From: Desulfospira joergensenii DSM 10085
GTDB lineage: Bacteria > Desulfobacterota > Desulfobacteria > Desulfobacterales > Desulfobacteraceae
Length of the DNA stretch: 64,000 nt
Reading direction: 5' to 3'
Assembly: GCF_000420085.1 (NCBI RefSeq)
Contig: NZ_ATUG01000001.1
Coordinates: 248,001 to 312,000 of the forward strand
The notes beneath the pieces were generated by a model. That model did no database searches. It was not told the origin of the DNA and saw only the letters and a program-made list of their open reading frames with translations. Position numbers and translations under genes: made by a program. Position 1 is the first letter of the stretch; each line of letters starts with the position of its first letter. Shown here one piece after another: positions 1-64,000 of this stretch.

Positions 1-407
1 ACTTCCTTGTCATGGGTATGTTTATCAACGATGGGCAAAGATAACAGGATCTCTTTTTGTACTTCTGCCTCGGCAATATTCATGCTGTGAAGCACCTTGG
101 CCGCAGACGGATATCCGCCGATGGAAAGCTCATAAAGCAGGCCGGACAAGTCTATATGACGGAATGCTTTGGCAGGCAAAGACTTTTCATTTGCTGCAAA
201 AATTGAAATGGAAAATATGACCGCCCTGAGCCTCTTTTTCTTTTTCTGGGCATCCATTTCCCTGTCAAGGGTTTGCCGGCCCAGATCCACGAGGATATCC
301 AGGGCTTCCAGTCCCAGTTTATAAATGGAAAGGGCCTTTGATTCTGCATCTTCCCTGTCCAGTTTCACATCCATCGAGTTGATGATGTTGTTTACCTGTT
401 TCAGCAT
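1..407 (-). CDS. Hypothetical protein, 3' end outside window
   Basis: An open frame runs leftward from ATG at 405-407 to the window edge, giving about 135 residues. An in-frame TAG lies upstream of the ATG with no other ATG between them, so this start is the only good one, although the ribosome binding site is weak. The visible part is mostly helical and charged, beginning MLKQVNNIINSMDVKLDRED, followed by a basic KKKKRLR patch, a short hydrophobic stretch (AVIFSISIFAA), and a region ending near LPIVDKHTHD. I do not recognise the family. The hydrophobic stretch is too short and mixed to call a membrane helix confidently. The gene is transcribed in the same direction as argA and lies 269 bp downstream of it, separated by a long hairpin. 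Confidence 0.5.
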   Translation of the reverse strand, partial: MLKQVNNIINSMDVKLDREDAESKALSIYKLGLEALDILVDLGRQTLDREMDAQKKKKRLRAVIFSISIFAANEKSLPAKAFRHIDLSGLLYELSIGGYPSAAKVLHSMNIAEAEVQKEILLSLPIVDKHTHDKE

Positions 408-595
408 AGCGCCATTCCATTCATTTTCTTTAAAATTGTTCTTGAATGATATCCAATGCCTTTGTTCCCTAAGCTATGCTAATACGGGAACCGGTAATAT
501 GCAATAGTATAAAACAGACGGTAAATGCGAAAAAAATCCAGGGTTAATATTGAAGGCCACCTCTAATAATGGTCTTTTGGCCCGATTTCTTCGTT

Positions 596-654
596 GCATG
601 AAAATTTTAATCCTCGAAATATTAAGTATATTCCTCCGGTTAAAATTTTCATGC
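596..654. repeat. Perfect 15-bp inverted repeat with 29-nt loop
   Basis: The arms GCATGAAAATTTTAA (596-610) and TTAAAATTTTCATGC (640-654) are exact reverse complements. The hairpin lies in the 269-bp gap between argA (stop at 677) and the partial gene downstream. It has no run of T directly after either arm, so it is not a textbook intrinsic terminator. It could act in 3' end formation or mRNA stability, or be a protein-binding palindrome. Confidence 0.7.
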
Positions 655-676
655 GCCTTGAACTCAAACCAAAATC

Positions 677-2053
677 CTAATTATTGGAGATACCCTGAAG
701 TGTAAGAAAGAGCACCCTTGAGTTCCGCTCCAGGTTGTATCTCTGCCGATGGGATTCGGGTAGATCTGCGGGATCCGCCCAGACAAAGCCGAACTCAAAA
801 AACCAGTCTGCCGCCTGGGTTGTGAGAAGGAAAAGGGTCTTAATTTTCTTTTCCCTGGCCTTTTGGATGAGAAATTGGACCAGTCCCCTTCCGATTCCTT
901 TGGATTTATAATCCTCGTTTACGGCAACGGCACCGATTTCTCCCCAGCCGTTTCCATACTCATAGAGAGCGCCGCAACCATATACGGCGTGGTCCACCGC
1001 GTAAATGTGGTAGGCATGGATCCGGTGCCGGATATCCAAGGCGGTGCGCATGATCAGATTGCCTTTTTGTACGTACCCGTCCAACAGACGAAGGATCTCG
1101 GGGATATCCTCAAGTGTGGCCCGGCGGATATGGGCATATTGATTGCCATAGATCAATGTGCCGCCGCCGATGCTGGAGAAGACCTCCTGCAGCAGCCGCC
1201 CCTCTTTTCTCCCGTCAATGATATGGACCCGTTTGACTCCGCCCGGCCGGTCAATCACCTCTTTTGCGTACCCCAGCAGGGTCTGGTTTTCCGGATTCAG
1301 GCTCTTTTTATTCCGGTCCAGCATGAATCCGACCTGGTCAATATCCATATTGGAGACGATTTCTCCGTCCGGGTGGACCTGGCTTCCCGGCGGGAGCAAC
1401 AGGCCGGCCCCTGGAATGGCATCCTGGGCCCGGATAAAAAAGAGCTTTTCAACGGATAAATCCATGCAGACCTGCCGGGCAATCTGGTCTGAATTGAGGT
1501 TATATCCGTCTCCCAGGGCGTTCATTCCGATATTGTAAAGGATGGGGATGAAGTCCTGGCCCATAAGCTTATGGATAATATCGGACTGGATTTTTTCTAC
1601 ATGGCCCGTGTATTCAAAATCCACGCCCCGGCAGACTCCCAGGGATCTTGCCCGGATCCAGTTTCCCATTATTCCGTTGGCCTGGCCGGCAGACAAGTGG
1701 GAGATGATGGTCTGGACCACTTCCATGGCTGCCAGCTTTATATGGTCCATGGCCGCCCGGGGAGTAATCCGGATTCCATTGACCATTTTTGTATGGAGGC
1801 CGGCCTTGGCCAGATGCTTCTCGATGGCGGTCCTAGTACCCATCACGAGGATCAGAGAGATTCCGATATCATGGAGCTGGACAATATCCTTCATCAGCAG
1901 GGGAAAAAGAGGATGGCCAATCAGACCATCATCCAGTTTCAGGACAAAGGTCTTTCCTCTGTACCTTCGGATATAGTCAAACACCTCCCGGATGGTGTTG
2001 ACACTGGCCCTTCCGGCATATCGTTGTGGCAGCGGATCGTTCATGGCGGGCAT
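677..2053 (-). CDS. argA: Amino-acid N-acetyltransferase (N-acetylglutamate synthase)
   Basis: Catalyses acetyl-CoA + glutamate to N-acetylglutamate, the first step of arginine synthesis, in the cytoplasm. The two-domain layout is that of classical ArgA: an N-terminal amino-acid-kinase fold (GKTFVLKLDDGLIGHP, then a LVMGT segment) of about 290 residues, and a C-terminal GNAT acetyltransferase fold with the acetyl-CoA loop EDYKSKGIGRGLVQF. Length is about 458 residues, near the family norm of about 440. The start is uncertain: the frame opens at a TTG at 2080, but ATG at 2053 or 2044 fits the family length better. The stop is TAG. No other arginine genes are adjacent, so it is probably monocistronic. 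Feedback inhibition by arginine is usual for the family and is not visible here. Confidence 0.88.
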   Translation of the reverse strand: MPAMNDPLPQRYAGRASVNTIREVFDYIRRYRGKTFVLKLDDGLIGHPLFPLLMKDIVQLHDIGISLILVMGTRTAIEKHLAKAGLHTKMVNGIRITPRAAMDHIKLAAMEVVQTIISHLSAGQANGIMGNWIRARSLGVCRGVDFEYTGHVEKIQSDIIHKLMGQDFIPILYNIGMNALGDGYNLNSDQIARQVCMDLSVEKLFFIRAQDAIPGAGLLLPPGSQVHPDGEIVSNMDIDQVGFMLDRNKKSLNPENQTLLGYAKEVIDRPGGVKRVHIIDGRKEGRLLQEVFSSIGGGTLIYGNQYAHIRRATLEDIPEILRLLDGYVQKGNLIMRTALDIRHRIHAYHIYAVDHAVYGCGALYEYGNGWGEIGAVAVNEDYKSKGIGRGLVQFLIQKAREKKIKTLFLLTTQAADWFFEFGFVWADPADLPESHRQRYNLERNSRVLFLTLQGISNN

Positions 2054-2221
2054 TCTATCGATAATTCCCCGGGGCTTCAATCCTTAATATGATGTTTCCG
2101 GCAATTCAATAAAAATAATTGCCGCCGGAACAGGCTGGAAAAGATTTTCAGAGCCTCCCCTGCCCTGTATAAAAGGGTTTGCGGCAGGGCCCCAGGTGGT
2201 TTCCTGCCGCTGAATTTCCGA

Positions 2222-3853
2222 TCAGGCTTCCTCCATGAGAGGCAGCCGATAATCCTTGGCCGGATTAAAATTCTCTTTGATGGTCCGGGGACTCATCCAC
2301 CGGGAAATATTCTGTTTGGAACCTACCTTTTCGTTGGTGCCCGAGGCCCTTGCCCCGCCAAAGGGCTGGAGGCCGACAAAGGCACCCGTGGTTTTGTCGT
2401 TGATATAAAGATTCCCGGCAGAATAGGCCAGGCGTTTTTCAACCTCCTGGATGACCTCCCGGTCCCGGGCAAACACGGCTCCGGTCAGGGCATAGGGAGA
2501 CGTGGATTCGCACAGATCAAGGGTTTTTTCAAAATCCCCATCCTCATAAACAAAGACCGTAACCACAGGTCCGAAAATTTCCTCTTCCATGGTGATAAAA
2601 TGGGGATCAGATGTCTCAATGATTGTAGGAGATACAAAAAAGCCCTGGGAATCATCACAATTGCCGCCCATAAGGATCTCTGCTTTTTCAGAGGATCTGG
2701 CCCTGTCAATATAGGAAGAAATCGTGTCAAAGGCCTTTTGATCAATTACCGCCCCCATGTAATGGGTGAAATCCTCCACATCCCCGGTTTTGAGATCTGC
2801 CATCTCCTTTTCCAGCCCCTGCCTGACCTGGTTCCAGAGGCTTTGGGGGATATAGACCCGGGAGGTGGCCGAACATTTTTGCCCCTGGTAGGAAAATCCC
2901 CCGCCGATAATTGCATGGACAAGGCTGACAGAATCGGCAGAAGCATGGGCAAACAGGAAATCTTTTCCCCCGGTTTCCCCGACAATCCTTGGATAACTGC
3001 GATAGGTCTCCAGGTTTTTGGCAACGCTTTTCCACAGGGAGTTGAAGGTGGCGGTGGAGCCGGTAAAATGGATACCGGCCAGCATGGGATGGGCCGTGAC
3101 TGCAGGGCCGACAATACTTCCATCCCCCGGGATAAAATTAATCACCCCATCCGGGAGTCCGGCTTCCTGGAGCAGCTTCATCACGTAATAGTTGGAGAGA
3201 ACTGCGGTGGAGGCCGGCTTCCAGACAATTGTATTGCCGCTCATGGCAGGGGATGTGGGCAAATTTCCTCCAATGGCCGTAAAATTAAAAGGAGTCACGG
3301 CAAAGACAAAGCCTTCCAGGGGACGGTACTCAATCCGGTTGAACATGCCCTTGCTGCACCGGGGCTGCTCTTCCAGCAACTGCCGGACATAATAGGCATT
3401 AAACCGGAAAAAATCCATGAGCTCACAGGCAGAGTCGGCATCGGCTTCATAAACCGTCTTGCTCTGTCCCAGCATGGTGGCGGCATTCAAAATTTGGCGC
3501 CACTTTCCGGATATCAATTCGGCAGCCTTCAGGAACACGGCCAGGCGATGATCCCAGTCCATGGCCATCCATTTCTTCTTGGCATCCAGGGAAGCCTGAA
3601 TGGCCATCTCAATCTCCCGGGGACCTGCCTTGTGAAAGGTGGCCAGAATCCTGGATTTCTCATGGGGAACAATGCAGGTACCTGTAATTCCGGTCCGGAT
3701 CTCCCTGCCGTTGATGATCAGGGGAATCTCAACGGGATCGGAAATCATCCTCTCCAAGCATTTCTTGAGTTCCATTTTTTCCGGACTGCCCGGCAGATAG
3801 GACAATACCTGTTCATTTTCAGGCTTTGTAATTTTATACATTCCATTGGACAT
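2222..3853 (-). CDS. pruA: L-glutamate gamma-semialdehyde (P5C) dehydrogenase
   Basis: An NAD-dependent aldehyde dehydrogenase that oxidises glutamate semialdehyde (open-chain pyrroline-5-carboxylate) to glutamate, the second step of proline catabolism. The start is ATG 3851-3853 because it follows a strong AGGAGGGAAACC site, giving 543 residues, the size of the stand-alone ALDH4-type enzyme. The nucleophile Cys is near residue 327 in GQKCSATSR and the general-base Glu is in IVGETGGKD about 35 residues earlier. The N-terminal cofactor region contains TPFNFTAIGGNLPTSPA, typical of P5C dehydrogenases. The frame could extend to 3976 but that adds an untypical leader. It is divergent from selO with 215 bp between the starts. 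No proline dehydrogenase gene is in the window. Confidence 0.88.
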   Translation of the reverse strand: MSNGMYKITKPENEQVLSYLPGSPEKMELKKCLERMISDPVEIPLIINGREIRTGITGTCIVPHEKSRILATFHKAGPREIEMAIQASLDAKKKWMAMDWDHRLAVFLKAAELISGKWRQILNAATMLGQSKTVYEADADSACELMDFFRFNAYYVRQLLEEQPRCSKGMFNRIEYRPLEGFVFAVTPFNFTAIGGNLPTSPAMSGNTIVWKPASTAVLSNYYVMKLLQEAGLPDGVINFIPGDGSIVGPAVTAHPMLAGIHFTGSTATFNSLWKSVAKNLETYRSYPRIVGETGGKDFLFAHASADSVSLVHAIIGGGFSYQGQKCSATSRVYIPQSLWNQVRQGLEKEMADLKTGDVEDFTHYMGAVIDQKAFDTISSYIDRARSSEKAEILMGGNCDDSQGFFVSPTIIETSDPHFITMEEEIFGPVVTVFVYEDGDFEKTLDLCESTSPYALTGAVFARDREVIQEVEKRLAYSAGNLYINDKTTGAFVGLQPFGGARASGTNEKVGSKQNISRWMSPRTIKENFNPAKDYRLPLMEEA

Positions 3854-4068
3854 GGTTTCCCTCCTGTAATCCTGTTGATTGAAAAGATCTTTACCAATTC
3901 TCCTAGTACCAAAAAAACAAACATGAACAAAACTCATTATTTTCATAACACCTCTTGAAAATAATTCATACAGCAAGGCACCTCCTCATCTTTTGCCTGG
4001 TAGAATCCAAAACCATGCTTATATTGTTAGCCGGGACAAACACACAGACCTTCATCGAAAGGAGAGCC

Positions 4069-5676
4069 ATGACACCCAACAGAGAATCTTCCCTGCTGAA
4101 TCTTCTCCCATATGACAACCGGTTTGTCCGGGAACTGCCCGGCGATTTGGAACCGGACAATTTCCGGCGCCAGGTTTTGGGCGCCTGCTATTCCAGGGTA
4201 GCTCCCACACCGGTTTCTGATCCCCAATTAGTGGCCTTTTCCCGGGAAGCAGCCCGATCCCTGGACCTGGATGAAGAGACCTGCCGATCCGAACTTTTCA
4301 CGGAGGTATTCACGGGAAACCGGATTCTGCCGGGCATGGACCCCTTTGCCATGTGCTACGGAGGGCATCAGTTCGGGACCTGGGCGGGTCAGCTGGGGGA
4401 CGGCCGGGCCATCAACCTGGGTGAGATCATCAATAACAAAGATGAACGCTGGATGATCCAGCTCAAAGGGGCCGGCCCCACGCCCTACTCGAGGAGGGCC
4501 GACGGCCTGACGGTCTTAAGATCGTCCATCCGGGAATTTTTATGCAGCGAGGCCATGTTCCACCTGGGAGTCGCCACCACCCGGGCCCTGAGCCTGACCC
4601 TGACCGGGGAAGAAGTAGAACGGGACATGTTCTATGACGGCCATCCCCGGATGGAGCCCGGGGCCGTGGTCTGCCGGATTTCCCCCTCCTTTACCCGGTT
4701 CGGGAATTTCCAGATCCTGGCGGCCCAGGAAGAGACCGATCTTCTCAAGCAACTCATGGATTACACCATTGAAACGGATTTCCCCCATTTGAACCGGGAT
4801 TCCCGGGACATTTATGAAACCTGGTTCCGGGAGATCTGCGCCCGGACCATGGATATGATCGTGGACTGGATCCGGGTGGGGTTTGTCCACGGGGTCATGA
4901 ACACGGACAACATGTCCATCCTGGGGCTGACCATTGATTACGGACCCTACGGCTGGCTGGAGGACTATACTCCTTCCTGGACGCCCAACACCACGGATGC
5001 CGCCGGCCGGAGATACTGCTTTAAAAACCAGCCCCAGATCGCCCTCTGGAACCTGGGACAGCTGGCCAACGCCCTTTTCCCTGTGATCAAACAGGCTGAA
5101 CCCCTCCAGGAGGCACTGGATGACACCATTGAATACTACGGCCGTCAACATAAGAAGATGATGGCAAAAAAGCTCGGCCTGAAACAGCTTGACTCTGAAA
5201 GAGATCCGGACCTGATTTCCGGTCTTCTCGATCTTCTGGCCCTTGTGGAAACCGACTACACCCTGTTTTTCAGGAACCTGGCCCGGCTGGATACGGGCCC
5301 GGCTCCGGACAGGGATCAGATTCCAGAATTCCTGGCGGATGTCTACTACCGGCCGGAACAGATCCCCCCCGATTACACGGCCCGGCTCCATGCCTAGCTG
5401 GCCAGATATCAGAAAAGGCTGGCAGAAGACGGGGTTTCCCATGAAGAGAAAAAAAATCGGATGAACCGGGTCAACCCCGCATATGTCCTGAGAAACTACC
5501 TGGCCCAGATCGCCATTGAAAAGGCGGAAGCCGGGGATTATTCCCGGATCCACGAACTGCTGGATGTGGTGCGCAGGCCCTACGACGACCCGCCGGGCCG
5601 GGAGGAATTCGCCGAAAAGCGGCCGGAATGGGCCCGGAACAAGCCCGGGTGCTCCATGCTCTCCTGCAGTTCCTGA
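4069..5676 (+). CDS. selO: SelO/YdiU protein adenylyltransferase with in-frame amber codon
   Basis: SelO is a pseudokinase that transfers AMP from ATP to protein hydroxyls. The start is ATG 4069, after AAAGGAGAGCC. Family signatures are intact: [17 protein letters not shown] (residues 98-114), Lys133 in [27 protein letters not shown] (274-281) and the metal-binding Asp290 in DYGPYGW. Codon 443 is TAG (5395-5397), in the same frame as the strongly conserved C-terminal block that follows ([20 protein letters not shown] and the terminal SCSS at 5676). The full reading is 535 residues. A Trp is expected where the TAG falls (LHA[12 protein letters not shown]), so it is a one-base TGG to TAG change. 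It may be a nonsense-inactivated gene, a sequencing error, or a pyrrolysine codon if the genome carries pyl genes. Confidence 0.85.
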
Positions 5677-5685
5677 TAAAAAATT

Positions 5686-5710
5686 CCTGCCCGGGATTTT
5701 CCCGGGCAGG
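5686..5710 (-). terminator. Intrinsic terminator of the C1 protease gene
   Basis: The perfect hairpin CCTGCCCGGGA/TCCCGGGCAGG has a 3-nt loop. On the minus strand it is followed by a T-rich run (AATTTTTTATC), so it ends transcripts of the protease gene that stops at 5722. It also lies just past the selO stop, between convergent genes, but lacks a T run on the plus side. Confidence 0.8.
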
Positions 5711-5721
5711 GAGATAAAGGC

Positions 5722-8451
5722 TTACGGGGTATCCACAGCCCCACTGGTCAGGATATTCTCATCCGGAGCATAGATGTACCCCGGAAGACTGAGGCCGGTC
5801 ACGGTGAAAATAAAGGTACCGGATCTTCTGGCTTTCCTGGAGATAAATCTGACTGTGCCGCTGGCATCGGTCGTCCCGGACTGATCTCCGGAAACCAGGC
5901 CGCCCCACTCTCCCGATACCGTGACGTTTTCAAGTGGAATACCGCTTTCATCCATGACTATAACGGTTGCAGCAGCAGAAAATTTTTTCCTGACCCAGAT
6001 GATCTCCATGGAAATGTCAGAGACATGTATGGATGATTCCAGGCCGGACGTCACCGTGATGTTGACAGAATCTGACCGGGATGCCCCCAGATCATCGGTC
6101 ACAGTCAGAATTACCTTGTAAGTTCCGGCAGTCTCATATTCATATGTCAGGGAAGGCCCTGAACCAAAGGTTCCATCGCCAAAATCCCACTCATAGGAAA
6201 CAATGGTGCCGTCATAGTCCCAGGATCCGCTTCCGTCAAAAATGACTTCCAGAGGAGCCGTTCCGTCCAGCGGAGTCGCCGTTATAACGACTACGGGTGC
6301 CTGATTGACAGTTTCTTCAATGGACTGGGTGATGTTTGACATGGTGTTCAATGAAGAATCATAGGTATAGCCAGATGCTGTTACCAAGGTGACCCGAAAG
6401 ACGATATCCCCGGATTCTTCTGTTTCCTGGGATAGAAACTCAACAATTCCGTCTTCCAGAGTTGTACCGGATGATTCACCGAAAACCAGGCCGGACCACT
6501 CCCCCTGGACCAGGGCTCCGGCCACGGGATTCATGTCCGAATCTAGAATCTGTACCCTGACCCGGACAAATTTGCCGGACAACACTGTTTCCAGAGACGC
6601 CTGGATCTGGGATACAAAGACAATTTTTAAGGGATCCGGAACCACTTCTATATTTATCTGAGCCTGGTCCATTGCCCCCTGGTCATCGGTAACGGTGAGG
6701 ACCGCAACATAGGCTCCCGGGGTTTCGTAAAGGTGATCTACCACGGCGCCTTCCTGGGAGGTCCCGTCACCGAAACCCCAGTGATATTGGACAATGCTGC
6801 CGTCCGGATCAGACGAATCTGATCCGTCAAATGAAACCTTGAAGGGCACCTGACCGGACAGAGCAGACGCCTGGGCTATTGCTGTGGGGCTTTGATTCCC
6901 GTCCGAATAATCGTAGGCCACCGTCCCGTAGACCTTTGTCCCGTCTATGGTCTGGGGTGAATCCAGGCTCTCGGTCCGGACATATCCGCTGACCGGGTCA
7001 ATGAGGGCGAATGACTTTAATACCGCCTCATCTCCGGCCGTATCATCCTGAAATCCCAGGTAATAGGTTTTCAGCCCCCCGTCGGACGGCACAAGATCGG
7101 TCAGATCAAAGACAAAGGTACCGTCCACGGCTGTGGTTGTGCCGCTGAACCCATAGGCCCCGCCCTGGTTATAGATCATCTCCGGGATCCAGGTCACGGA
7201 AGGAATGGACTGGTCAATGTCTGAAACCCCCAGGGTCATTCTGAGCTGGTCCCGCTTGGCATGATTCAGGGTAAATTCCGCCATGAGCCGGGGCTCATAT
7301 CCGGACCTGGCCGTTACCCAGTGGGCCCGTGTCGGATACCAGCCGGATATCCGGCCTGTGGAGGGTCCTCCGGAAACTGCGGACAAGGTTCTCAATGCAT
7401 CATAGGACATCCAGGCGTAGCCGGCCTCTCCCCATCCGGTTCCCCAGGAGTTGGCGATCCTGAACGCACCTTTTTCGCCGGGGTCCACCACCTGATCGTT
7501 GTTGATATCCACCCAGATATCGTCATTATATCCCACCACGGCCATGGCATGATAGCCCGAGGTCCCGTTGACCCATGATACGCAGCGTTTCCCAACGAAT
7601 CCGTCATCCTCAGTTGTGGAGGGATCATCGGAGATGGTCTGCCAGTTCCAGGAATAAATATAGGTGGCGATGTTGAGGACATACCCGTTTAAAAGCATCT
7701 GCTTAACCTGTTCCAGCCCTGGTTCCAGATGGGTGTTGGCCACGTATCCGTACTGGTCGAACCTGCGGTACAGCGCATCCTCCCAGGTCTCCGGATTCAG
7801 GTTCCATGCCCTGTAATTGGAATCATAGGGAAACTCCTCCCAAGTGGCGACACCGTGCTTCTGGCCGATTTCGTAAGCCCAGTAATACCAGGTGCCGGAA
7901 TTGGTTCCGCCGTTGACCATATTGTAGGTCCACTTGGGGCTGAGTTGTGTTCCGTCTCCCCCGGTTTTTACATCCACGTCGTTTGCCATGGCATACATGT
8001 GGGTCATGGCATAGTAGGTTCCGCTGAAAACCCCGCAGGAATTCAAGGATCCCTGGGACCGGATGGGCGGAAAGTACTTGAGCCGACTATTGTCAACTCC
8101 GGCCGGGATGTCGGCCTCGGGCAGGTCGGACAAGGTGTCTGAAGTGGTGGCGACGCCCAGGGTGACCTCAAGTTCCTTGCCTGTTCCGGAAACCGGATGC
8201 TGTCTCTCGTCCAGACGATTTTTCCCCTTTTTCGCCCGCCACCGATTAATCCGTTCCAGGCCTATACGGTTCAACTTTACCTTTTTAACCTTGAGCATGT
8301 GTCTGTTCTGCCACTGGAGCTCTTCCCGGGTCAGTTCGGGCAGCCCTGTCATCTGCGGATCCTGCCCCATTGCGGTCCCGCCGGTCAACCAGATCAACAC
8401 CATCGTTGCCCAGCACACCCCCATCCATTTTTTAAACTGAATATCGTTCAT
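5722..8451 (-). CDS. Secreted papain-like (C1A) protease with lectin-like region and PKD repeats
   Basis: A 909-residue exported cysteine protease. Order of parts: signal peptide (residues 1-29, hydrophobic core WATMVLIWLTGGTAMG); propeptide-like region; C1A catalytic domain with oxyanion Gln133, nucleophile Cys139 (RSQGSLNSCG), His301 (SGYHAMAVVGYND) and Asn334 (IANSWGTGWGEAGY); a beta-rich lectin-like stretch after it (HWVTARSGYEPRLMAEF); then PKD domain, repeat A, PKD domain, repeat A'. Both PKD domains carry WxFGDG motifs. The two non-PKD repeats share EW(S/G)GLV(F/S)G(E/D)xSGTT and end in GYxY, and resemble Ig-like adhesin folds. The start is supported by GGAGAGGGGAGA. The gene is monocistronic and convergent with selO. 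Likely role: degradation or adhesion of extracellular protein; the substrate is unknown. Confidence 0.85.
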   Translation of the reverse strand: MNDIQFKKWMGVCWATMVLIWLTGGTAMGQDPQMTGLPELTREELQWQNRHMLKVKKVKLNRIGLERINRWRAKKGKNRLDERQHPVSGTGKELEVTLGVATTSDTLSDLPEADIPAGVDNSRLKYFPPIRSQGSLNSCGVFSGTYYAMTHMYAMANDVDVKTGGDGTQLSPKWTYNMVNGGTNSGTWYYWAYEIGQKHGVATWEEFPYDSNYRAWNLNPETWEDALYRRFDQYGYVANTHLEPGLEQVKQMLLNGYVLNIATYIYSWNWQTISDDPSTTEDDGFVGKRCVSWVNGTSGYHAMAVVGYNDDIWVDINNDQVVDPGEKGAFRIANSWGTGWGEAGYAWMSYDALRTLSAVSGGPSTGRISGWYPTRAHWVTARSGYEPRLMAEFTLNHAKRDQLRMTLGVSDIDQSIPSVTWIPEMIYNQGGAYGFSGTTTAVDGTFVFDLTDLVPSDGGLKTYYLGFQDDTAGDEAVLKSFALIDPVSGYVRTESLDSPQTIDGTKVYGTVAYDYSDGNQSPTAIAQASALSGQVPFKVSFDGSDSSDPDGSIVQYHWGFGDGTSQEGAVVDHLYETPGAYVAVLTVTDDQGAMDQAQINIEVVPDPLKIVFVSQIQASLETVLSGKFVRVRVQILDSDMNPVAGALVQGEWSGLVFGESSGTTLEDGIVEFLSQETEESGDIVFRVTLVTASGYTYDSSLNTMSNITQSIEETVNQAPVVVITATPLDGTAPLEVIFDGSGSWDYDGTIVSYEWDFGDGTFGSGPSLTYEYETAGTYKVILTVTDDLGASRSDSVNITVTSGLESSIHVSDISMEIIWVRKKFSAAATVIVMDESGIPLENVTVSGEWGGLVSGDQSGTTDASGTVRFISRKARRSGTFIFTVTGLSLPGYIYAPDENILTSGAVDTP

Positions 8452-9010
8452 TCTCCCCTCTCCTGATTTTGATTTAACGATTTTGGCTGAAGCGGATAAA
8501 AGCAGATTATGTGCCAGTGCCCGAATACATTCAAATTAAAGACTTTCAAAGGACAGATGCTTCTAAAACTTTTGAGATGGTGACAAATCACATGGGTTCT
8601 TCCATGAAATGGCGGAACTTTAACGAAATATCATCGAGTTTTCTTTAAATAACTCTCTCCTGCAAAATTTACAACAGAATCTTTTTCCAGGCGCCAATCC
8701 GCTGTCCCGCAGGGATCTCGATTCTATCTGTATAGTTATTTTATTTATTATATCTATTTTATTTATATTTTTTTATTGACAAACTATATTTTTTAAAATA
8801 TCTAAAATAACTAAAGGTAAATCTCTATTGAGAATTCAAGTTCACCCTCACCCTATCGATTGTTCATCTATTCTCCATTCCAATTGATCCGGATTTTTTG
8901 AATTGCGGTCCTGCCATGGGAAAAATAATAACCATGCAAGAGGCCTGATTCCGATCCTGGACATTTTTGACTTCTGCTTTGGCCTCTTCCATATTCAATA
9001 AGGAGGAGTC
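8452..9010. promoter_or_regulatory. AT-rich divergent regulatory region
   Basis: This 559-bp gap separates the protease gene (minus) from the MetF/Hdr cluster (plus). No open frame of note was seen. The stretch around 8730-8815 is extremely AT-rich. A sigma-70-like promoter for the downstream cluster is possible at TTGACA 8776-8781 and TATCTA 8799-8804 with a 17-bp spacer. No riboswitch was recognised. Confidence 0.4.
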
Positions 9011-9583
9011 ATGAAAGATACGTTAACCGTATTCACCGCAAGCAAGTATTGTAATGTCTCGTCTAAAACCATCATCAACTGGGTGGAGGCCGGCCACATC
9101 AAGGCCTACAAGACTGTGGGCGGCCACCGCAGGATTAAAAAATCCGATCTTGAGGCCTTTATGCTGGATCAGGGCATCCCCATTCCCGACCAGGAAAGCC
9201 AGGGAACCCATAAAAAGATCCTGGTGGTAGACGACGACATGATCATCGTGGAATCCATTGTCCAGGCCCTGGAAGAGGACGAATTTGACTACGAGGTCCT
9301 TTCCGCATCGGACGGTTTTGAAGCCGGCCTCCAGGTCAACCATTTCCTTCCGGATCTTTTGATCCTTGATATCATGATGCCGGATATCAAAGGGTATGAT
9401 GTCTGCAAAAAAATCAAGGAAAACCCCAAGACCAACCACATTAAAATAGTGGTGTTATCCGCCTACCTGGATGATGACAAATTTGCCCGGATGAAAGAGT
9501 ATGGCGCAGATCTCTGTCTGTCAAAACCCTTGCCCCTGACGCAGCTAAAGGATCAAGTGGCCGAACTGCTGGAACTTAAATAA
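9011..9583 (+). CDS. HTH (excisionase/BldC-type) plus receiver-domain regulator
   Basis: A 190-residue two-part protein. Residues 1-52 form a MerR/excisionase-like helix-turn-helix (ASKYCNVSSKTIINWVEAGH, then KTVGGHRRIKKSDLEAF), which binds DNA. Residues about 68-188 are a CheY-like receiver with acidic DDD at 74-76, phospho-acceptor Asp120 (LLILDIMMPD) and conserved Lys in LSKPLP. A DNA-binding domain placed before the receiver is the reverse of the usual response-regulator order. It is the first gene of the cluster, 15 bp upstream of the MetF-like gene, so it probably controls these genes or simply shares their transcript. No partner kinase is adjacent. RBS AAGGAGGAGTC. Confidence 0.85.
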   Translation: MKDTLTVFTASKYCNVSSKTIINWVEAGHIKAYKTVGGHRRIKKSDLEAFMLDQGIPIPDQESQGTHKKILVVDDDMIIVESIVQALEEDEFDYEVLSASDGFEAGLQVNHFLPDLLILDIMMPDIKGYDVCKKIKENPKTNHIKIVVLSAYLDDDKFARMKEYGADLCLSKPLPLTQLKDQVAELLELK

Positions 9584-9598
9584 AAAAGGAGGCAGATC

Positions 9599-10477
9599 AT
9601 GAATTTAAAAGAATCCCTCGAGAAGAAAAGATTTGTTGTCACCTCGGAAATCCAGGTTCCCATGGGCGATGAAGAGCCCGAGCACCTGGTTGAGAGCCTG
9701 GGCCGCGTCAAGGGCCGGGTGGACGGGGTGTCCATCCAGGAAATGGAACTGGAAGGGGTGGTTTCAGATACCATTAAGTCCTGTTCCCTTCTGAAGGCAA
9801 ACAATTTCAACGCCATTTACCAGACCACCACCCGGGATAAAAACCGGTACCAGCTCCAGAAGGACCTGACCCAGGCCCATGAAACCGGTGTGGACAACCT
9901 GCTGGTATTTACCGAAGACTACAGGATCACCGGAGATTCCCTCCAGGAGACCATGTTCTTCCACGTGGACTCGGGAAAACTGGGCTCTGTCCTGGACCAC
10001 CTGAAAAAAGGGATGACCATTGAAGGCAAGGAGCTGGAAGCCAGGGCTGAGTTCCTCCTGGGCTCGGGCGTGGAAACGCCCTGGGGGAAAAACATGCCCA
10101 AAAAAGGCATGGAGGAGATGGAGGACATGATCAACGTGGGAACCGGTTATTTTTTAACCACACCCATCTTTGACGTTGAGCAGTTTGCCAAATTCATGAA
10201 ACAGGTGGACCCATTCAAGGTCCCGGTGATTGCAGAGGTCATGATCCTGAGAACCGCCGGCATGGGAAAATTCCTGAACCGCCACTTCAAATCAGGACTG
10301 GTGCCGGAATGGGTCATCCAGAAACTTGCCCAGGCCCCGGACAAGAAAAAGGCCAGCATGGATCTGTTTGCCGATACCATCAAAAACCTCAGGGATGTCT
10401 GCCAGGGAGTTCATATCATCACCATGGGCAGTGCCGACCATCTGGTGGATTACCTGAACGCCGCAAAGTTACGATAA
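9599..10477 (+). CDS. MetF-like methylenetetrahydrofolate reductase family protein
   Basis: A 292-residue TIM-barrel protein resembling MetF: the N-terminal strand reads FVVTSEIQVPMGDEEPEHLVE, where the catalytic Glu of MetF is expected (SEI), followed by DGVSIQEMELEGVVSD and a C-terminal segment with KVPVIAEVMILRTAGMGKF. It is clearly different from the second MetF of this cluster (17642-18577). The FAD- and folate-binding residues are less canonical here, so it may be a paralogue that binds another C1 carrier or acts as a structural subunit. It starts 15 bp after the regulator, with AAAGGAGGCAGATC before the ATG, and ends 10 bp before the Hdr gene, so it is in the same operon. Confidence 0.75.
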   Translation: MNLKESLEKKRFVVTSEIQVPMGDEEPEHLVESLGRVKGRVDGVSIQEMELEGVVSDTIKSCSLLKANNFNAIYQTTTRDKNRYQLQKDLTQAHETGVDNLLVFTEDYRITGDSLQETMFFHVDSGKLGSVLDHLKKGMTIEGKELEARAEFLLGSGVETPWGKNMPKKGMEEMEDMINVGTGYFLTTPIFDVEQFAKFMKQVDPFKVPVIAEVMILRTAGMGKFLNRHFKSGLVPEWVIQKLAQAPDKKKASMDLFADTIKNLRDVCQGVHIITMGSADHLVDYLNAAKLR

Positions 10478-10487
10478 GGGGGAAGTT

Positions 10488-11774
10488 ATGGCAGAGGCGA
10501 TTAAAATCGACGAACTCGACATTGAGTTCAAGGAAGAGGTCCTGGACAAGGTGCCGGACGGGAACTTTGATCTGTGCCTGACCTGCGGGACATGCACGGG
10601 CGGATGCCCGGCTTCGGAGCAGTTTGACATGGATCCCAGAAAACTGATCCGGATGCTCAACCTGGGGATGGATGAACAGGTGAAAAAATCCCACTGGATC
10701 TGGGTCTGCTCCATGTGCGCCCGGTGCCTGTTTGCCTGCCCCATGAACGTGAATATCCCCAAACTGATCTATAATATCCGCCGGGCCGTGCCCCGGGAAA
10801 AGCGTCCCCGGGGAATCCTGGGCTCCTGTGACCAGCACATCCGGACCGGAAGCGCCATGGGAGCGGCCAAGGAGGACTTTGAATTCACCGTACTCGACGT
10901 GGCCGAAGAGATCCGGGAAGAACAGGAGGGGTTTGAAGACCTTGAGGTCACTGTGGACCGGGTGGGTGCGAACATGGTGCTCAACCAGAACTCCCGGGAA
11001 CCCGTGACCGAGCCCGAGGAGATGGGCCCTCTATGGAAGATCCTTCACAAGGTGGGGGCCGACTGGACCTACCCTTCGGTCATGTGGGCCGGTGAAAACT
11101 ACTGCATGTTCCTGGCCGACGACGAGGGGTGGAAGTATATCATCGAGGAGTTTGCCCTCCATGTGGACAATAATTTAAAAAGTCCCCTGGTGGTCAATAC
11201 CGAATGAGGCCACTCCTATTTTGCGATCCAGGAAGGATTGCGCAAGTATAAGATTCCCCATAAATTTCAGCTCATCACCATTATTGAGCTCTATGCCCAG
11301 TGGATCCGGGAGGGAAAGCTAGAAGTCAACTCCGACTGGAATAAGGACCTGGGTGTTAAATTCACGGTACAGGATCCCTGCAATATCGGCCGGAAAAGCG
11401 GATCCAATAAGATCGTGGATGATCTGCGCTTTGTGATCAAGACCGTGGTGGGGGAAGAAAACTTCATCGACACGGTTCCCAACCGGGACAACAACTTCTG
11501 CTGCGGCGGAGGCGGCGGGGCCCTCCAGGCCGGATTCCCGGACCAGAGAAAGGCCTTCGGCAGGACAAAGTACAATCAGATCATGGCCACCAAGGCATCT
11601 TATGTGATCGCGCCCTGCCACAATTGCCACGGCCAGATCGAAGATATCGGACATCATTACGGGGCCGAATACCACGTGGTCCATCTGTGGACCATCATTG
11701 CCCTGGCCATGGGCATGCTGGCTGAAACCGAACGAACCTATCTTGGGCCGGACCTGGCCGAAGTGGGACTATAA
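10488..11774 (+). CDS. HdrC/HdrB-type (HdrD-like) iron-sulfur selenoprotein
   Basis: A fused heterodisulfide-reductase-like subunit that would carry electrons between HdrA and its partners. Two 4Fe-4S motifs lie at Cys30/33/36/40 and Cys74/77/80/84 (HdrC part). The rest is a CCG (HdrB-like) region with DPCN, NNFCCGGGGGAL and APCHNCHGQ. Codon 240 is TGA (11205-11207), within NTE-stop-GHSYFA, in frame with the following 188 codons. The family normally has Cys here, so UGA is read as selenocysteine. A hairpin 14-38 nt downstream fits a bacterial SECIS. Reading it as one gene gives 428 residues. A naive annotation would split it into two genes at 11207. The gap to hdrA is 16 bp. Confidence 0.85.
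11221..11245 (+). promoter_or_regulatory. Putative bacterial SECIS hairpin for Sec240
   Basis: The stem TTGCGATCC (11221-11229) pairs with GGAT plus CGCAA (11235-11245) with a two-base TG bulge. The apical loop AGGAA begins 23 nt after the TGA at 11205-11207. Bacterial SECIS elements lie inside the coding region just downstream of UGA, with an apical loop roughly 16-37 nt away and a G among the first loop bases; all three hold here. Confidence 0.65.
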
Positions 11775-11790
11775 AAAAGGAGGGTGCCAA

Positions 11791-14700
11791 ATGACGAACA
11801 AACAAAACGGATCCGTCATGGTTGTCGGCGCCGGTATTGCAGGCATTCAGGCCTCCCTTGATCTGGCAGACTCAGGATTCCTGGTATACCTGGTGGACAA
11901 AGATACGGCCATCGGAGGAACCATGGCCCAACTGGACAAGACTTTCCCGACAAATGACTGCTCCATGTGCATTATCTCCCCCAAACTGGTGGAGGCGGGG
12001 CGTCATCTCAATATCGAACTTTTGACCATGACCGAGGTAGAGGATGTCTCCGGCGAGGAGGGAAATTTTACCGTCACCCTGAAACAGGCGCCCCGGTTCA
12101 TCGATCTTGAAAAATGCACGGCCTGCGGGGAGTGCACCAAGATCTGCCCGGTGGAGCTTCCCAGCGAGTTTGACGAAAACCTGCAGAACCGTAAAGCCGC
12201 ATTCAAGCTCTACCCCCAGGCCATGCCCAGCGCCTTTGCCATTGAAAAAAAGGACCGGGCCCCCTGCCGCCTGACCTGCCCGGCCGGGCTGAACGTCCAG
12301 GGCTATGTCCAGATGGTCAAAGAGGGGAAATTCAAGGAATCCCTGGAAATCATCATGGAGCAGCTGCCCCTCCCGGGCGTCCTGGGCCGGATCTGCCCCC
12401 ATGAGTGCGAGGATGCCTGCCGCAGGTGCCAGGTTGACGAACCCGTGGCCATCCGGGACCTGAAACGGCTGGCAGCGGACAGCTTTGATCCCCGGGAGAT
12501 TGAAATCCCATGCGCCCCCAAGATCAATAAAAAGGTGGCCATCATCGGCTCAGGCCCTGCCGGGCTGTCTGCCGGATACCATCTGGCCAGAAAAGGGGTG
12601 GACGCCACCATCTTCGAGGCCCTTCCCCGGGCCGGGGGGATGCTGAGGGTGGGCATTCCCGATCACCGGCTGCCCAGGGACGTTCTGGACAAAGACATTG
12701 ATGTGGTCACCAACCTGGGCGTGGAGATAAAGCTGAACACGAGCCTGGGAAAGGACATCACCGTGGACGGACTCCTGGCTAACGGCTATGATTCCGTGTT
12801 CCTGGCCCTTGGCGCCCACAAGGGAATTGAGCTCGGCATCCCCGGAGAAGAGCTTGAAGGCGTCCGCCAGGGTGTGGATTTCCTAAGGGAACTCAATCTT
12901 ACCGGCACCACAAAGACGGGTAAAAAAGTCGGCATCATCGGCGGGGGTAACGTGGCCATTGACGTGGCCCGTTCCGCAATCCGCCTGGGAGCCGGCGAGG
13001 TGACCATTCTCTACCGCAGAACCCGGAAGGAGATGCCGGCCTGGGAAGAGGAGATCCGGGCAGCCGAAGATGAAGGCGTGAAGATCACCTATCTTGCCGC
13101 CCCCCAGGAGATCCTTGGTGAGGACGGCAGGGTCAGGGCAGTCCGGGTGATCAAAATGGAGCTGGGAGAACCCGATACATCCGGAAGAAGGCGGCCCGTG
13201 CCCGTTCCGGGAAGCGAATACGAAATCGAAACCGACCAGATCATCCCGGCCATCGGCCAGCGGCCCGACGTTTCAGCCCTGGAAAAACTGGCCGGTGTGA
13301 ACATCAGCAAATGGGACACCACCGAGGTCAACCCCCTGACCCTGGCAACGGACAGGGAAGGCGTCTTTGCCGGAGGAGATGTCCAGACCGGTCCCGGCGT
13401 GGCCATAGCCGCCATTGCCGCAGGCATGGAGGCGGCCGAGTCCATGTTCCGGTATCTCACCGGGGCTGACATGGAAAAAGGCCGGCAAAGGGCCGTGGAG
13501 GAGAATCCCGAGTACATCCCTGTCCACGAAGACATGGCTGTTGAACACCGCCGCAGGATGCCCGAACTGGCCGTGGTTGAACGGGAGGGCAACTTCCAGG
13601 AGGTGGAACTGGGTTACGCCCGGGAAGACGGGCAAAAGGAGGCGGCCCGGTGCCTCAACTGCGGGTACTGCTCCGAGTGCCTCCAATGTGTGGATGCCTG
13701 CCTGGCCCATGCCGTGGATCATTCCATGACCGGAAAAACCCATACCCTTACGGTGGGGGCCGTGATCCTGTCGCCTGGATTCACCCCCTTCGAGCCCACC
13801 CAGATGACCACTTACTGCTACGGCCACAGCCCCAATGTGGTGACCAGCGTGGAATTTGAACGGATCCTCTCCGCTTCCGGTCCCTATGCCGGCCACCTGG
13901 TCAGGCCCTCGGACAATACCCCGCCCTCAAAGATTGCCTGGATCCAGTGCGTGGGATCCAGGGACATGAACCAGGGGGATAACTCCTACTGCTCCGGGGT
14001 CTGCTGCATGTACGCCAACAAGCAGGCGGTCATTGCCAAGGAGCATGCCGGGAGCAGCCTGGATACGGCCATTTTCTTCATGGACATGAGAACCCATGGC
14101 AAGGAGTTTGACAAGTACAATATACGGGCCCAGGACAACTCCGGGGTGAGGTTTATCCGGTCCAGGATCCATTCCGTATTTCCCGAGCCCGGAGACAAAT
14201 ACCGGATCGTCTATGCCAGCGAGGCGGGCAACACCATGGAGGAGATCTTCGACATGGTGGTCCTGTCCGTGGGACTGGCCCCCAATAAAGATGCCATTGG
14301 ACTTGCCAAACGGATCGGGGTTGAGATCAACGAACACGGATTTGCCGAAACCCGCAACCTGCTGCCGGTCCACACCTCCAGGCAGGGGATCTATGTCTGC
14401 GGGGCCTTCCAGGAGCCCAAGGACATCCCCTCATCGGTCATGGAAGCCTCTGCTGCGGCAGCCACAGCCACCATGGCCATGCCGGGGGAGAGGTGGAGCC
14501 TGACCCGGACCCGGGAACTGCCCCCTGAAAACGATTTTTCAGGACAGGCCCCCAGGATCGGGGTCTGGGTCTGCAACTGCGGCATCAACATCGGCGGTGT
14601 GGCCGATGTTCCTGCGGTGAGGGATTATGCCGCCACCCTGCCCTACGTGGTCCATGTGGAGGACAAACTCTTTACCTGTTCCCAGGATTCCCAGGATCAC

Positions 14701-16245
14701 ATGAAGGAGGTGATTGCCGAACACGGCCTCAATAGGGTGGTTGTGGCGGCCTGCTCCCCCAGAACCCACGAACCCCTGTTCCAGGAGACCATCCGGGATG
14801 CAGGCCTGAACAAGTATCTTTTTGAAATGGCCAATATCCGGGACCAGAACACCTGGGTCCATATGAACCACCCGGAAAAGGCCACCCAAAAGGCCAAGGA
14901 CCTGGTCCGCATGGCCGTGGCCAAGGCCGCGTTCATCGAGCCCCTGCACCAGGTCAGCCTGCCCATTAAAAAGGCTGTTCTGATCATCGGCGGGGGGGTC
15001 TCGGGCATGGAGGCGGCTATTTCTGCAGCCTCCCAGGGGATAGAAGTCCACCTGGTGGAAAAAACCGGGACCCTGGGGGGGATTGCAAAACAGCTCAATG
15101 CCACCTGGCAGGGAGAGCCCATCCAGGAGTACGTAAACTCCCTGGAGGAGCTGGTCCGGGCCAACAACTCCATCTCCCTTTACCTGGATTCCCAGGTCAC
15201 CTCGACCACCGGGTCCATGGGAAATTTCGTCACCTGCATATCCGTAAACGGGGGGGACCGGGAGTCGACAGTGGAACACGGCGCCGCCATCCTGGCAACG
15301 GGGGGACTGGAGTTCAAGCCCGATGAGTATCTCTACGGGCAGGAGCCCAACGTCCTGACCCATCTGGATATGGATGCGGCCCTGAGGGAGGAGGACCCGC
15401 GCATTAAAACCGCTAAAAAGATCATCTTCATCCAATGCGTGGGATCCCGGAACGAGGAAAATCCCTATTGTTCCAAGATCTGCTGCACCCACAGCCTGAA
15501 AAGCGCCCTGGCCCTGAAAAAAATGGATCCCCGCAAACGGGTCTATATCGTCTACCGGGATATCCGTTCCTACGGGTTCAGGGAGGACCTGTACAAGGAG
15601 GCAAGGGAAGCCGGGATCCTCTTTATCCGCTACGATCTGGAAAAGATGCCTGAGCTGAAAAAAAACGCCAACCAGGAACTGGAGTTCACGGTTCTGGACC
15701 ATGTGCTCCAGGTACCGGTGATCATCAATCCGGACCTGGTGGTCCTGGCCTCGGGCATATCCCCCGGCGACAACCACAGCCTGTTTGAGAAGTTCAAGGT
15801 CCCGGTGAACGCCGAAGGCTTCCTGGTGGAGGCCCATGCCAAGCTGAGACCCGTGGATTTTGCCTCTGACGGCCTGTTCGTGGCCGGACTTGCCCACTAT
15901 CCCAAACCCCTGGAGGAAAGCATTGCCCAGGCCCGGGCCGCCGTGGCCAGAGCCATGACCATCCTGTCCCGGGATTCCCTTATGGTGGGCGGGGTGGTGG
16001 CCGAGGTCACCCCGGAAAAATGTGCGGTCTGCCTGACCTGCGTGAGGACCTGCCCCTATGACATCCCCTATATCCACGAGGACGGATACGCCAAGATCGA
16101 TCCCTCGGAATGCCACGGCTGCGGGGCCTGTGTAGGCGAGTGCCCGGGCAAGGCCATTCGGCTGAACCACTTCACGGACGAGCAGATCATCGCAAAAACC
16201 GATGCCCTGTTTCATGATGAAGAATTGATAATGGAGAACGGATAA
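11791..16245 (+). CDS. hdrA: HdrA-type flavoprotein with inserted GltD-like module and second HdrA half
   Basis: A 1484-residue flavin and iron-sulfur protein, the expected electron-bifurcating core of the cluster. The start is ATG 11791 after AAAAAAGGAGGGTGCCAA. Order: HdrA N-terminus with FAD motif VVGAGIAGIQA and FPTNDCSMC (53-60); ferredoxin motif Cys109/112/115/119; then an inserted GltD/dihydropyrimidine-dehydrogenase-like module (about 155-610) with PCRLTCPAG, Cys-rich CPHECEDACRRC, FAD motif VAIIGSGPAG (249-258) and NAD(P)H motif VGIIGGGNVA; a further Cys cluster at 621-637; the rest of HdrA; a second HdrA half from about Cys928 (VCNCGINIGG) with another FAD motif (VLIIGGGVSGMEA); and two final 4Fe-4S motifs (Cys1411/1414/1417/1421 and 1441/1444/1447/1451). 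It probably oxidises NAD(P)H and splits electrons between ferredoxin or another acceptor and the MetF side; this is inference. Confidence 0.88.
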   Translation: MTNKQNGSVMVVGAGIAGIQASLDLADSGFLVYLVDKDTAIGGTMAQLDKTFPTNDCSMCIISPKLVEAGRHLNIELLTMTEVEDVSGEEGNFTVTLKQAPRFIDLEKCTACGECTKICPVELPSEFDENLQNRKAAFKLYPQAMPSAFAIEKKDRAPCRLTCPAGLNVQGYVQMVKEGKFKESLEIIMEQLPLPGVLGRICPHECEDACRRCQVDEPVAIRDLKRLAADSFDPREIEIPCAPKINKKVAIIGSGPAGLSAGYHLARKGVDATIFEALPRAGGMLRVGIPDHRLPRDVLDKDIDVVTNLGVEIKLNTSLGKDITVDGLLANGYDSVFLALGAHKGIELGIPGEELEGVRQGVDFLRELNLTGTTKTGKKVGIIGGGNVAIDVARSAIRLGAGEVTILYRRTRKEMPAWEEEIRAAEDEGVKITYLAAPQEILGEDGRVRAVRVIKMELGEPDTSGRRRPVPVPGSEYEIETDQIIPAIGQRPDVSALEKLAGVNISKWDTTEVNPLTLATDREGVFAGGDVQTGPGVAIAAIAAGMEAAESMFRYLTGADMEKGRQRAVEENPEYIPVHEDMAVEHRRRMPELAVVEREGNFQEVELGYAREDGQKEAARCLNCGYCSECLQCVDACLAHAVDHSMTGKTHTLTVGAVILSPGFTPFEPTQMTTYCYGHSPNVVTSVEFERILSASGPYAGHLVRPSDNTPPSKIAWIQCVGSRDMNQGDNSYCSGVCCMYANKQAVIAKEHAGSSLDTAIFFMDMRTHGKEFDKYNIRAQDNSGVRFIRSRIHSVFPEPGDKYRIVYASEAGNTMEEIFDMVVLSVGLAPNKDAIGLAKRIGVEINEHGFAETRNLLPVHTSRQGIYVCGAFQEPKDIPSSVMEASAAAATATMAMPGERWSLTRTRELPPENDFSGQAPRIGVWVCNCGINIGGVADVPAVRDYAATLPYVVHVEDKLFTCSQDSQDHMKEVIAEHGLNRVVVAACSPRTHEPLFQETIRDAGLNKYLFEMANIRDQNTWVHMNHPEKATQKAKDLVRMAVAKAAFIEPLHQVSLPIKKAVLIIGGGVSGMEAAISAASQGIEVHLVEKTGTLGGIAKQLNATWQGEPIQEYVNSLEELVRANNSISLYLDSQVTSTTGSMGNFVTCISVNGGDRESTVEHGAAILATGGLEFKPDEYLYGQEPNVLTHLDMDAALREEDPRIKTAKKIIFIQCVGSRNEENPYCSKICCTHSLKSALALKKMDPRKRVYIVYRDIRSYGFREDLYKEAREAGILFIRYDLEKMPELKKNANQELEFTVLDHVLQVPVIINPDLVVLASGISPGDNHSLFEKFKVPVNAEGFLVEAHAKLRPVDFASDGLFVAGLAHYPKPLEESIAQARAAVARAMTILSRDSLMVGGVVAEVTPEKCAVCLTCVRTCPYDIPYIHEDGYAKIDPSECHGCGACVGECPGKAIRLNHFTDEQIIAKTDALFHDEELIMENG

Positions 16246-16259
16246 TTAAGGAGAGAGCC

Positions 16260-16685
16260 ATGAGTAAAGACTTCGAACCCAGGATCATCGCGTTCTGCTG
16301 CCAGTATTGAGCCTATGCAGCAGGGGACCTGGCAGGTTCCATGAGATTGTCCTATCCTTCCGAGATAAAGATCATTCAACTGCCCTGCACGGGACGTGTG
16401 GACATCATCCACCTGATGAACGCCTTTGAGGACGGGGCAGACGGTGTATACGTGGCCGGCTGCCTGGAAGGAGAATGCCACTATATATCCGGAAACCTCA
16501 AGGCCAGAAGAAAGGTGAATTACGTGAGACGTATTCTGGACGAAATCGGTGTGGAACCGGAGCGGATCCAGATGTACAACCTCTCATCGGCCCAGGGCGC
16601 CCGGTTTGCGGAAATCGCCACTGAAATGGTGGAAAAGATCAGGGAACTGGGCCCGACACCCGTCACCGGCAGCCATGCGGCATGA
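16260..16685 (+). CDS. mvhD: MvhD-type hydrogenase delta subunit, selenoprotein
   Basis: The start is ATG 16260 after AAGGAGAGAGCC. Codon 17 is TGA (16308-16310) inside AFCCQY-stop-AYAAGDLAG. MvhD proteins have CNWC(S/A)YAxADLAG there, so UGA replaces a [2Fe-2S] ligand Cys and is read as selenocysteine, giving 141 residues. Other cluster ligands are Cys13/14 and the C-terminal GCLEGECHY motif. MvhD passes electrons from an oxidoreductase to HdrA in flavin-based bifurcation. The longest open frame without readthrough begins at 16341 and lacks the N-terminal ligands, so a naive call would be truncated. It sits 14 bp after hdrA. No hydrogenase large or small subunit is in the window, so the electron source here is more likely the MetFV or NAD(P)H side. 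Confidence 0.88.
16325..16340 (+). promoter_or_regulatory. Putative bacterial SECIS hairpin for Sec17 of MvhD
   Basis: GGACCT (16325-16330) pairs with AGGTTCC (16334-16340) with one bulged T; the loop is GGC. The loop begins 21 nt after the UGA at 16308-16310, and G is in its first two positions, as SelB-binding hairpins require. Confidence 0.6.
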
Positions 16686-16908
16686 GAAGATTTTTATATA
16701 AAAGGCTGAAGGGGGATTTTTGATTTATGAAGTCGGATTTTAAATTTGAGGAGGCCCCATCGGGCACCAATCAAAAATCCAACTTCTAAAATCGAAAGCC
16801 TTTATACTTTCAACATTTTTTGTGGCCCCAAGGCCAATTGGGTTATTGGAAAGCCAGCTTTCGACTTTTGGCTTTACGCTTTTGACTTTAAACAGATAGA
16901 GGTGACCA
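16686..16908. repeat. Palindromic repeat inside the mvhD-metV gap (copy 1)
   Basis: The 223-bp gap breaks an otherwise tightly packed operon. GAAGTCGGATTTT (16730-16740 region) pairs imperfectly with AAAAATCCAACTTC (16774-16787 region). The block 16736-16780, with core CGGGCACCAATC (16761-16772), recurs at 42341-42385. A second small hairpin uses AAAGCCA and TGGCTTT further right. The metV RBS (GAGGTGACC) directly follows. No open frame was seen. Confidence 0.6.
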
Positions 16909-17586
16909 ATGATAGTTGCAGATCGTAAGTCTCTTGATGAGATACTGGCGATGGTGGAAGAGAACCATAAAATCCTCATTACCGGATGCAAGGGGTGTGT
17001 AACCGTCTGTAATGTCGGGGGACTCAAAGAGGTGGAAATCCTGGCCTCATCCATGAAAATCGCCCGGAAAAAGGCCGGCAGAAAAATCGACATTGACACC
17101 CTCGTGCTGGAGCGGCAATGCGACAATGAATATGTCTCCCAGATCAGTGAGACGGTCGGGGACTACGAGGCTGTCCTTTCCATGGCCTGCGGCGTGGGAC
17201 CCCAATTTCTTTCGGAAATGTATCCGGACCAGGTGTTTTATCCGGCCGTGAACACCACCTTTTTCGGGGGAGCCGTGGAACACGGGATCTGGGAGGAGCG
17301 CTGTGCCGGCTGCGGCACCTGCGCCATCCATCTTTTCGGCGGACTCTGCCCCGTGGCCCGATGCGCCAAGAGCCTGCTTCACGGGCCCTGCGGAGGATCC
17401 TCCAAGGGAGTCTGCGAGATCAACAAGGACACGGAATGCATCTGGGACGCCATTGTGAGAAAGAAAATGGAACTGGGAAAGCTGGAAGATCTTAGCCGGA
17501 TCAAACCGCCCAAAAACTGGAAAACCGCCCGGGACGGAGGTCCCAGAAGAAGCATAAGAGAGGAGCTTGTGGAAGGGAATATCTAG
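16909..17586 (+). CDS. metV: MetV: zinc/iron-sulfur partner of methylenetetrahydrofolate reductase
   Basis: A 225-residue cysteine-rich protein of the methylenetetrahydrofolate-reductase C-terminal (MetV) family. The N-terminal part carries GCKGCVTVCNVGG and a Rossmann-like region with ERQCDNEYV and MACGVGPQFL. The C-terminal part has the dense set CAGCGTCAIHLFGGLCPVAR, then GPCGGSSKGVCEI, which holds iron-sulfur clusters and Zn in the family. MetV binds MetF and links it to an external electron donor in acetogens and related anaerobes. It starts after GAGGTGACC, 223 bp past mvhD, and is followed by metF after 55 bp. The stop is TAG. Confidence 0.88.
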   Translation: MIVADRKSLDEILAMVEENHKILITGCKGCVTVCNVGGLKEVEILASSMKIARKKAGRKIDIDTLVLERQCDNEYVSQISETVGDYEAVLSMACGVGPQFLSEMYPDQVFYPAVNTTFFGGAVEHGIWEERCAGCGTCAIHLFGGLCPVARCAKSLLHGPCGGSSKGVCEINKDTECIWDAIVRKKMELGKLEDLSRIKPPKNWKTARDGGPRRSIREELVEGNI

Positions 17587-17641
17587 TTTTCATCCAAACG
17601 CGGTTTTTTGTTCATCCATGAATCAAAAAAAGGGGGTTTAT

Positions 17642-18577
17642 ATGAGTGAGCTCAAATCAGGCAGCAACCTTGAAAAGGTTCTCAAGGCCGGACATTTCGC
17701 ATTCACAGGGGAATGCGGCCCTCCCAAGGGGGCCAACGTGGCCCATCTCAAAGAGAAGCTGGCCCACCTCAAAGGGAATGTGGATGCGGTCAATATGACG
17801 GACAACCAGACCGCCGTGGTCAGGATGTCCTCCCTGGTGGGATCTGCCCTCATGATCGAAGAGGGGCTGGAGCCCAATTTCCAGATGGTCTGCCGGGACC
17901 GGAACCGCCTGGCCATGACCAGCGATATCCTGGGCGCCTGGGCTCTCGGGATCCGGAACATGCTCTGCCTTTCCGGGGACCACCAGAGCTTCGGCAACTT
18001 TCCCGAGGCCAAAAACGTCCATGATCTGGATTCCATGCAGCTCATCGCCATGGTCAAAAAGATGCGGGACGAGGAAAAATTCCTCAATGACGAAGAGATC
18101 GATGTGGCCCCGAAGATGTTCATCGGAGCGGCCTGCAACCCCTTTGCCGATCCCTATGAGTATAGAGTCTTTCGCTTGGCTACAAAAATTGAAGCCGGGG
18201 CCGACTTTATCCAGACCCAGTGCATATTCAACATGGAAAAATTCCGGGATTTCATGAAAAAAGCCGTGGACATGGGACTCCATGAGAAATGCTATATCCT
18301 GGCCGGGGTTACCCCCATGAAGAACGCCGGCATGGCCAATTTCATGTCCAAGTTCGTACCGGGCATGGACATCCCCCAGGACCTGATCAAACGCCTCAAG
18401 GGCGTGGAAAAGAAAGACCAGGCCGAAGAGGGGATCAAATTTGCCCTGGAGCAGGTGGAGGAGTTCAGGGAAATGGAAGGGGTGGCCGGGGTTCACATGA
18501 TGGCCATTGAATGGGAGCATATGGTCCCGGAAATTGCCGAGAGGGCCGGGGTCCTGCCCCGGCCGAAGATGGATTAA
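17642..18577 (+). CDS. metF: 5,10-Methylenetetrahydrofolate reductase
   Basis: A 311-residue TIM-barrel flavoprotein that interconverts methylene-H4folate and methyl-H4folate in the methyl branch of the Wood-Ljungdahl pathway. The catalytic Glu lies in FAFTGECGPPKGANV near the N-terminus. NMTDNQTAVVRMSS, CRDRNRLAMTSDILGAWALG, and FIQTQCIFNMEKF are typical MetF segments. ATG 17642 follows an AAAAAGGGGG site; the frame could start at 17567 but that leader has no family support. It is last in the cluster and is followed by a perfect terminator. Together with MetV, HdrA, the HdrC/B-like protein and MvhD it forms the kind of complex known from Moorella-type acetogens. Confidence 0.93.
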   Translation: MSELKSGSNLEKVLKAGHFAFTGECGPPKGANVAHLKEKLAHLKGNVDAVNMTDNQTAVVRMSSLVGSALMIEEGLEPNFQMVCRDRNRLAMTSDILGAWALGIRNMLCLSGDHQSFGNFPEAKNVHDLDSMQLIAMVKKMRDEEKFLNDEEIDVAPKMFIGAACNPFADPYEYRVFRLATKIEAGADFIQTQCIFNMEKFRDFMKKAVDMGLHEKCYILAGVTPMKNAGMANFMSKFVPGMDIPQDLIKRLKGVEKKDQAEEGIKFALEQVEEFREMEGVAGVHMMAIEWEHMVPEIAERAGVLPRPKMD

Positions 18578-18598
18578 GTCGAAAGGCTAAAGTTTAAA

Positions 18599-18630
18599 GC
18601 CAAAAGCCGGATCATCCCCCGGCTTTTGGC
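18599..18630 (+). terminator. Intrinsic terminator of the MetF/Hdr operon
   Basis: The perfect 12-bp hairpin GCCAAAAGCCGG/CCGGCTTTTGGC has an 8-nt loop and is followed by GTTTCTCT. It lies 21 bp past the metF stop and marks the end of the cluster. Confidence 0.85.
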
Positions 18631-19026
18631 GTTTCTCTCCCGGCGATTGAATCCCTGCATCTCTCTTTTGGGCAGATGAATTTTTCCTTTCTTCAGATCT
18701 CTGTTGATCCCTTTGTATTCCATAGGCTGAACTTACCATTTTTGTAACCCCAAGATTGCAAAAATCAGAAGGGTTTCATATCCGAGGCACTCAGGGCTGA
18801 AGCTGTAGTCATCTACCGCAAACCCCTGATAACGAAGAAGATGGAGCCTTTGTGCCTTTTCCGGGAGGGTAAAAATGAATTCCTCTGCTTGACAAAAACC
18901 AATCGCCTATCCTATGAAACTAAAGAAAATAAGTGCGTAAAATTTGAAGAATATCGGGTGTAGGCAACAGCAAATTAAGCTGTGGGAGCCAATTAACGAA
19001 TACAGGTGATCGTCCCTAGGGCGTAT
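18631..19026 (+). other. Intergenic region with an open but startless frame
   Basis: Between the terminator and the diguanylate cyclase no recognised gene is present. A frame open from 18747 to the TAG at 18961-18963 could encode about 71 residues, or 40 from ATG at 18841 (MEPLCLFREGKNEFLCLTKT...). It lacks a convincing RBS and may be a gene remnant. A possible hairpin (ACAGC/GCTGT, 18967-18983) and a TTGACA at 18889 lie upstream of the next gene. Confidence 0.3.
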
Positions 19027-20130
19027 ATGTTTCTAAAATTAATACCTGATGGCGATAAAAAACAGCAGTTGAGGGTCAACCGGATACTACAGGCCATCGG
19101 CAGTGCGCTCCTCCAGTCCATTGTTGCCGTGATTCTGTTCTTTGCCGGGGGATTCCGGCTTTCCGGTATTGATTTCCTGGCTTTATTGGCCAGCCTGTGG
19201 GTCGGGCATATCGTTTTTTATCTTTTGATCCGCACCGGATTTAACCGCCGTTTTTCAGACCCCAGTCTGACCCAGGCCCAGGTGATCTGGGGAATCTTCT
19301 GCACCCTGATCATTCTCTATTTTATGGCGGACTTCCGTCTTCTCATACTGCCTTTTCTCCTTCTCATATTAATCTTTGGTGCTTTCAAAATGACGACGCG
19401 CCAGTATATAACCATAGCCGTATTGATCGTAGTCGGTTACTTCGCAGTCATGGGGCTGGTATATTCCAGCCATCCTGAAACCATTCGACCCAAGGATGAA
19501 ATTATAGGCGCCCTGGTTTTCATGCTGACCATTCTTGCTTTTTCTCTGGTTGGAAACGAGATCAGCCGGCTGCGTTCAAAGCTTCGCCGACGCAATGCCA
19601 AGCTGGCCGAGACCATGCAGCAGGTGGAACAGATGGCAAGCACGGATGAACTGACCGGATTGATCAACCGGCGGGAGATGATGCTCCTTCTCAAACGGCA
19701 GAAGGCCCGGTCCGATCGTGGGAAAAACGGCTTCAGTGTCTGCTTTTTTGACATCGACCATTTCAAAACCGTAAATGATACTTTTGGGCACCATATCGGT
19801 GATGTGGTTCTGAAACGTTTTGCCTCGGAAACCATGAAAGTAATAAGGGATGCAGACCTTTTTGCACGCTTTGGCGGGGAGGAGTTTTTACTTCTTGCCG
19901 CAGACAGCGACCTGGAAGGAGCGGCGGTCGTCACAGAGCGAATCCGCAGCACGGTTGCCGATATTGACTTCAGTGATGTTGCAACCGGCCTTTCCGTGAC
20001 CGTGTCTGCCGGCATTGCCCGGTTCCGGCCCAAAGAGGAAATTCGGTCCATTCTAACCCGTTCCGACAAGGCGCTTTATCTGGCGAAAAACAGCGGCCGG
20101 AACTGCATCAGACTGGAAAGTGATATATAG
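19027..20130 (+). CDS. Membrane-bound diguanylate cyclase (GGDEF)
   Basis: Makes the second messenger cyclic di-GMP from two GTP. Residues about 20-175 contain five or six hydrophobic helices (for example LLQSIVAVILFFAGGF and LLILPFLLLILIFGAF), a coiled linker follows (LRRRNAKLAETMQQVEQ), and the C-terminal GGDEF domain starts at ASTDELTGLINRREM. The active-site loop is GGEEF at residues 283-287, which is catalytically competent. An RxxD inhibitory site was not obvious. ATG 19027 is preferred because AGGG precedes it by about 5 bases; an in-frame GTG at 19006 has no RBS. The stop is TAG. It stands alone, and the sensed signal is unknown. Confidence 0.88.
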   Translation: MFLKLIPDGDKKQQLRVNRILQAIGSALLQSIVAVILFFAGGFRLSGIDFLALLASLWVGHIVFYLLIRTGFNRRFSDPSLTQAQVIWGIFCTLIILYFMADFRLLILPFLLLILIFGAFKMTTRQYITIAVLIVVGYFAVMGLVYSSHPETIRPKDEIIGALVFMLTILAFSLVGNEISRLRSKLRRRNAKLAETMQQVEQMASTDELTGLINRREMMLLLKRQKARSDRGKNGFSVCFFDIDHFKTVNDTFGHHIGDVVLKRFASETMKVIRDADLFARFGGEEFLLLAADSDLEGAAVVTERIRSTVADIDFSDVATGLSVTVSAGIARFRPKEEIRSILTRSDKALYLAKNSGRNCIRLESDI

Positions 20131-20289
20131 ATCTTTTAAGGGAAAGGGATAAACAGAAGAGGGCCAAATTAAAAGTATGATTTTAAGCCTTTACCCGCCA
20201 GGTCTCAATAGAAATTTTTAAAGACCCCATTGAGAGGAGAGCGGCCAGTGCCTTGGAAATTTTAACCTGTTCGGGAAGATATTACGTTT

Positions 20290-20502
20290 TCACTTTAGGT
20301 CTGATTTTTTTTCCCCTTGAACAGTCCCGTCTAAATCTTTTTTATTCGAATCAGCAGCATCTGCTTGCCTATAACTTAAATTCTGATATTCCGCACTCAG
20401 ATCCTTGAGCGATGTCGAGATTAGATGAGTACAACTATCCATGGGATGTTCATGGGAGCTTCCATCGGCAGAAGGCTTTGATCGGCCGGATTTTGAATTC
20501 AT
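20290..20502 (-). CDS. Small hydrophilic hypothetical protein
   Basis: A 70-residue frame starting at ATG 20502, 9 nt after a GGAG site; another ATG lies two codons earlier. The product is rich in Ser, Lys and Asp (MNSKSGRSKPSADGSSHEHP...), has no hydrophobic segment and no recognised domain. A convergent or downstream small gene (20623-20793) lies on the same strand, so both could share a transcript. Coding status is plausible but unproven. Confidence 0.4.
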   Translation of the reverse strand: MNSKSGRSKPSADGSSHEHPMDSCTHLISTSLKDLSAEYQNLSYRQADAADSNKKDLDGTVQGEKKSDLK

Positions 20503-20622
20503 AATCATACACTCCAATTGTTATTGATTGATATTGTTCCAATTATAATGGGTTGAGTATGGAATATCAGGGGATAATCACCTGCACATCCCCTTATCCC
20601 ATCCAGGTATATTCCGGAGCAT

Positions 20623-20793
20623 CTATCTGGTCTCGCCATATTTCCCTGTAAAATAGGAACCATTGTTTTTTATCTTTGTATTTTGTTCTTTGCGGTGATT
20701 TTTCATTTGACTCTGATCGGCATCAATTTTCTCTATTATCTCAATGAGTTCTTTTTTGGTATAGCCATTCTGGTGGACAGGTCGATGGGGCAT
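20623..20793 (-). CDS. Small hypothetical protein, 56 residues
   Basis: The frame begins at ATG 20793, preceded by AAAGGA at a 6-nt spacing, and ends with TAG. The sequence MPHRPVHQNGYTKKELIEII continues with a helical, charged middle (EKIDADQSQMKNHRKEQ) and a polar tail ending GKYGETR. There is no transmembrane segment and no family I recognise. A perfect 26-bp palindrome lies 27 bp upstream (20820-20845), in the right place for an operator. It is too short for many gene callers. Confidence 0.5.
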   Translation of the reverse strand: MPHRPVHQNGYTKKELIEIIEKIDADQSQMKNHRKEQNTKIKNNGSYFTGKYGETR

Positions 20794-20819
20794 TTCAAAT
20801 CCTTTCTCTGTTTTTATCC

Positions 20820-20845
20820 GGTCTATTATTTAAAAATAATAGACC
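20820..20845. repeat. Perfect 26-bp palindrome
   Basis: GGTCTATTATTT (20820-20831) and AAATAATAGACC (20834-20845) are exact reverse complements around AA. It lies just upstream of the 56-residue gene. The half-site ATAGACC also occurs in the palindrome over the tetR promoter at 22017. Confidence 0.75.
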
Positions 20846-21306
20846 GTGTCGCTGGTTGATGATTTTGATAGTCAAAGCGGGTTGATTAAATCTAAGATTT
20901 CAGAAGCTTATCTTTTCAGAGATTTTATCAACAGAATTCAAATACTGATTCACATGTATCAACAATCAGTCTAAATTGAACGATAATATCCAATGTTCTT
21001 AAAACAAAGCGACTATCGTGGGTGGACTACAGGTCCTGACAGGGAATGTCCTCTTGCTTATCTGAATTACAGCATACAGGACTGGATGAAAATTGCAACC
21101 CAATAAAATAAAAGTGTCTGGTTATCCTGACGAATCCATGCATTCATCAGGTCTTGATGGACAAAAAAATCATTGCTATCTTTGAGACTAACCATCTGAA
21201 TTCAAAGCAAAATTCACCATAACCCGCCGGACAAAAACCAAGAATATAAAACTTGAAATAACCTTAGCAAAAAAAATGCCAACATTAAACAAAAAGATGA
21301 TTTTAC

Positions 21307-21334
21307 TTGACACCCCTTCTTTTTCCTGTATAAT
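21307..21334 (+). promoter_or_regulatory. Consensus sigma-70 promoter of the cold-shock gene
   Basis: TTGACA (21307-21312) and TATAAT (21329-21334) both match consensus exactly, with a 16-bp spacer. Transcription would begin near 21341, leaving an untranslated leader of about 120 nt, as is usual for cold-shock genes. Confidence 0.85.
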
Positions 21335-21460
21335 CTTGTTCATTGCACTAATCAAAGTGCTAAAGTTTCCTCCTTAAGGTGTATATCCCAAAAATCTGTG
21401 ATTGCTCCCCAAAGTTAGAAGCGATTTATTTTTTATTTTTTTATTTAGGAGAATGCCGAC

Positions 21461-21664
21461 ATGGCAAATGGTATCGTAAAATGGTTTAACGACACAAAAG
21501 GTTTTGGTTTTATTGAAGTAGAAGACGGCGGAAAAGACGTTTTCGTTCATCACTCAGGCATCAATTCAGCAGGATTTAAGTCCCTCAATGAAGGGGATCG
21601 TGTGACATTTGATGTTGAAGAGGGCCAGAAAGGTCCTGCCGCTGCAAATGTGTCTGTGATCTAA
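21461..21664 (+). CDS. Cold-shock protein (CspA family)
   Basis: A 67-residue single cold-shock domain that binds single-stranded RNA/DNA and acts as an RNA chaperone. RNP1 (KGFGFIEV) and RNP2 (DVFVHHSGI) are intact, and length is typical of the family. The RBS is TTAGGAG, 10 nt before the ATG. The near-perfect promoter and long leader suggest high, temperature- or stress-regulated expression. It is monocistronic with its own terminator. Confidence 0.96.
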
Positions 21665-21690
21665 CAAATCATTTTTATTTAAGCATATGA

Positions 21691-21721
21691 AAGCCCCTGG
21701 ATAGAACCTATCCAGGGGCTT
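21691..21721 (+). terminator. Intrinsic terminator of the cold-shock gene
   Basis: The perfect 14-bp hairpin AAGCCCCTGGATAG/CTATCCAGGGGCTT has a 3-nt loop and is followed by TTTTTATTT. Confidence 0.95.
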
Positions 21722-22065
21722 TTTTATTTAATTGCCCTTTCCACCCGCCCAAAAGCGGCCATCCTGATGCCGCCTTTCCTTGCCTCAACCGGCCGGTTAA
21801 GTTCCAATAAAAGAATCCAGAACCCATAGCAAAAAAACATTTTTTCCAAGAGGGGCCTGCTTTTAATAGCGATGTTTGCATGTCCAAGAACAATAACCAA
21901 AGCGATATAGGCACTATCTTTGGGATTCTTTTGCTAAAAATACAAACACTTAACTTTGTCCGGCATTGCCTTATATCAGGCAAAAAAACTTCTTGACATA
22001 CTGAAAAAAGGTTTATATAGACCATCTATTATAGAGAGTCTATTTAAATTTACCCAGGATCCGTC
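21722..22065 (+). promoter_or_regulatory. Regulatory region of the tetR gene
   Basis: No gene is seen in this 344-bp stretch. A promoter is likely at TTGACA 21993-21998 and TATAGA 22016-22021 (17-bp spacer). The -10 overlaps the operator palindrome at 22017-22043. Confidence 0.6.
22017..22043 (+). promoter_or_regulatory. Probable TetR operator palindrome
   Basis: A 27-bp palindrome centred on 22030 in which 11 of 13 positions per arm pair: outer arms ATAGAC/GTCTAT and inner arms TCTAT/ATAGA. It overlaps the -10 of the putative tetR promoter, 23 bp before the start codon, as expected for autorepression. Confidence 0.65.
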
Positions 22066-22695
22066 ATGCCCAAAAAGACCCATTTAACCGTAAATGATTT
22101 TCTTGAAACCGCCTTTGATATAGTTAAAAAAAATGGCTGGGGAAAACTGTCCATAACAGCTGTGGCTAAACATATGGGGTGCTCCACCATGCCCGTCTAT
22201 TCCCATTTTGAGAATCTGGAAGCCCTCAAAGATGAGGTGGCCAAAAAAGGATGGGACCTGATCAGAGAGTATGAGTTAAAACCGTATACCGGTGATGCCT
22301 GGATTGATCAGGCAATCGGATACGTTTTTTTTGCAAGAGAGAACAGCCAGTTGTTTGCCTGCATGCTCGACGGGCGAAACCTGGAACTGGAACGCCGGAT
22401 GCTGCAAAAACATTGGGACTATCTGACCGATCTTCTCAAAGGTTACCAGGGGTTCGACGGCCTCAGCCCGGAACAGCGAAGGATGATACGTTACTCAAGG
22501 GCCATATTCACCCAGGGAGTGGCCACAACGGTAAGCAAAGGGCTGGGTAAGCTTCGAACTGACAATGAAGCGATTGAAAAATATATGACCATCAGCAGCC
22601 AGGCCATATTAGAGGGGTATAGAAAGGTCTACAACCAGAATAGCGGTGTGGTGGAATTCCTCGGTGAACATTTTCAACCCGTAAAAGATTTATAA
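22066..22695 (+). CDS. TetR-family transcriptional regulator
   Basis: A 209-residue TetR protein. The N-terminal three-helix DNA-binding domain is clear: TAFDIVKKNGWGKLSITAVA, then CSTMPVYSHFENLEALKDEV. The C-terminal helical ligand-binding domain is about 140 residues and not recognised in detail. It most likely represses itself through the palindrome over its promoter and probably the ABC-transporter operon that starts 191 bp downstream on the same strand. The inducer is unknown; a transported substrate is a reasonable guess. Confidence 0.88.
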   Translation: MPKKTHLTVNDFLETAFDIVKKNGWGKLSITAVAKHMGCSTMPVYSHFENLEALKDEVAKKGWDLIREYELKPYTGDAWIDQAIGYVFFARENSQLFACMLDGRNLELERRMLQKHWDYLTDLLKGYQGFDGLSPEQRRMIRYSRAIFTQGVATTVSKGLGKLRTDNEAIEKYMTISSQAILEGYRKVYNQNSGVVEFLGEHFQPVKDL

Positions 22696-22886
22696 TTTAA
22701 ACTCATGAACTGGTTCACCTGTAAACAAAAGAAAGGGTTCAAAAAAATAATTACCCGGTTTTACCGGTAATCCGTACAACCATTGTCGGGCGCGCCTGCT
22801 TTACCATTAAAGTGAACAGGGAACAGGTTTTCGAAGGCTTTCGGGCCTTTAGCGAAACTTATGATTTCCCCAAAGGAGAGGTTTGC

Positions 22887-24449
22887 ATGGAAAACAACGC
22901 CACCCAGATCAATCGCGTACGAAAATCTTTCAGAATCTTTATCCTTGTATTTTTTGGGATCAGCATGCTGTATTGCCTTCCCCTGGATCCGGCAAGGGCG
23001 GCCAGACCGAAATACGGCGGAACACTGACATTTGGATCGGAAAATGATTTCCACGGGTTTGACCCTTTGAAGATCAATGCCCTCAGCATCTGCGGCGCCA
23101 TTGCCAACAGCACAATACATGAACGGTTGTTTGATACGGATTCAAAAGGGGATCTGATCCCTGTACTCGGACTTTCTGCTATCCCCTCAAAAGACGGAAA
23201 AAAATGGAAAATCGCGCTTCGGCAAGGGGTCTCGTTTCACGACGGCAGTCCATTTAACGCCGATGCGGTTGTGTACAATTGGTCCCGGCTTTTACATCCG
23301 GAAAACAAATTCAGGGGCCGCTCCTCAATTGCCCCGATCCAGTCAGTGGAAAAACTGGACGAGTTTACCGTCCAATTCAATCTGTCCCATATCTGGCTTC
23401 CATTTCCGAAAATTTTAACGGACACACGGGCATTGGCAAGCTATATGATGTCTCCCAAGGCCCTGAAGGAGGATATCCAAGCCAGGACACCTGTTGGGAC
23501 AGGACCCTTCATGTTCAAGGAATGGAAATCCAATGATCACTTTGTCGTGGTGAGAAATCCGAACTACTGGCAGAAAGAAAAACCATATCTTGATAAAATC
23601 ATTTTCAAACCTGTGCCTGACCATCAAACCCGGTTTGCAAGTCTTAGTTCCGGACAGATGGATGTCATCTTCATGGACCGGGGGCATATCATTAAACGGG
23701 CCGAGGAAGATACTTCATTGGTCCACCACCAGGGAGAAAGCAACGGAGCGGAAACCGCCTTGCTCAACACGACAAAACCGCCCCTGGATGATCCCCGTGT
23801 CCGCCGGGCCATCGCCCATGCATGGAACCAGGAAGTTTATGTGGCCATGAGTTATAAAAATTCCATCCCCCTGGCATTTCATCCCTTTGGAAACGGTCTG
23901 CCATGCAATGATGCCGGCTATAGAAGCCATGACCTTAAAAAAGCAAAATTATTAATTAAAGAATACGGTAAACCGGTTGAGATTGAATGCATACATACCA
24001 ATACCAAACGCGGCCGGGAGTTTGGCCTGATGCTTCAGCAGTTTTGCAAAAAAATCGGCGTCACCGTCACAACAAAAGGACTGGATATCTCTCCCATCGT
24101 TAAAAGGGTGTTTTCAAAAGATTATCATGTGTCCTCCTGGCGCATTCCGCCCATGACGGACCATGGCCCCTATCTCTACAAGTACTTTTATTCGAAAAGC
24201 CGCATCAATGCCTCGGGGTATAAAAATCCAAAAATGGATGAACTCCTGGTTGCCCAGCAGATGGAAATTGATCCTGAAAAACGGGGAAAAATCTTATGTG
24301 ACATTGCAGAGCTGCTCAACAGGGATGTGCCCATGCTATACCGCGGGGGACGCCGGATACATATCATTACAAAACAAAAAATCATGGGCATACCCGAAAT
24401 CCGCAACGGTGTGATTGAAATATCAGATGCCTGGATTGAAAAGGAATAG
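22887..24449 (+). CDS. ABC transporter substrate-binding protein (Opp/Dpp/Nik family 5)
   Basis: A 520-residue periplasmic binding protein for a peptide-, nickel- or related import system. ATG 22887 is chosen because AAAGGAGAGG precedes it. A signal peptide follows (FRIFILVFFGISMLYCLPL, cleavage near ARAARP). YGGTLTFGSENDFHGFDPL is the classical start of the mature family-5 protein, and PVGTGPFMFKEW and NPNYWQKEKPYLDKI are typical. It is the first structural gene of a five-component importer (binding protein, two permeases, two ATPases). The ligand cannot be named from sequence. The stop is TAG. Confidence 0.9.
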   Translation: MENNATQINRVRKSFRIFILVFFGISMLYCLPLDPARAARPKYGGTLTFGSENDFHGFDPLKINALSICGAIANSTIHERLFDTDSKGDLIPVLGLSAIPSKDGKKWKIALRQGVSFHDGSPFNADAVVYNWSRLLHPENKFRGRSSIAPIQSVEKLDEFTVQFNLSHIWLPFPKILTDTRALASYMMSPKALKEDIQARTPVGTGPFMFKEWKSNDHFVVVRNPNYWQKEKPYLDKIIFKPVPDHQTRFASLSSGQMDVIFMDRGHIIKRAEEDTSLVHHQGESNGAETALLNTTKPPLDDPRVRRAIAHAWNQEVYVAMSYKNSIPLAFHPFGNGLPCNDAGYRSHDLKKAKLLIKEYGKPVEIECIHTNTKRGREFGLMLQQFCKKIGVTVTTKGLDISPIVKRVFSKDYHVSSWRIPPMTDHGPYLYKYFYSKSRINASGYKNPKMDELLVAQQMEIDPEKRGKILCDIAELLNRDVPMLYRGGRRIHIITKQKIMGIPEIRNGVIEISDAWIEKE

Positions 24450-24500
24450 GAAAGGAACCAGACCCGGACATCATCAAATTCAAAGTTTTGGGATAGGCTA

Positions 24501-25463
24501 TTGAAAGATAGAATAAGAACAACCGGTAAAAGATTAATCCGTCTTTTTGGGGTCGTTCTTGCGGTTACGGCAATCACCTTTGTCCTGGTGGATTTCTTGC
24601 CCGGGAATATAGCCTATGATATTGCCGGTGAAGAGGCCACAATGGAAGATATTGAAGCCCTCCAGAAAGAACTCGGTCTGGACAGGCCCGTCATCATCCG
24701 GTATGGGAACTGGCTGGCGGATATCGCCAAAGGGGATTTGGGAAAATCTTTCCGCACCCAGGAACCGGTCCTTGAAGCCATACTCTCCAGACTGCCCGTC
24801 ACCATAGAACTCATGGTGCTTTCCCAATTGTTTGCCCTTGCCCTTGCCGTCCCATTGGGGATTCTTAGTGCCTATAAACCAAGGACGATTATTGACAATA
24901 CCTTAAGTTCCATTGCCTTTGCCATGATGTCAATTCCGGTTTTTGTCATGGGCCTTGTCCTGATCTATATTTTTGCCATCAAGCTGCAATGGCTTCCGGC
25001 CACCGGATACATGCCGTTGTCAGACGGCATCCAAAACAATCTTCGATCCTTTCTCCTGCCGGCCCTCTGCATTGCCATGGTGGAATGGGTCCCGTTCATG
25101 CGGGTGCTTCGGAGCGATATGATCGCCACTCTCCAGGAAAACTTTATCCTCATGGCAAAATCCAAGGGTCTGCCCGCATCCCATATCCTTTTCAGACACG
25201 CTCTTCGGCCCTCCTCCCTGACCCTGATAACGATTCTGGGGATCCACATGGGCCACCTGATCGGGGGAGCGGTGATCGTTGAAATCATCTTTGCCCTGCC
25301 CGGGATAGGCCGTCTATTAATCGGATCCATTTTCAGCCGTGATTTTGCCATGGTCCAGGGCTGTATTCTCTTTATTACCATTGCCTATGTCGGGGTTAAT
25401 TTTCTGGTCGACTATTTTTATGGCCTGGTCGATCCCCGCATTCGAATATCAGGGATGGGTTGA
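24501..25463 (+). CDS. ABC transporter permease, DppB type
   Basis: A 320-residue inner-membrane permease with six predicted helices. The start is TTG 24501, after GGGATAGG. The family N-terminus is visible: LIRLFGVVLAVTAITFVLVD, and LDRPVIIRYGNWLADIAKGDLGKSF. The EAA-type loop that contacts the ATPases is near AKSKGLPASHILFRHALRPS. Its stop overlaps the next permease gene, so translation is coupled. Confidence 0.92.
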   Translation: MKDRIRTTGKRLIRLFGVVLAVTAITFVLVDFLPGNIAYDIAGEEATMEDIEALQKELGLDRPVIIRYGNWLADIAKGDLGKSFRTQEPVLEAILSRLPVTIELMVLSQLFALALAVPLGILSAYKPRTIIDNTLSSIAFAMMSIPVFVMGLVLIYIFAIKLQWLPATGYMPLSDGIQNNLRSFLLPALCIAMVEWVPFMRVLRSDMIATLQENFILMAKSKGLPASHILFRHALRPSSLTLITILGIHMGHLIGGAVIVEIIFALPGIGRLLIGSIFSRDFAMVQGCILFITIAYVGVNFLVDYFYGLVDPRIRISGMG

Positions 25464-25465
25464 TT

Positions 25466-26395
25466 ATGGGCATCCTGTTGAAACCGACGCAAAAAAGAGA
25501 ATCGATTACAGCTGAACCCAGGCCGGTTTCGAAAAAACTCGGGCTCCCCTTCCGATTTTCCGTAATGTGGATCGCCCTTGTGGTCTTCTGTGCCGTCTTT
25601 GCGGATCTGATGCCATTGCCGGAATACGATTCCATGGACTGGATGAACCCGGCGGCTCCCCCGGGTTCTCAAGGAGGCCATCCGTCATTGGATGGTTCCC
25701 CGGCAGAACCTGAGCCCTTTGTCTATGTTTTCGGAACCGATACCATGGGCAGGGATATTCTCACCCGCCTGATATTCGGTGCCCGGGTATCCCTTCTTGT
25801 GGGTTTGATCCCCCCGGTCATCGGCCTTTTGGCCGGCGGAAGCCTGGGAATGCTGGCAGGATTTTACCGGGGACGTTTGGACGCGTTTATCATGGCAGCC
25901 ATGGACATCATCCTGGCTTTTCCGGGGCTTGTACTGCTCCTTGCCATTACCTTTTACCTGGGCCAGAACCTGACCAACATCATCATTTCCCTGGGTTTCT
26001 TGACCATCCCTTCCTTTTCAAGGGTTGCCCGGGCAAACACCCTCACGGTTTCAAGGCGGGAATTTATCCGGGCATCACGGATGATCGGGCAGAATGATCT
26101 TTATATCCTCATCTATGACATCCTGCCCAACATCATTCTGCCCTTGACTGTTTATGCGCTTTTCCTGGTCTCATACATGATTGTAGCCGAAGGCACCCTA
26201 AGCTTTCTGGGCTTAAGCGTGCCCTCCCCTGTCCCCAGCTGGGGCGGAATGATTGCAGAGGGTAAGGAGGTGCTTGACCAGGCCGGCCATGTCAGTTTTA
26301 TTCCGGCCCTGGCATTGTTTTTAACCGTGCTGTCTTTTAATCTTATGGGAGATGCCTTAAGGGGTGTAGCCGATTCAAAGGAGACGCAATTGTGA
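25466..26395 (+). CDS. ABC transporter permease, DppC type
   Basis: A 309-residue partner permease. ATG 25466 follows GGGATGGG; a TTG at 25460 overlaps the dppB stop. It has the DppC-type N-terminal helix, the FGTDTMGRDILTRLIFGAR motif and an EAA-like loop (RASRMIGQNDLYILIYDILP). It overlaps the downstream ATPase gene by 4 bp (GTGA). Confidence 0.92.
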   Translation: MGILLKPTQKRESITAEPRPVSKKLGLPFRFSVMWIALVVFCAVFADLMPLPEYDSMDWMNPAAPPGSQGGHPSLDGSPAEPEPFVYVFGTDTMGRDILTRLIFGARVSLLVGLIPPVIGLLAGGSLGMLAGFYRGRLDAFIMAAMDIILAFPGLVLLLAITFYLGQNLTNIIISLGFLTIPSFSRVARANTLTVSRREFIRASRMIGQNDLYILIYDILPNIILPLTVYALFLVSYMIVAEGTLSFLGLSVPSPVPSWGGMIAEGKEVLDQAGHVSFIPALALFLTVLSFNLMGDALRGVADSKETQL

Positions 26396-27399
26396 TTCGC
26401 CGGACTGAAGGTCAGCCTGCGCCGCTTTTGTCCATACAGGACCTGGTCACAACCATTGCAACCGATTACGGGATTGTACGGGCGGTGAACCATATTTCCT
26501 TTGATCTGCAGCCGGGCAGGACTTTGGGGATAGTAGGCGAATCCGGAAGCGGAAAGAGCATCCTGGCCAAAAGTATTTTAAATCTTTTGCCCAAGAATGC
26601 AGACATATCCCGAAACTCCGGGATTTGGTTTGACGGCCTGGAATTAAATAAAATGAGCCCAAAGGCGATCAATGGTGTCAGGGGACAAAGGATTGCCATT
26701 ATTTTCCAGGACCCCATGTCATCCCTGAATCCGGTGATGACCATCGGCAATCAGATTGCCGAATCCCTGATCCGTCATTTGGGGATGAGAAAAAAGAGGG
26801 CCCGGAACCGTTCTGTCGAGTTGCTCAAGTCCGCGGGGATTTCCAATCCCGGGCAGCGGATCCGTCAATACCCCCATCAGCTTTCCGGAGGAATGCGCCA
26901 GAGGGTTGCCATGGCCATTGCCCTGGCCTGTGAACCGGATCTATTAATCGCGGACGAACCCACAACCGCCCTTGATGTAACGGTTCAGGCAGAGATACTC
27001 GATCTGCTGGCCCAAAGGCAGACCCAAAAAAACATGGCAATGATCCTGATCACCCATGATCTGGGCGTGGCTGCCGGAAGAGCCGATGATATTATCGTCA
27101 TCTATGCCGGCAGAATCGTTGAACAGGCTCCGGCAGACCAATTGTTTTCATTCATGCGCATGCCATACACACAAGCCCTGATGAATTCGATTCCCCGCCT
27201 TGAAAACCGGCCTCACACAAGGCTGAATTCCATTCAAGGCCGATCCCCGGACCTGACAAACCTGCCCAGGGGATGCAGCTTTGCGCCCCGCTGCCCCCAG
27301 GCGCAGCAACGATGCACCAGACAAACGCCGCCTTTATCATCCGACGACAGGCAGGATCATCTGTTTGCCTGCTGGTATCCTGTACGGGGAAGAAATTGA
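26392..27399 (+). CDS. ABC transporter ATPase, DppD type
   Basis: A 335-residue ATP-binding subunit. GTG start 26392 overlaps the dppC stop. Walker [10 protein letters not shown]-loop [10 protein letters not shown], signature LSGGMRQR, Walker [13 protein letters not shown] and the switch His (LITHDLG) are all intact. The C-terminal oligopeptide-transporter extension ends with a Cys-rich motif ([14 protein letters not shown]), which binds an iron-sulfur cluster in some relatives. Confidence 0.94.
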
Positions 27400-28355
27400 T
27401 GAAAAAATATCTGCTTCAGGTAGAGGGGCTGACCATCAGGTACAATACCGGGGGCAGACAAAATACTGAGGCGATTTCAGATGTCGGTTTTACCCTTACC
27501 AGAGGAGAGACCCTGGGCCTGGTCGGCGAATCCGGATGCGGTAAATCCACCCTTGCCCGGGCCATCATGCAGCTGCCCGGGCCGGCTTCAGGCCGGATTC
27601 TTTTTACCGGTGAAGATCTGACCCAGGTCAGCAAAAAAAGGTTAAAGCGGCTAAGGCCCCGGTTTCAGATGATATTCCAGGACTCGATTTCATCACTGAA
27701 TCCCCGGCGAAAAATCATTGACATCCTGACAGCCCCCCTTGACGCCATCGGAAAGATGAGCCGGGAAGAAAAAAAACGTCGTGCCCTGGAAATGATGGTT
27801 TCTGTGGGCATTGATCCCGGGACCTGTCATCTTCGGCCCTTCCAGTTTTCCGGGGGCCAGTGCCAGCGCATCCAGATTGCCAGGGCGCTGATGCCAGAAC
27901 CGGAACTACTCATCTGCGACGAACCGGTCTCCTCCCTTGACGTCTCTGTTCAGGCACAGATCATAAACCTATTGGAGGCCTTGAGAAAAAGCCATGGACT
28001 TACCATGCTGTTCATATCCCATGATCTAGCCGTGGTGAAAAATGTCTGTGACAGGGTGGCGGTGATGTATCTTGGAAAACTTTGCGAAGAAGCCCCTTCT
28101 GAAAAGCTCTACAAAACCCATCATCACCCCTATACAAGAGCTTTGCTAAGTGCCATTCCAAATCCGGATCCGGGCCTTTTGCCATCCAGGGTGAAGATAA
28201 GAGCAGGCGAAACACCGTCACCCGTGGATCCGCCATCCGGGTGTAGGTTTCGCACCCGGTGTCCCAGGGCTGAGAAGCATTGTGCTCAAAAGGAACCGGA
28301 ATTCCATGAAATAGAACCGGGACACCGGGTGGCATGCCATTTCCCAATCCTGTGA
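27399..28355 (+). CDS. ABC transporter ATPase, DppF type
   Basis: A 318-residue second ATPase. ATG 27399 overlaps the previous stop by one base; the open frame extends to 27273 but that part lies inside dppD. Walker A GESGCGKST, Q-loop FQDSISSLNP, a signature of FSGGQCQR, Walker B LLICDEPVSSLD and switch HDLAVVKN are present, together with the C-terminal CRFRTRCPRAEKHC motif. It completes a five-gene importer. Confidence 0.94.
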   Translation: MKKYLLQVEGLTIRYNTGGRQNTEAISDVGFTLTRGETLGLVGESGCGKSTLARAIMQLPGPASGRILFTGEDLTQVSKKRLKRLRPRFQMIFQDSISSLNPRRKIIDILTAPLDAIGKMSREEKKRRALEMMVSVGIDPGTCHLRPFQFSGGQCQRIQIARALMPEPELLICDEPVSSLDVSVQAQIINLLEALRKSHGLTMLFISHDLAVVKNVCDRVAVMYLGKLCEEAPSEKLYKTHHHPYTRALLSAIPNPDPGLLPSRVKIRAGETPSPVDPPSGCRFRTRCPRAEKHCAQKEPEFHEIEPGHRVACHFPIL

Positions 28356-28381
28356 CCCCAATAGCGTATAGGAAAAAATGA

Positions 28382-29689
28382 ATGGAAACCATTCCCTCTT
28401 TTGAAACCCTGGCGGAAAAGTTCCTGGGAACAGGTTTTCCCCCTCATTTATCCGGAGCCGTTTCTCTGGCTGAACTGCCACCGGATACCCAGGGGTTTGT
28501 CCTTCGCGTCCTGGATCTTATGAAACGATCCAAATATTGTCTGACAGAGTTCAACCCCGTTCTCCTCCGCTGGTTGTCCGTAACGATCCCGGGCATACTG
28601 CCCGGAGCATGGGGGGGACGTATTCCCCCTATTACCGCGTCGGCCCGCCACAGAAAACTCGACGATTATCTTGCCGGACAAGACTTTGGCCCCAATAAGG
28701 GACAAAACATTTTCGTGGATATGGGGTGCGGTTTTCCGCCTTTGACAACGGCCGATACGGCGGGCAGGTTCCCGGGGTGGAAAATCTATGGTGTGGACCG
28801 GTCCTTTGCCGATTATGTTGTATACGATACCAGGGGGAATTACGCATGTTTTAGCCGGGAGGGTGAGTTCCTTTATTTTCAACCATCAATGGACCTTGCC
28901 GTGCGGGCCCGATACTCGGACCCCAGGGGCACAAAAAACCGATTCAACCAACTTTTTACGGATCTTCTTCCTCTGCTCCGAAACATCAATATCCGAACCT
29001 CCGAAACCGTGGAAAAGGATGGAAACAAGCTGATTCATCATCATATCTTAGATTTCGAAACCCGCAACCTCAGGTTCATAAAATCGGATATAATGGATCT
29101 CAAGCCCATGGCAGCCAAGGTTTTTCGATGTATGAATGTTTTTGTCTATTTCACCCGCGATATCAAAAAAAAAGTGCTGGGGCAGATCAAAAATCATTTA
29201 AAGAATAAGGGTCTTGCGATCATCGGAACCAACAGTTTTGGTATACAGTCCAGATATGCGGTCTATAAAAAGGAAAGTAACGGTTTATTCCTTCGTGAAT
29301 TTGCTTTCAGCCTGGATAATCTGGGGCATATATCCCTGATGCCCTGGTTTACCGTCCATGGAAATGACCCTGAAGCAATTCTGCTGGCAAAACTGTCCCA
29401 CACAATCCGTTCCCACGCCTGCTTCTGGGCACAATTCAGCAGACATCTGGATCAATTGATGGAATCCCACGGATTCTGCAAGCGCAAACCCGACGGATTT
29501 TTACATTTTCCAAACCAGGAGATGCTGCCCAATGACTTCCTGGAAAAGAATGGTCTGGTGTGGCGGGAGATGGAGGAAAAAGGCTATACAAAAGGGACTA
29601 TAGATGTCCTTTCAAAGGCCGGGTATGAGGCATGGATAAATTCGGCCGGTGATATTGCGATCCAGCCTCCTGTCGGGGCCTTGTCGTAA
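28382..29689 (+). CDS. Unrecognised SAM-dependent methyltransferase-like protein linked to the importer
   Basis: A 435-residue protein, 26 bp after dppF in the same direction. A Rossmann methyltransferase core is visible: motif I NIFVDMGCGFPPLTTAD (about 109-125), the acidic end of strand 2 in WKIYGVDRS, a motif IV-like VFRCMNVFVYF, and post-motif QIKNHLKNKGLAIIGTN. The N-terminal 100 residues and the C-terminal 130 are not recognised. It could modify the transported compound, or make or modify a small-molecule ligand. It is neither CheR nor a known nicotianamine-synthase-type enzyme by eye. Its constant linkage to the importer would be the key test of function. Confidence 0.65.
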   Translation: METIPSFETLAEKFLGTGFPPHLSGAVSLAELPPDTQGFVLRVLDLMKRSKYCLTEFNPVLLRWLSVTIPGILPGAWGGRIPPITASARHRKLDDYLAGQDFGPNKGQNIFVDMGCGFPPLTTADTAGRFPGWKIYGVDRSFADYVVYDTRGNYACFSREGEFLYFQPSMDLAVRARYSDPRGTKNRFNQLFTDLLPLLRNINIRTSETVEKDGNKLIHHHILDFETRNLRFIKSDIMDLKPMAAKVFRCMNVFVYFTRDIKKKVLGQIKNHLKNKGLAIIGTNSFGIQSRYAVYKKESNGLFLREFAFSLDNLGHISLMPWFTVHGNDPEAILLAKLSHTIRSHACFWAQFSRHLDQLMESHGFCKRKPDGFLHFPNQEMLPNDFLEKNGLVWREMEEKGYTKGTIDVLSKAGYEAWINSAGDIAIQPPVGALS

Positions 29690-30035
29690 CCGGGATACGG
29701 TATGACACGGAATCGATGCCCCTTTACATTACTTTTATCCAAGAACCTTGGTATGTATTGCACGGTCCCCAATAACCCATTGGCCGATAATGGAATCCAG
29801 GCCAATTTTTAAAACCATATCAACAAACAGGATTGATACCGGATTTTCGCTGGGCTCTGATTTTCAGATTTTCAAATTATACAAAGGAAAAAAGACTGCG
29901 CCGTCTCGCCTATTATTAAACCTTTTCATTTGGTTACAGCTAAGATATAGTCTGAAGCATTGATCGTTTTGACTCTGTATTTTTTAACGAAACCCCTTAT
30001 TACGAAATCCTGCTTTAATAATTTAGGAGACTACG
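29690..30035. other. Intergenic region with no gene seen
   Basis: An AT-rich 346-bp gap between the methyltransferase and chemoreceptor genes. There is no clear terminator and no convincing frame. The right end holds the chemoreceptor RBS (TAGGAGACTACG) and probably its promoter. Confidence 0.4.
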
Positions 30036-32046
30036 ATGCTTAAATCCATCCGGGCAAAACTGCTCATCTTTTCCTTTTCACTCATACTGGTTGCAGTGGT
30101 TCCCGTTGTCATGGCCGTGAACGTGCAGATCAACAAGTCCTTCCGGGAAACCTATCTTGACAACGTGGCCCAGCAGGTCAAGGGTATCGAAGAAATGCTT
30201 GAAGTCTTTTACGATGATCTTGACCGGAACCTCGATACTTTTGCTACTCATTCAAAAATCATGCAGGCGGACAGCAGCGTTACGAGTTACGCAAAAACCA
30301 CTGAGAAAACCGCCATGACACCCTCTGAGAACGGCGGTATCGAACAACAGATTTATGAGGAATTTGACAATTACTAAAAAAAACCACCCCGGCACCATGT
30401 ACGTGTATATGGGGACTGAAGACGGCGGCTACATTCAGTGGCCGGAGACCAGCGTACACAAGGGATATGACCCCAAGAAAAAAGGTTGGTATACCATTGC
30501 ACTGTCCGAAAACGGTAAAATCCTACGGACCGATCCGTACACCGACAGCATCAGCGGATCCACCATCGTCAGCAATGTGAGGTCATTTAAAGACAAAAGC
30601 GGCAGGGTTTACGGAACAATCGGACTGGACGTCACCTCGGATAAACTGGCTGAAATCATGAAAGGCGTCAAGATCGGAAAAACCGGTTACGCCATGATGC
30701 TGCATAAAAAAGGATTGATCCTGGCAGACCCCAAAAATGCCGATAATAACCAGAAATTTGTGAAAGACGCCGGTATTGACAAACTGGAAACCGTTCTGGA
30801 AAAGAAAAAAGCAGATTTTGACACCCGGATCAGCGGCACGGTCTATCACGTCAATTCATTCCAGTCGGACAAAACCGACTGGGTTGTCGTTATTCTCATC
30901 GAAAAAGCAGAATTGTCTGAAGTATCCGCCTCCATCCAAAAAGTTATTCTGGGAATCACGGCCCTGGTTCTTGTGGTGATCGGAGCCGCAACCTTCTTCA
31001 TCTCCGGCAGGGTTGTCCGCCCCATCAATCAGATGGTGGACGGGCTGAAAGACATTGCCCAGGGAGAAGGAGACCTGACCATGCGGCTGACTGCTAAATC
31101 CAGTGACGAAATCGGGGAGATGGCCAAATGGTTCAATACCTTTGTTGAAAAACTCCAGGGTATCATAGCCGGTGTTGCAGGAAATTCAGATGAACTGAAC
31201 ACTTCTTCTTCCGCCTTATTGACCATTGCCGGCCAAGTTTCCCAAGGGGCGGACAAAATGGCAGAGAAATCCAATTCCGTGGCAGCCGCAGCAGAGGAAA
31301 TGAGTGCCAATATGGCTTCGGTGGCCTCTGCAGTTGAGCAGTCGTCCACCAATATCGGCATGGTTTCGGCAGCAGCTGAAGAGATGAACGCCACCATAAA
31401 TGAAATTGCCGGCAACACTGAAAAAACGAGGCTCACCAGTAACGAAGCAGTGGACCGGACCCGCAAGGCCTCTAAAAAAATCGATACGCTGAACCGATCC
31501 GCCAGGCAAATCGGCGATGTGGTTGAAACCATCAATGATATTTCCGAACAAACCAACCTGCTTGCATTAAATGCGACCATTGAAGCGGCAAGGGCTGGTG
31601 ATGCCGGCAAGGGCTTTGCTGTTGTCGCCGGTGAAATAAAGGAACTGGCCACACAGACGGCTGAAGCTACACTGGAAATAAAAAATCAGATCCAGGGCGT
31701 CCAAGAGGCCACCCGGGAAACCGTTGCGGAAATCGAAGGGGTCACAACAGATATCTCGAGCGTCAATGAAATGATTGATACAGTGGCCGCCGCCGTGGAA
31801 GAACAGTCGGTCACGACAAAGGAAATTGCCACGAATGTCAGCCAGGCTGCTCAGGGCATCCAGGAGGTCACGGAGAACCTCACCCAAACCTCAACGGTGG
31901 CGAATGATATTGCAGAGGATATAAACGAAGTGAACCAGTCGGTTTCCCTTTTGTCGGAAAACAGCACTGAAATCGACACCAGTGCTGCCAGCCTGAGCGA
32001 CCTATCCGCAAAACTGAAAAAAACCGTGACACAGTTTAAAGTATAG
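30036..32046 (+). CDS. Methyl-accepting chemotaxis protein, interrupted by a +1 frameshift
   Basis: A chemoreceptor: N-terminal membrane helix ([19 protein letters not shown]), periplasmic dCache sensor, second helix ([19 protein letters not shown]), HAMP domain, and a cytoplasmic signalling domain with the hairpin tip [20 protein letters not shown]. Frame 0 runs from ATG 30036 to TAA 30375-30377 (113 codons); the rest is in frame +1 from 30376 to TAG 32044-32046. Dropping one base (T30375, before a run of eight A) gives a continuous dCache sequence: EEFDNY then [13 protein letters not shown]. Everything else is intact, so the break is recent, a sequencing error at the A-run, or recoded. Total coding length would be about 669 residues. 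Confidence 0.88.
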
Positions 32047-32084
32047 GGTTCGCATTCGGGTTTGCCCAAAGATCGTTTCCTCAT

Positions 32085-32104
32085 GCCTGGCAAATTTGCC
32101 AGGC
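32085..32104 (+). terminator. Palindromic terminator candidate after the chemoreceptor
   Basis: GCCTGGCAAATTTGCCAGGC is a perfect 20-bp palindrome, followed 8 nt later by TTTTT. It lies 38 bp past the chemoreceptor stop. Confidence 0.7.
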
Positions 32105-32190
32105 AAAGCACTCTTTTTAAGCAACAAAGATTACAGGGAGAGTTGGGATTCGTTTCTGTACATCCTTGCTGATTGGGCTCTTTTGGACTT

Positions 32191-32262
32191 GTGACAATGT
32201 TGAACAAGGGATTGGAAACACTGAGAAAAGATGGAATAGTCGAGAAATACATCAACAAGTGA
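32191..32262 (+). pseudogene. Remnant of an amino-acid-type solute-binding protein C-terminus
   Basis: The frame reads VTMLNKGLETLRKDGIVEKY followed by INK and TGA (32260-32262). The pattern of N/K-G-LE-LR-DG-x2-K resembles the final helix of SBP_bac_3 periplasmic proteins, where it precedes the stop. Nothing upstream continues the gene, so it is a relic of about 24 codons. Confidence 0.4.
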
Positions 32263-32350
32263 TGATAACCCAAGTTATCCTTTCAAAGTCAGAATTACTA
32301 TCGGTTTTTTGCTGAACTCAACCGACCGGGAAATTTCCGGTGCAAAGAAA

Positions 32351-32386
32351 AAGGCAAAAACCGGGGATTATTACGGTTTTTGCCTT
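32351..32386 (-). terminator. Hairpin terminator candidate downstream of dfx
   Basis: AAGGCAAAAACCG (32351-32363) and CGGTTTTTGCCTT (32374-32386) pair perfectly around a 10-nt loop. On the minus strand the exit side is TTTCTTTG, which suits a terminator for the rbr-dfx transcript, though it lies 138 bp past the dfx stop. Confidence 0.5.
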
Positions 32387-32405
32387 CTAGCTTATCTAAA
32401 CTTGG

Positions 32406-32515
32406 ACAAAAATTTGCCCAGATACAAGGCGCAATGTCTTCTGAAACCGGAGTGTACTGCAGTACATGAGGATTTCAGAAGACTGAAGCAACGCCCGATA
32501 TGGGTGAATTTTTGT
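32406..32515. repeat. REP-like nested palindrome, about 110 bp
   Basis: Outer arms ACAAAAATTTGCCCA (32406-32420) and TGGGTGAATTTTTGT (32501-32515) pair at 13 of 15 positions; middle arms GTCTTCTGAAA (32436-32446) and TTTCAGAAGAC (32473-32483) pair perfectly; the centre is the perfect palindrome TGTACTGCAGTACA (32453-32466). The subsequence CCAGATACAAGGCGC (32418-32432) recurs with one change at 61465-61479. It lies beside the 3' end of dfx and encodes no protein. Confidence 0.75.
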
Positions 32516-32523
32516 TTAAGCGG

Positions 32524-32904
32524 CTAATACTCCCAAAGCCCGTGCAGATTACAATACTCCCTGGCCGTAACCTTATCGGCGTCGGTCTTGAATGTCGCCT
32601 CCGGCGCATCGGTGGGTTCCAGGAATTTCCTCTGGATCAGGGTGCCGTTTTCAGTGACCAGCTCAATCCACTGGATATAATGTTCCGGGGTCATGGGATG
32701 GGCCACGGAACCGACCTTGACCAGGTAGCCGCCGTCGATTTTTTCCACCACCGGGACATGCTTTTCCTGGGCTGCATCCACGGTATTGGCCACCAGTCTG
32801 TCCATGGCCTGGCCACAGCACATGACCGGGGGTTTTTCCCCGTGAAGAACCTGAACGATGTTGCCGCATTTTTCACATTTATAGACGCCGTATTTTTCTG
32901 CCAT
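32524..32904 (-). CDS. dfx: Desulfoferrodoxin (superoxide reductase, class I)
   Basis: Reduces superoxide to hydrogen peroxide in the cytoplasm of anaerobes, using rubredoxin as donor. Its 126 residues hold the N-terminal desulforedoxin iron site (Cys10, Cys13, Cys29, Cys30) and the catalytic non-haem iron site (His49, His69, His75, Cys118, His121), with the conserved EKHVPV (47-52) loop. This is the two-iron class. It lies 46 bp downstream of rbr on the same strand, so the two form a small oxidative-stress operon in which rubrerythrin removes the peroxide made here. Confidence 0.96.
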
Positions 32905-32950
32905 TCTTTTTTCCTCCTAAATTGATGTAATTCACATTTGGTTAAAAAAA

Positions 32951-33529
32951 TTAGTAGTTTTCAGGCTTTAATTCAAAATGGGCCCGGGCATGGGCACAGG
33001 CCGGACAGACCTCGGGAGCCTCCGGTCCTTCATGGTTGTATCCGCAGTTCCGGCACCGCCATTTCACATTCATGTCCCGTTTGAATACTCTCCCCTCTTT
33101 AATATTTTCCATGAGGGCAAGGTATCTTTGCTCATGGTAAAGCTCAGCCACGGCAATGGATTCAAAGGTCTTGGCGATATCCTCGAATCCTTCCTCCCTG
33201 GCGGTTGCGGCAAATTCAGGATACATGGTGGTGTACTCATAATTTTCTCCACCTGCGGCCTCTTTGAGGTTTTCCATGGTGGTTCCGATGGTTCCCGCGG
33301 GAAAAGCCGCCGTGATTTCCAGTTCAGCTCCGGATTTCAGATACTTGAACAGTCTTTTGGCATGCTCTTTTTCGTGATTTGCGGTTTCCTCAAAAATAGA
33401 CTGAATCTGGACGTATCCTTCTTTTTTGGCCTGGGAAGCAAAATATGTGTACCGGTTTCTGGCCTGGGATTCCCCTGCAAATCCTTTGAGCAGGTTCTGT
33501 TCAGTCTGACTTCCTTGTAGTTCTGCCAT
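32951..33529 (-). CDS. rbr: Rubrerythrin
   Basis: A peroxidase of 192 residues. The N-terminal ferritin-like four-helix bundle has the diiron ligands in the GFAGESQARNRYTYF, ETANHEKEHAKRLF and SIAVAELYHEQRYLALM segments. The C-terminal rubredoxin-like iron site is CRNCGYNHEGPEAPEVCPAC. Length matches classical rubrerythrin. RBS AGGAGG. First gene of the rbr-dfx pair; the long region upstream probably holds its promoter. Confidence 0.97.
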   Translation of the reverse strand: MAELQGSQTEQNLLKGFAGESQARNRYTYFASQAKKEGYVQIQSIFEETANHEKEHAKRLFKYLKSGAELEITAAFPAGTIGTTMENLKEAAGGENYEYTTMYPEFAATAREEGFEDIAKTFESIAVAELYHEQRYLALMENIKEGRVFKRDMNVKWRCRNCGYNHEGPEAPEVCPACAHARAHFELKPENY

Positions 33530-33950
33530 TTATCCTCCTTTCTTTTGGATTGAATTGATAATTTGATTCTTGTACTGATCTTCCGGGACAATCTGCTCTG
33601 AACAACATGTCCTGATCATTTTCAGTTATCAGCAAGCATCGTGCCTGACTCTCTTTTTCAGGTAAAAAAATGATTGCCCTGCGGATACCGGCTTTCTTGA
33701 TCCGGGAAGGGGAAACTTCCGGATCTTTGTCTGCCCCGTTCAGATTCAAAAACAGCCTTGAAACAATACCGTCCGACACAATTTTGTATCAGAATAGCTG
33801 CCCTCCGGCTGATTGACATTGTGATTCCCATAGACTACAAGATCTAAGAAACGGAATTTTAAAAGATCTTTGGTTTGGAATCTGTGAAATAATTTCACGC
33901 CACATACTACCGCGTATTTATGAAACCTGCAACCCGCGAAGGAGGATATG
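33530..33950. promoter_or_regulatory. Divergent promoter region of rbr and the DsrE-like gene
   Basis: A 421-bp region between two divergent starts. Some open frames cross it but none has a good RBS or protein-like composition. No clear PerR or Fur box could be fixed by eye. Confidence 0.4.
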
Positions 33951-34298
33951 ATGAAAAAATTTGCCCTGTTTGTGTTCAACGGCGATCCCATGTGTTTTAT
34001 CCACGTGCTCTTGAATGGGCTCGATATGAAAGAGAAAGGCCATGCCCCCAAAATCATCCTGGAGGGGGCCAGCGTCAAGCTGATCCCGGAACTGGTAAAG
34101 CCGGATCATCCCCTGAACAAGCTCTGGGCCAAAGCCCTGGCCCAGGATATCGTGGAAGGGGTTTGCAAGGCCTGTTCCGCCAAACTGGGAACCCTGGAGG
34201 ATGCAAAAAGCCAGGGACTGACACTCCTGGACGACATGGCCGGCCACCCCGCCATGGCCGGGTACGAGGCAGACGGATTTCAGATCATCACGTTTTAA
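33951..34298 (+). CDS. DsrE-like small cytoplasmic protein
   Basis: A 115-residue protein with a DsrE-fold N-terminus (MKKFALFVFNGDPMCFIHVL), the GASVKLI strand, and two Cys in the VCKACSAK motif; the pattern IILEGASV and the end YEADGFQIITF fit the small DsrE-like family of anaerobes. ATG 33951 is favoured over 33948 because GGAGG then lies 5 nt away. Function unknown; relatives relay sulfur or act in redox sensing, and the paired Cys would allow that. It is divergent from rbr and followed by a strong terminator. Confidence 0.8.
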   Translation: MKKFALFVFNGDPMCFIHVLLNGLDMKEKGHAPKIILEGASVKLIPELVKPDHPLNKLWAKALAQDIVEGVCKACSAKLGTLEDAKSQGLTLLDDMAGHPAMAGYEADGFQIITF

Positions 34299-34620
34299 AG
34301 AACCCAGCCCCTCGGATATATGAATGCTGCCAAAGCCTCCGGTCATGCCGGGGGGCTTTGGCAGCACAAGACCGGGTTTCCTATAATGAAAAAACTAAAA
34401 AATAGGCAAACCGCTCCTTCTGGGTAATAAATCATTTAATTTGCGTCATTCTGTCTTCAAAACATTTAAAATAAAGGGAAATTGAATAATATTATAAAGC
34501 ATTCGCTGAATCCTTCCTCCTGCCGAACCTGGAATAAAGTTGACAAAAAGCAAACTTTGGCGTAATTCATGGCCATTTTTGTACTGATGTATCAATACGC
34601 TGAAGATAAAGGAGAATCGG
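34299..34620 (+). promoter_or_regulatory. Regulatory region of the TRAP/hydroxyacid operon
   Basis: After the terminator, the 250 bp before dctP hold no gene. TTGACA at 34540-34545 with a poor -10 (TAATTC, 34563-34568) is a weak promoter candidate. The RBS AAAGGAG lies just before the start. Confidence 0.4.
34326..34366 (+). terminator. Terminator of the DsrE-like gene
   Basis: GCTGCCAAAGCC pairs with GGCTTTGGCAGC, and the inner CCGG/CCGG extends the stem. The hairpin lies about 28 bp past the stop. The T run after it is weak. Confidence 0.65.
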
Positions 34621-35658
34621 ATGAAAAAAAACGTAAAAAAACTGGGTGTGCTGACCGGGCTGATTGTCTTGCTGACCTTGGGCTCCGGATCCCTGTTTCC
34701 CGTATTTGCCGGGAAGGTTAAATTCGGCCATGTGGCTCCCCCTTTCCACGGACAGGCCAAGGGAGTGGATGCCTTTGCCGCATATGTAAAGGAAAAAACC
34801 AAGGGCAGAATCGACATTGCCGCCTTTCCCTCGGGACAGCTCGGAGGGGAACGATCCATGGCCGAACAGGTCCAGTCCGGAACCCTTCAGATCGCCACCC
34901 TGACCACGGCGGTTCTCCAGAACTTTGTGCCCCAGTGCTCCGTTCTGGACATGCCCTTTATCTTCCCGGACCGGAAGACCGCCTATGCCACCCTGGACGA
35001 CCCCGAGGTCCAGGAAAAGATCTTTGCCTATTTCCCTAAAAAAGGATTCACGGCCATTGGATGGACCGAAAACGAGATCCGGGATTTCACCAACAACCAG
35101 CGGCCGGTAAGAACACCGGAAGATATAAAGGGCCTCAAGGTGAGGGTCATGAATTCCCCGGCCTACCTGGATACCTTTAAACAACTTGGGGCATCCCCGG
35201 TAGCCATCCCCTTTCCCGAGACCTACAATGCCCTCCAGACCGGAGTGATCGACGCCCAGGAAAATCCACTCCTGACCTCCATTCTCATGAAGTTCACCGA
35301 GGTGACCCAGTACGTCACCAAAACCCAGCACTGCCTCACCGAATGCATCATCGTGGTGAGCCCCGATTACTGGGCCACCCTGTCCAAGGCAGACCGCCGG
35401 ATCTTCAGGGAAGCCGCCAAACTGGCCATTGAGACCAACAGGAGCGTCAACGCAGGCCTTCACCAGTCCCTGCCCAAATCCAATATCTCCATTGCCGACT
35501 ATGCCAGGAAGAACGATATCGAGATCATTGAACTGACCCGGGAGGAAAGACAGGCTTTCAGGACGGCCATGACCCCGGTCTGGAACAAGTACCGGAAAAA
35601 AATCGGTGACGATCTTTTTGATTTCATACTGAAAAAAATCGAAGCCCACACCCTGTGA
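34621..35658 (+). CDS. dctP: TRAP transporter solute-binding protein (DctP family)
   Basis: A 345-residue periplasmic receptor of a tripartite ATP-independent importer of organic acids. The signal peptide spans residues 1-30 (LGVLTGLIVLLTLGSGSLFP). Mature family signatures: KVKFGHVAPPFHGQAKG, FPSGQLGGERSMAEQVQSG, and GLKVRVMNSPAYLD, whose Arg forms the carboxylate salt bridge in the family. The operon context (2-hydroxyacid oxidase and LarA racemase) suggests lactate, glycolate or a longer 2-hydroxy acid as ligand. Confidence 0.92.
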   Translation: MKKNVKKLGVLTGLIVLLTLGSGSLFPVFAGKVKFGHVAPPFHGQAKGVDAFAAYVKEKTKGRIDIAAFPSGQLGGERSMAEQVQSGTLQIATLTTAVLQNFVPQCSVLDMPFIFPDRKTAYATLDDPEVQEKIFAYFPKKGFTAIGWTENEIRDFTNNQRPVRTPEDIKGLKVRVMNSPAYLDTFKQLGASPVAIPFPETYNALQTGVIDAQENPLLTSILMKFTEVTQYVTKTQHCLTECIIVVSPDYWATLSKADRRIFREAAKLAIETNRSVNAGLHQSLPKSNISIADYARKNDIEIIELTREERQAFRTAMTPVWNKYRKKIGDDLFDFILKKIEAHTL

Positions 35659-35819
35659 AGCGAAAAAAGCTCGAACAGCGGGATCAGCGGGAAAAGAATG
35701 AATTGTATTGCCATGGAGTACAGGAGATCAGGGGTCGGTCACAGACCGGGCTGACCCTTGATACTATTCCGGCCGGGGACATACATTCCGGCCATTTGTC
35801 TGTTTAGGAGATTTTTAAA

Positions 35820-36311
35820 TTGCAGCGTCTGTTCGATATTCTGGACCGGATGGAAAAATTCACCCTGGTCTGGACCATTCTGGGGCTTGCCTTTATCGGA
35901 TTTATTCAGGTCATCACCCGGTACATATTCAACTACTCTTTTACCTGGTTTGAAGAGCTGGGCCGATACCTGGGGGTTTTTATCGCCTTTGCCGGGGCCG
36001 CGACCGGGGTAAAAACCGGAAGCCATTTCACCATGGACCTGATGGTATCCAACCTGAGCCAGCCCTGGCAGAAGATCATCAAGGTCTTTACCGCCTGTCT
36101 GTCCGCCGTCTTTTTCCTGGTGGTGGCCTGGGTTTCATGGAAAATCGTTTTGCGCATGTACGGATTTGAAACCACCTCCCCGACCATGCAGATTCCCATG
36201 TATATCGCATATCTGCCCATCCCGGCCTTTTCCACCCTCATGGGGGCAAGATTTCTCAATCTGGGGCTTACACATCTAAGAACTAAGAGTCCCGGGGAGG
36301 CCGCCCCATGA
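35820..36311 (+). CDS. dctQ: TRAP transporter small permease (DctQ)
   Basis: A 163-residue inner-membrane subunit with four helices, including WTILGLAFIGFIQVITRYIF and VFTACLSAVFFLVVAWVSW. The start is TTG 35820 after TAGGAG. RYIFNYSFTWFEELGRYLGV is the characteristic DctQ motif. It overlaps dctM by 4 bp. Confidence 0.92.
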   Translation: MQRLFDILDRMEKFTLVWTILGLAFIGFIQVITRYIFNYSFTWFEELGRYLGVFIAFAGAATGVKTGSHFTMDLMVSNLSQPWQKIIKVFTACLSAVFFLVVAWVSWKIVLRMYGFETTSPTMQIPMYIAYLPIPAFSTLMGARFLNLGLTHLRTKSPGEAAP

Positions 36312-37582
36312 TCCTGACCATCTGTATTAGTTTCGCAGTCCTTCTGTTCCTGGGGGTGCCCATTGCCGTGATCCTGGGGGTTTCCACCCTGATCTCCCTC
36401 ATGTTCTTCTCATCCACTCCCCTGCACATCATCACCCAGCAGCTCTTCAATGCCCTGGACAAATTTGTTTTACTGGCCATTCCCTTTTTTATCCTGGCCG
36501 GGGCCATCATGACCCGGGGCGGCATTGCCAGAAGACTCATTGCCTTTGTCAACGGACTGGTGGGCTGGTTCCCGGGGGGCCTTGCCATGGCCGGGATACT
36601 GGCCTGTATCTTCTTTGCCGCCATTTCCGGCTCCTCTCCGGCCACGGTGGTGGCCATCGGATCCATCATGATCCCGGCCCTGGTGGATGCGGGGTACGGG
36701 AACCGGTTTTCCCTTGGACTGATAACGGTTTCCGGCTCCCTGGGTATCGTGATCCCCCCCTCCATCCCCATGATCCTCTACTGCATGGTCATGAACGTGT
36801 CCGTGGCAAAGATCTTCATGGCGGGGGTCCTGCCCGGACTTCTCATCGGGTTCAGCCTCATGGTCTATACCTTTTTCATTGCCAGAAAAAACAATTGGCG
36901 CATCGAATCCAGGCCATCCCTGGCAAGGATTGCCCGGACCGCAAGAGAAGGAATCTGGGCCCTGGCCCTGCCCTTTATCGTCCTGGGCGGGATATACTCG
37001 GGGATCTTCACCCCCACGGAGGCGGCCGCCGTATCCGTGGTCTATGCCCTGTTTGTGGAAATGTTCATCTACAAAGAATTCAAGTTCAGGGATATTACAG
37101 GGATCTGCCAGGACGCCGCAATCCTGTCCGCCTGCCTGCTCTTCATCCTCTCATGCGCCATGACCTTTATCTGGCTGCTCACTGCCGAACAGATCCCCCT
37201 TCAGCTGGCCGATATGATCATGGAGCATATCCACAGCCCCTGGGTTTTTCTCCTGGCCGTGAACCTCCTCTTTCTCATCCTGGGCTGCTTCATGGACGAT
37301 GTCTCTGCCATGCTCATCCTGGCCCCCATCTTCCTGGAAACCCTGAACCGGTACCAGATCGACCTGGTCCATTTCGGGGTGGTCATGGTGCTCAACATCC
37401 AGATGGGAATGCTGACCCCGCCCTTTGGGCTCAACCTTTTTGTGGCTTCCGGCATCACAGGCGAGCCCCTGGTCAAAATCGCCCGGGGGGTTCTGCCCTT
37501 CCTGGGCATCATGCTGATCTGCCTGATGCTGGTCACCTATATCCCCTGGATTTCCCTGGCCCTGCCGGAATGGATCCTTTAA
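36308..37582 (+). CDS. dctM: TRAP transporter large permease (DctM)
   Basis: The 424-residue translocation channel with about 12 helices. Typical motifs include LDKFVLLAIPFFILAGAIM, FFAAISGSSPATVVAIGSIM, and GLITVSGSLGIVIPPSIP. It completes the importer with dctP and dctQ and is followed 12 bp later by the glcD-type gene, so uptake and oxidation are co-expressed. Confidence 0.94.
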   Translation: MILTICISFAVLLFLGVPIAVILGVSTLISLMFFSSTPLHIITQQLFNALDKFVLLAIPFFILAGAIMTRGGIARRLIAFVNGLVGWFPGGLAMAGILACIFFAAISGSSPATVVAIGSIMIPALVDAGYGNRFSLGLITVSGSLGIVIPPSIPMILYCMVMNVSVAKIFMAGVLPGLLIGFSLMVYTFFIARKNNWRIESRPSLARIARTAREGIWALALPFIVLGGIYSGIFTPTEAAAVSVVYALFVEMFIYKEFKFRDITGICQDAAILSACLLFILSCAMTFIWLLTAEQIPLQLADMIMEHIHSPWVFLLAVNLLFLILGCFMDDVSAMLILAPIFLETLNRYQIDLVHFGVVMVLNIQMGMLTPPFGLNLFVASGITGEPLVKIARGVLPFLGIMLICLMLVTYIPWISLALPEWIL

Positions 37583-37594
37583 TAAGGAGAGAAA

Positions 37595-38968
37595 ATGATA
37601 TCAGATAAAATAAAAAACGAGATCATAAACATCGTGGGAGAAGCCTGCTGGCTGGACCGGCCCGAACATCTGGTCTGCTACGCCTATGACGCGTTCCTGG
37701 AGGAGGCCCTGCCCGAGGCCGTGGTCTTCCCCAAAACCACCCGGGAAGTTTCAGGGGTGATGAAGATCGCCTCGGCCCAGCAAATTCCGGTAACGGCCCG
37801 GGGGGCGGGCACTTCCGTATGCGGGGCCCCCGTGCCTGTCCGGGGAGGTATTGTGCTCTGCTTTTCCAAAATGGACAAGATCCTTGAGATCAACACCCGG
37901 GACCGGTACGCCGTTGTCCAGCCCGGGGTAATCAATGCCGACCTCCAGAAGGCCCTGGCCCCGTCCGGATTTTTCTATCCCCCGGATCCGGGTTCCATGA
38001 CCATCTCCACCATTGGCGGCAATATCGCCCAGAACGCCGGGGGCCCCAGATGCCTGAAATACGGGGTGACCGTGGATTATATCCTGGGACTGGAGATTGT
38101 TCTTGCCTCGGGAAAAATCGTCCGGTTCGGATCAAAAAACGTCAAGGATGTCACCGGATACCGGCTCTCCTCCCTGATCTGCGGCTCGGAAGGTACCTTG
38201 GGCCTTGTGACCGAAGCCATCCTCAAGGTGGTTCCCCAGCCCGAGGCCGTCAAGACCCTCATGATCACCTTCAAGGACCTGGATTATACGGCAAAATCGG
38301 TTTCCGACATCATCGGCTCGGGAATCCTGCCCGCGGCCATGGAACTCATGGATCAGTTCACCCTGAACGCCATTGAGGATAGTGCCGGCTTAGGCCTTGA
38401 CCGGGAGGCCCGGGGCACCCTGCTCATCGAAATCGACGGAATCAAAGAGGCCTGTGAAAAAGAAGCCATAAAGATCATCGAAAAGGCCAGGGCCAACCAT
38501 GCCGTGTCCATCCGGGAAGCGGATTCACCGGAAGACCGGGCAGAACTCTGGACGGCCCGGCGGTCTGCCTACGGCGTATTTGCAAAGCTGGCTCCGGATA
38601 TCGTATCCGAAGATATCACGGTGCCGGTGAGCCAGGTCCCGGAGATGATCCGGCGCATCGTCACAATTACAGATCATTACGGACTCAGGGTCGGGGTCCT
38701 GGCCCATGCCGGAGACGGCAACATGCATCCCCTGATCCCGGCGGACCGGAACAATAAGGAAGAGTGGGCAAATGTGATCCAGGCCTATGATGAGATCTTT
38801 GCGGCAGCCGTGGAACTGGGGGGAACCCTTTCCGGGGAGCACGGCATCGGCCTGGCCAAGACCGAGTACCTGCCCCTGGTCATGAACCAGGATTCAATGG
38901 ATTTCATGAAAACCGTAAAGGCTGCCGTGGACCCGGACGGGATCCTCAACCCGGGCAAATTTGTGTAA
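37595..38968 (+). CDS. glcD: FAD-linked 2-hydroxyacid dehydrogenase (GlcD/D-lactate type)
   Basis: A 457-residue flavoprotein of the PCMH/FAD_binding_4 family. It oxidises glycolate or D-lactate to the 2-oxo acid. The FAD-binding region holds PVTARGAGTSVCGAPVPVRG and PGSMTISTIGGNIAQNAGG; the catalytic C-terminal part has HAGDGNMHP and GEHGIG. RBS AAGGAG. It lies between dctM (12 bp) and the iron-sulfur partner (9 bp), the classical GlcD-GlcF pair. Confidence 0.92.
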   Translation: MISDKIKNEIINIVGEACWLDRPEHLVCYAYDAFLEEALPEAVVFPKTTREVSGVMKIASAQQIPVTARGAGTSVCGAPVPVRGGIVLCFSKMDKILEINTRDRYAVVQPGVINADLQKALAPSGFFYPPDPGSMTISTIGGNIAQNAGGPRCLKYGVTVDYILGLEIVLASGKIVRFGSKNVKDVTGYRLSSLICGSEGTLGLVTEAILKVVPQPEAVKTLMITFKDLDYTAKSVSDIIGSGILPAAMELMDQFTLNAIEDSAGLGLDREARGTLLIEIDGIKEACEKEAIKIIEKARANHAVSIREADSPEDRAELWTARRSAYGVFAKLAPDIVSEDITVPVSQVPEMIRRIVTITDHYGLRVGVLAHAGDGNMHPLIPADRNNKEEWANVIQAYDEIFAAAVELGGTLSGEHGIGLAKTEYLPLVMNQDSMDFMKTVKAAVDPDGILNPGKFV

Positions 38969-38977
38969 GGAAATTCC

Positions 38978-40279
38978 ATGAGTGATAAAAATCAGATCCA
39001 AAACTGCGGCAAATGCGGCCTCTGTCTGAGCGCCTGCCCGGTTTACAAGACCCTGAAGGAAGAACATCTCTCCCCCAGGGCCAAGCTCCAGCTCATTAAA
39101 AAATTTGAGGGAAGGGATATCCATGTTTCTCCCCTGCTCAAGGAGTTGGTCTCAAAATGCCTCATGTGCGGATCATGCACGGCCGCCTGCCCCTCGGGTG
39201 TGGATCACTATGGACAGTTCATGGAGATGCGCAGAAAGATGATGGATGAAGTCGGGGAAATTCCAGCCATCAGGAGCATGATCTTCATGCTGGCCAGGGA
39301 ATACCGGATTCAACTGGGTGCAAAAATGGCCCGGATCGGCCGGAAAATCACCCCGGACCAGATCGCCCGGTCCCTGAAACTGGGCTCCATCCCGGTCCAT
39401 TCTTTTCCCGGACTCAACCCGGTTCCTTTCAGAAAAGGACTCCCGGAGAAGATTGAACCCAGGGGAAAGGTAAGGGAAAGCCTGATCTATTTTACCGGAT
39501 GCGCCACCAACTACCTCTTTGAGGACACGGGCCGGGCCGTCATCGGAATCCTCACCCACCTGGGGTACAGGGTCATCATCCCCAAGACCCAGACCTGCTG
39601 CGGCATTCCCCTTATGTTCCATGGGGCGCCGGAAGAGGCTGCCGCCAACATGGCCGCCAATATAAAGGCCATCCAGGGGGCCATGGATATCCACAACTGC
39701 ACCGGGGTGATTGTGGACTGCACCACCTGCGGGACAGCCCTCAGGGATGAGTATCTGGGTCTGGCCCGGAAAATCGATTCAGGAGAAATCCCCGCACCCA
39801 AAGCGTGGAAGGGCTTTGATCCTCAAACCCTGGGCCGGAGCCTGAATAATATAGCCTCAAAAACCCGGGACATCCTCTCTTTTGTCCATGAGCACCGGGT
39901 GGAATGTTCCTTTGACCCCGGGTTTTCCCCTGTCAGGGCGACATACCACGCCCCCTGCCACTCCAGGAACAGTTTTAAAACCGGCAGCATCACGGACCGC
40001 CTGTTCCGGGAGTTTCCCTGCTTTGACTTTGTTCCCGCCCCGGACCAGGACGAATGCTGCGGCGGAGGAGGGACTTTTTTCTATGAATTCCCGGACATTT
40101 CAAGACAGATGGCAGAGAAAAAAATCAATACCGTAAAATCCCTGGAAGTGCCGTACTGGCTTACGGACTGCCCGGTGTGCCGGATCAATCTGGCCGGCAG
40201 CCTGGGGGAAAATAGGGATGGGCCAAAAGTGATCCACCCGGTTGTCCCCATTTATGATCAATTGATCATTGAAGAATAG
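38978..40279 (+). CDS. glcF: Iron-sulfur partner of the hydroxyacid oxidase (GlcF type)
   Basis: A 433-residue electron-transfer subunit. Two 4Fe-4S motifs lie at the N-terminus (CGKCGLCLSACPVY; CLMCGSCTAACPSG), and two CCG motifs follow (TCCGIPLMFHG; DECCGGGGTFFYE). It passes electrons from GlcD to the quinone pool or another acceptor. The stop is TAG. It is translationally close to the flanking genes. Confidence 0.92.
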   Translation: MSDKNQIQNCGKCGLCLSACPVYKTLKEEHLSPRAKLQLIKKFEGRDIHVSPLLKELVSKCLMCGSCTAACPSGVDHYGQFMEMRRKMMDEVGEIPAIRSMIFMLAREYRIQLGAKMARIGRKITPDQIARSLKLGSIPVHSFPGLNPVPFRKGLPEKIEPRGKVRESLIYFTGCATNYLFEDTGRAVIGILTHLGYRVIIPKTQTCCGIPLMFHGAPEEAAANMAANIKAIQGAMDIHNCTGVIVDCTTCGTALRDEYLGLARKIDSGEIPAPKAWKGFDPQTLGRSLNNIASKTRDILSFVHEHRVECSFDPGFSPVRATYHAPCHSRNSFKTGSITDRLFREFPCFDFVPAPDQDECCGGGGTFFYEFPDISRQMAEKKINTVKSLEVPYWLTDCPVCRINLAGSLGENRDGPKVIHPVVPIYDQLIIEE

Positions 40280-40299
40280 GGAGTCGGGAGGAACAGGGA

Positions 40300-41583
40300 A
40301 TGGACATCAAATTAAAAAAAGATCACGGCCAAGTCCGTGTCACTCTTCCCGACCACCGGATCATTGAGGTCATCCGGGGCCGGGACGTAAAGCCCCTGGG
40401 CCATGACTCAATCAGAAGCATCATCCGGAAAGGGATCCGGTCAGGGTCGCCCCCGGATATCCGCACCCGGAAGACCGCCGTCATCATCCCGGACGACACC
40501 CGTCTCTGGGCCCGGGGCGACCTCTTTGTCCCCTGCATCGTGGAAAGCCTGGCCGATTTAGGCGTCTGCCTTGACCAGATTAAGATCATCATTGCCCTGG
40601 GCACCCATGGGGAGATCTCCCCGGACAGATTTACCGAACTTGCCGGAGAGTTCTGCCGTAAAAATGTAGAGATCCTCAACTCGGCCAACCGGGATAAAGA
40701 CCGCCTGGTTCACATCGGGAAAACCGCCTCAGGCACGGAACTCACCGTAACAAAAGAGGCATGGGAGGCCCATCATATCATCATATTCGGGGGAATCCTC
40801 CACCACCTCATTGCCGGGTTCGGGGGGGGACGCAAGTACATTTTGCCCGGGATCGCAGGATATGATGCCGTCCAGCAGAACCATTCCCTGGCCCTTACCC
40901 GGGAGGGTCTTTCCCGCCCCGGGGTGGCCCAGGCCGTTCTCCAAGGCAATCCGGTCAACCGGGACATGGAAGAGGGAGCCGCTCTTTTTTTAAAAGACAA
41001 GACCTCCTGCTATGCGGCCGTGGCTGCCAATGGTGAGGGACAGATCTTCCATGCAGCCGTGGGAGATATCCATGACACCTTCAGGGAGGGCTGCGCCCGG
41101 CTCAACCATGCCTGCTGCGCCTTGATACCGGGAAAAGGGGACTTTGCCCTGATCTCCGCCGGGGGCTTTAGAACCGATACTCAGCTCTACCAGGCCACCA
41201 AGGCCCTGTTCAACGCCGTCAACGCCGTAAAACCCGGGGGACGGATTCTCTTCGTGGCCGGATGTGCTGAAGGAACAGGCAATCCGGTTTTTGCCCGGGC
41301 CCTCAAAGAGTTCAGGGCTTCACCCAAAAGCCTGGGAAAAAAACTGGCATCCCGCTTTGACATGCCGGCCTATGTGGCATTCAGGGTGATGGAAATCCTG
41401 GGCCAGTACAAGGTCACTCTGGTGTCGGATCTGGATGAAGCCCAAACCCGGGAACTTGGATTCGGCTTTACCCGGAATATTGACGGGTATATCCAGGATC
41501 TGACCGGCCGGGGATACATCATCCCCTATGGGGAAAACATCCTGCCCGTTTCCCGGGACAACCGGCCTGGAGCAAGTTTTTGA
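40300..41583 (+). CDS. larA: LarA-type nickel-dependent lactate/hydroxyacid racemase
   Basis: A 427-residue racemase that uses a nickel-pincer cofactor linked to a Lys. The catalytic set lines up residue by residue with LarA at a constant offset of 5: His103 (GTHG), His169 (HHLIAG), Lys179 (GGGRKYILPG, the pincer Lys) and His195 (QNHSLA). Co-transcription with a TRAP importer and a GlcD/GlcF oxidase suggests that it converts the enantiomer not used by the oxidase. The cofactor genes larB, larC and larE are not in this window and must be elsewhere if it is active. Confidence 0.9.
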   Translation: MDIKLKKDHGQVRVTLPDHRIIEVIRGRDVKPLGHDSIRSIIRKGIRSGSPPDIRTRKTAVIIPDDTRLWARGDLFVPCIVESLADLGVCLDQIKIIIALGTHGEISPDRFTELAGEFCRKNVEILNSANRDKDRLVHIGKTASGTELTVTKEAWEAHHIIIFGGILHHLIAGFGGGRKYILPGIAGYDAVQQNHSLALTREGLSRPGVAQAVLQGNPVNRDMEEGAALFLKDKTSCYAAVAANGEGQIFHAAVGDIHDTFREGCARLNHACCALIPGKGDFALISAGGFRTDTQLYQATKALFNAVNAVKPGGRILFVAGCAEGTGNPVFARALKEFRASPKSLGKKLASRFDMPAYVAFRVMEILGQYKVTLVSDLDEAQTRELGFGFTRNIDGYIQDLTGRGYIIPYGENILPVSRDNRPGASF

Positions 41584-41727
41584 AGAAGGCAATCAGACAC
41601 TGTGGAGGCCCTTATGGTCTTCAGCTCCTTCAGGGTCGAAGATCACGAAAAAAAGGAATGAAAAGGCCCTGTTGTTTTTCAGATAAATAAGATCCGCAAT
41701 GGGGGAATGACTCCCAGGAGAAACCCT

Positions 41728-42300
41728 ATGGACGAACAGCGCATCACCCGGAATATTAAAAAACTGAGAACCCAGAAAAAACTGACCCTCAAGGACCTGG
41801 CCGCCCGGACCGGACTGACCAAGGGGTATCTGTCCAAGGTGGAAAGATCTGAGAAAGCCCCGCCCTACTCCACCCTGACCAAGATAGCCGGAGCCCTGGA
41901 AATCGAGGTCACCACGATTCTGTCCCAGGATATCCAGCCCCTGGAAGAGTCCAGATTCTGCCTGTCCAGGGCGAAAGGCCGGAAGATCATCCGGGAAACC
42001 GACCAGTTTTCCGGGTATGATTATGAAGTCCTGGCCCAGTCCAAACCCGGCAAGAACATGGAACCCTTTATCATCCACGCCCCCTGGAAAATCCGGAAGA
42101 TGTACACCCACGAAGGCGAGGAGATGATCCACGTCCTGGACGGGACCCTGGAGTTTGTCTACGGAGAGGAGAAACTGATTCTCAATCCCGGGGACAATAT
42201 CTACTTTGACTCCTGTGTCCCCCACTCCGGAAAGAGCCTGGGAGATCAAAAGGCAAAACTCCTGGTGGTGATATACTTCTACAGACGGAACCGCTCCTGA
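41728..42300 (+). CDS. XRE-family regulator with C-terminal cupin
   Basis: A 190-residue transcription factor. The N-terminal helix-turn-helix reads LRTQKKLTLKDLAARTGLTK; the C-terminal cupin barrel (residues 105-180) includes MYTHEGEEMIHVLDG and LNPGDNIYFDSCVPHSGKS. ATG 41728 follows AGGAG at a good spacing. Regulators of this type often sense the substrate of the neighbouring pathway, so it likely controls the TRAP-glc-lar genes that end 144 bp upstream. Confidence 0.88.
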   Translation: MDEQRITRNIKKLRTQKKLTLKDLAARTGLTKGYLSKVERSEKAPPYSTLTKIAGALEIEVTTILSQDIQPLEESRFCLSRAKGRKIIRETDQFSGYDYEVLAQSKPGKNMEPFIIHAPWKIRKMYTHEGEEMIHVLDGTLEFVYGEEKLILNPGDNIYFDSCVPHSGKSLGDQKAKLLVVIYFYRRNRS

Positions 42301-42340
42301 CGGAAAACCGGAAGCTACGGAGTCTTCATTTTTGATTTGT

Positions 42341-42385
42341 GATTTTAGATTTAAGGACGCCCTGCCGGGCACCAATCTAAAAATG
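42341..42385. repeat. Palindromic repeat (copy 2)
   Basis: This block matches 16736-16780 with the shared core CGGGCACCAATC (42366-42377) and similar flanks (GATTTTAGATTTAAGGA against GATTTTAAATTTGAGGA). It sits in a wider imperfect palindrome in which TTTTGATTTGTG pairs with CGCAAATCAAAAG. It lies between the XRE gene and the convergent histidine kinase gene. Confidence 0.65.
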
Positions 42386-42456
42386 GCGGCCTGAAAGGCC
42401 ATCCGCAAATCAAAAGTCTTTCAATATTCGTTGTTCCCACGGACCATGGCTGTGAA

Positions 42457-45066
42457 TCAGGCAGGGGATTTGGGATCCAGGACATCCCGGACTGTTTTCG
42501 CCAGTACAGAAGCGGAAACCGGCTTCATCACAAAGCCTGCGATCCCCATCTGTTCCGCTTTTTCCTCATCAATGAGAGAACTGTACCCCGTACAGATGAT
42601 CACCGGGATGTCCGGCCGGATCCTGCTTACCTTCTCCGCCAGCCTATCTCCGGTCATCCCGGGCATGGTCATATCGCTGATCACCAGGTCAAAAAAACCC
42701 GGCCTGGACTCAAAGCGTCTTACCGCGTCCATGGGATCCAGGCATGCCTCAACCTGATATCCCATCCGCTCCAGGGTTTCCTGGGTCATATCCACGATGG
42801 CTTTTTCATCGTCCACAAAAAGGATCCTGCCGCTTCCACGGGGGATGTTCACATCCGGATCCGGTTCAGGCCCGGGTTTCATCCGGACCACGGGAAAGAG
42901 GATCTCAAAGGTCGTGCCCTGCCCGGGCCGGCTGGTGACGGAAATTGAGCCCTTGTGATTGATGACGATACCGTGAACAACGGAAAGTCCCATTCCCGAG
43001 CCTTTCCCGGTCTTTTTGGTGGTGAAATAGGGGTCAAATATCCGGTCGATAATGATTGAATCTATCCCGGGTCCGGTGTCCCTGACCCCCAGTCTGATGA
43101 TTTTACCCCGGGCCAGTTCCTCGTTTCCCTTTACAGGAAATTGAACCGGGTCAGGGTTATCCGTAAAAACGGTCAGAACACCGCCCATTTTTTCCATTTC
43201 ATGGGAGGCGTTGATGCAGAGGTTCATCATGATCTGGTTGATCTGTACAGGATCGGCCAGGATAATCTCATCCTCTGCCCCGTAGGATTTCTGGATGTCA
43301 ATATTCGAGGGGATCAAGGAGCCCAGGAGCCTGAGGGAATCCTCAATCATCACTGACAATTTTACCGGCTTAAACGCCTGGTCGGACTGGCGGCTGAAAC
43401 TCAAAAGCTGCCTGACGATATCCGCGGCCCTGAATCCGGCTGTTCGGATCTTCACCAGGTGGTCATGGGAGGGATCGGATTCAGGAAGGCCTTCCAGGGC
43501 CAGTTCCGCATTCCCGAGAACCACATTGAGAATATTGTTGAAATCATGGGCGATCCCCCCGGTCAGGGTCCCCAGGGATTCCATTTTCTGGGCCTGTTTG
43601 TACTGCCTTTCCAGGGCCTTTTTCTCGGTGACATCGGTCAGGTTAACCACCATTCCGATATTTTCCCCCTTTTCATTCTTGTTCACCGCGGCGCTTAAGA
43701 AAATATCAAGGCATTGATTCTCCTTTGTATACCGTCTGGTTTCAAAGGAAAGGGGACGCCCGTGTTCCATGATCTCCTGGATCTTTTCCCAGGAGATCTT
43801 TTTCTGGTCTTCGGGAACAAATGGAATGGTCCGTCCCTTGAGTTCATCCAGGGACCAGCCGAATACCTTGGTAAAGGCGGGGTTCAGGTAAAGGGGATGG
43901 CCGGCCAGGTCATAGACCACCATGGGATCCGGGTTGGCCTCAAAAATGGCTTTGAGCCTGCTTTCACTGGAAAGAAGGTCCATCTGGGCCTTTTTCTGGA
44001 GAGTAATATCTTCGATAAAAGACTGGATACCCGTCAATTCCTTTTCCCCGTCCTTTTCCAGAAAAATGGACTCCGAGTTGATCTTTACCCAGAGGATCTT
44101 CCCGGCCCTGTCAAAGATCCTGATTTCAATGGGTTCTGGATTGCCCCGGCCTTCCAGTCTGAGCATCAGGCGATGCTCGACCATTTTCATGTCATCGGGA
44201 TGGACAAGGGATCGAAAGGATTTACCGATCCAATCCCCGGTCTTGTATCCGGTAATCGACTCGAGTTTTTGATTGATATAGGTAAACTCTCCCTTCAGGT
44301 TCATGGTGAACATGCCGACGGGAGCCTGGTCAATGAAGCTGCGGTGCATCTCTTCGCTTCTGCGCAATTTGTCCACCGAGACCAGCCGTTCCTGTTCAAT
44401 GCGGATGGTCTGGGCCGTCAGGTAAAATGAGATTCCCATCATCACAATCAGGATGACGATGGAAATCTGGGACAGATCCTTTAAGATGAATTCAATCTCG
44501 GTTCTCACGTCATCCGTGTACAATCCGGTTCCCAGGATCCAGCCCCAGGGCTTGAATCCTTTTACATAGGAAATCTTGGGAACGTCCCGTAAGGGGCTGT
44601 CCTTCCACTGCCAATAGTAGTTCACATACCCGCTTCCGGTCTCCATCACGGTTTTCACCATGGCGATAAAGGGATACTTCCCCCTGGAATCCCTGAAAAG
44701 GGTCAAATCACGGCCTTCAAGATCCGGGCGGAAGGGATGCATGACCATGAAGGGGTGAAAGTCATTTATCCAGAAATAATCCTTGCCCTCGGCTCCGTAC
44801 CGCAGGTGACGGATCTGCTGAACCGCTCTGGACTGGGCTTCCTCCAGGGGCAGTTCCCCTTCCCGGACCTTATTGTCATATTCGACAAAAATGCTGTAAG
44901 CGCTGTCCACAAGGCTTTTGATGGTTTCTTTTTTCTGGGCCATCATATTCTCTTTTAAAGAGGGGACAAATATAAAAAAGATGCTCAGAACAAAGAAAAA
45001 GAAGATCAGCCAGATGGGGAAAACAATACCCAGAATTTTCACCAGGATGTGTTTGTCTTTTTTCAT
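42457..45066 (-). CDS. Hybrid sensor histidine kinase (Cache-PAS-PAS-HK-REC)
   Basis: An 869-residue membrane kinase. Order: helix (ILGIVFPIWLIFFFFVLSIF), a periplasmic single Cache domain (KDYFWINDFHPFMVMHPFRP), second helix near residue 205, two PAS domains, HisKA with phospho-His507 (GGIAHDFNNIL), ATPase motifs DTGPGID and GSGMGLSVVHG, and a C-terminal receiver with acceptor Asp in LVISDMTMPGMTG. The Cache WxNDxxPxMVMHP signature usually binds small organic ligands. It may sense a carboxylate imported by the neighbouring TRAP system, but it is convergent with that operon and this is only inference. Confidence 0.9.
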   Translation of the reverse strand: MKKDKHILVKILGIVFPIWLIFFFFVLSIFFIFVPSLKENMMAQKKETIKSLVDSAYSIFVEYDNKVREGELPLEEAQSRAVQQIRHLRYGAEGKDYFWINDFHPFMVMHPFRPDLEGRDLTLFRDSRGKYPFIAMVKTVMETGSGYVNYYWQWKDSPLRDVPKISYVKGFKPWGWILGTGLYTDDVRTEIEFILKDLSQISIVILIVMMGISFYLTAQTIRIEQERLVSVDKLRRSEEMHRSFIDQAPVGMFTMNLKGEFTYINQKLESITGYKTGDWIGKSFRSLVHPDDMKMVEHRLMLRLEGRGNPEPIEIRIFDRAGKILWVKINSESIFLEKDGEKELTGIQSFIEDITLQKKAQMDLLSSESRLKAIFEANPDPMVVYDLAGHPLYLNPAFTKVFGWSLDELKGRTIPFVPEDQKKISWEKIQEIMEHGRPLSFETRRYTKENQCLDIFLSAAVNKNEKGENIGMVVNLTDVTEKKALERQYKQAQKMESLGTLTGGIAHDFNNILNVVLGNAELALEGLPESDPSHDHLVKIRTAGFRAADIVRQLLSFSRQSDQAFKPVKLSVMIEDSLRLLGSLIPSNIDIQKSYGAEDEIILADPVQINQIMMNLCINASHEMEKMGGVLTVFTDNPDPVQFPVKGNEELARGKIIRLGVRDTGPGIDSIIIDRIFDPYFTTKKTGKGSGMGLSVVHGIVINHKGSISVTSRPGQGTTFEILFPVVRMKPGPEPDPDVNIPRGSGRILFVDDEKAIVDMTQETLERMGYQVEACLDPMDAVRRFESRPGFFDLVISDMTMPGMTGDRLAEKVSRIRPDIPVIICTGYSSLIDEEKAEQMGIAGFVMKPVSASVLAKTVRDVLDPKSPA

Positions 45067-45232
45067 GGCCGCCTGGAATGGAAGTTTAAAGATTGTCGCT
45101 TTTCCCTTTCATCTGGTTAAGTTAGAGGAACCGGGTCATGTAAAGGATACACCAAAAGGTATGCTGACTCAAGCAAAGGATGGGAAAGAGAACCTCTTTT
45201 GGGGGGAGATCATTGAAAAACCGGTGAAATGT

Positions 45233-48200
45233 TTAGAAAGGATCCCTTTTAATGGGCAGACGGACAAAAAAACAGGTCCCGGTCCCGGGAGAGGACTCCA
45301 CCTCCATTTCTCCCCCATGGCTCTTGGTGATGATAAAATAGGACACGCTCAATCCCAGACCTGTTCCCTCTCCCACGGGTTTGGTGGTAAAAAAGGGCTC
45401 AAATATCCGTTTCCTGATCTTTTCATCCATGCCCGGACCATTGTCCCGGATTTCAATGCAGACCATTTCCCGGTCCGGCTCCCGGGTGATCCGGATGAAA
45501 AATTCCGGCTCCCGGGTTCCAGAGATCTGCATGGCCTGGGCTCCGTTGCGAAGGATGTTGAAAAGGACCTGCTGGATCTGGTTCCTCTCACAGAGCACCG
45601 GAGGAAGGTTTTCTTCCACCTCTTTCCTGATCCGGATGAGTTTAAAATCATATTTTTTTTTCAAATCAAAGTCGGTCCCGGCCAGTTCCAGGGTTTTATC
45701 CATGAGATTTTCCAGGGAATGGGAAGAGATCATCTTTTCGCTTTTTCGGGCAAAACTGAGCATGTTATCCACAATATCGGCCATCCGCTGTCCGGAGGAG
45801 ACAATGGACCGGGTCATGCGGAGGATTTCCCTTTTTTCCATGAATGTTCGGATCTGATCCATGGAGATGCCTATTTCCCGGGCCGCCTTCCTGTTGGCCG
45901 GCATATCTTTATTGGAAAGCCGCTGGGCCAGGACATCGGCCGTCTGCATCATCCCGGCCAGGGGATTGTTGATCTCATGGGCCATTCCTGCGGCAAGTCC
46001 GCCCACAGACATCATCTTTTCCGTCTGAATCATCATCTCCCGGGCCCGCCTGGCATCGGTGATATCCCTGACCGTTGCCTGGATCATGGTTTGTCCGCCG
46101 ATGTCCATGCGCGTGGCAATTACGCTGCCGTAGAATTTTTCTCCATCCATTGGTTTGTGGGTCCACTCAAAGGAGTGCTTGCCGGTCTCCATGATCTTTT
46201 TTATTAAAATCCCGGCCTTTTTCGGGGAAAGCCGGCCGTCGGCCTGGTAACGGGAGGACCGGTCTGCCGGATTCAATCCGAGCATCTGCTCCTTGGACCC
46301 GGCCCCGAACATCTTCACTGCAGCCGGGTTGCAGTCTGTAAGCCCCTTATCCGGATCCAGAAGAAGGATGGCGTCCATGGAAGATTCAAAAAGCTGCTTG
46401 TATTTTTTCTCATTTTCCTCTACTGCCTGCCGGGCTTTTTTCCGGTCCCGGGATAAGAAGACCTGGTCGATCTGGTCGGATACGGCCCGGGCAAATGCGA
46501 TCTCGTCATCGGCCCAGGTTCTCGCCTCTCCCACATGCTCAATGCAGAGGATCCCCAGGGTCCGGCCTTCGACCCTCAGGGCCACATCCAGCATGGATGT
46601 GATGCCCAGGGGCAGAAGATAGCTCTCTTTGAACTCGTGGGTTCGGGGGTCATTTAATGCGTCATGGGCAGCGATGATCCATTCCTGGATCTGGTTTTTA
46701 AAGTAAAGGGGATAATCCGTTTCTTTTAAGACCGCACCGCTGGAATGTTCTCCGGAACCCAGGGTATAGTTTTCCTTGAGCAGGATCTTGGATTGGTCTT
46801 TATTAAAAAGCCAGACCCCGACCCGCTCAGCTTTCAGGGTCTCTGCCACAAGACGGGTGATGAAATGAATGGAGCCCTCCACATCGGCCGATACCACGGC
46901 CGGGTTCCCGGTCAACTTGATCAGGGCCTCATGCTGGGCCTGGATCCTTTCCAGCCGTGCGTTCTGCTCATCCAGCCGGTCATGCTCCCGGGTAACATCC
47001 CTGAAGACCATCACCCCCCCCAGGGTCTCCCCGGCCCGGCTTTGGATGGGAGAGGCACTGTCCGCCACATGGTATGAAGTGCCGTCCCTTGAAATCAATG
47101 TGGTGTGATCGGCCAGTTCCATTTTTTTCCCGGTTTCCAATACCTGCTGAACCGGATTTTTCACAGGCTTCCGGGTATGGCCGTGAATGATATGAAACAC
47201 CTTTTCAAGGGGACGGCCCAGGGCCTCTTCAATGGGCCAGCCCGTCAACCTTTCAGCCACGGGGTTCATCTGGACGACGCCACCTTCCCTGTCCGTTGCA
47301 ATGACGGCATCTCCGATGGAGTTCAGGGTTGTCCGAAGATTCCTTTCACTCCGGCTCAGGTTTTTCTTGGCCTTTCCGGAAAGGATCAGCCCGTAGGTCA
47401 CACCGGCCAATCCAAGGGCCAGCATCAAAAAAACGATGGATGCGGGCCAGATCAGCTCTTTATGTTTTTCATAAAAGGATGCGGGTCTGAAAAGGACTTC
47501 GCTTCCTGGAGGCAATTGTCCCATCCCGATGGAATGCCGTTTCAGCTGCCTAAAATCAAAACGAAGAACCGTGGGGGTTTCATACTGGATCGGTATTGAT
47601 TCGGCCTTTTGTCCCGATAGTACGGATAAGGTCTTTTGGGCGGCCACGGCTCCCTGCCCATATCCGGAAACCAGATGTCCCCCCACAATGCCGTGACCCA
47701 GGCTGAAATTCCAGGCCCCGTATACGGGAACCGGAGAACGCCGGGAAACCAGTTCTGCCCCTTCATCGTATTCAAAAAAATCCCCGGACCTGTCCCTGGA
47801 AAAAAAAGTAAAAAGGACAATGGCCCCTGGATCGAGATCTTCAAGGAGGTGGATCAATTCGCCTTTATCCGCATCATAAAGCAATTCCAGGTTCATATCG
47901 CCGAGTTTTGCCGTTTTCGCCAGTTCTTTCACTTCTCCCTGTACCTGTCTGCCCGTGGTGGTATCGTCGGTGATCACCAGGATTTTCCGGCACCGGGGAT
48001 GAACTTTCCGGATCAGTGCCAAGTTGCCCTTGAGATTGGCCTTTTCAATAATACCGGTCATATTTTCCCTGTTTTGGAAATCCTTCTTGTCAAGGGAGTT
48101 CAGACCGCAGAACACCAGTGGAATGGGACCGAAAATCTCCCTGCCCATCCGGTTAAAAAATTCAAAGGCATTGTTATCCGAGCAGATGACCGCATCATAG

Positions 48201-48541
48201 GGATGGCGGGTATGCTTTACGGCCAGAAGTTTAGCTAGCAGATCCTGGTATTTCTCATCAAACTGCCGTTTGGTATCCATGTACTCCACATGGAGATCAA
48301 TGCCGGTTTGTACCAGGGTTTCTTCAACCCCCCGGGTGATTTCATCGGACCAGAGATACCCTTTATGGTAGGAGTTGAGCAGGAGCACTCTTTTACCGGC
48401 ATATCCGGCATGGGAATTTTTTATTTCAGAATGGGCAAAAGCCGAATGGATGAAAAGAAAGCAGACCAGGCAAAGGAAGATTTTTTTTCGCCCCTTGTTT
48501 TCCCGGGTCCTTGGCATGAACATGTCCGGTCCCTTTTCCAT
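45233..48541 (-). CDS. Sensor histidine kinase with ABC_sub_bind-type periplasmic domain, PAS, GAF and PAS
   Basis: A 1102-residue kinase. Signal anchor (KIFLCLVCFLFIHSAFAHS), an ABC_sub_bind-like sensor (about 50-345; KRVLLLNSYHKGYLWSDEIT, ICSDNNAFEFFNRMG, GIVGGHLVSGYGQGAVAA), transmembrane helix (WPASIVFLMLALGLAGVTYG), PAS, GAF, PAS, then HisKA with phospho-His855 (GMAHEINNPLAGMM) and ATPase motifs DNGPGMDE and GTGLGLS. No receiver domain follows. It is a paralogue of the next gene (48751-51087), which lacks the first PAS and the GAF. ATG 48541 is supported by GGAG. Confidence 0.9.
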   Translation of the reverse strand: MEKGPDMFMPRTRENKGRKKIFLCLVCFLFIHSAFAHSEIKNSHAGYAGKRVLLLNSYHKGYLWSDEITRGVEETLVQTGIDLHVEYMDTKRQFDEKYQDLLAKLLAVKHTRHPYDAVICSDNNAFEFFNRMGREIFGPIPLVFCGLNSLDKKDFQNRENMTGIIEKANLKGNLALIRKVHPRCRKILVITDDTTTGRQVQGEVKELAKTAKLGDMNLELLYDADKGELIHLLEDLDPGAIVLFTFFSRDRSGDFFEYDEGAELVSRRSPVPVYGAWNFSLGHGIVGGHLVSGYGQGAVAAQKTLSVLSGQKAESIPIQYETPTVLRFDFRQLKRHSIGMGQLPPGSEVLFRPASFYEKHKELIWPASIVFLMLALGLAGVTYGLILSGKAKKNLSRSERNLRTTLNSIGDAVIATDREGGVVQMNPVAERLTGWPIEEALGRPLEKVFHIIHGHTRKPVKNPVQQVLETGKKMELADHTTLISRDGTSYHVADSASPIQSRAGETLGGVMVFRDVTREHDRLDEQNARLERIQAQHEALIKLTGNPAVVSADVEGSIHFITRLVAETLKAERVGVWLFNKDQSKILLKENYTLGSGEHSSGAVLKETDYPLYFKNQIQEWIIAAHDALNDPRTHEFKESYLLPLGITSMLDVALRVEGRTLGILCIEHVGEARTWADDEIAFARAVSDQIDQVFLSRDRKKARQAVEENEKKYKQLFESSMDAILLLDPDKGLTDCNPAAVKMFGAGSKEQMLGLNPADRSSRYQADGRLSPKKAGILIKKIMETGKHSFEWTHKPMDGEKFYGSVIATRMDIGGQTMIQATVRDITDARRAREMMIQTEKMMSVGGLAAGMAHEINNPLAGMMQTADVLAQRLSNKDMPANRKAAREIGISMDQIRTFMEKREILRMTRSIVSSGQRMADIVDNMLSFARKSEKMISSHSLENLMDKTLELAGTDFDLKKKYDFKLIRIRKEVEENLPPVLCERNQIQQVLFNILRNGAQAMQISGTREPEFFIRITREPDREMVCIEIRDNGPGMDEKIRKRIFEPFFTTKPVGEGTGLGLSVSYFIITKSHGGEMEVESSPGTGTCFFVRLPIKRDPF

Positions 48542-48605
48542 ACTCCTGACTCCATTGTGAGAATTATGAAGTGTAAAGTAAAAAAAAGGCGGGTGTCAAG
48601 GAATT

Positions 48606-48719
48606 TCAGGCACCCGTACGATCCAGAGTCTCACGGATATTCCGGAGCAGATGGTCTCCGGGCACAGGTTTTTGCAGATATTTTTCGATTCCGGATTTTG
48701 AAGCATCTTTCCCGGAAAG
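48606..48719 (-). pseudogene. Remnant of a receiver-domain C-terminus
   Basis: The minus-strand frame reads LSGKDASKSGIEKYLQKPVP, then GDHLLRNIRETLDRTGA and TGA at 48606-48608. This matches the last 35 residues of a CheY-like receiver, including the conserved KP dipeptide, but the phospho-acceptor region is missing. It lies 31 bp after the histidine kinase stop at 48751, as if a hybrid kinase had lost most of its receiver. Confidence 0.55.
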
Positions 48720-48750
48720 GTGTATGCCGTATCTGGTGCATGGAAAAGAC

Positions 48751-51087
48751 TCAGCCGATGTTCTGCCTGAAGGGCAGCCGGATGAAGAATTCAGACCCTG
48801 ATCCGGGAGCGGATTCCACCCCCATTTCACCCCCGTGATTTTCTGTGACAATGAAATAGGATACGCTGAGCCCCAGGCCTGTGCCCTCCCCCACGGGCTT
48901 GGTGGTAAAAAAAGGCTCGAAGATCCGCTTGCGGGTGGGTTCGTCCATGCCCGGGCCATTGTCCCGGATCCTGATGCACACCATTTCCCTTTCCCGCTCT
49001 GATTTGATCTCCAGGACAAACTCGGGATCCCGGGCGGCCGAAGCGAGCATGGCCTGGGTTCCGTTGGACAGGATGTTCAGGAAAACCTGCTGGATTTTAT
49101 TTCCCTCGCAAAGCACCAGAGGCAGGCCGGGTTCATATTTTTTTACGATCCGAACCTTTTTAAAGTCATGGTGTTTTTTAAGATTAAAATCCGTGGCTGC
49201 CAGGTCCAGGGTCTTATCCATGAGGTTCTCAATGGAATTCAGGGAGAGCGTATCCTCGCTTTTCCTGGCAAAGCGGAGCATATTGGTAACGATATGGGAC
49301 ATTCTCTGTCCGGATTCCAGAACGGTGGTAAGCAGGTCTAAGATACCCCTTTCTTCCATATAGGCCTTGATCTTGTCCATGGGGATTCCGATTTTTTCGG
49401 CGGCATCCCTGTTGGCGGGCATATGGGCTCTGGTAAGCCTCCTTGCAATCACATCGGCACTCTGCATCATTCCGGCCAGGGGATTGTTGATCTCATGGGC
49501 CATGCCTGCGGCAAGGCCGCCGACGGACATCATCTTTTCCGACTGGACCAAGAGCTCCTGGGCCCGCTTGTATTCGGTTATATCCCGGATGGTTACCTGG
49601 ATGATATCTTTCCCGTTGATGGTTACACAGGTGCCAAGGACGCTGGTATAAAAAGCCTCTCCGTCAAGTTTATTGTGCAGCCATTCAAACAGGCAGACCT
49701 CGCCGGCCATGATCCTCGACGACATCTGCCGGGCCTTTTCCCGGGACAGAATCCTGCCGGGCTGGTATTTTGGAGAGAAATCCAAAGGACTTTTTCCAAT
49801 CATATCCTCCTTGGAGCTGGCGCCGAACATGTGAAGCCCTGCCGGATTGCAGTCCAGCAGTCCCTGCCTTGCTTCGATGAGCCAGATGGCATCCATTGAG
49901 GATTCAAACAGGCTTCTGTACTTTTTCTCACTTTCCTTTACGTTTTCCTCTGCCCTCCGGGAACGGACCAGGCCGTAGGTGACGCCTAGGAACGCCAGGA
50001 CAAGAAGACCGAAAAGAGCGGCAGTGCCCCAGATTAATTTCTTATATTCCCCGTAGAAAGAGACGGGACGGAACAGGATTTCGCTTCCCGGAGGCAGCAG
50101 CCCGGATTGGATGCCATGCTGCTGGAGCTGCCTGTTGTCAAACCGCAGATTCGTTGGGGTTTCCTGCTGTATGGGGATGTTCTTTGCCCTTTGACCCGAC
50201 AGAACGGCCAGGGCCTTTCTTGCCGCTGCGGCCCCGTGTTCATATCCTCCCACCAGATGGCCGCCCACAATGCCGTGGCCCAGGCTGAAATTCCAGGCTC
50301 CGTAAACCGGTACGGCAGAGTGATCGGTCACCAGCCGGGTGGCCTGGTCATACTCGAAAAACCGGTCCTCATTGTCCAGGAAGAACAGGGTAAAAAAGAC
50401 CACCGTACCGGGCTTCAGGGCTTCAAGGAATGAGACCAGTTCATCTTCGCTGACGTCATAGACCAGGACGAGCCTGGGCCAGAGGGGTTTGGGGGCGGCC
50501 ATGAGTTTTCTGACCTGATTCTGAATCCGTTTTCCCGTGGTGGTGTTGTCCGTGATCACGATAATTTTCTGACAGGCCGGATGGAGGCGTCTGATCAGGT
50601 CAAAGTTACCGGCAAGTTCGATCTGCTCGTTTACCCCGGTCTTATTCGCCACTCCTTTCAGGTCCTGTTCAGACAAAAAATTGACCCCGCAGAACACAAG
50701 GGGGACATTGCCGAAGATCTGGTGTCCCTGGTTGGAAAAAAAATCAAAGGCATTGTTGTCGGATGTGATCACGGCATCATACCGGCCTTTCCCGTACTTC
50801 ACGGTCAAAAGAAGGGAGAGCAGATTCTGATAGGCGCCGTCCCAGTGGCGCTTGGTATCCATGTACTCAACATAGAGATCGACCCCGCCCCGGGCCAGGG
50901 TGTCCTCCACCCCCCGGGTGATCTCGTCCGACCATTGGTAGCCTTTGTGATAGGAATTGAGCAGAACCACCCGTTTATGGGGGCGGGTATCGGAAAAAGG
51001 ATCCGAACCGGACCGGGCGTCGGGTATGGGAAGGAGAAGAACAAAAAACAGAATCAATACGGCCAGACGGTTTATTCCATGGATCAT
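48751..51087 (-). CDS. Sensor histidine kinase with ABC_sub_bind-type periplasmic domain and PAS
   Basis: A 778-residue paralogue of the preceding kinase. Signal sequence (LAVLILFFVLLLPIPDARS), ABC_sub_bind-like sensor (about 35-330; KRVVLLNSYHKGYQWSDEIT, GIVGGHLVGGYEHGAAAA), transmembrane helix, one PAS, HisKA with phospho-His531 (GMAHEINNPLAGMMQ), ATPase motifs DNGPGMDE and GTGLGLS. A receiver relic follows its 3' end. The shared sensor fold suggests that both kinases sense a small periplasmic ligand, possibly through related molecules. No output regulator is adjacent. Confidence 0.9.
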   Translation of the reverse strand: MIHGINRLAVLILFFVLLLPIPDARSGSDPFSDTRPHKRVVLLNSYHKGYQWSDEITRGVEDTLARGGVDLYVEYMDTKRHWDGAYQNLLSLLLTVKYGKGRYDAVITSDNNAFDFFSNQGHQIFGNVPLVFCGVNFLSEQDLKGVANKTGVNEQIELAGNFDLIRRLHPACQKIIVITDNTTTGKRIQNQVRKLMAAPKPLWPRLVLVYDVSEDELVSFLEALKPGTVVFFTLFFLDNEDRFFEYDQATRLVTDHSAVPVYGAWNFSLGHGIVGGHLVGGYEHGAAAARKALAVLSGQRAKNIPIQQETPTNLRFDNRQLQQHGIQSGLLPPGSEILFRPVSFYGEYKKLIWGTAALFGLLVLAFLGVTYGLVRSRRAEENVKESEKKYRSLFESSMDAIWLIEARQGLLDCNPAGLHMFGASSKEDMIGKSPLDFSPKYQPGRILSREKARQMSSRIMAGEVCLFEWLHNKLDGEAFYTSVLGTCVTINGKDIIQVTIRDITEYKRAQELLVQSEKMMSVGGLAAGMAHEINNPLAGMMQSADVIARRLTRAHMPANRDAAEKIGIPMDKIKAYMEERGILDLLTTVLESGQRMSHIVTNMLRFARKSEDTLSLNSIENLMDKTLDLAATDFNLKKHHDFKKVRIVKKYEPGLPLVLCEGNKIQQVFLNILSNGTQAMLASAARDPEFVLEIKSEREREMVCIRIRDNGPGMDEPTRKRIFEPFFTTKPVGEGTGLGLSVSYFIVTENHGGEMGVESAPGSGSEFFIRLPFRQNIG

Positions 51088-51173
51088 GATCTTTTTTCAT
51101 CCCCCCTTAACCCCCGGGTTTAATTACTTAAACACTCATGATACGCCCGTTTTAGGTAAGTCGGAAGCCCATG

Positions 51174-54100
51174 TCAAGGAATTTCAGGTTTTGAACCGGC
51201 CAGACAGGCCTTCAATTTTCTCAGCCGGTTTTCCGGGGGCCTGTCAAAAAATACGCCCCGGCCCTCCTGATCCGGGTGCATGCCCCGGATGAAAAGATAA
51301 AAGATGCCTCCGAAATCCCTTTCATACTCGTATTTCCCCAGACGAAGTTCAAGGTAGCGGTCAAGGGCGGCAAGGTAGATATGGTATTGCAGGATATAAT
51401 GGTGATCTGCCATGGCCGATTCCATGGCAGACCTGTCGTAGCAGCCGTAGTGCTCCCCCAGGAAATTGGATTTATAGTCAATGATATACCATTTGTCCTT
51501 GAACCGGACCACAAGATCGATAAATCCCTTGACAAAACCGGTAAATGACTCGGTTCCCAGGCGGCCCAGCATGTCCGGGTAATCTTGAAAGCCCGGATCT
51601 CCCTCAAACAGACCGGCCAGTTCAGACAGCCTGAAATCTTTTACATCAAAGGCAAATTCCAGCTCGGTAAACCGGTCCCTGACCGGGATATCTTTCAGGC
51701 AAAAACCCTTTGATCCCAGCCGGGAGCCGAGGATATCCTGAACGGCCTGCACGGAAGGTTCCAGAAGACCGGGATCAGAGAACCCGAACCTGTCCAGGTT
51801 CTGAGTCACGCTGGACTTGATCCCCTGTCGGGTTTCCCCGAAATCGAGTTTCTCCAGTACGGCGTGGAAAAAATCTCCCGCTTTGGCCCCCTTGGGAAAA
51901 TCCTTGAGCAAAATGGGCAGATCCGGTCCTGGAACCGGCGGATGAATCTGTGCCGGATCCCTGTCCGGTATCCGGTTCCCGGGTCCGGACTTGGCCGAAG
52001 AGATCATGCCGGAAAAGGAGGAGATCCGCCAGTCCGCTTCAATCCTCCTTTTCAAAAGTCTGGGGACCAGCTCAGAATCCGGAACAGCTTCGGAAATCCA
52101 GGCGGATGCTGGAAGATCCAGGGCCGGATCAATGGCTATGCTCTCCTTCCCCAGGGCGGAAAGGCCTTCAAGGTCCCGGATCATATCCTCATCCGGACCG
52201 CATCCCTTGGGATGGAGAAGAGCACCCAAAGCCGAGGTTTCCACCCCGGAAAATCCTCCCCAGAAGATCCGGCACATGGCCGATGCCCGGGTCAGGGCCA
52301 CGTATAGAAGACGCCTTTGCTCGGCCTGGTCCTCTGCCGCTTTAAGCTGCCTGGACCGGTCCGGACCGCCGGATTCATCCGAACCAGAAGAAGATCCGGA
52401 TCTCAAGTCGAGTCTCAGCCGGTTGTCCAGATCCGGGTCATGGAAAAGAACGACCCCCTTTCCCGGTCCCCCTCCCTGGCCTGTCCACAGATAGGGAAGG
52501 TAGACAAGGGGATATTCCAGCCCTTTGCTCTTATGGATGGTCACAATGGCCACGGCTTTTTTATCGCTTTCAAGCCTCAGTTCATCCGCTGTTTCCCCCC
52601 GGGTTTCGGGATTGAGCTGGGTCTCCATCCACCCTAGGAGATAAAACATGGACAGATGGTTCTGCTGTTCCGCCTGGGATGCAAGCTCAATCAGATGGTA
52701 GAAGTTGGTCAGCCCCCGTTCACTGATCCGGGAATCCGGACTCAGCACCCCTTCTGCCGAATGGAACAGGGCCATGAACATGGCGGCCACCCCCCGGGTC
52801 TCCCAGAGATCCCTGAATGCCCTGAACCGGTCCTGCCATTTTTCCAGAGAAGATTCATCCCGGTCCAGCCCGACCAGGTCCCGGGCCCGGAACCCGAACA
52901 CCGATGTGGCCAGGGCCGCCTTTAAAAATCCCTGGTGGCCCGACCGGGCCGCCCCGATCAGGATGGTGTAGAATTCCATGGCTTCCCCGGCGTCAAACAC
53001 AGATCCGGTCTTGGAAACATAGGCCGGAATATTTAGAAAGGACAGGGCTTCAAGGACCTCTTCGGCCTGGACATTGGTCCGGACCAGCACGGCCGCGTCC
53101 CCCGGAACCGGGACGCGTTCCTCCCCGTTTTTATCCTTGAGCCGGAACCCGGATCTGAGATCTGCAGCAATCTGCCGGGCAAGAATCCGGGGAATGACCT
53201 TCATCCCGTGTTCCCGCTTGATAAATCCCCGGCGGTCCAGGGAGTTCTCCTCCCGGGCAAGAAAAGTGAAGCGCAGGGGAGGGACAGATTTTCCCTGTTC
53301 CAAAAGCAGGTTGACAGCGGTTTCCGGGGTTCCCACCGGTGTGAATTCAATCCCCTCGAATAAAAAAGGCCGGGGATCCAGACTGAAAACATGGTTGATC
53401 CCACGGACCAGCAGGGGGGATGACCTGTAATTTTTTTCCAGGGTAAATCTCTGGCCGCTCTCTTTTGCGGCGGACAGATAGGCAAAGATATCTCCGCCCC
53501 TGAAGGCGTAGATGGCCTGTTTGGGATCTCCTATCATGAAAAAAGGGGTTGATTCCGTCTCCGTGGAAAAAGGCGTTGAGAACAGGCTGGAAAAGATGCT
53601 GTACTGCCGGGGATCTGTATCCTGGAATTCATCGATGAGGCAGGCCCGGTATTTTTCACGGACAGCCGTTCTCAGTCTTTTTTCCTCCGGGCCTTCCAGG
53701 GCCCGGGCAAGGTCGCTGACCAGGTCATCAAAAAAACAGATTCCCTGGTTTGCCTTGATCTTTTCAAGTTCCCTGTCAAAAAAGGTCAGAAACGAGAGCC
53801 TCAGACTGATCAGATTCTGCTCCATGATCCGGTAGAGGCCGGCCAGGTCTTGGCACAGGTCAAAAAATTCATGGCAGGGGGGAGAAAATCCGGACTTGGT
53901 TTTAGCGGCGATGGAGGAGGCCGTGAACCGGAACAGGGGATCCCCTTTCTCCTCCATGACAAAAAAGGCATCCCGGCCCTGGGTTTGGAGTTTTTCAAGG
54001 CTGGCTCCCAGCCAGGCCGGTACATTCTTTTTGGTATAGCTTCTCTTGTCCAGGCCCTTGTCTCCCTGGATAAAGTCTATAATTCCCTGTTTTTCCATTT

Positions 54101-54779
54101 TCAGCAGATCATGAATTTTCCCGGTTAGCGCCCGGTATTCATCCCCTATTTCCCGGAAGGAAGCGGTTTTGGGAATAATGTCCCGGACCCCCTGGGAGAC
54201 CACAGGCCTGAAATCCCTGATAAAGCCATCGGGAGTGGCCCCCTGCCGGTCCAGGAAGGCAAGATCCAGGGGGTCCATATCATTGATCCGGGTCATGAAA
54301 AAATCCATGCAGACCTGGTTCAGAAAGGAAGAAGAATCCGGTGCCAGCTCTGCATCAAAATAAGCCCCGCTTTCAAAGGCGTGCTCCCGTAAAGTCTTGA
54401 AGCAGAAGGAATGGATGGTCATGATGGGGGCCTGGTCAAAACAGATCAGGCTGTGGGAGATGCGGCGGCGCACCAGCCCGGGATCGGGCATGCGGCCCAG
54501 GTGCTCTGCCAGTTCATCCCCGGGCGCGGCCTTTTCTTTTCCGGATTCCAGGTCTTCCAGAAACCGGAGCCCCTGGGCAAGGCGCTGGCGGATTCTCAGC
54601 TTGAGCTCGGCCGCCGCAGCCTCCGTAAAGGTCACCACCAGAATCGACTCAACGGGAAAGCCCAGGGCAATGAGCCTTACCATGAGGGTGGTAATGGTAT
54701 AGGTCTTGCCGGTGCCGGCGCTGGCCTCGATAAGGGTGGCCTTTTCAAGGTCCAGGCCATAGGGGTCCAAGGGCTTCAT
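51174..54779 (-). CDS. recB: Exodeoxyribonuclease V beta subunit (RecB)
   Basis: A 1201-residue SF1 helicase-nuclease for double-strand-break repair. Walker A is EASAGTGKT (Lys25), with further UvrD-type motifs (LIDEFQDTDPRQ; IGDPKQAIYAFRGGD; LYVALTRA). The C-terminal PD-(D/E)xK nuclease is intact: GFIDLVVRF followed by DYKS (Asp1101, Lys1103). GGGAGGATCC supports the ATG at 54779. It follows recC by 66 bp on the same strand. recD is not in the window. Confidence 0.95.
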   Translation of the reverse strand: MKPLDPYGLDLEKATLIEASAGTGKTYTITTLMVRLIALGFPVESILVVTFTEAAAAELKLRIRQRLAQGLRFLEDLESGKEKAAPGDELAEHLGRMPDPGLVRRRISHSLICFDQAPIMTIHSFCFKTLREHAFESGAYFDAELAPDSSSFLNQVCMDFFMTRINDMDPLDLAFLDRQGATPDGFIRDFRPVVSQGVRDIIPKTASFREIGDEYRALTGKIHDLLKMEKQGIIDFIQGDKGLDKRSYTKKNVPAWLGASLEKLQTQGRDAFFVMEEKGDPLFRFTASSIAAKTKSGFSPPCHEFFDLCQDLAGLYRIMEQNLISLRLSFLTFFDRELEKIKANQGICFFDDLVSDLARALEGPEEKRLRTAVREKYRACLIDEFQDTDPRQYSIFSSLFSTPFSTETESTPFFMIGDPKQAIYAFRGGDIFAYLSAAKESGQRFTLEKNYRSSPLLVRGINHVFSLDPRPFLFEGIEFTPVGTPETAVNLLLEQGKSVPPLRFTFLAREENSLDRRGFIKREHGMKVIPRILARQIAADLRSGFRLKDKNGEERVPVPGDAAVLVRTNVQAEEVLEALSFLNIPAYVSKTGSVFDAGEAMEFYTILIGAARSGHQGFLKAALATSVFGFRARDLVGLDRDESSLEKWQDRFRAFRDLWETRGVAAMFMALFHSAEGVLSPDSRISERGLTNFYHLIELASQAEQQNHLSMFYLLGWMETQLNPETRGETADELRLESDKKAVAIVTIHKSKGLEYPLVYLPYLWTGQGGGPGKGVVLFHDPDLDNRLRLDLRSGSSSGSDESGGPDRSRQLKAAEDQAEQRRLLYVALTRASAMCRIFWGGFSGVETSALGALLHPKGCGPDEDMIRDLEGLSALGKESIAIDPALDLPASAWISEAVPDSELVPRLLKRRIEADWRISSFSGMISSAKSGPGNRIPDRDPAQIHPPVPGPDLPILLKDFPKGAKAGDFFHAVLEKLDFGETRQGIKSSVTQNLDRFGFSDPGLLEPSVQAVQDILGSRLGSKGFCLKDIPVRDRFTELEFAFDVKDFRLSELAGLFEGDPGFQDYPDMLGRLGTESFTGFVKGFIDLVVRFKDKWYIIDYKSNFLGEHYGCYDRSAMESAMADHHYILQYHIYLAALDRYLELRLGKYEYERDFGGIFYLFIRGMHPDQEGRGVFFDRPPENRLRKLKACLAGSKPEIP

Positions 54780-54845
54780 CTCGGATCCTCCCCCGGGTTT
54801 CCATACCCAAAATTTTTTTTTCTTTGAAATGGTCTCGTCATGATT

Positions 54846-57800
54846 TCAACCAAGGTTCAGGTTCTCCAGCAGGGGCTGAAACAAGGCTGTCGCCGTTTCA
54901 GGGATCTGGGACGCCACAAGGGTCTGGACACTATCAAAGGGATCATGATCCCCCAGGCAGAGGCGGACATAGGGATCGGTCCCGTCACCGGTCTGATGAT
55001 AGGCGTTAAACCATGCCGACCGGGACCGGTAAAGGGCATGTTCCAGACTCTCGGGGTCATTGGCATATTTTTTTTCCTCCAGAGCCTTGACCAGGGAAAA
55101 ACAGGTATTGCAGAAAAAGGGAAAAAATGATTCCCGGCCGGTCAGATAAAATCGGACCAGGTTTTCAAGGAGAGGTCCGGCCGTCTCTCCCATGGGTTTG
55201 ATTGTACATACAATGACTTCTTTTTTCCCCTGGGGATCCCGGCCCACGGCCCGGGTCTCGGCAGGGTTCTGCCCGGGTTCCAGGGCCAGATTGAGGGCCA
55301 GGTGATGAATCCAGAAAGAGAGCAGCCTGGCCGGATTCAGGCGGCCGAATCCGGTCACAAAGCGAACGGTCTTTTCCCCGTCCGAATAAAGATCCGGAAT
55401 CCGACCGGTCACCCGGATTCCCAGAAGATTCAAATCCACGGAAACCGGATCCATCCGAACTTTCGGGCCCAGGGAAGCGGCCGCTTCGGCCAGGGGCCTG
55501 ACCTGGCCCAGGACATCCATAAACTCGGTTTTTCCCTTCCGGCCCAGGGGAAGGTCGCCCCGGGCCCTGAAAAAAGAATACAGCTCTTTTATCCCGGGAT
55601 CGGCCGGGTCATACGTTTCCTCAAAAATCCCGGTTTCCAGGATACGGGACCCCAGAGAGAAACGCTCCAGACCCGATATTTGGAAGCTCTCCCGGTCCAG
55701 ATCCGCTTCCCCGGGAATGGGAAGTTCAAGGCCCAGGCTCTGCCGGACAAAGATCTGGGCCGGGTTCCGGAAAAAACGGACCAGATCCTCCAGGGAAAGG
55801 GATTGGATCTTCCGGCCGGCCGGAAGATCCGGCTCCCCCTCCCCTCCCCTGTCCAGGAAGGGGACAGGACCTTTATCCGCCTGGCGGCCGGCCTGGGACC
55901 TGGCAATGGCGCAGAGTTCCCGGGAAAAGGAGAAGTATCCGGGATCCGAGTTAAAATAAACCGGGCTGAACCCGTGGAGGGGATGATCAAACCGGTATTG
56001 AAACCCATTGGGGAACTCAAAACTCTGGTCCATGACATCCATGAGTTCGCTGACCACCCCGGAACATGGAATGGGCGAGTTGTCCTTGATGTCCATGCCC
56101 GTATAGGTGATGATCAGCCTCTGCCGGGCCGACAGGACCGACTCCAGGAAAAGATACCGGTCTTCATCCCGGGCCTGCTTGTCCCCTTTTCTGGGAGACC
56201 TTGGGATCAGGTCGAACCCGGGTTCAAAACCGGATCTGGGAAAGGCCGATTCCCCCATGCCCATGAGGGCCACCACCTTAAAGGGAATGCTCCTCATGGG
56301 CATGAGATTGCAAAAGGTCATGCTCCCGGCCAGAAAACCGCCCTGGGCCGTCTGCCGGTCCAGCTTTCCCTCCAGGATCTCCCTGGCCGAATCAAACCCG
56401 ATCTTTCTTTCGAACCCTGCCTCTTGGGCTTCCCGGGCAAACTCATCAATGGACCGAAGCAGAAAATCCATGTCCGGCTCATCCTCCGGGGCAGGCTCCA
56501 TCATGGACAGGGCCGCGCCCCTGAAGCAGGAAGCCCATCCGGATACGGATCTTTTCCGGTCCAGGTCCCTTAAAAAATCAAAGAGGGTCTGTGCAAAATG
56601 GGCAAACCGCCCCAGGACATCCGCCTCCAGTCCTTCAAAAAATCGGGCGGGAACCGCTTTGCCCATGGGAACTTCCCCGGCCGCGGCATATCCCAGGAAG
56701 AGACGGTCAAATCCGAACATCCATGTGTTTTCGGCAAACCCGGCCCCGGTCAGGGACTTTCTATGCTCCCTGTCCAGTCCCCAGAGGATCCCGGCTTCCC
56801 CGGCTGCCGCCTCGATCACCATGACCTCCTGAACGCTTAAACTGAACTTTGCCGAAATAAGGTCCGACCGGAGCAGTTCCAGGACCCGGCTCTTTTCCAG
56901 CCGGGTCCTGTTCATGGCCAGAATCTTTAAAAACCCTTCGATGACCGGGGATTCAATCCTCTTTCTCCGGTCTGACAGGGAAAAGGGGATCCTTGCCCCT
57001 TCCCGGTCCGGCAGACTCAGGAAGACCGACTCGATATAGGGGGCATAGGCCTCCACGTCCGGCATCATCACGATCACCTCATGGGGAGAAAGATCCGGAT
57101 CCCGGTCAAAGGCGTCCAGAAGAAGATCCTTGAGCACCTGGGCCTCCCTCATGGGAGAATGGCAGGCATGGACGGATACGGAAAGATCTTCCCCCCGGAT
57201 TTTCACAGGCAGGACCGGCCCCCCGGGTTTCCGGGCCTCCAGGTGTAAAATGTCCGACTGGAGAACGGATAACATGGCCGGGTCCGGATCCGGTCCGGGA
57301 TCTTCAAACAGATCCCCAAAGGGCTCATGATAGTCCAGTTCCTCCAGGCAGGCATGAAAATCCCTGCCGGTCCGGCCCAGGGAGGCCAGAAGGGGATTGC
57401 CGGCATCGGCATAGACCGGATCCGGATCATCCTCCTCAAGGATCCTCCGCCCGGCCTGTCTGGGGGTGGGGATGTCAAAGAAGAACTGGGAACTGGGGGT
57501 GAGCAGAAAAAGATAGATCTCCATGTGAAGGGCCGCCTTGGACAGCAGGGAGAGAAAGGATACAGGCAGGGCGGATATGCCGAACAGGCAGATCCTGGGC
57601 GGTATATCTCCTGTATTTACGGGACCGGCCGAGTTCATGAAATCATCCATCCGGGCGGCAAAATGGGGCCGGTTCCGGGTGATGCTGTTCCACAGGAATA
57701 CCTGCCAGGTCTCCAGTTCACGGGTGGCCCGGTCTTTGGCAGGCCTGGGTTTTCCCGTCTTCTGCCAGTCCATGAGCATGTCCGGCCGGTAGACCTGGTA

Positions 57801-58202
57801 GTCGTCCAGGATCCTGGCGATCCTCCCGGACAATTGGAGCAGTTTCCTGCCCCCGGGATCATCCCGGGTATAATTTTTCAGGGTTGCCAGGCTCCCGTGG
57901 CCCGGATCATCCCATAGAAGATCCATGACAGACCAGATGAGGCTCTCTTCACTGACCCGGATCTCCGCGTCTGTCCCGCCCGGGTCCAGAAGCGCCTCCA
58001 TAATTTGCCTGGGAAACCGGAAGGAAACATTGGCGCAGATTCCCAGGGTTGAGGCGATCTGCTGGGAGATCCACTGGCGCATTCCCCTGGACTGGATCCC
58101 GATCCACTCCTCTGCCATGGGATCTTCCGGCACATGGGCCAGAACCCGGCACAGGGCCTGGGCCAGATTTTCCATTTTATTGCTTTTGATGAGGTTGAGC
58201 AA
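54846..58202 (-). CDS. recC: Exodeoxyribonuclease V gamma subunit (RecC)
   Basis: The chi-recognition subunit of RecBCD, about 1118 residues. Features: the RecC N-terminus (LNLIKSNKMENLAQALCRVL), GIQSRGMRQWISQQIA, RFPRQIMEAL, and the middle VALMGMGESAFPRSG. TTG at 58202 is preferred because AGAGAGG precedes it and the preceding residues are not family-like; an ATG at 58271 would add 23 residues. It is upstream of recB in one operon, as expected. The gene faces away from the DUF4139 pair, with 222 bp between the starts. Confidence 0.92.
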   Translation of the reverse strand: MLNLIKSNKMENLAQALCRVLAHVPEDPMAEEWIGIQSRGMRQWISQQIASTLGICANVSFRFPRQIMEALLDPGGTDAEIRVSEESLIWSVMDLLWDDPGHGSLATLKNYTRDDPGGRKLLQLSGRIARILDDYQVYRPDMLMDWQKTGKPRPAKDRATRELETWQVFLWNSITRNRPHFAARMDDFMNSAGPVNTGDIPPRICLFGISALPVSFLSLLSKAALHMEIYLFLLTPSSQFFFDIPTPRQAGRRILEEDDPDPVYADAGNPLLASLGRTGRDFHACLEELDYHEPFGDLFEDPGPDPDPAMLSVLQSDILHLEARKPGGPVLPVKIRGEDLSVSVHACHSPMREAQVLKDLLLDAFDRDPDLSPHEVIVMMPDVEAYAPYIESVFLSLPDREGARIPFSLSDRRKRIESPVIEGFLKILAMNRTRLEKSRVLELLRSDLISAKFSLSVQEVMVIEAAAGEAGILWGLDREHRKSLTGAGFAENTWMFGFDRLFLGYAAAGEVPMGKAVPARFFEGLEADVLGRFAHFAQTLFDFLRDLDRKRSVSGWASCFRGAALSMMEPAPEDEPDMDFLLRSIDEFAREAQEAGFERKIGFDSAREILEGKLDRQTAQGGFLAGSMTFCNLMPMRSIPFKVVALMGMGESAFPRSGFEPGFDLIPRSPRKGDKQARDEDRYLFLESVLSARQRLIITYTGMDIKDNSPIPCSGVVSELMDVMDQSFEFPNGFQYRFDHPLHGFSPVYFNSDPGYFSFSRELCAIARSQAGRQADKGPVPFLDRGGEGEPDLPAGRKIQSLSLEDLVRFFRNPAQIFVRQSLGLELPIPGEADLDRESFQISGLERFSLGSRILETGIFEETYDPADPGIKELYSFFRARGDLPLGRKGKTEFMDVLGQVRPLAEAAASLGPKVRMDPVSVDLNLLGIRVTGRIPDLYSDGEKTVRFVTGFGRLNPARLLSFWIHHLALNLALEPGQNPAETRAVGRDPQGKKEVIVCTIKPMGETAGPLLENLVRFYLTGRESFFPFFCNTCFSLVKALEEKKYANDPESLEHALYRSRSAWFNAYHQTGDGTDPYVRLCLGDHDPFDSVQTLVASQIPETATALFQPLLENLNLG

Positions 58203-58424
58203 ACGATCTGCCTCTCTTCTTGTTAAACAATTGAACCCCGCTACTTTATCAGAGCCCGGGGTTTCTATCAAACCTGAAATAAACCACCCCGGGGAAACCG
58301 CATTTCAAACCGGCGCTGCCCTCCTAAACTAGTAATTCTCCATTATCTATTGCCCAAGCCTTGGCTTTTTTGTCCAGTATGATATTTTAACCCTGAACCC
58401 AATCCATTATCCGGAGATTCTTGT

Positions 58425-59768
58425 ATGAAGACATTAAAATTCCTCCTGGTTCCGGCCCTGGCCCTTGTCCTGTTTCTTCCTTGTGCCCGGGCCAGAATCG
58501 ATCTGACCACCCTGACCGATCAGGATCAGATCCAGACCACAATCTACAACGATGCCGACCTGACCCTGGTCAGGGACAGCCGGACCCTGAACTTCACCCG
58601 GGGACTGAACCTGATCCGGTTTTCCTGGGCCAACACCCGCATCGATCCCACCTCCCTGGCCCTGGAGATCCGGGATCCGGCTCTGCCGGTCCGGGTAAGG
58701 GAAATGAGCTTTCCCCCGGATGCCAGGGATCTGGGCATCTGGCATATCCAGGCGGATAAAGCCTGCCGGGCCGGGGTGGACATCACCTATTTCACCTCGG
58801 GAATTACATGGCAGGCCTCTTACACGGCCTTTTTATCCGGAGATGAAACCAGAATGAAGCTGGCCGGCTATATCCGGGTGGAGAATCAATCCGGGGAGGA
58901 TTACCCCGACGCCCAGACCCGGGTGGTTGTGGGAAAAATCAACCTCCTGGACCGGATCGCCGACCTGGCCCAAAGGCCCTATCCCTACGGACGCCCGGAA
59001 AGGATCGGTTCCGACCTTGCAATCAGAAAAGCCTATGCCAAGGGAGTAAAAGTCCTGGAATCATCGCCTGTACCGGCGCTCATGGCCGATGCCCGGCCCA
59101 AGGAGATCCTGAAACAGGGGGTGTCCGAGTACTTTGTCTACACCATTGAGGGAAGGGAAACCATTTCCCACGGCTGGGCCAAGCGCCTGCTCTCCTTTAA
59201 GGCGGATCAGGTTCCTGTGGAAAATATCTTTCTCTACGACAAAAAAAGATACGGGGACCGGGTTATCCGGAAGCTCTTCTTTGCAAACGAATCCAAAGCC
59301 GGCCTGGGAACCGCACCCCTTCCCGCCGGAGAGGTGAAGGTCTTTAAAACCATGGGAAAACAGGGGGATTTGACTTTCCTTGGTTCCACCCGTACCAAGT
59401 ATACCCCCATGGGCAGGACCTCGGAACTCCTGCTGGGGCCCTCTGCCCGGGTGACCGTCAAGCCTGTGGTCATGGGATTTGCCCGAAAGAACATCATATT
59501 CGATTCCAAGGCAAATATATCCGGGCTGGATGAAGTCAGGGAGATGGAGATCCGGATGGCCAATTTTTCCCATGGACCGGCCCGGGTGGAAATTGTCCGG
59601 AACCAGCCAAGCCCCCATTTTAAAGTGGACCGGGTTCAGGGTTCAGGAAAATTTGAAAAAATCGACCAGAACCGGTTCAGATTCCGGGCCGAACTGGCAC
59701 CGGGCGCAAAGGAAACCATTCAATACAGATTAACCACCTTTACAGGAGAAAGAAGATGGCAGCAGTAA
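58425..59768 (+). CDS. Secreted DUF4139-like protein, first of a pair
   Basis: A 447-residue exported protein with a signal peptide (FLLVPALALVLFLPCARA). Its beta-rich body resembles the DUF4139 family: TIYNDADLTLVRDSRTLNFT near the N-terminus and ITYFTSGITWQASYTAFLSG in the middle. The family is found in secreted and envelope-linked proteins without known activity. It overlaps the next gene by 13 bp and shares its layout, so the two arose by duplication and are probably translated together. Confidence 0.75.
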   Translation: MKTLKFLLVPALALVLFLPCARARIDLTTLTDQDQIQTTIYNDADLTLVRDSRTLNFTRGLNLIRFSWANTRIDPTSLALEIRDPALPVRVREMSFPPDARDLGIWHIQADKACRAGVDITYFTSGITWQASYTAFLSGDETRMKLAGYIRVENQSGEDYPDAQTRVVVGKINLLDRIADLAQRPYPYGRPERIGSDLAIRKAYAKGVKVLESSPVPALMADARPKEILKQGVSEYFVYTIEGRETISHGWAKRLLSFKADQVPVENIFLYDKKRYGDRVIRKLFFANESKAGLGTAPLPAGEVKVFKTMGKQGDLTFLGSTRTKYTPMGRTSELLLGPSARVTVKPVVMGFARKNIIFDSKANISGLDEVREMEIRMANFSHGPARVEIVRNQPSPHFKVDRVQGSGKFEKIDQNRFRFRAELAPGAKETIQYRLTTFTGERRWQQ

Positions 59769-60949
59769 GTCTGATCGTATCCCCCAAGGCAGGATTTGGA
59801 CGCCTGGCCTGGGCCCTGGGCCTGGCCCTGACCCTCCTGGCCCCGGACCTTTATGCCAGAACCAGTCTGGTTTCCCTGCCGGCCAGGACCGGGGTTTCCA
59901 TCCGCCTGGACGGGCTGAACCCGGCCCTGGTCCAGGAAAAACGGGTATTAAGCCTTAAAAAGGGACTCAATAAAGTGGACTTTTCCTGGCAGAATGTATC
60001 CATTGACCCTTTTTCCATCCTTCTTGATCCCCGGGTGGAAAAAGACGGGAAACCGGCATGCACTCTGATGTCCGTCTCCTTTCCCCCCAATGAGTCCGCC
60101 CTGGTCTGGGAGATTCACAGCAAAGAGGACAGAGCCCAGCCCGTGGTCATCTCCTATCTGCTCTCGGGCATTGACAGCCTGGTCACCTACCAGGCCCTGG
60201 CAGATCCCGGGGAAAAATTCCTGCGCCTCCAGTCCTACCTGATTTTGAGAAATTTTTCCGGAGAGGATTTTGACCCGGCCGCGGTCTGGCTGAACCCGGC
60301 AAGCTCTTTTTCCGTCCAATCCAGGAATCTTGAAACCCGGAAAATCCTCTGGTTTGACAAAAAGAAGATCCCCGTCACCAAGGTGTATACCTGGGATTCC
60401 GCCATCATGCCCCATGACCCGGAAAAAGAAGAGACTGCCGTGGGAATCCCCACGGGCTACCGGATCAGGAACACCTCCGGGAAAGGCCTGGGCTTTGCCG
60501 ATCTTTCCCGGGGAAAGACCAGGATCTTCACTGAAGACCGCCAGGATACCTTCATCTTTTCCGGAGAGGACCGGGTCCGGTTCATCCCCAGGGGAGATGA
60601 GGTCCTTGTTGAAACCGGAAAAAGCCGGGACATCCTGGTGACCAAGCTTCGGATGGATACCCAGAGGACCCGTATCCGGCGGAACAAAAAGGGAAAGATC
60701 CAGATCTACGACGAGATCATAAAAGACAGGTACTCATTGGAAAACACCAAGGACCGGGCCGTTACCCTGACCCTGAAAGAACATCTCCCGGGAGAGTGGG
60801 AGCCCGTGAAAATGGATCTGGATTATATAAAAGAAGACTCTCAGACCCTGGTCTTTGAAATCCCGCTCAACCCCAGGGAGAAAAAGAGCCTGGACCTGGA
60901 GTACAGGGTCCGGAACATCGTGACGGGAAGGCTTGCCTCCTCCCCTTAA
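59756..60949 (+). CDS. Secreted DUF4139-like protein, second of a pair
   Basis: A 397-residue paralogue of the preceding protein. ATG 59756 follows GGAGAAAG and lies inside the upstream gene's end. The leader RLAWALGLALTLLAPDLYA is a signal peptide. GLNKVDFSWQNVSIDPFSIL matches GLNLIRFSWANTRIDPTSLA of the first protein; VISYLLSGIDSLVTYQALAD matches its DUF4139-like centre. It is shorter by a region in the middle. Function unknown; an interacting pair in the envelope is plausible. Confidence 0.7.
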   Translation: MAAVSLIVSPKAGFGRLAWALGLALTLLAPDLYARTSLVSLPARTGVSIRLDGLNPALVQEKRVLSLKKGLNKVDFSWQNVSIDPFSILLDPRVEKDGKPACTLMSVSFPPNESALVWEIHSKEDRAQPVVISYLLSGIDSLVTYQALADPGEKFLRLQSYLILRNFSGEDFDPAAVWLNPASSFSVQSRNLETRKILWFDKKKIPVTKVYTWDSAIMPHDPEKEETAVGIPTGYRIRNTSGKGLGFADLSRGKTRIFTEDRQDTFIFSGEDRVRFIPRGDEVLVETGKSRDILVTKLRMDTQRTRIRRNKKGKIQIYDEIIKDRYSLENTKDRAVTLTLKEHLPGEWEPVKMDLDYIKEDSQTLVFEIPLNPREKKSLDLEYRVRNIVTGRLASSP

Positions 60950-60957
60950 GATATGAA

Positions 60958-60992
60958 CCCTGGCCGGCCCCTTGTTCCGGAGGCGGCCAGGG
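60958..60992 (+). terminator. Hairpin between convergent DUF4139 and cytochrome genes
   Basis: CCCTGGCCGGCC and GGCGGCCAGGG pair nearly perfectly around a short loop. No T run follows on the plus side (ACTTGG), so termination efficiency is doubtful; it may serve both strands. Confidence 0.5.
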
Positions 60993-61006
60993 ACTTGGAA
61001 CCCTGT

Positions 61007-61345
61007 TTATTTACACTTGGCCGGTGTGGGTGAATCAAATGCATACTTGTGAAGATAGGCAAAGATATTGTTGAGATCATCTTCCGACAATTTTGCCCAT
61101 TCATCCTTGCATTCGAATTTCTCGTAGGTCTTGGGTGTAAAGGTCTTTTCCCACTGGGCCTGGGTCTTGGAGTCCGGGCTCAGGGACACGGCAGTACCGC
61201 TGTCGTTGTGACAGGAACGGCAGGTCTTTCTATAGGTGTATTTTCCCTTGCGGTGATTTCCCTTGCCCTTGGAAAAGGCAGAGGCGGAAAGCCCCAGGAT
61301 CAGGCCAAGGGATACGAACAGAACAATCATTTTTTTTACCATCAT
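61007..61345 (-). CDS. Small periplasmic mono-haem c-type cytochrome
   Basis: A 112-residue exported protein: signal peptide (MIVLFVSLGLILGLSASAFS) and one haem c site, CRSCH. ATG 61345 is preferred since AAAGGA lies 6 nt upstream; the frame could open at 61360. The C-terminal helices (KLSEDDLNNIFAYLHKYAFD) are typical of class I cytochromes, but the axial Met is not obvious and a second His or Met near the C-terminus is not seen. A further Cys pair lies in FECK and the terminal KCK. It probably carries electrons in the periplasm; the partner is unknown. Confidence 0.8.
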   Translation of the reverse strand: MMVKKMIVLFVSLGLILGLSASAFSKGKGNHRKGKYTYRKTCRSCHNDSGTAVSLSPDSKTQAQWEKTFTPKTYEKFECKDEWAKLSEDDLNNIFAYLHKYAFDSPTPAKCK

Positions 61346-61456
61346 GAATTCCTTTCTCATTTTAAAATTAATGCAGGGCGGTCAGCCGGCCGGCAAAATT
61401 GTCATTCTTTTTTTAACTTTACATCCACTATCTTTCACTCTATCTCCCGGCCGTCA

Positions 61457-61559
61457 GCAAGGTGCCAGATGCAAGGCGCCAAGAAGTGACGACTGAGGCG
61501 TCTCCGTCATACTCCCCAGGGAGGAACGACCGAAGGCAACGAAGCAGGTGGCGCCTTGC
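61457..61559. repeat. REP-like palindromic element, copy related to 32.4 kb
   Basis: GCAAGGTGCCA (61457-61467) and GCAAGGCGCCA (61471-61481) are direct repeats; the latter pairs perfectly with TGGCGCCTTGC (61549-61559). CCAGATGCAAGGCGC (61465-61479) differs by one base from 32418-32432. The element lies between the cytochrome and DUF3373 genes and could affect transcript ends on the minus strand. Confidence 0.65.
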
Positions 61560-61572
61560 TGGCGGATCAGGG

Positions 61573-63318
61573 CTACATCCTGAAGTTTACGGACAGGTAG
61601 AGGTTCCATACCTTATCCACAACCGGGAACAGGGTATCCATGGCCGAGGCATCGGAGATCTCCACCGGGGCTCCCAGAGGATTCCCGCTTCCCGTATACT
61701 TATAATCATAGTACCGGCCGCCCAGGGTTACGAAGAAGTTGTCGTCAAACACCGGTTGAATATAATAGGCTTCCCAGACCTGGCCCCGGGCCGCCAGTTT
61801 GCTGTCCACAAGGGAATCTTCCGCACCGGTGAAGTTGAACCAGTACTTGGATCCCCAGTTGTATTCAATGCCCAGCCTGGCGTCAAAGGGCATGGGGAAG
61901 ACAGCGCCTGTGTAGATACTGTACCCGTCGCGGCTCTGGAGATCCCCGTTGGAACTCAAAAGGCCCTGTCCCAGCAGGCCGTAGAATGGATGGGAAGAGA
62001 CCCTGTCCGGATCGGTATGACTCCATGCCAGGGAGAAGAATACGTCGATATCCTTGTCAAACTGCTCCATGAAATTGTGCTTGACCAGGAAGGTGGCCGC
62101 ACTCCAGTCTCCCAGGTTGGTGACCGGCTCGAGGCGGCTGACAAAGGCACCTGAGTTCCGCTCAAATGTGTAGTTCCCATAAGTTGCAGAGAGAGGATCA
62201 TTATCCACTGAGATGGTAAACGGCATCACGGTCTGCCCGGTAAACCCGTCTGTGACGTCAACGGCATAGGCAAAGTTCAGAACCGCGCTGGTGATATCAT
62301 CATCGTACAGATCGGCGATAAAGCCGAACATGTGAACATCATCCACCTGGGAGTTGTTGTTGAATGAGCTGGAGTTGCCCCATCCCCCCTCGAACCCGAC
62401 TCCGTAGCAGAGCTTGAACGCCGCCCCGGGGATGCCGGTCATCTCTTCCAGGCCAAAGCTTAAAGAAGCCCCGTCAAACTGCCAGTTGATGATATGGGCC
62501 AGGGGAGAGCCGCCCACCAGACTGTACTGGCTGTACTCCAGGGGAGGCCCTTCCGTGGAAGGTCTGCGCCCCAGGGAAAAATTATAGGGAATCTCCCCGA
62601 TGCTGTTCCTGTAGTTGAAATAGGCCCGCTCCAGGTTGAGGCCGTCCCCGCTGGGAAGACTGGAGGTGGTCCCGTCCAGGCCGATGTCGGACATGCTGCC
62701 CTGGTTGAACTGCACTTCAGCACTGTCGCCCCAGACCTTGTAAGCGGCGATGCGGCCGGCAAAGGCCAGCTGATTGTTGAGCTTGGCCTTCATGTTGATG
62801 CGGAACCGGTTGGTGTAGATGATATCGTTGTCAATATCGTTCTCTTCCGGATCCGGTACCATGTTGTTCTGGGCCATCATTGCAATCAGGGCCTGAATCT
62901 GGGCTGCGGTTGCATTGTTAAAACCTCCCAGGGCTGGATTACCGGCATTATAGTCTGTAAAGAAACCGTTCATCATGGAATCCGGCGCGGTCAGCAGGTC
63001 CCCGTAATGGATGGAATCCCCCCGGCTTCTGAGTTCCACGCCCAGGGTAAGCTTGTCAGTGGCCGTGTGGAGTTCCGCCTGGTTGAGGCGGTCGTCCATC
63101 TCCTTGATCTCCTCATCTTTTTCCGCCCGCGCTTCCTCCATGTCCGCCAGCTTTTTCTGAACCGTCTGAACCATCTCGGTCAGCTGGCGCAGCTGCTCTT
63201 TCAGGGCATCCACTTCTGCATCCGCCCAGAGCGCTCCCGGGGAAATCATCCCCCATAAGAACAGGCTGCCCACCATAAGAATGAAAAGCCTTTTAAAATC
63301 CTTTCTGTCTTTTTTCAT
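61573..63318 (-). CDS. DUF3373-type outer-membrane beta-barrel protein
   Basis: A 581-residue exported protein of the DUF3373 family common in anaerobic Desulfobacterota and Campylobacterota. ATG 63318 follows GGAGAGGTGG. A signal peptide (RLFILMVGSLFLWGMISPGA, cleavage near WADAEVD) is followed by a coiled coil (EQLRQLTEMVQTVQKKLADM) and a beta-barrel rich in aromatic and polar residues with terminal NLYLSVNFRM, the Phe-rich barrel end expected of outer-membrane proteins. It could be a porin; substrate unknown. Confidence 0.88.
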   Translation of the reverse strand: MKKDRKDFKRLFILMVGSLFLWGMISPGALWADAEVDALKEQLRQLTEMVQTVQKKLADMEEARAEKDEEIKEMDDRLNQAELHTATDKLTLGVELRSRGDSIHYGDLLTAPDSMMNGFFTDYNAGNPALGGFNNATAAQIQALIAMMAQNNMVPDPEENDIDNDIIYTNRFRINMKAKLNNQLAFAGRIAAYKVWGDSAEVQFNQGSMSDIGLDGTTSSLPSGDGLNLERAYFNYRNSIGEIPYNFSLGRRPSTEGPPLEYSQYSLVGGSPLAHIINWQFDGASLSFGLEEMTGIPGAAFKLCYGVGFEGGWGNSSSFNNNSQVDDVHMFGFIADLYDDDITSAVLNFAYAVDVTDGFTGQTVMPFTISVDNDPLSATYGNYTFERNSGAFVSRLEPVTNLGDWSAATFLVKHNFMEQFDKDIDVFFSLAWSHTDPDRVSSHPFYGLLGQGLLSSNGDLQSRDGYSIYTGAVFPMPFDARLGIEYNWGSKYWFNFTGAEDSLVDSKLAARGQVWEAYYIQPVFDDNFFVTLGGRYYDYKYTGSGNPLGAPVEISDASAMDTLFPVVDKVWNLYLSVNFRM

Positions 63319-63910
63319 CCACCTCTCCTTTTTTTCATCTGATTTTCCTTTTCCGGATTGATCCGGGTGTCTGCCTTTACACCGTAGAACAAAGGGACTT
63401 AGAAAAGCCCTACGGCCGACCACGTTCTGGCAAAAATCTGGAAGGATTCAGGTCCGGGACGTCCAGGGCTGGAAAAGAATAAAGAGTACAGCGCCTTGAC
63501 AACTCAGGATATGGAATTTTCGCAGAAAGAAAAATATGACGATAAAACAGCTCTTCACTCAGGTTTCTTTTGATTGAAGCGAAGTATACCAGTCTTTTAG
63601 CTGTTTTTTCAATAATTTTCTGAATCGATTCCATCCCATCCGATAAAATTCCCATATTTTTCATGCCAAATTGAAGCCGAATCAACAAACATCCCCTTTC
63701 AAAACCGAGTAAACAGAGTCTTCTCCTCTGTTTGAGCAAGATGTATGCCCGGAAAAAAAGGCGTCATAATCGGTTGAAATTCCAATGAAATCCGGCAGCT
63801 GCTCCTGTTTTTTCATTATTTTATAGAAAAAATTTTGATAAATACTTAACATGTGTTAAGTTAACAGGTGTTAAAAACCAATTTCAACCCAAGGGCGGAT
63901 ATAGCGTAAG
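63319..63910. promoter_or_regulatory. Divergent upstream region with tandem operator-like repeats
   Basis: A 592-bp region between divergent genes. No convincing gene is present. TTAACATGTGTTAA (63846-63859) and TTAACAGGTGTTAA (63861-63874) are tandem 14-bp repeats differing at one base, each with TTAAC/GTTAA arms. They lie 37 bp before the start of the last gene and look like a regulator-binding site. Confidence 0.55.
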
Positions 63911-64000
63911 ATGGATATTTCAAAACATTGGAAAAGAATCGTTGATACCCTGCTGGACGGAATCCTTGTCGTAGATACAGGGGGAACCATCCTGTCCACG
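63911..64000 (+). CDS. Partial PAS-containing regulator or sensor (5' end only)
   Basis: Thirty codons are visible from ATG 63911: MDISKHWKRIVDTLLDGILV, then VDTGGTILST. The LDGILVVDTxGTI pattern is the first strand region of a PAS domain and is common at the start of sigma-54-dependent activators and of histidine kinases. The gene runs out of the window, so its effector domain is unseen. Confidence 0.65.
   Translation, partial: MDISKHWKRIVDTLLDGILVVDTGGTILST

Follow-up and report, generated by a model that had tools for sequence, protein, structure and literature searches.

The 64,000-nucleotide stretch of Desulfospira joergensenii DSM 10085 analysed here (the window) appears to encode a true selenoprotein of the UGH family, in which a SECIS-directed selenocysteine, Sec240, would lie beside a His-capped noncubane cluster in the HdrBC arm of a predicted complex. 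We put the probability of this reading at about 75%. The gene and its recoding elements are:

10488..11774, plus strand: HdrC-HdrB fusion (HdrD/EtfD-like) selenoprotein, 428 aa (Pfam Fer4_17/Fer4_8 and CCG; fold match to EtfD and HdrB)
11205..11207, plus strand: UGA encoding Sec240, motif NTE-U-GH (homologue codon comparison)
11217..11248, plus strand: stem of the bacterial SECIS hairpin, with a conserved core at 11222-11242 and the apical loop AGGAA at 11230-11234 (folding, homologue pairing and bSECIS criteria)

The TGA at codon 240 is the sole internal stop of the frame, which yields 428 residues when it is read as Sec; the codons on either side thus form one continuous Hdr-type protein, as the preliminary description had proposed. 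Two [4Fe-4S] motifs (C30/33/36/40 and C74/77/80/84) precede a C-terminal CCG region. The same description placed the UGA at a Cys position of the CCG region that holds the active cluster, and this needs correction. The complete CCG motif (C298, C338/C339, C377 and C380), in which all positions are Cys and none is Sec, belongs to the second domain, and Sec240 lies in the first, a degenerate domain that has lost its other cluster ligands and keeps nothing of its motif except the Sec/Cys240 position. The protein therefore differs from a catalytic heterodisulfide reductase of the HdrB/HdrD type, defined by two complete C-CC-CxxC motifs, each with a noncubane cluster. Nor does it correspond to GlpC of glycerol-3-phosphate dehydrogenase (TIGR03379, 35.7 bits against a curated cut-off of 279.9). 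The nearest NCBIfam models are TmcB (168.2 bits), HmcF (157) and DsrK (113.5), with curated cut-offs of 735, 750 and 400, respectively. As these scores are far below the cut-offs, the three names do not apply, and kinship is by motif only.

Comparison across homologues shows, at the level of sequence, that the UGA at codon 240 encodes selenocysteine. Of the 291 genomes of the order that were searched, 243 contain this gene or a relative, many of them with several copies; carriers of the gene include Desulfamplus magnetovallimortis, Desulfocicer vacuolatum and Desulfatitalea alkaliphila, and most of the best-scoring matches contain exactly one TGA. Among 93 same-order homologues, the codon-240 column holds 63 TGA, 25 TGC and 5 TGT and no other codon, and each of the 63 Sec genes has one in-frame TGA and no more. 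The Cys-type position claimed in the preliminary description is thereby borne out, and the variable, non-Cys column that it had named as evidence to the contrary was not found. In a second set of 87 loci this column is U in 72 and C in 15, with one further locus unplaced; some of these loci come from genomes already represented in the 93, so that the counts are not fully independent. In 20 distant relatives (37-57% identity) the column holds 17 U and 3 C, always within U/C-G-H. The relatives examined beyond the 93 number 107, reach down to 37% identity and all carry U or Cys. The U/C-G-H motif is invariant across 54 aligned sequences, and TmcB/DsrK-type paralogues encoded in this genome likewise have C-G-H. 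Reassignment of UGA in the genetic code is ruled out, because TGA ends 14 of the 37 long ORFs of the window as an ordinary stop. The UGA might instead be a real stop, with HdrC-like and HdrB-like products made separately, or it might reflect a pseudogene or an error in sequencing. Nothing but the codon itself speaks for this, whereas dozens of genomes have this codon, in every case at the Cys column and with a SECIS, and the frame downstream of it remains open and conserved; we consider this explanation practically negligible.

The second line of evidence is the hairpin that follows the UGA. According to the bSECIS model (PMC13188914), the loop has 3-9 nt with a G in its first two positions, the stem has 4-16 bp, the distance from the UGA is 16-37 nt and the MFE is at or below -7.5. 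The hairpin found here has the 5-nt loop AGGAA with G at position 2, an upper stem of 8 bp, a loop located 22 nt past the UGA and an energy of -14.3 kcal/mol, all within these ranges. The preliminary description had correctly reported a SECIS-like hairpin with loop AGGAA, but its statement that the hairpin begins 23 nt after the UGA holds for the apical loop, as the stem starts about 9 nt past the codon. Taken by itself, the window sequence gives a modest signal (p 0.06; z of -1.9 against dinucleotide shuffles and -1.7 against synonymous-codon shuffles), and the case thus rests on comparative evidence, which across homologues goes far beyond chance. With protein-keeping shuffles, the mean z is -2.0 over the 63 Sec genes versus -0.2 over the 30 Cys genes. 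Counting from the U, nt 20-26 pair with nt 30-36, and these seven core pairs form in 61-63 of the 63 Sec genes, two of the pairs having changed on both sides: pair 22/34 is A-U in 30 genes and G-C in 31, and pair 26/30 is U-A in 32 and G-C in 27. All 63 Sec genes keep the loop G at position 27, while in the 30 Cys genes most core pairs are often broken and the consensus fold is empty. A search of the whole window with Rfam at gathering thresholds returned no matches, which indicates that Rfam does not contain this SECIS.

The genome also has the machinery that such recoding calls for, another point on which the preliminary description had suggested its proposal could fail: selA (602 bits), selB (340), selC (76) and two selD genes are present, all above the curated cut-offs. 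ARAGORN detected no tRNA in the window, selC being located elsewhere in the genome. The two selD genes (L010, C2:1827537, and L011, C2:846647) each contain one in-frame TGA, and both products are probably Sec-containing selenophosphate synthetases. On the comparative evidence, SelB would recognise the hairpin just past the UGA and insert Sec at codon 240.

The protein belongs to a known family. It carries Sec in the UGH of a Fer4+CCG protein (NTEUGH, residues 237-242), and its Cys homologues, 30 of the 93 against 63 with TGA, have Cys in the Sec column. By 2006 the family was already on record under the name GlpC, with operons of the type glpC-hdrA-frhD-frhG-frhA (PMC1794560), and a 2026 review describes it as the Fe-S oxidoreductase-like (GlpC) selenoprotein family, PTHR43551, with the motif UGH, and calls its interactions and its part in the Hdr operon unclear (PMC13188914). 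Since it is already in published lists, we regard the present protein as a further representative of a known selenoprotein family and not as a new kind of system. Like the published members, it has this motif, comes from a host of the former Deltaproteobacteria and is encoded in one operon with HdrA and a selenoprotein of the FrhD/MvhD type. Two UGA-containing paralogues in the same genome (L017, C1:486875, and L018, C2:1834969; 57% identity) lie outside any HdrA operon, and the UGH family is thus not tied to the HdrA complex. The window also contains a further Fer4+CCG protein (38978-40279) with two CCG matches, near a TRAP transporter gene (DctM, 36308-37582).

What the selenocysteine might do can be approached through structure. 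The AlphaFold2 model (pLDDT 87.5) has its best fold match in EtfD, with a Z of 25.3 over 368 residues, and residues 161-427 match HdrB with a Z of about 21. EtfD of Mycobacterium smegmatis (PDB 9OJN, PMC13083937) has the same domain order, two [4Fe-4S] followed by two CCG domains; the protein described here differs from it in having no membrane/haem part, in the loss of three of the four D1 ligands and in the replacement of Cys581 by Sec. EtfD binds its linear [3Fe-4S] cluster, D1, through Cys503, Cys538, Cys581 and Cys584, and His583 is the residue that completes its noncubane cluster, D2 (PMC13083937). A weak sequence alignment (E 6e-4), for which the EtfD residue numbers were counted back from the printed alignment coordinates, pairs U240 with Cys581, His242 with His583 and residue 243 with Cys584. 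By this alignment Cys503 falls on a non-Cys residue, Cys538 on Trp193 and Cys584 on Ser/Glu/Val243; as these three lack a Cys counterpart, the first CCG domain has probably lost its cluster. The five D2 cysteines are present (C298, C338, C339, C377 and C380), and His242 is invariant.

From this weak alignment and the fold similarity, we infer the cluster content, the ligation by His242 and the role of Sec240. The protein would carry a pair of cubane [4Fe-4S] clusters and, in the second CCG domain, a single noncubane cluster, probably capped by His242, two residues past Sec, as by His583 in EtfD. The first CCG domain would have lost its cluster, leaving Sec240 as what is probably the single surviving D1 ligand position, a short way along the chain from a residue in contact with the remaining cluster. 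As Sec240 falls on a D1 Cys and His242 on the D2-ligating His, Sec is probably a reactive residue beside the cluster rather than a proven ligand. Next to the noncubane cluster it may exist as a readily oxidised selenolate of low pKa, able to react with a partner (of the thiol/disulfide type, or a protein) or to hand electrons on to it. Among open-licence papers, we found neither a prior description of this EtfD-based reading of the Sec position nor a paper on a DsrMKJOP structure with its cluster ligands.

Alternatively, as the preliminary description had proposed, Sec240 might be a direct selenolate ligand, bound either to what remains of a cluster in the first CCG domain or, as an additional ligand, to the noncubane cluster. 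Its EtfD counterpart Cys581 ligates D1, noncubane clusters occupy both CCG motifs in HdrB (PMC13083937) and selenolate ligation is chemically allowed. However, the other D1 ligands are non-Cys here by alignment, and the second CCG domain already offers five Cys and probably His242, so that we view direct ligation as unlikely. It is also conceivable that Sec240 forms a redox-active selenenylsulfide pair with Cys206, which lies in the same domain 34 residues ahead of Sec and is invariant in the 54 aligned close homologues. Yet 12 of 17 distant Sec sequences have Ala or Gly at this position while keeping UGH, which disfavours the pair as the basic unit, and Cys206 is missing in the TmcB/DsrK-type relatives as well; this third possibility appears quite improbable.

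The surroundings of 10488-11774 comprise the following genes:

9011..9583, plus strand: DNA-binding (HTH_17/MerR-like) response regulator, first gene of the cluster (Pfam HTH_17 and Response_reg; same place in 10/10 ortholog operons)
9599..10477, plus strand: MTHFR-like protein, 292 aa, directly 5' of the Sec gene (Pfam MTHFR, 67 bits; 10/10 ortholog operons)
11791..16245, plus strand: HdrL-like HdrA that contains a GltD/NAD(P)H-dependent insert and lacks in-frame UGA codons (domain and NCBIfam profiles)
16260..16685, plus strand: MvhD/FlpD-like subunit and second selenoprotein of the operon, with its UGA at 16308-16310 (CCQYU) (Sec conserved among the 7 fetched orthologues)
16909..17586, plus strand: MetV-like protein (DUF5981, MTHFR C-terminal) (domain match; synteny)
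17642..18577, plus strand: MetF-like methylenetetrahydrofolate reductase (domain match; synteny)

The order regulator, MTHFR-like protein, HdrBC and HdrA-GltD is kept in all ten operons fetched, and MvhD(Sec), MetV and MetF come next in seven of them. L140 reaches the end of its contig; in L138 and L141 no MvhD match was found past HdrA-GltD within the stretch, and L141 has MetV-MetF upstream. For mvhD, a local SECIS-like hairpin, GGGGACC-UGGCA-GGUUCC with loop UGGCA, is present at 16323-16340; the MFE of the 51 nt past the UGA is no better than that of shuffles, and only the local hairpin is SECIS-like.

The window thus holds, in one cluster, a gene set of the MetFV-HdrABC-MvhD type (metF, metV, hdrA, hdrBC and mvhD). 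From gene order we infer that the subunits form one complex, as well as its reaction and direction: the protein may be the HdrBC arm of a predicted MetF-MetV-HdrA(GltD)-MvhD methylenetetrahydrofolate oxidoreductase, which would probably serve a branch of the Wood-Ljungdahl pathway. A related hdrABC-mvhD-metVF cluster, with HdrBC, HdrA, MvhD, MetV and MetF, is found in Moorella (acetogens) and deep-sea Chloroflexi, where HdrBC is fused (PMC5736913); unlike that cluster, the present one has Sec in HdrBC as well as in MvhD, and its HdrA includes an NAD(P)H module of the GltD type. Published UGH-family operons contain hydrogenase subunits (frhG and frhA), in contrast with the MetF, MetV, second MTHFR-like protein and HdrA-GltD fusion found here. 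Desulfobacterium autotrophicum HRM2 (PMC2702500) has a Sec-containing HdrD4, an HdrD-type subunit, and HdrA/glutamate synthase fusions (HdrL) adjoining a Sec-containing MvhD, a likeness by description. We found no prior description of the full operon among open-licence papers.

The exchange between Sec and Cys appears to involve a second residue. Residue 248 (window 11229-11231) is Leu, Arg or Gln (CTG, CGG or CAG) in all 63 Sec genes and Trp or Tyr in all 30 Cys genes, and the same split holds for 89 NTE-U/C-GH motifs at other loci (74 Leu/Arg with U, 15 aromatic with C). The Sec-gene codons share C in first and G in third place, which correspond to nt 25, paired with G31, and to the loop G27. 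Because Leu and Arg have little in common, an RNA-level cause fits the swap better than one at the level of the protein. Cys genes of the near subfamily have Trp, Tyr or Phe at residue 248, the swap being apparently forced by the SECIS stem. In the tree of the 93 sequences there are at least five Sec/Cys changes, three of them forced by strong branches; the Sec/Cys state and residue 248 change five times, together. A tree test of the association had only three well-supported independent pairs, too few for significance. The swap does not hold as a general rule: the near subfamily follows it without exception, but distant Cys members have Arg, Met or Leu. With three well-supported contrasts and these deviations, we treat it as a lead only. 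No prior description of it was found in open-licence papers. In L139 (genome G027), the operon copy of HdrBC has Cys at 240 and MvhD keeps Sec, a pattern which suggests that conversion from Sec to Cys proceeds gene by gene, without a need to lose the Sec machinery.

It is tempting to combine these observations into a more detailed proposal, which we offer tentatively and would not yet favour as a whole. The complex would be an NAD(P)H-linked bifurcating methylenetetrahydrofolate oxidoreductase in which HdrBC and MvhD both contain Sec; Sec240 would be a free catalytic selenolate at the His-capped noncubane cluster, and the SECIS would force residue 248 to change from aromatic to Leu/Arg/Gln, a change undone upon reversion from Sec to Cys.

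For about two decades the UGH family has appeared in lists of selenoproteins without a role for its Sec. The 2026 EtfD structure allows a concrete reading, with Sec two residues from a cluster-capping His, in a domain that would have no cluster of its own. As the family is common (243/291 genomes) and switches between Sec and Cys, it should offer a good natural test of the benefit of Sec to an electron-transfer protein and of the cost of a SECIS within the gene.
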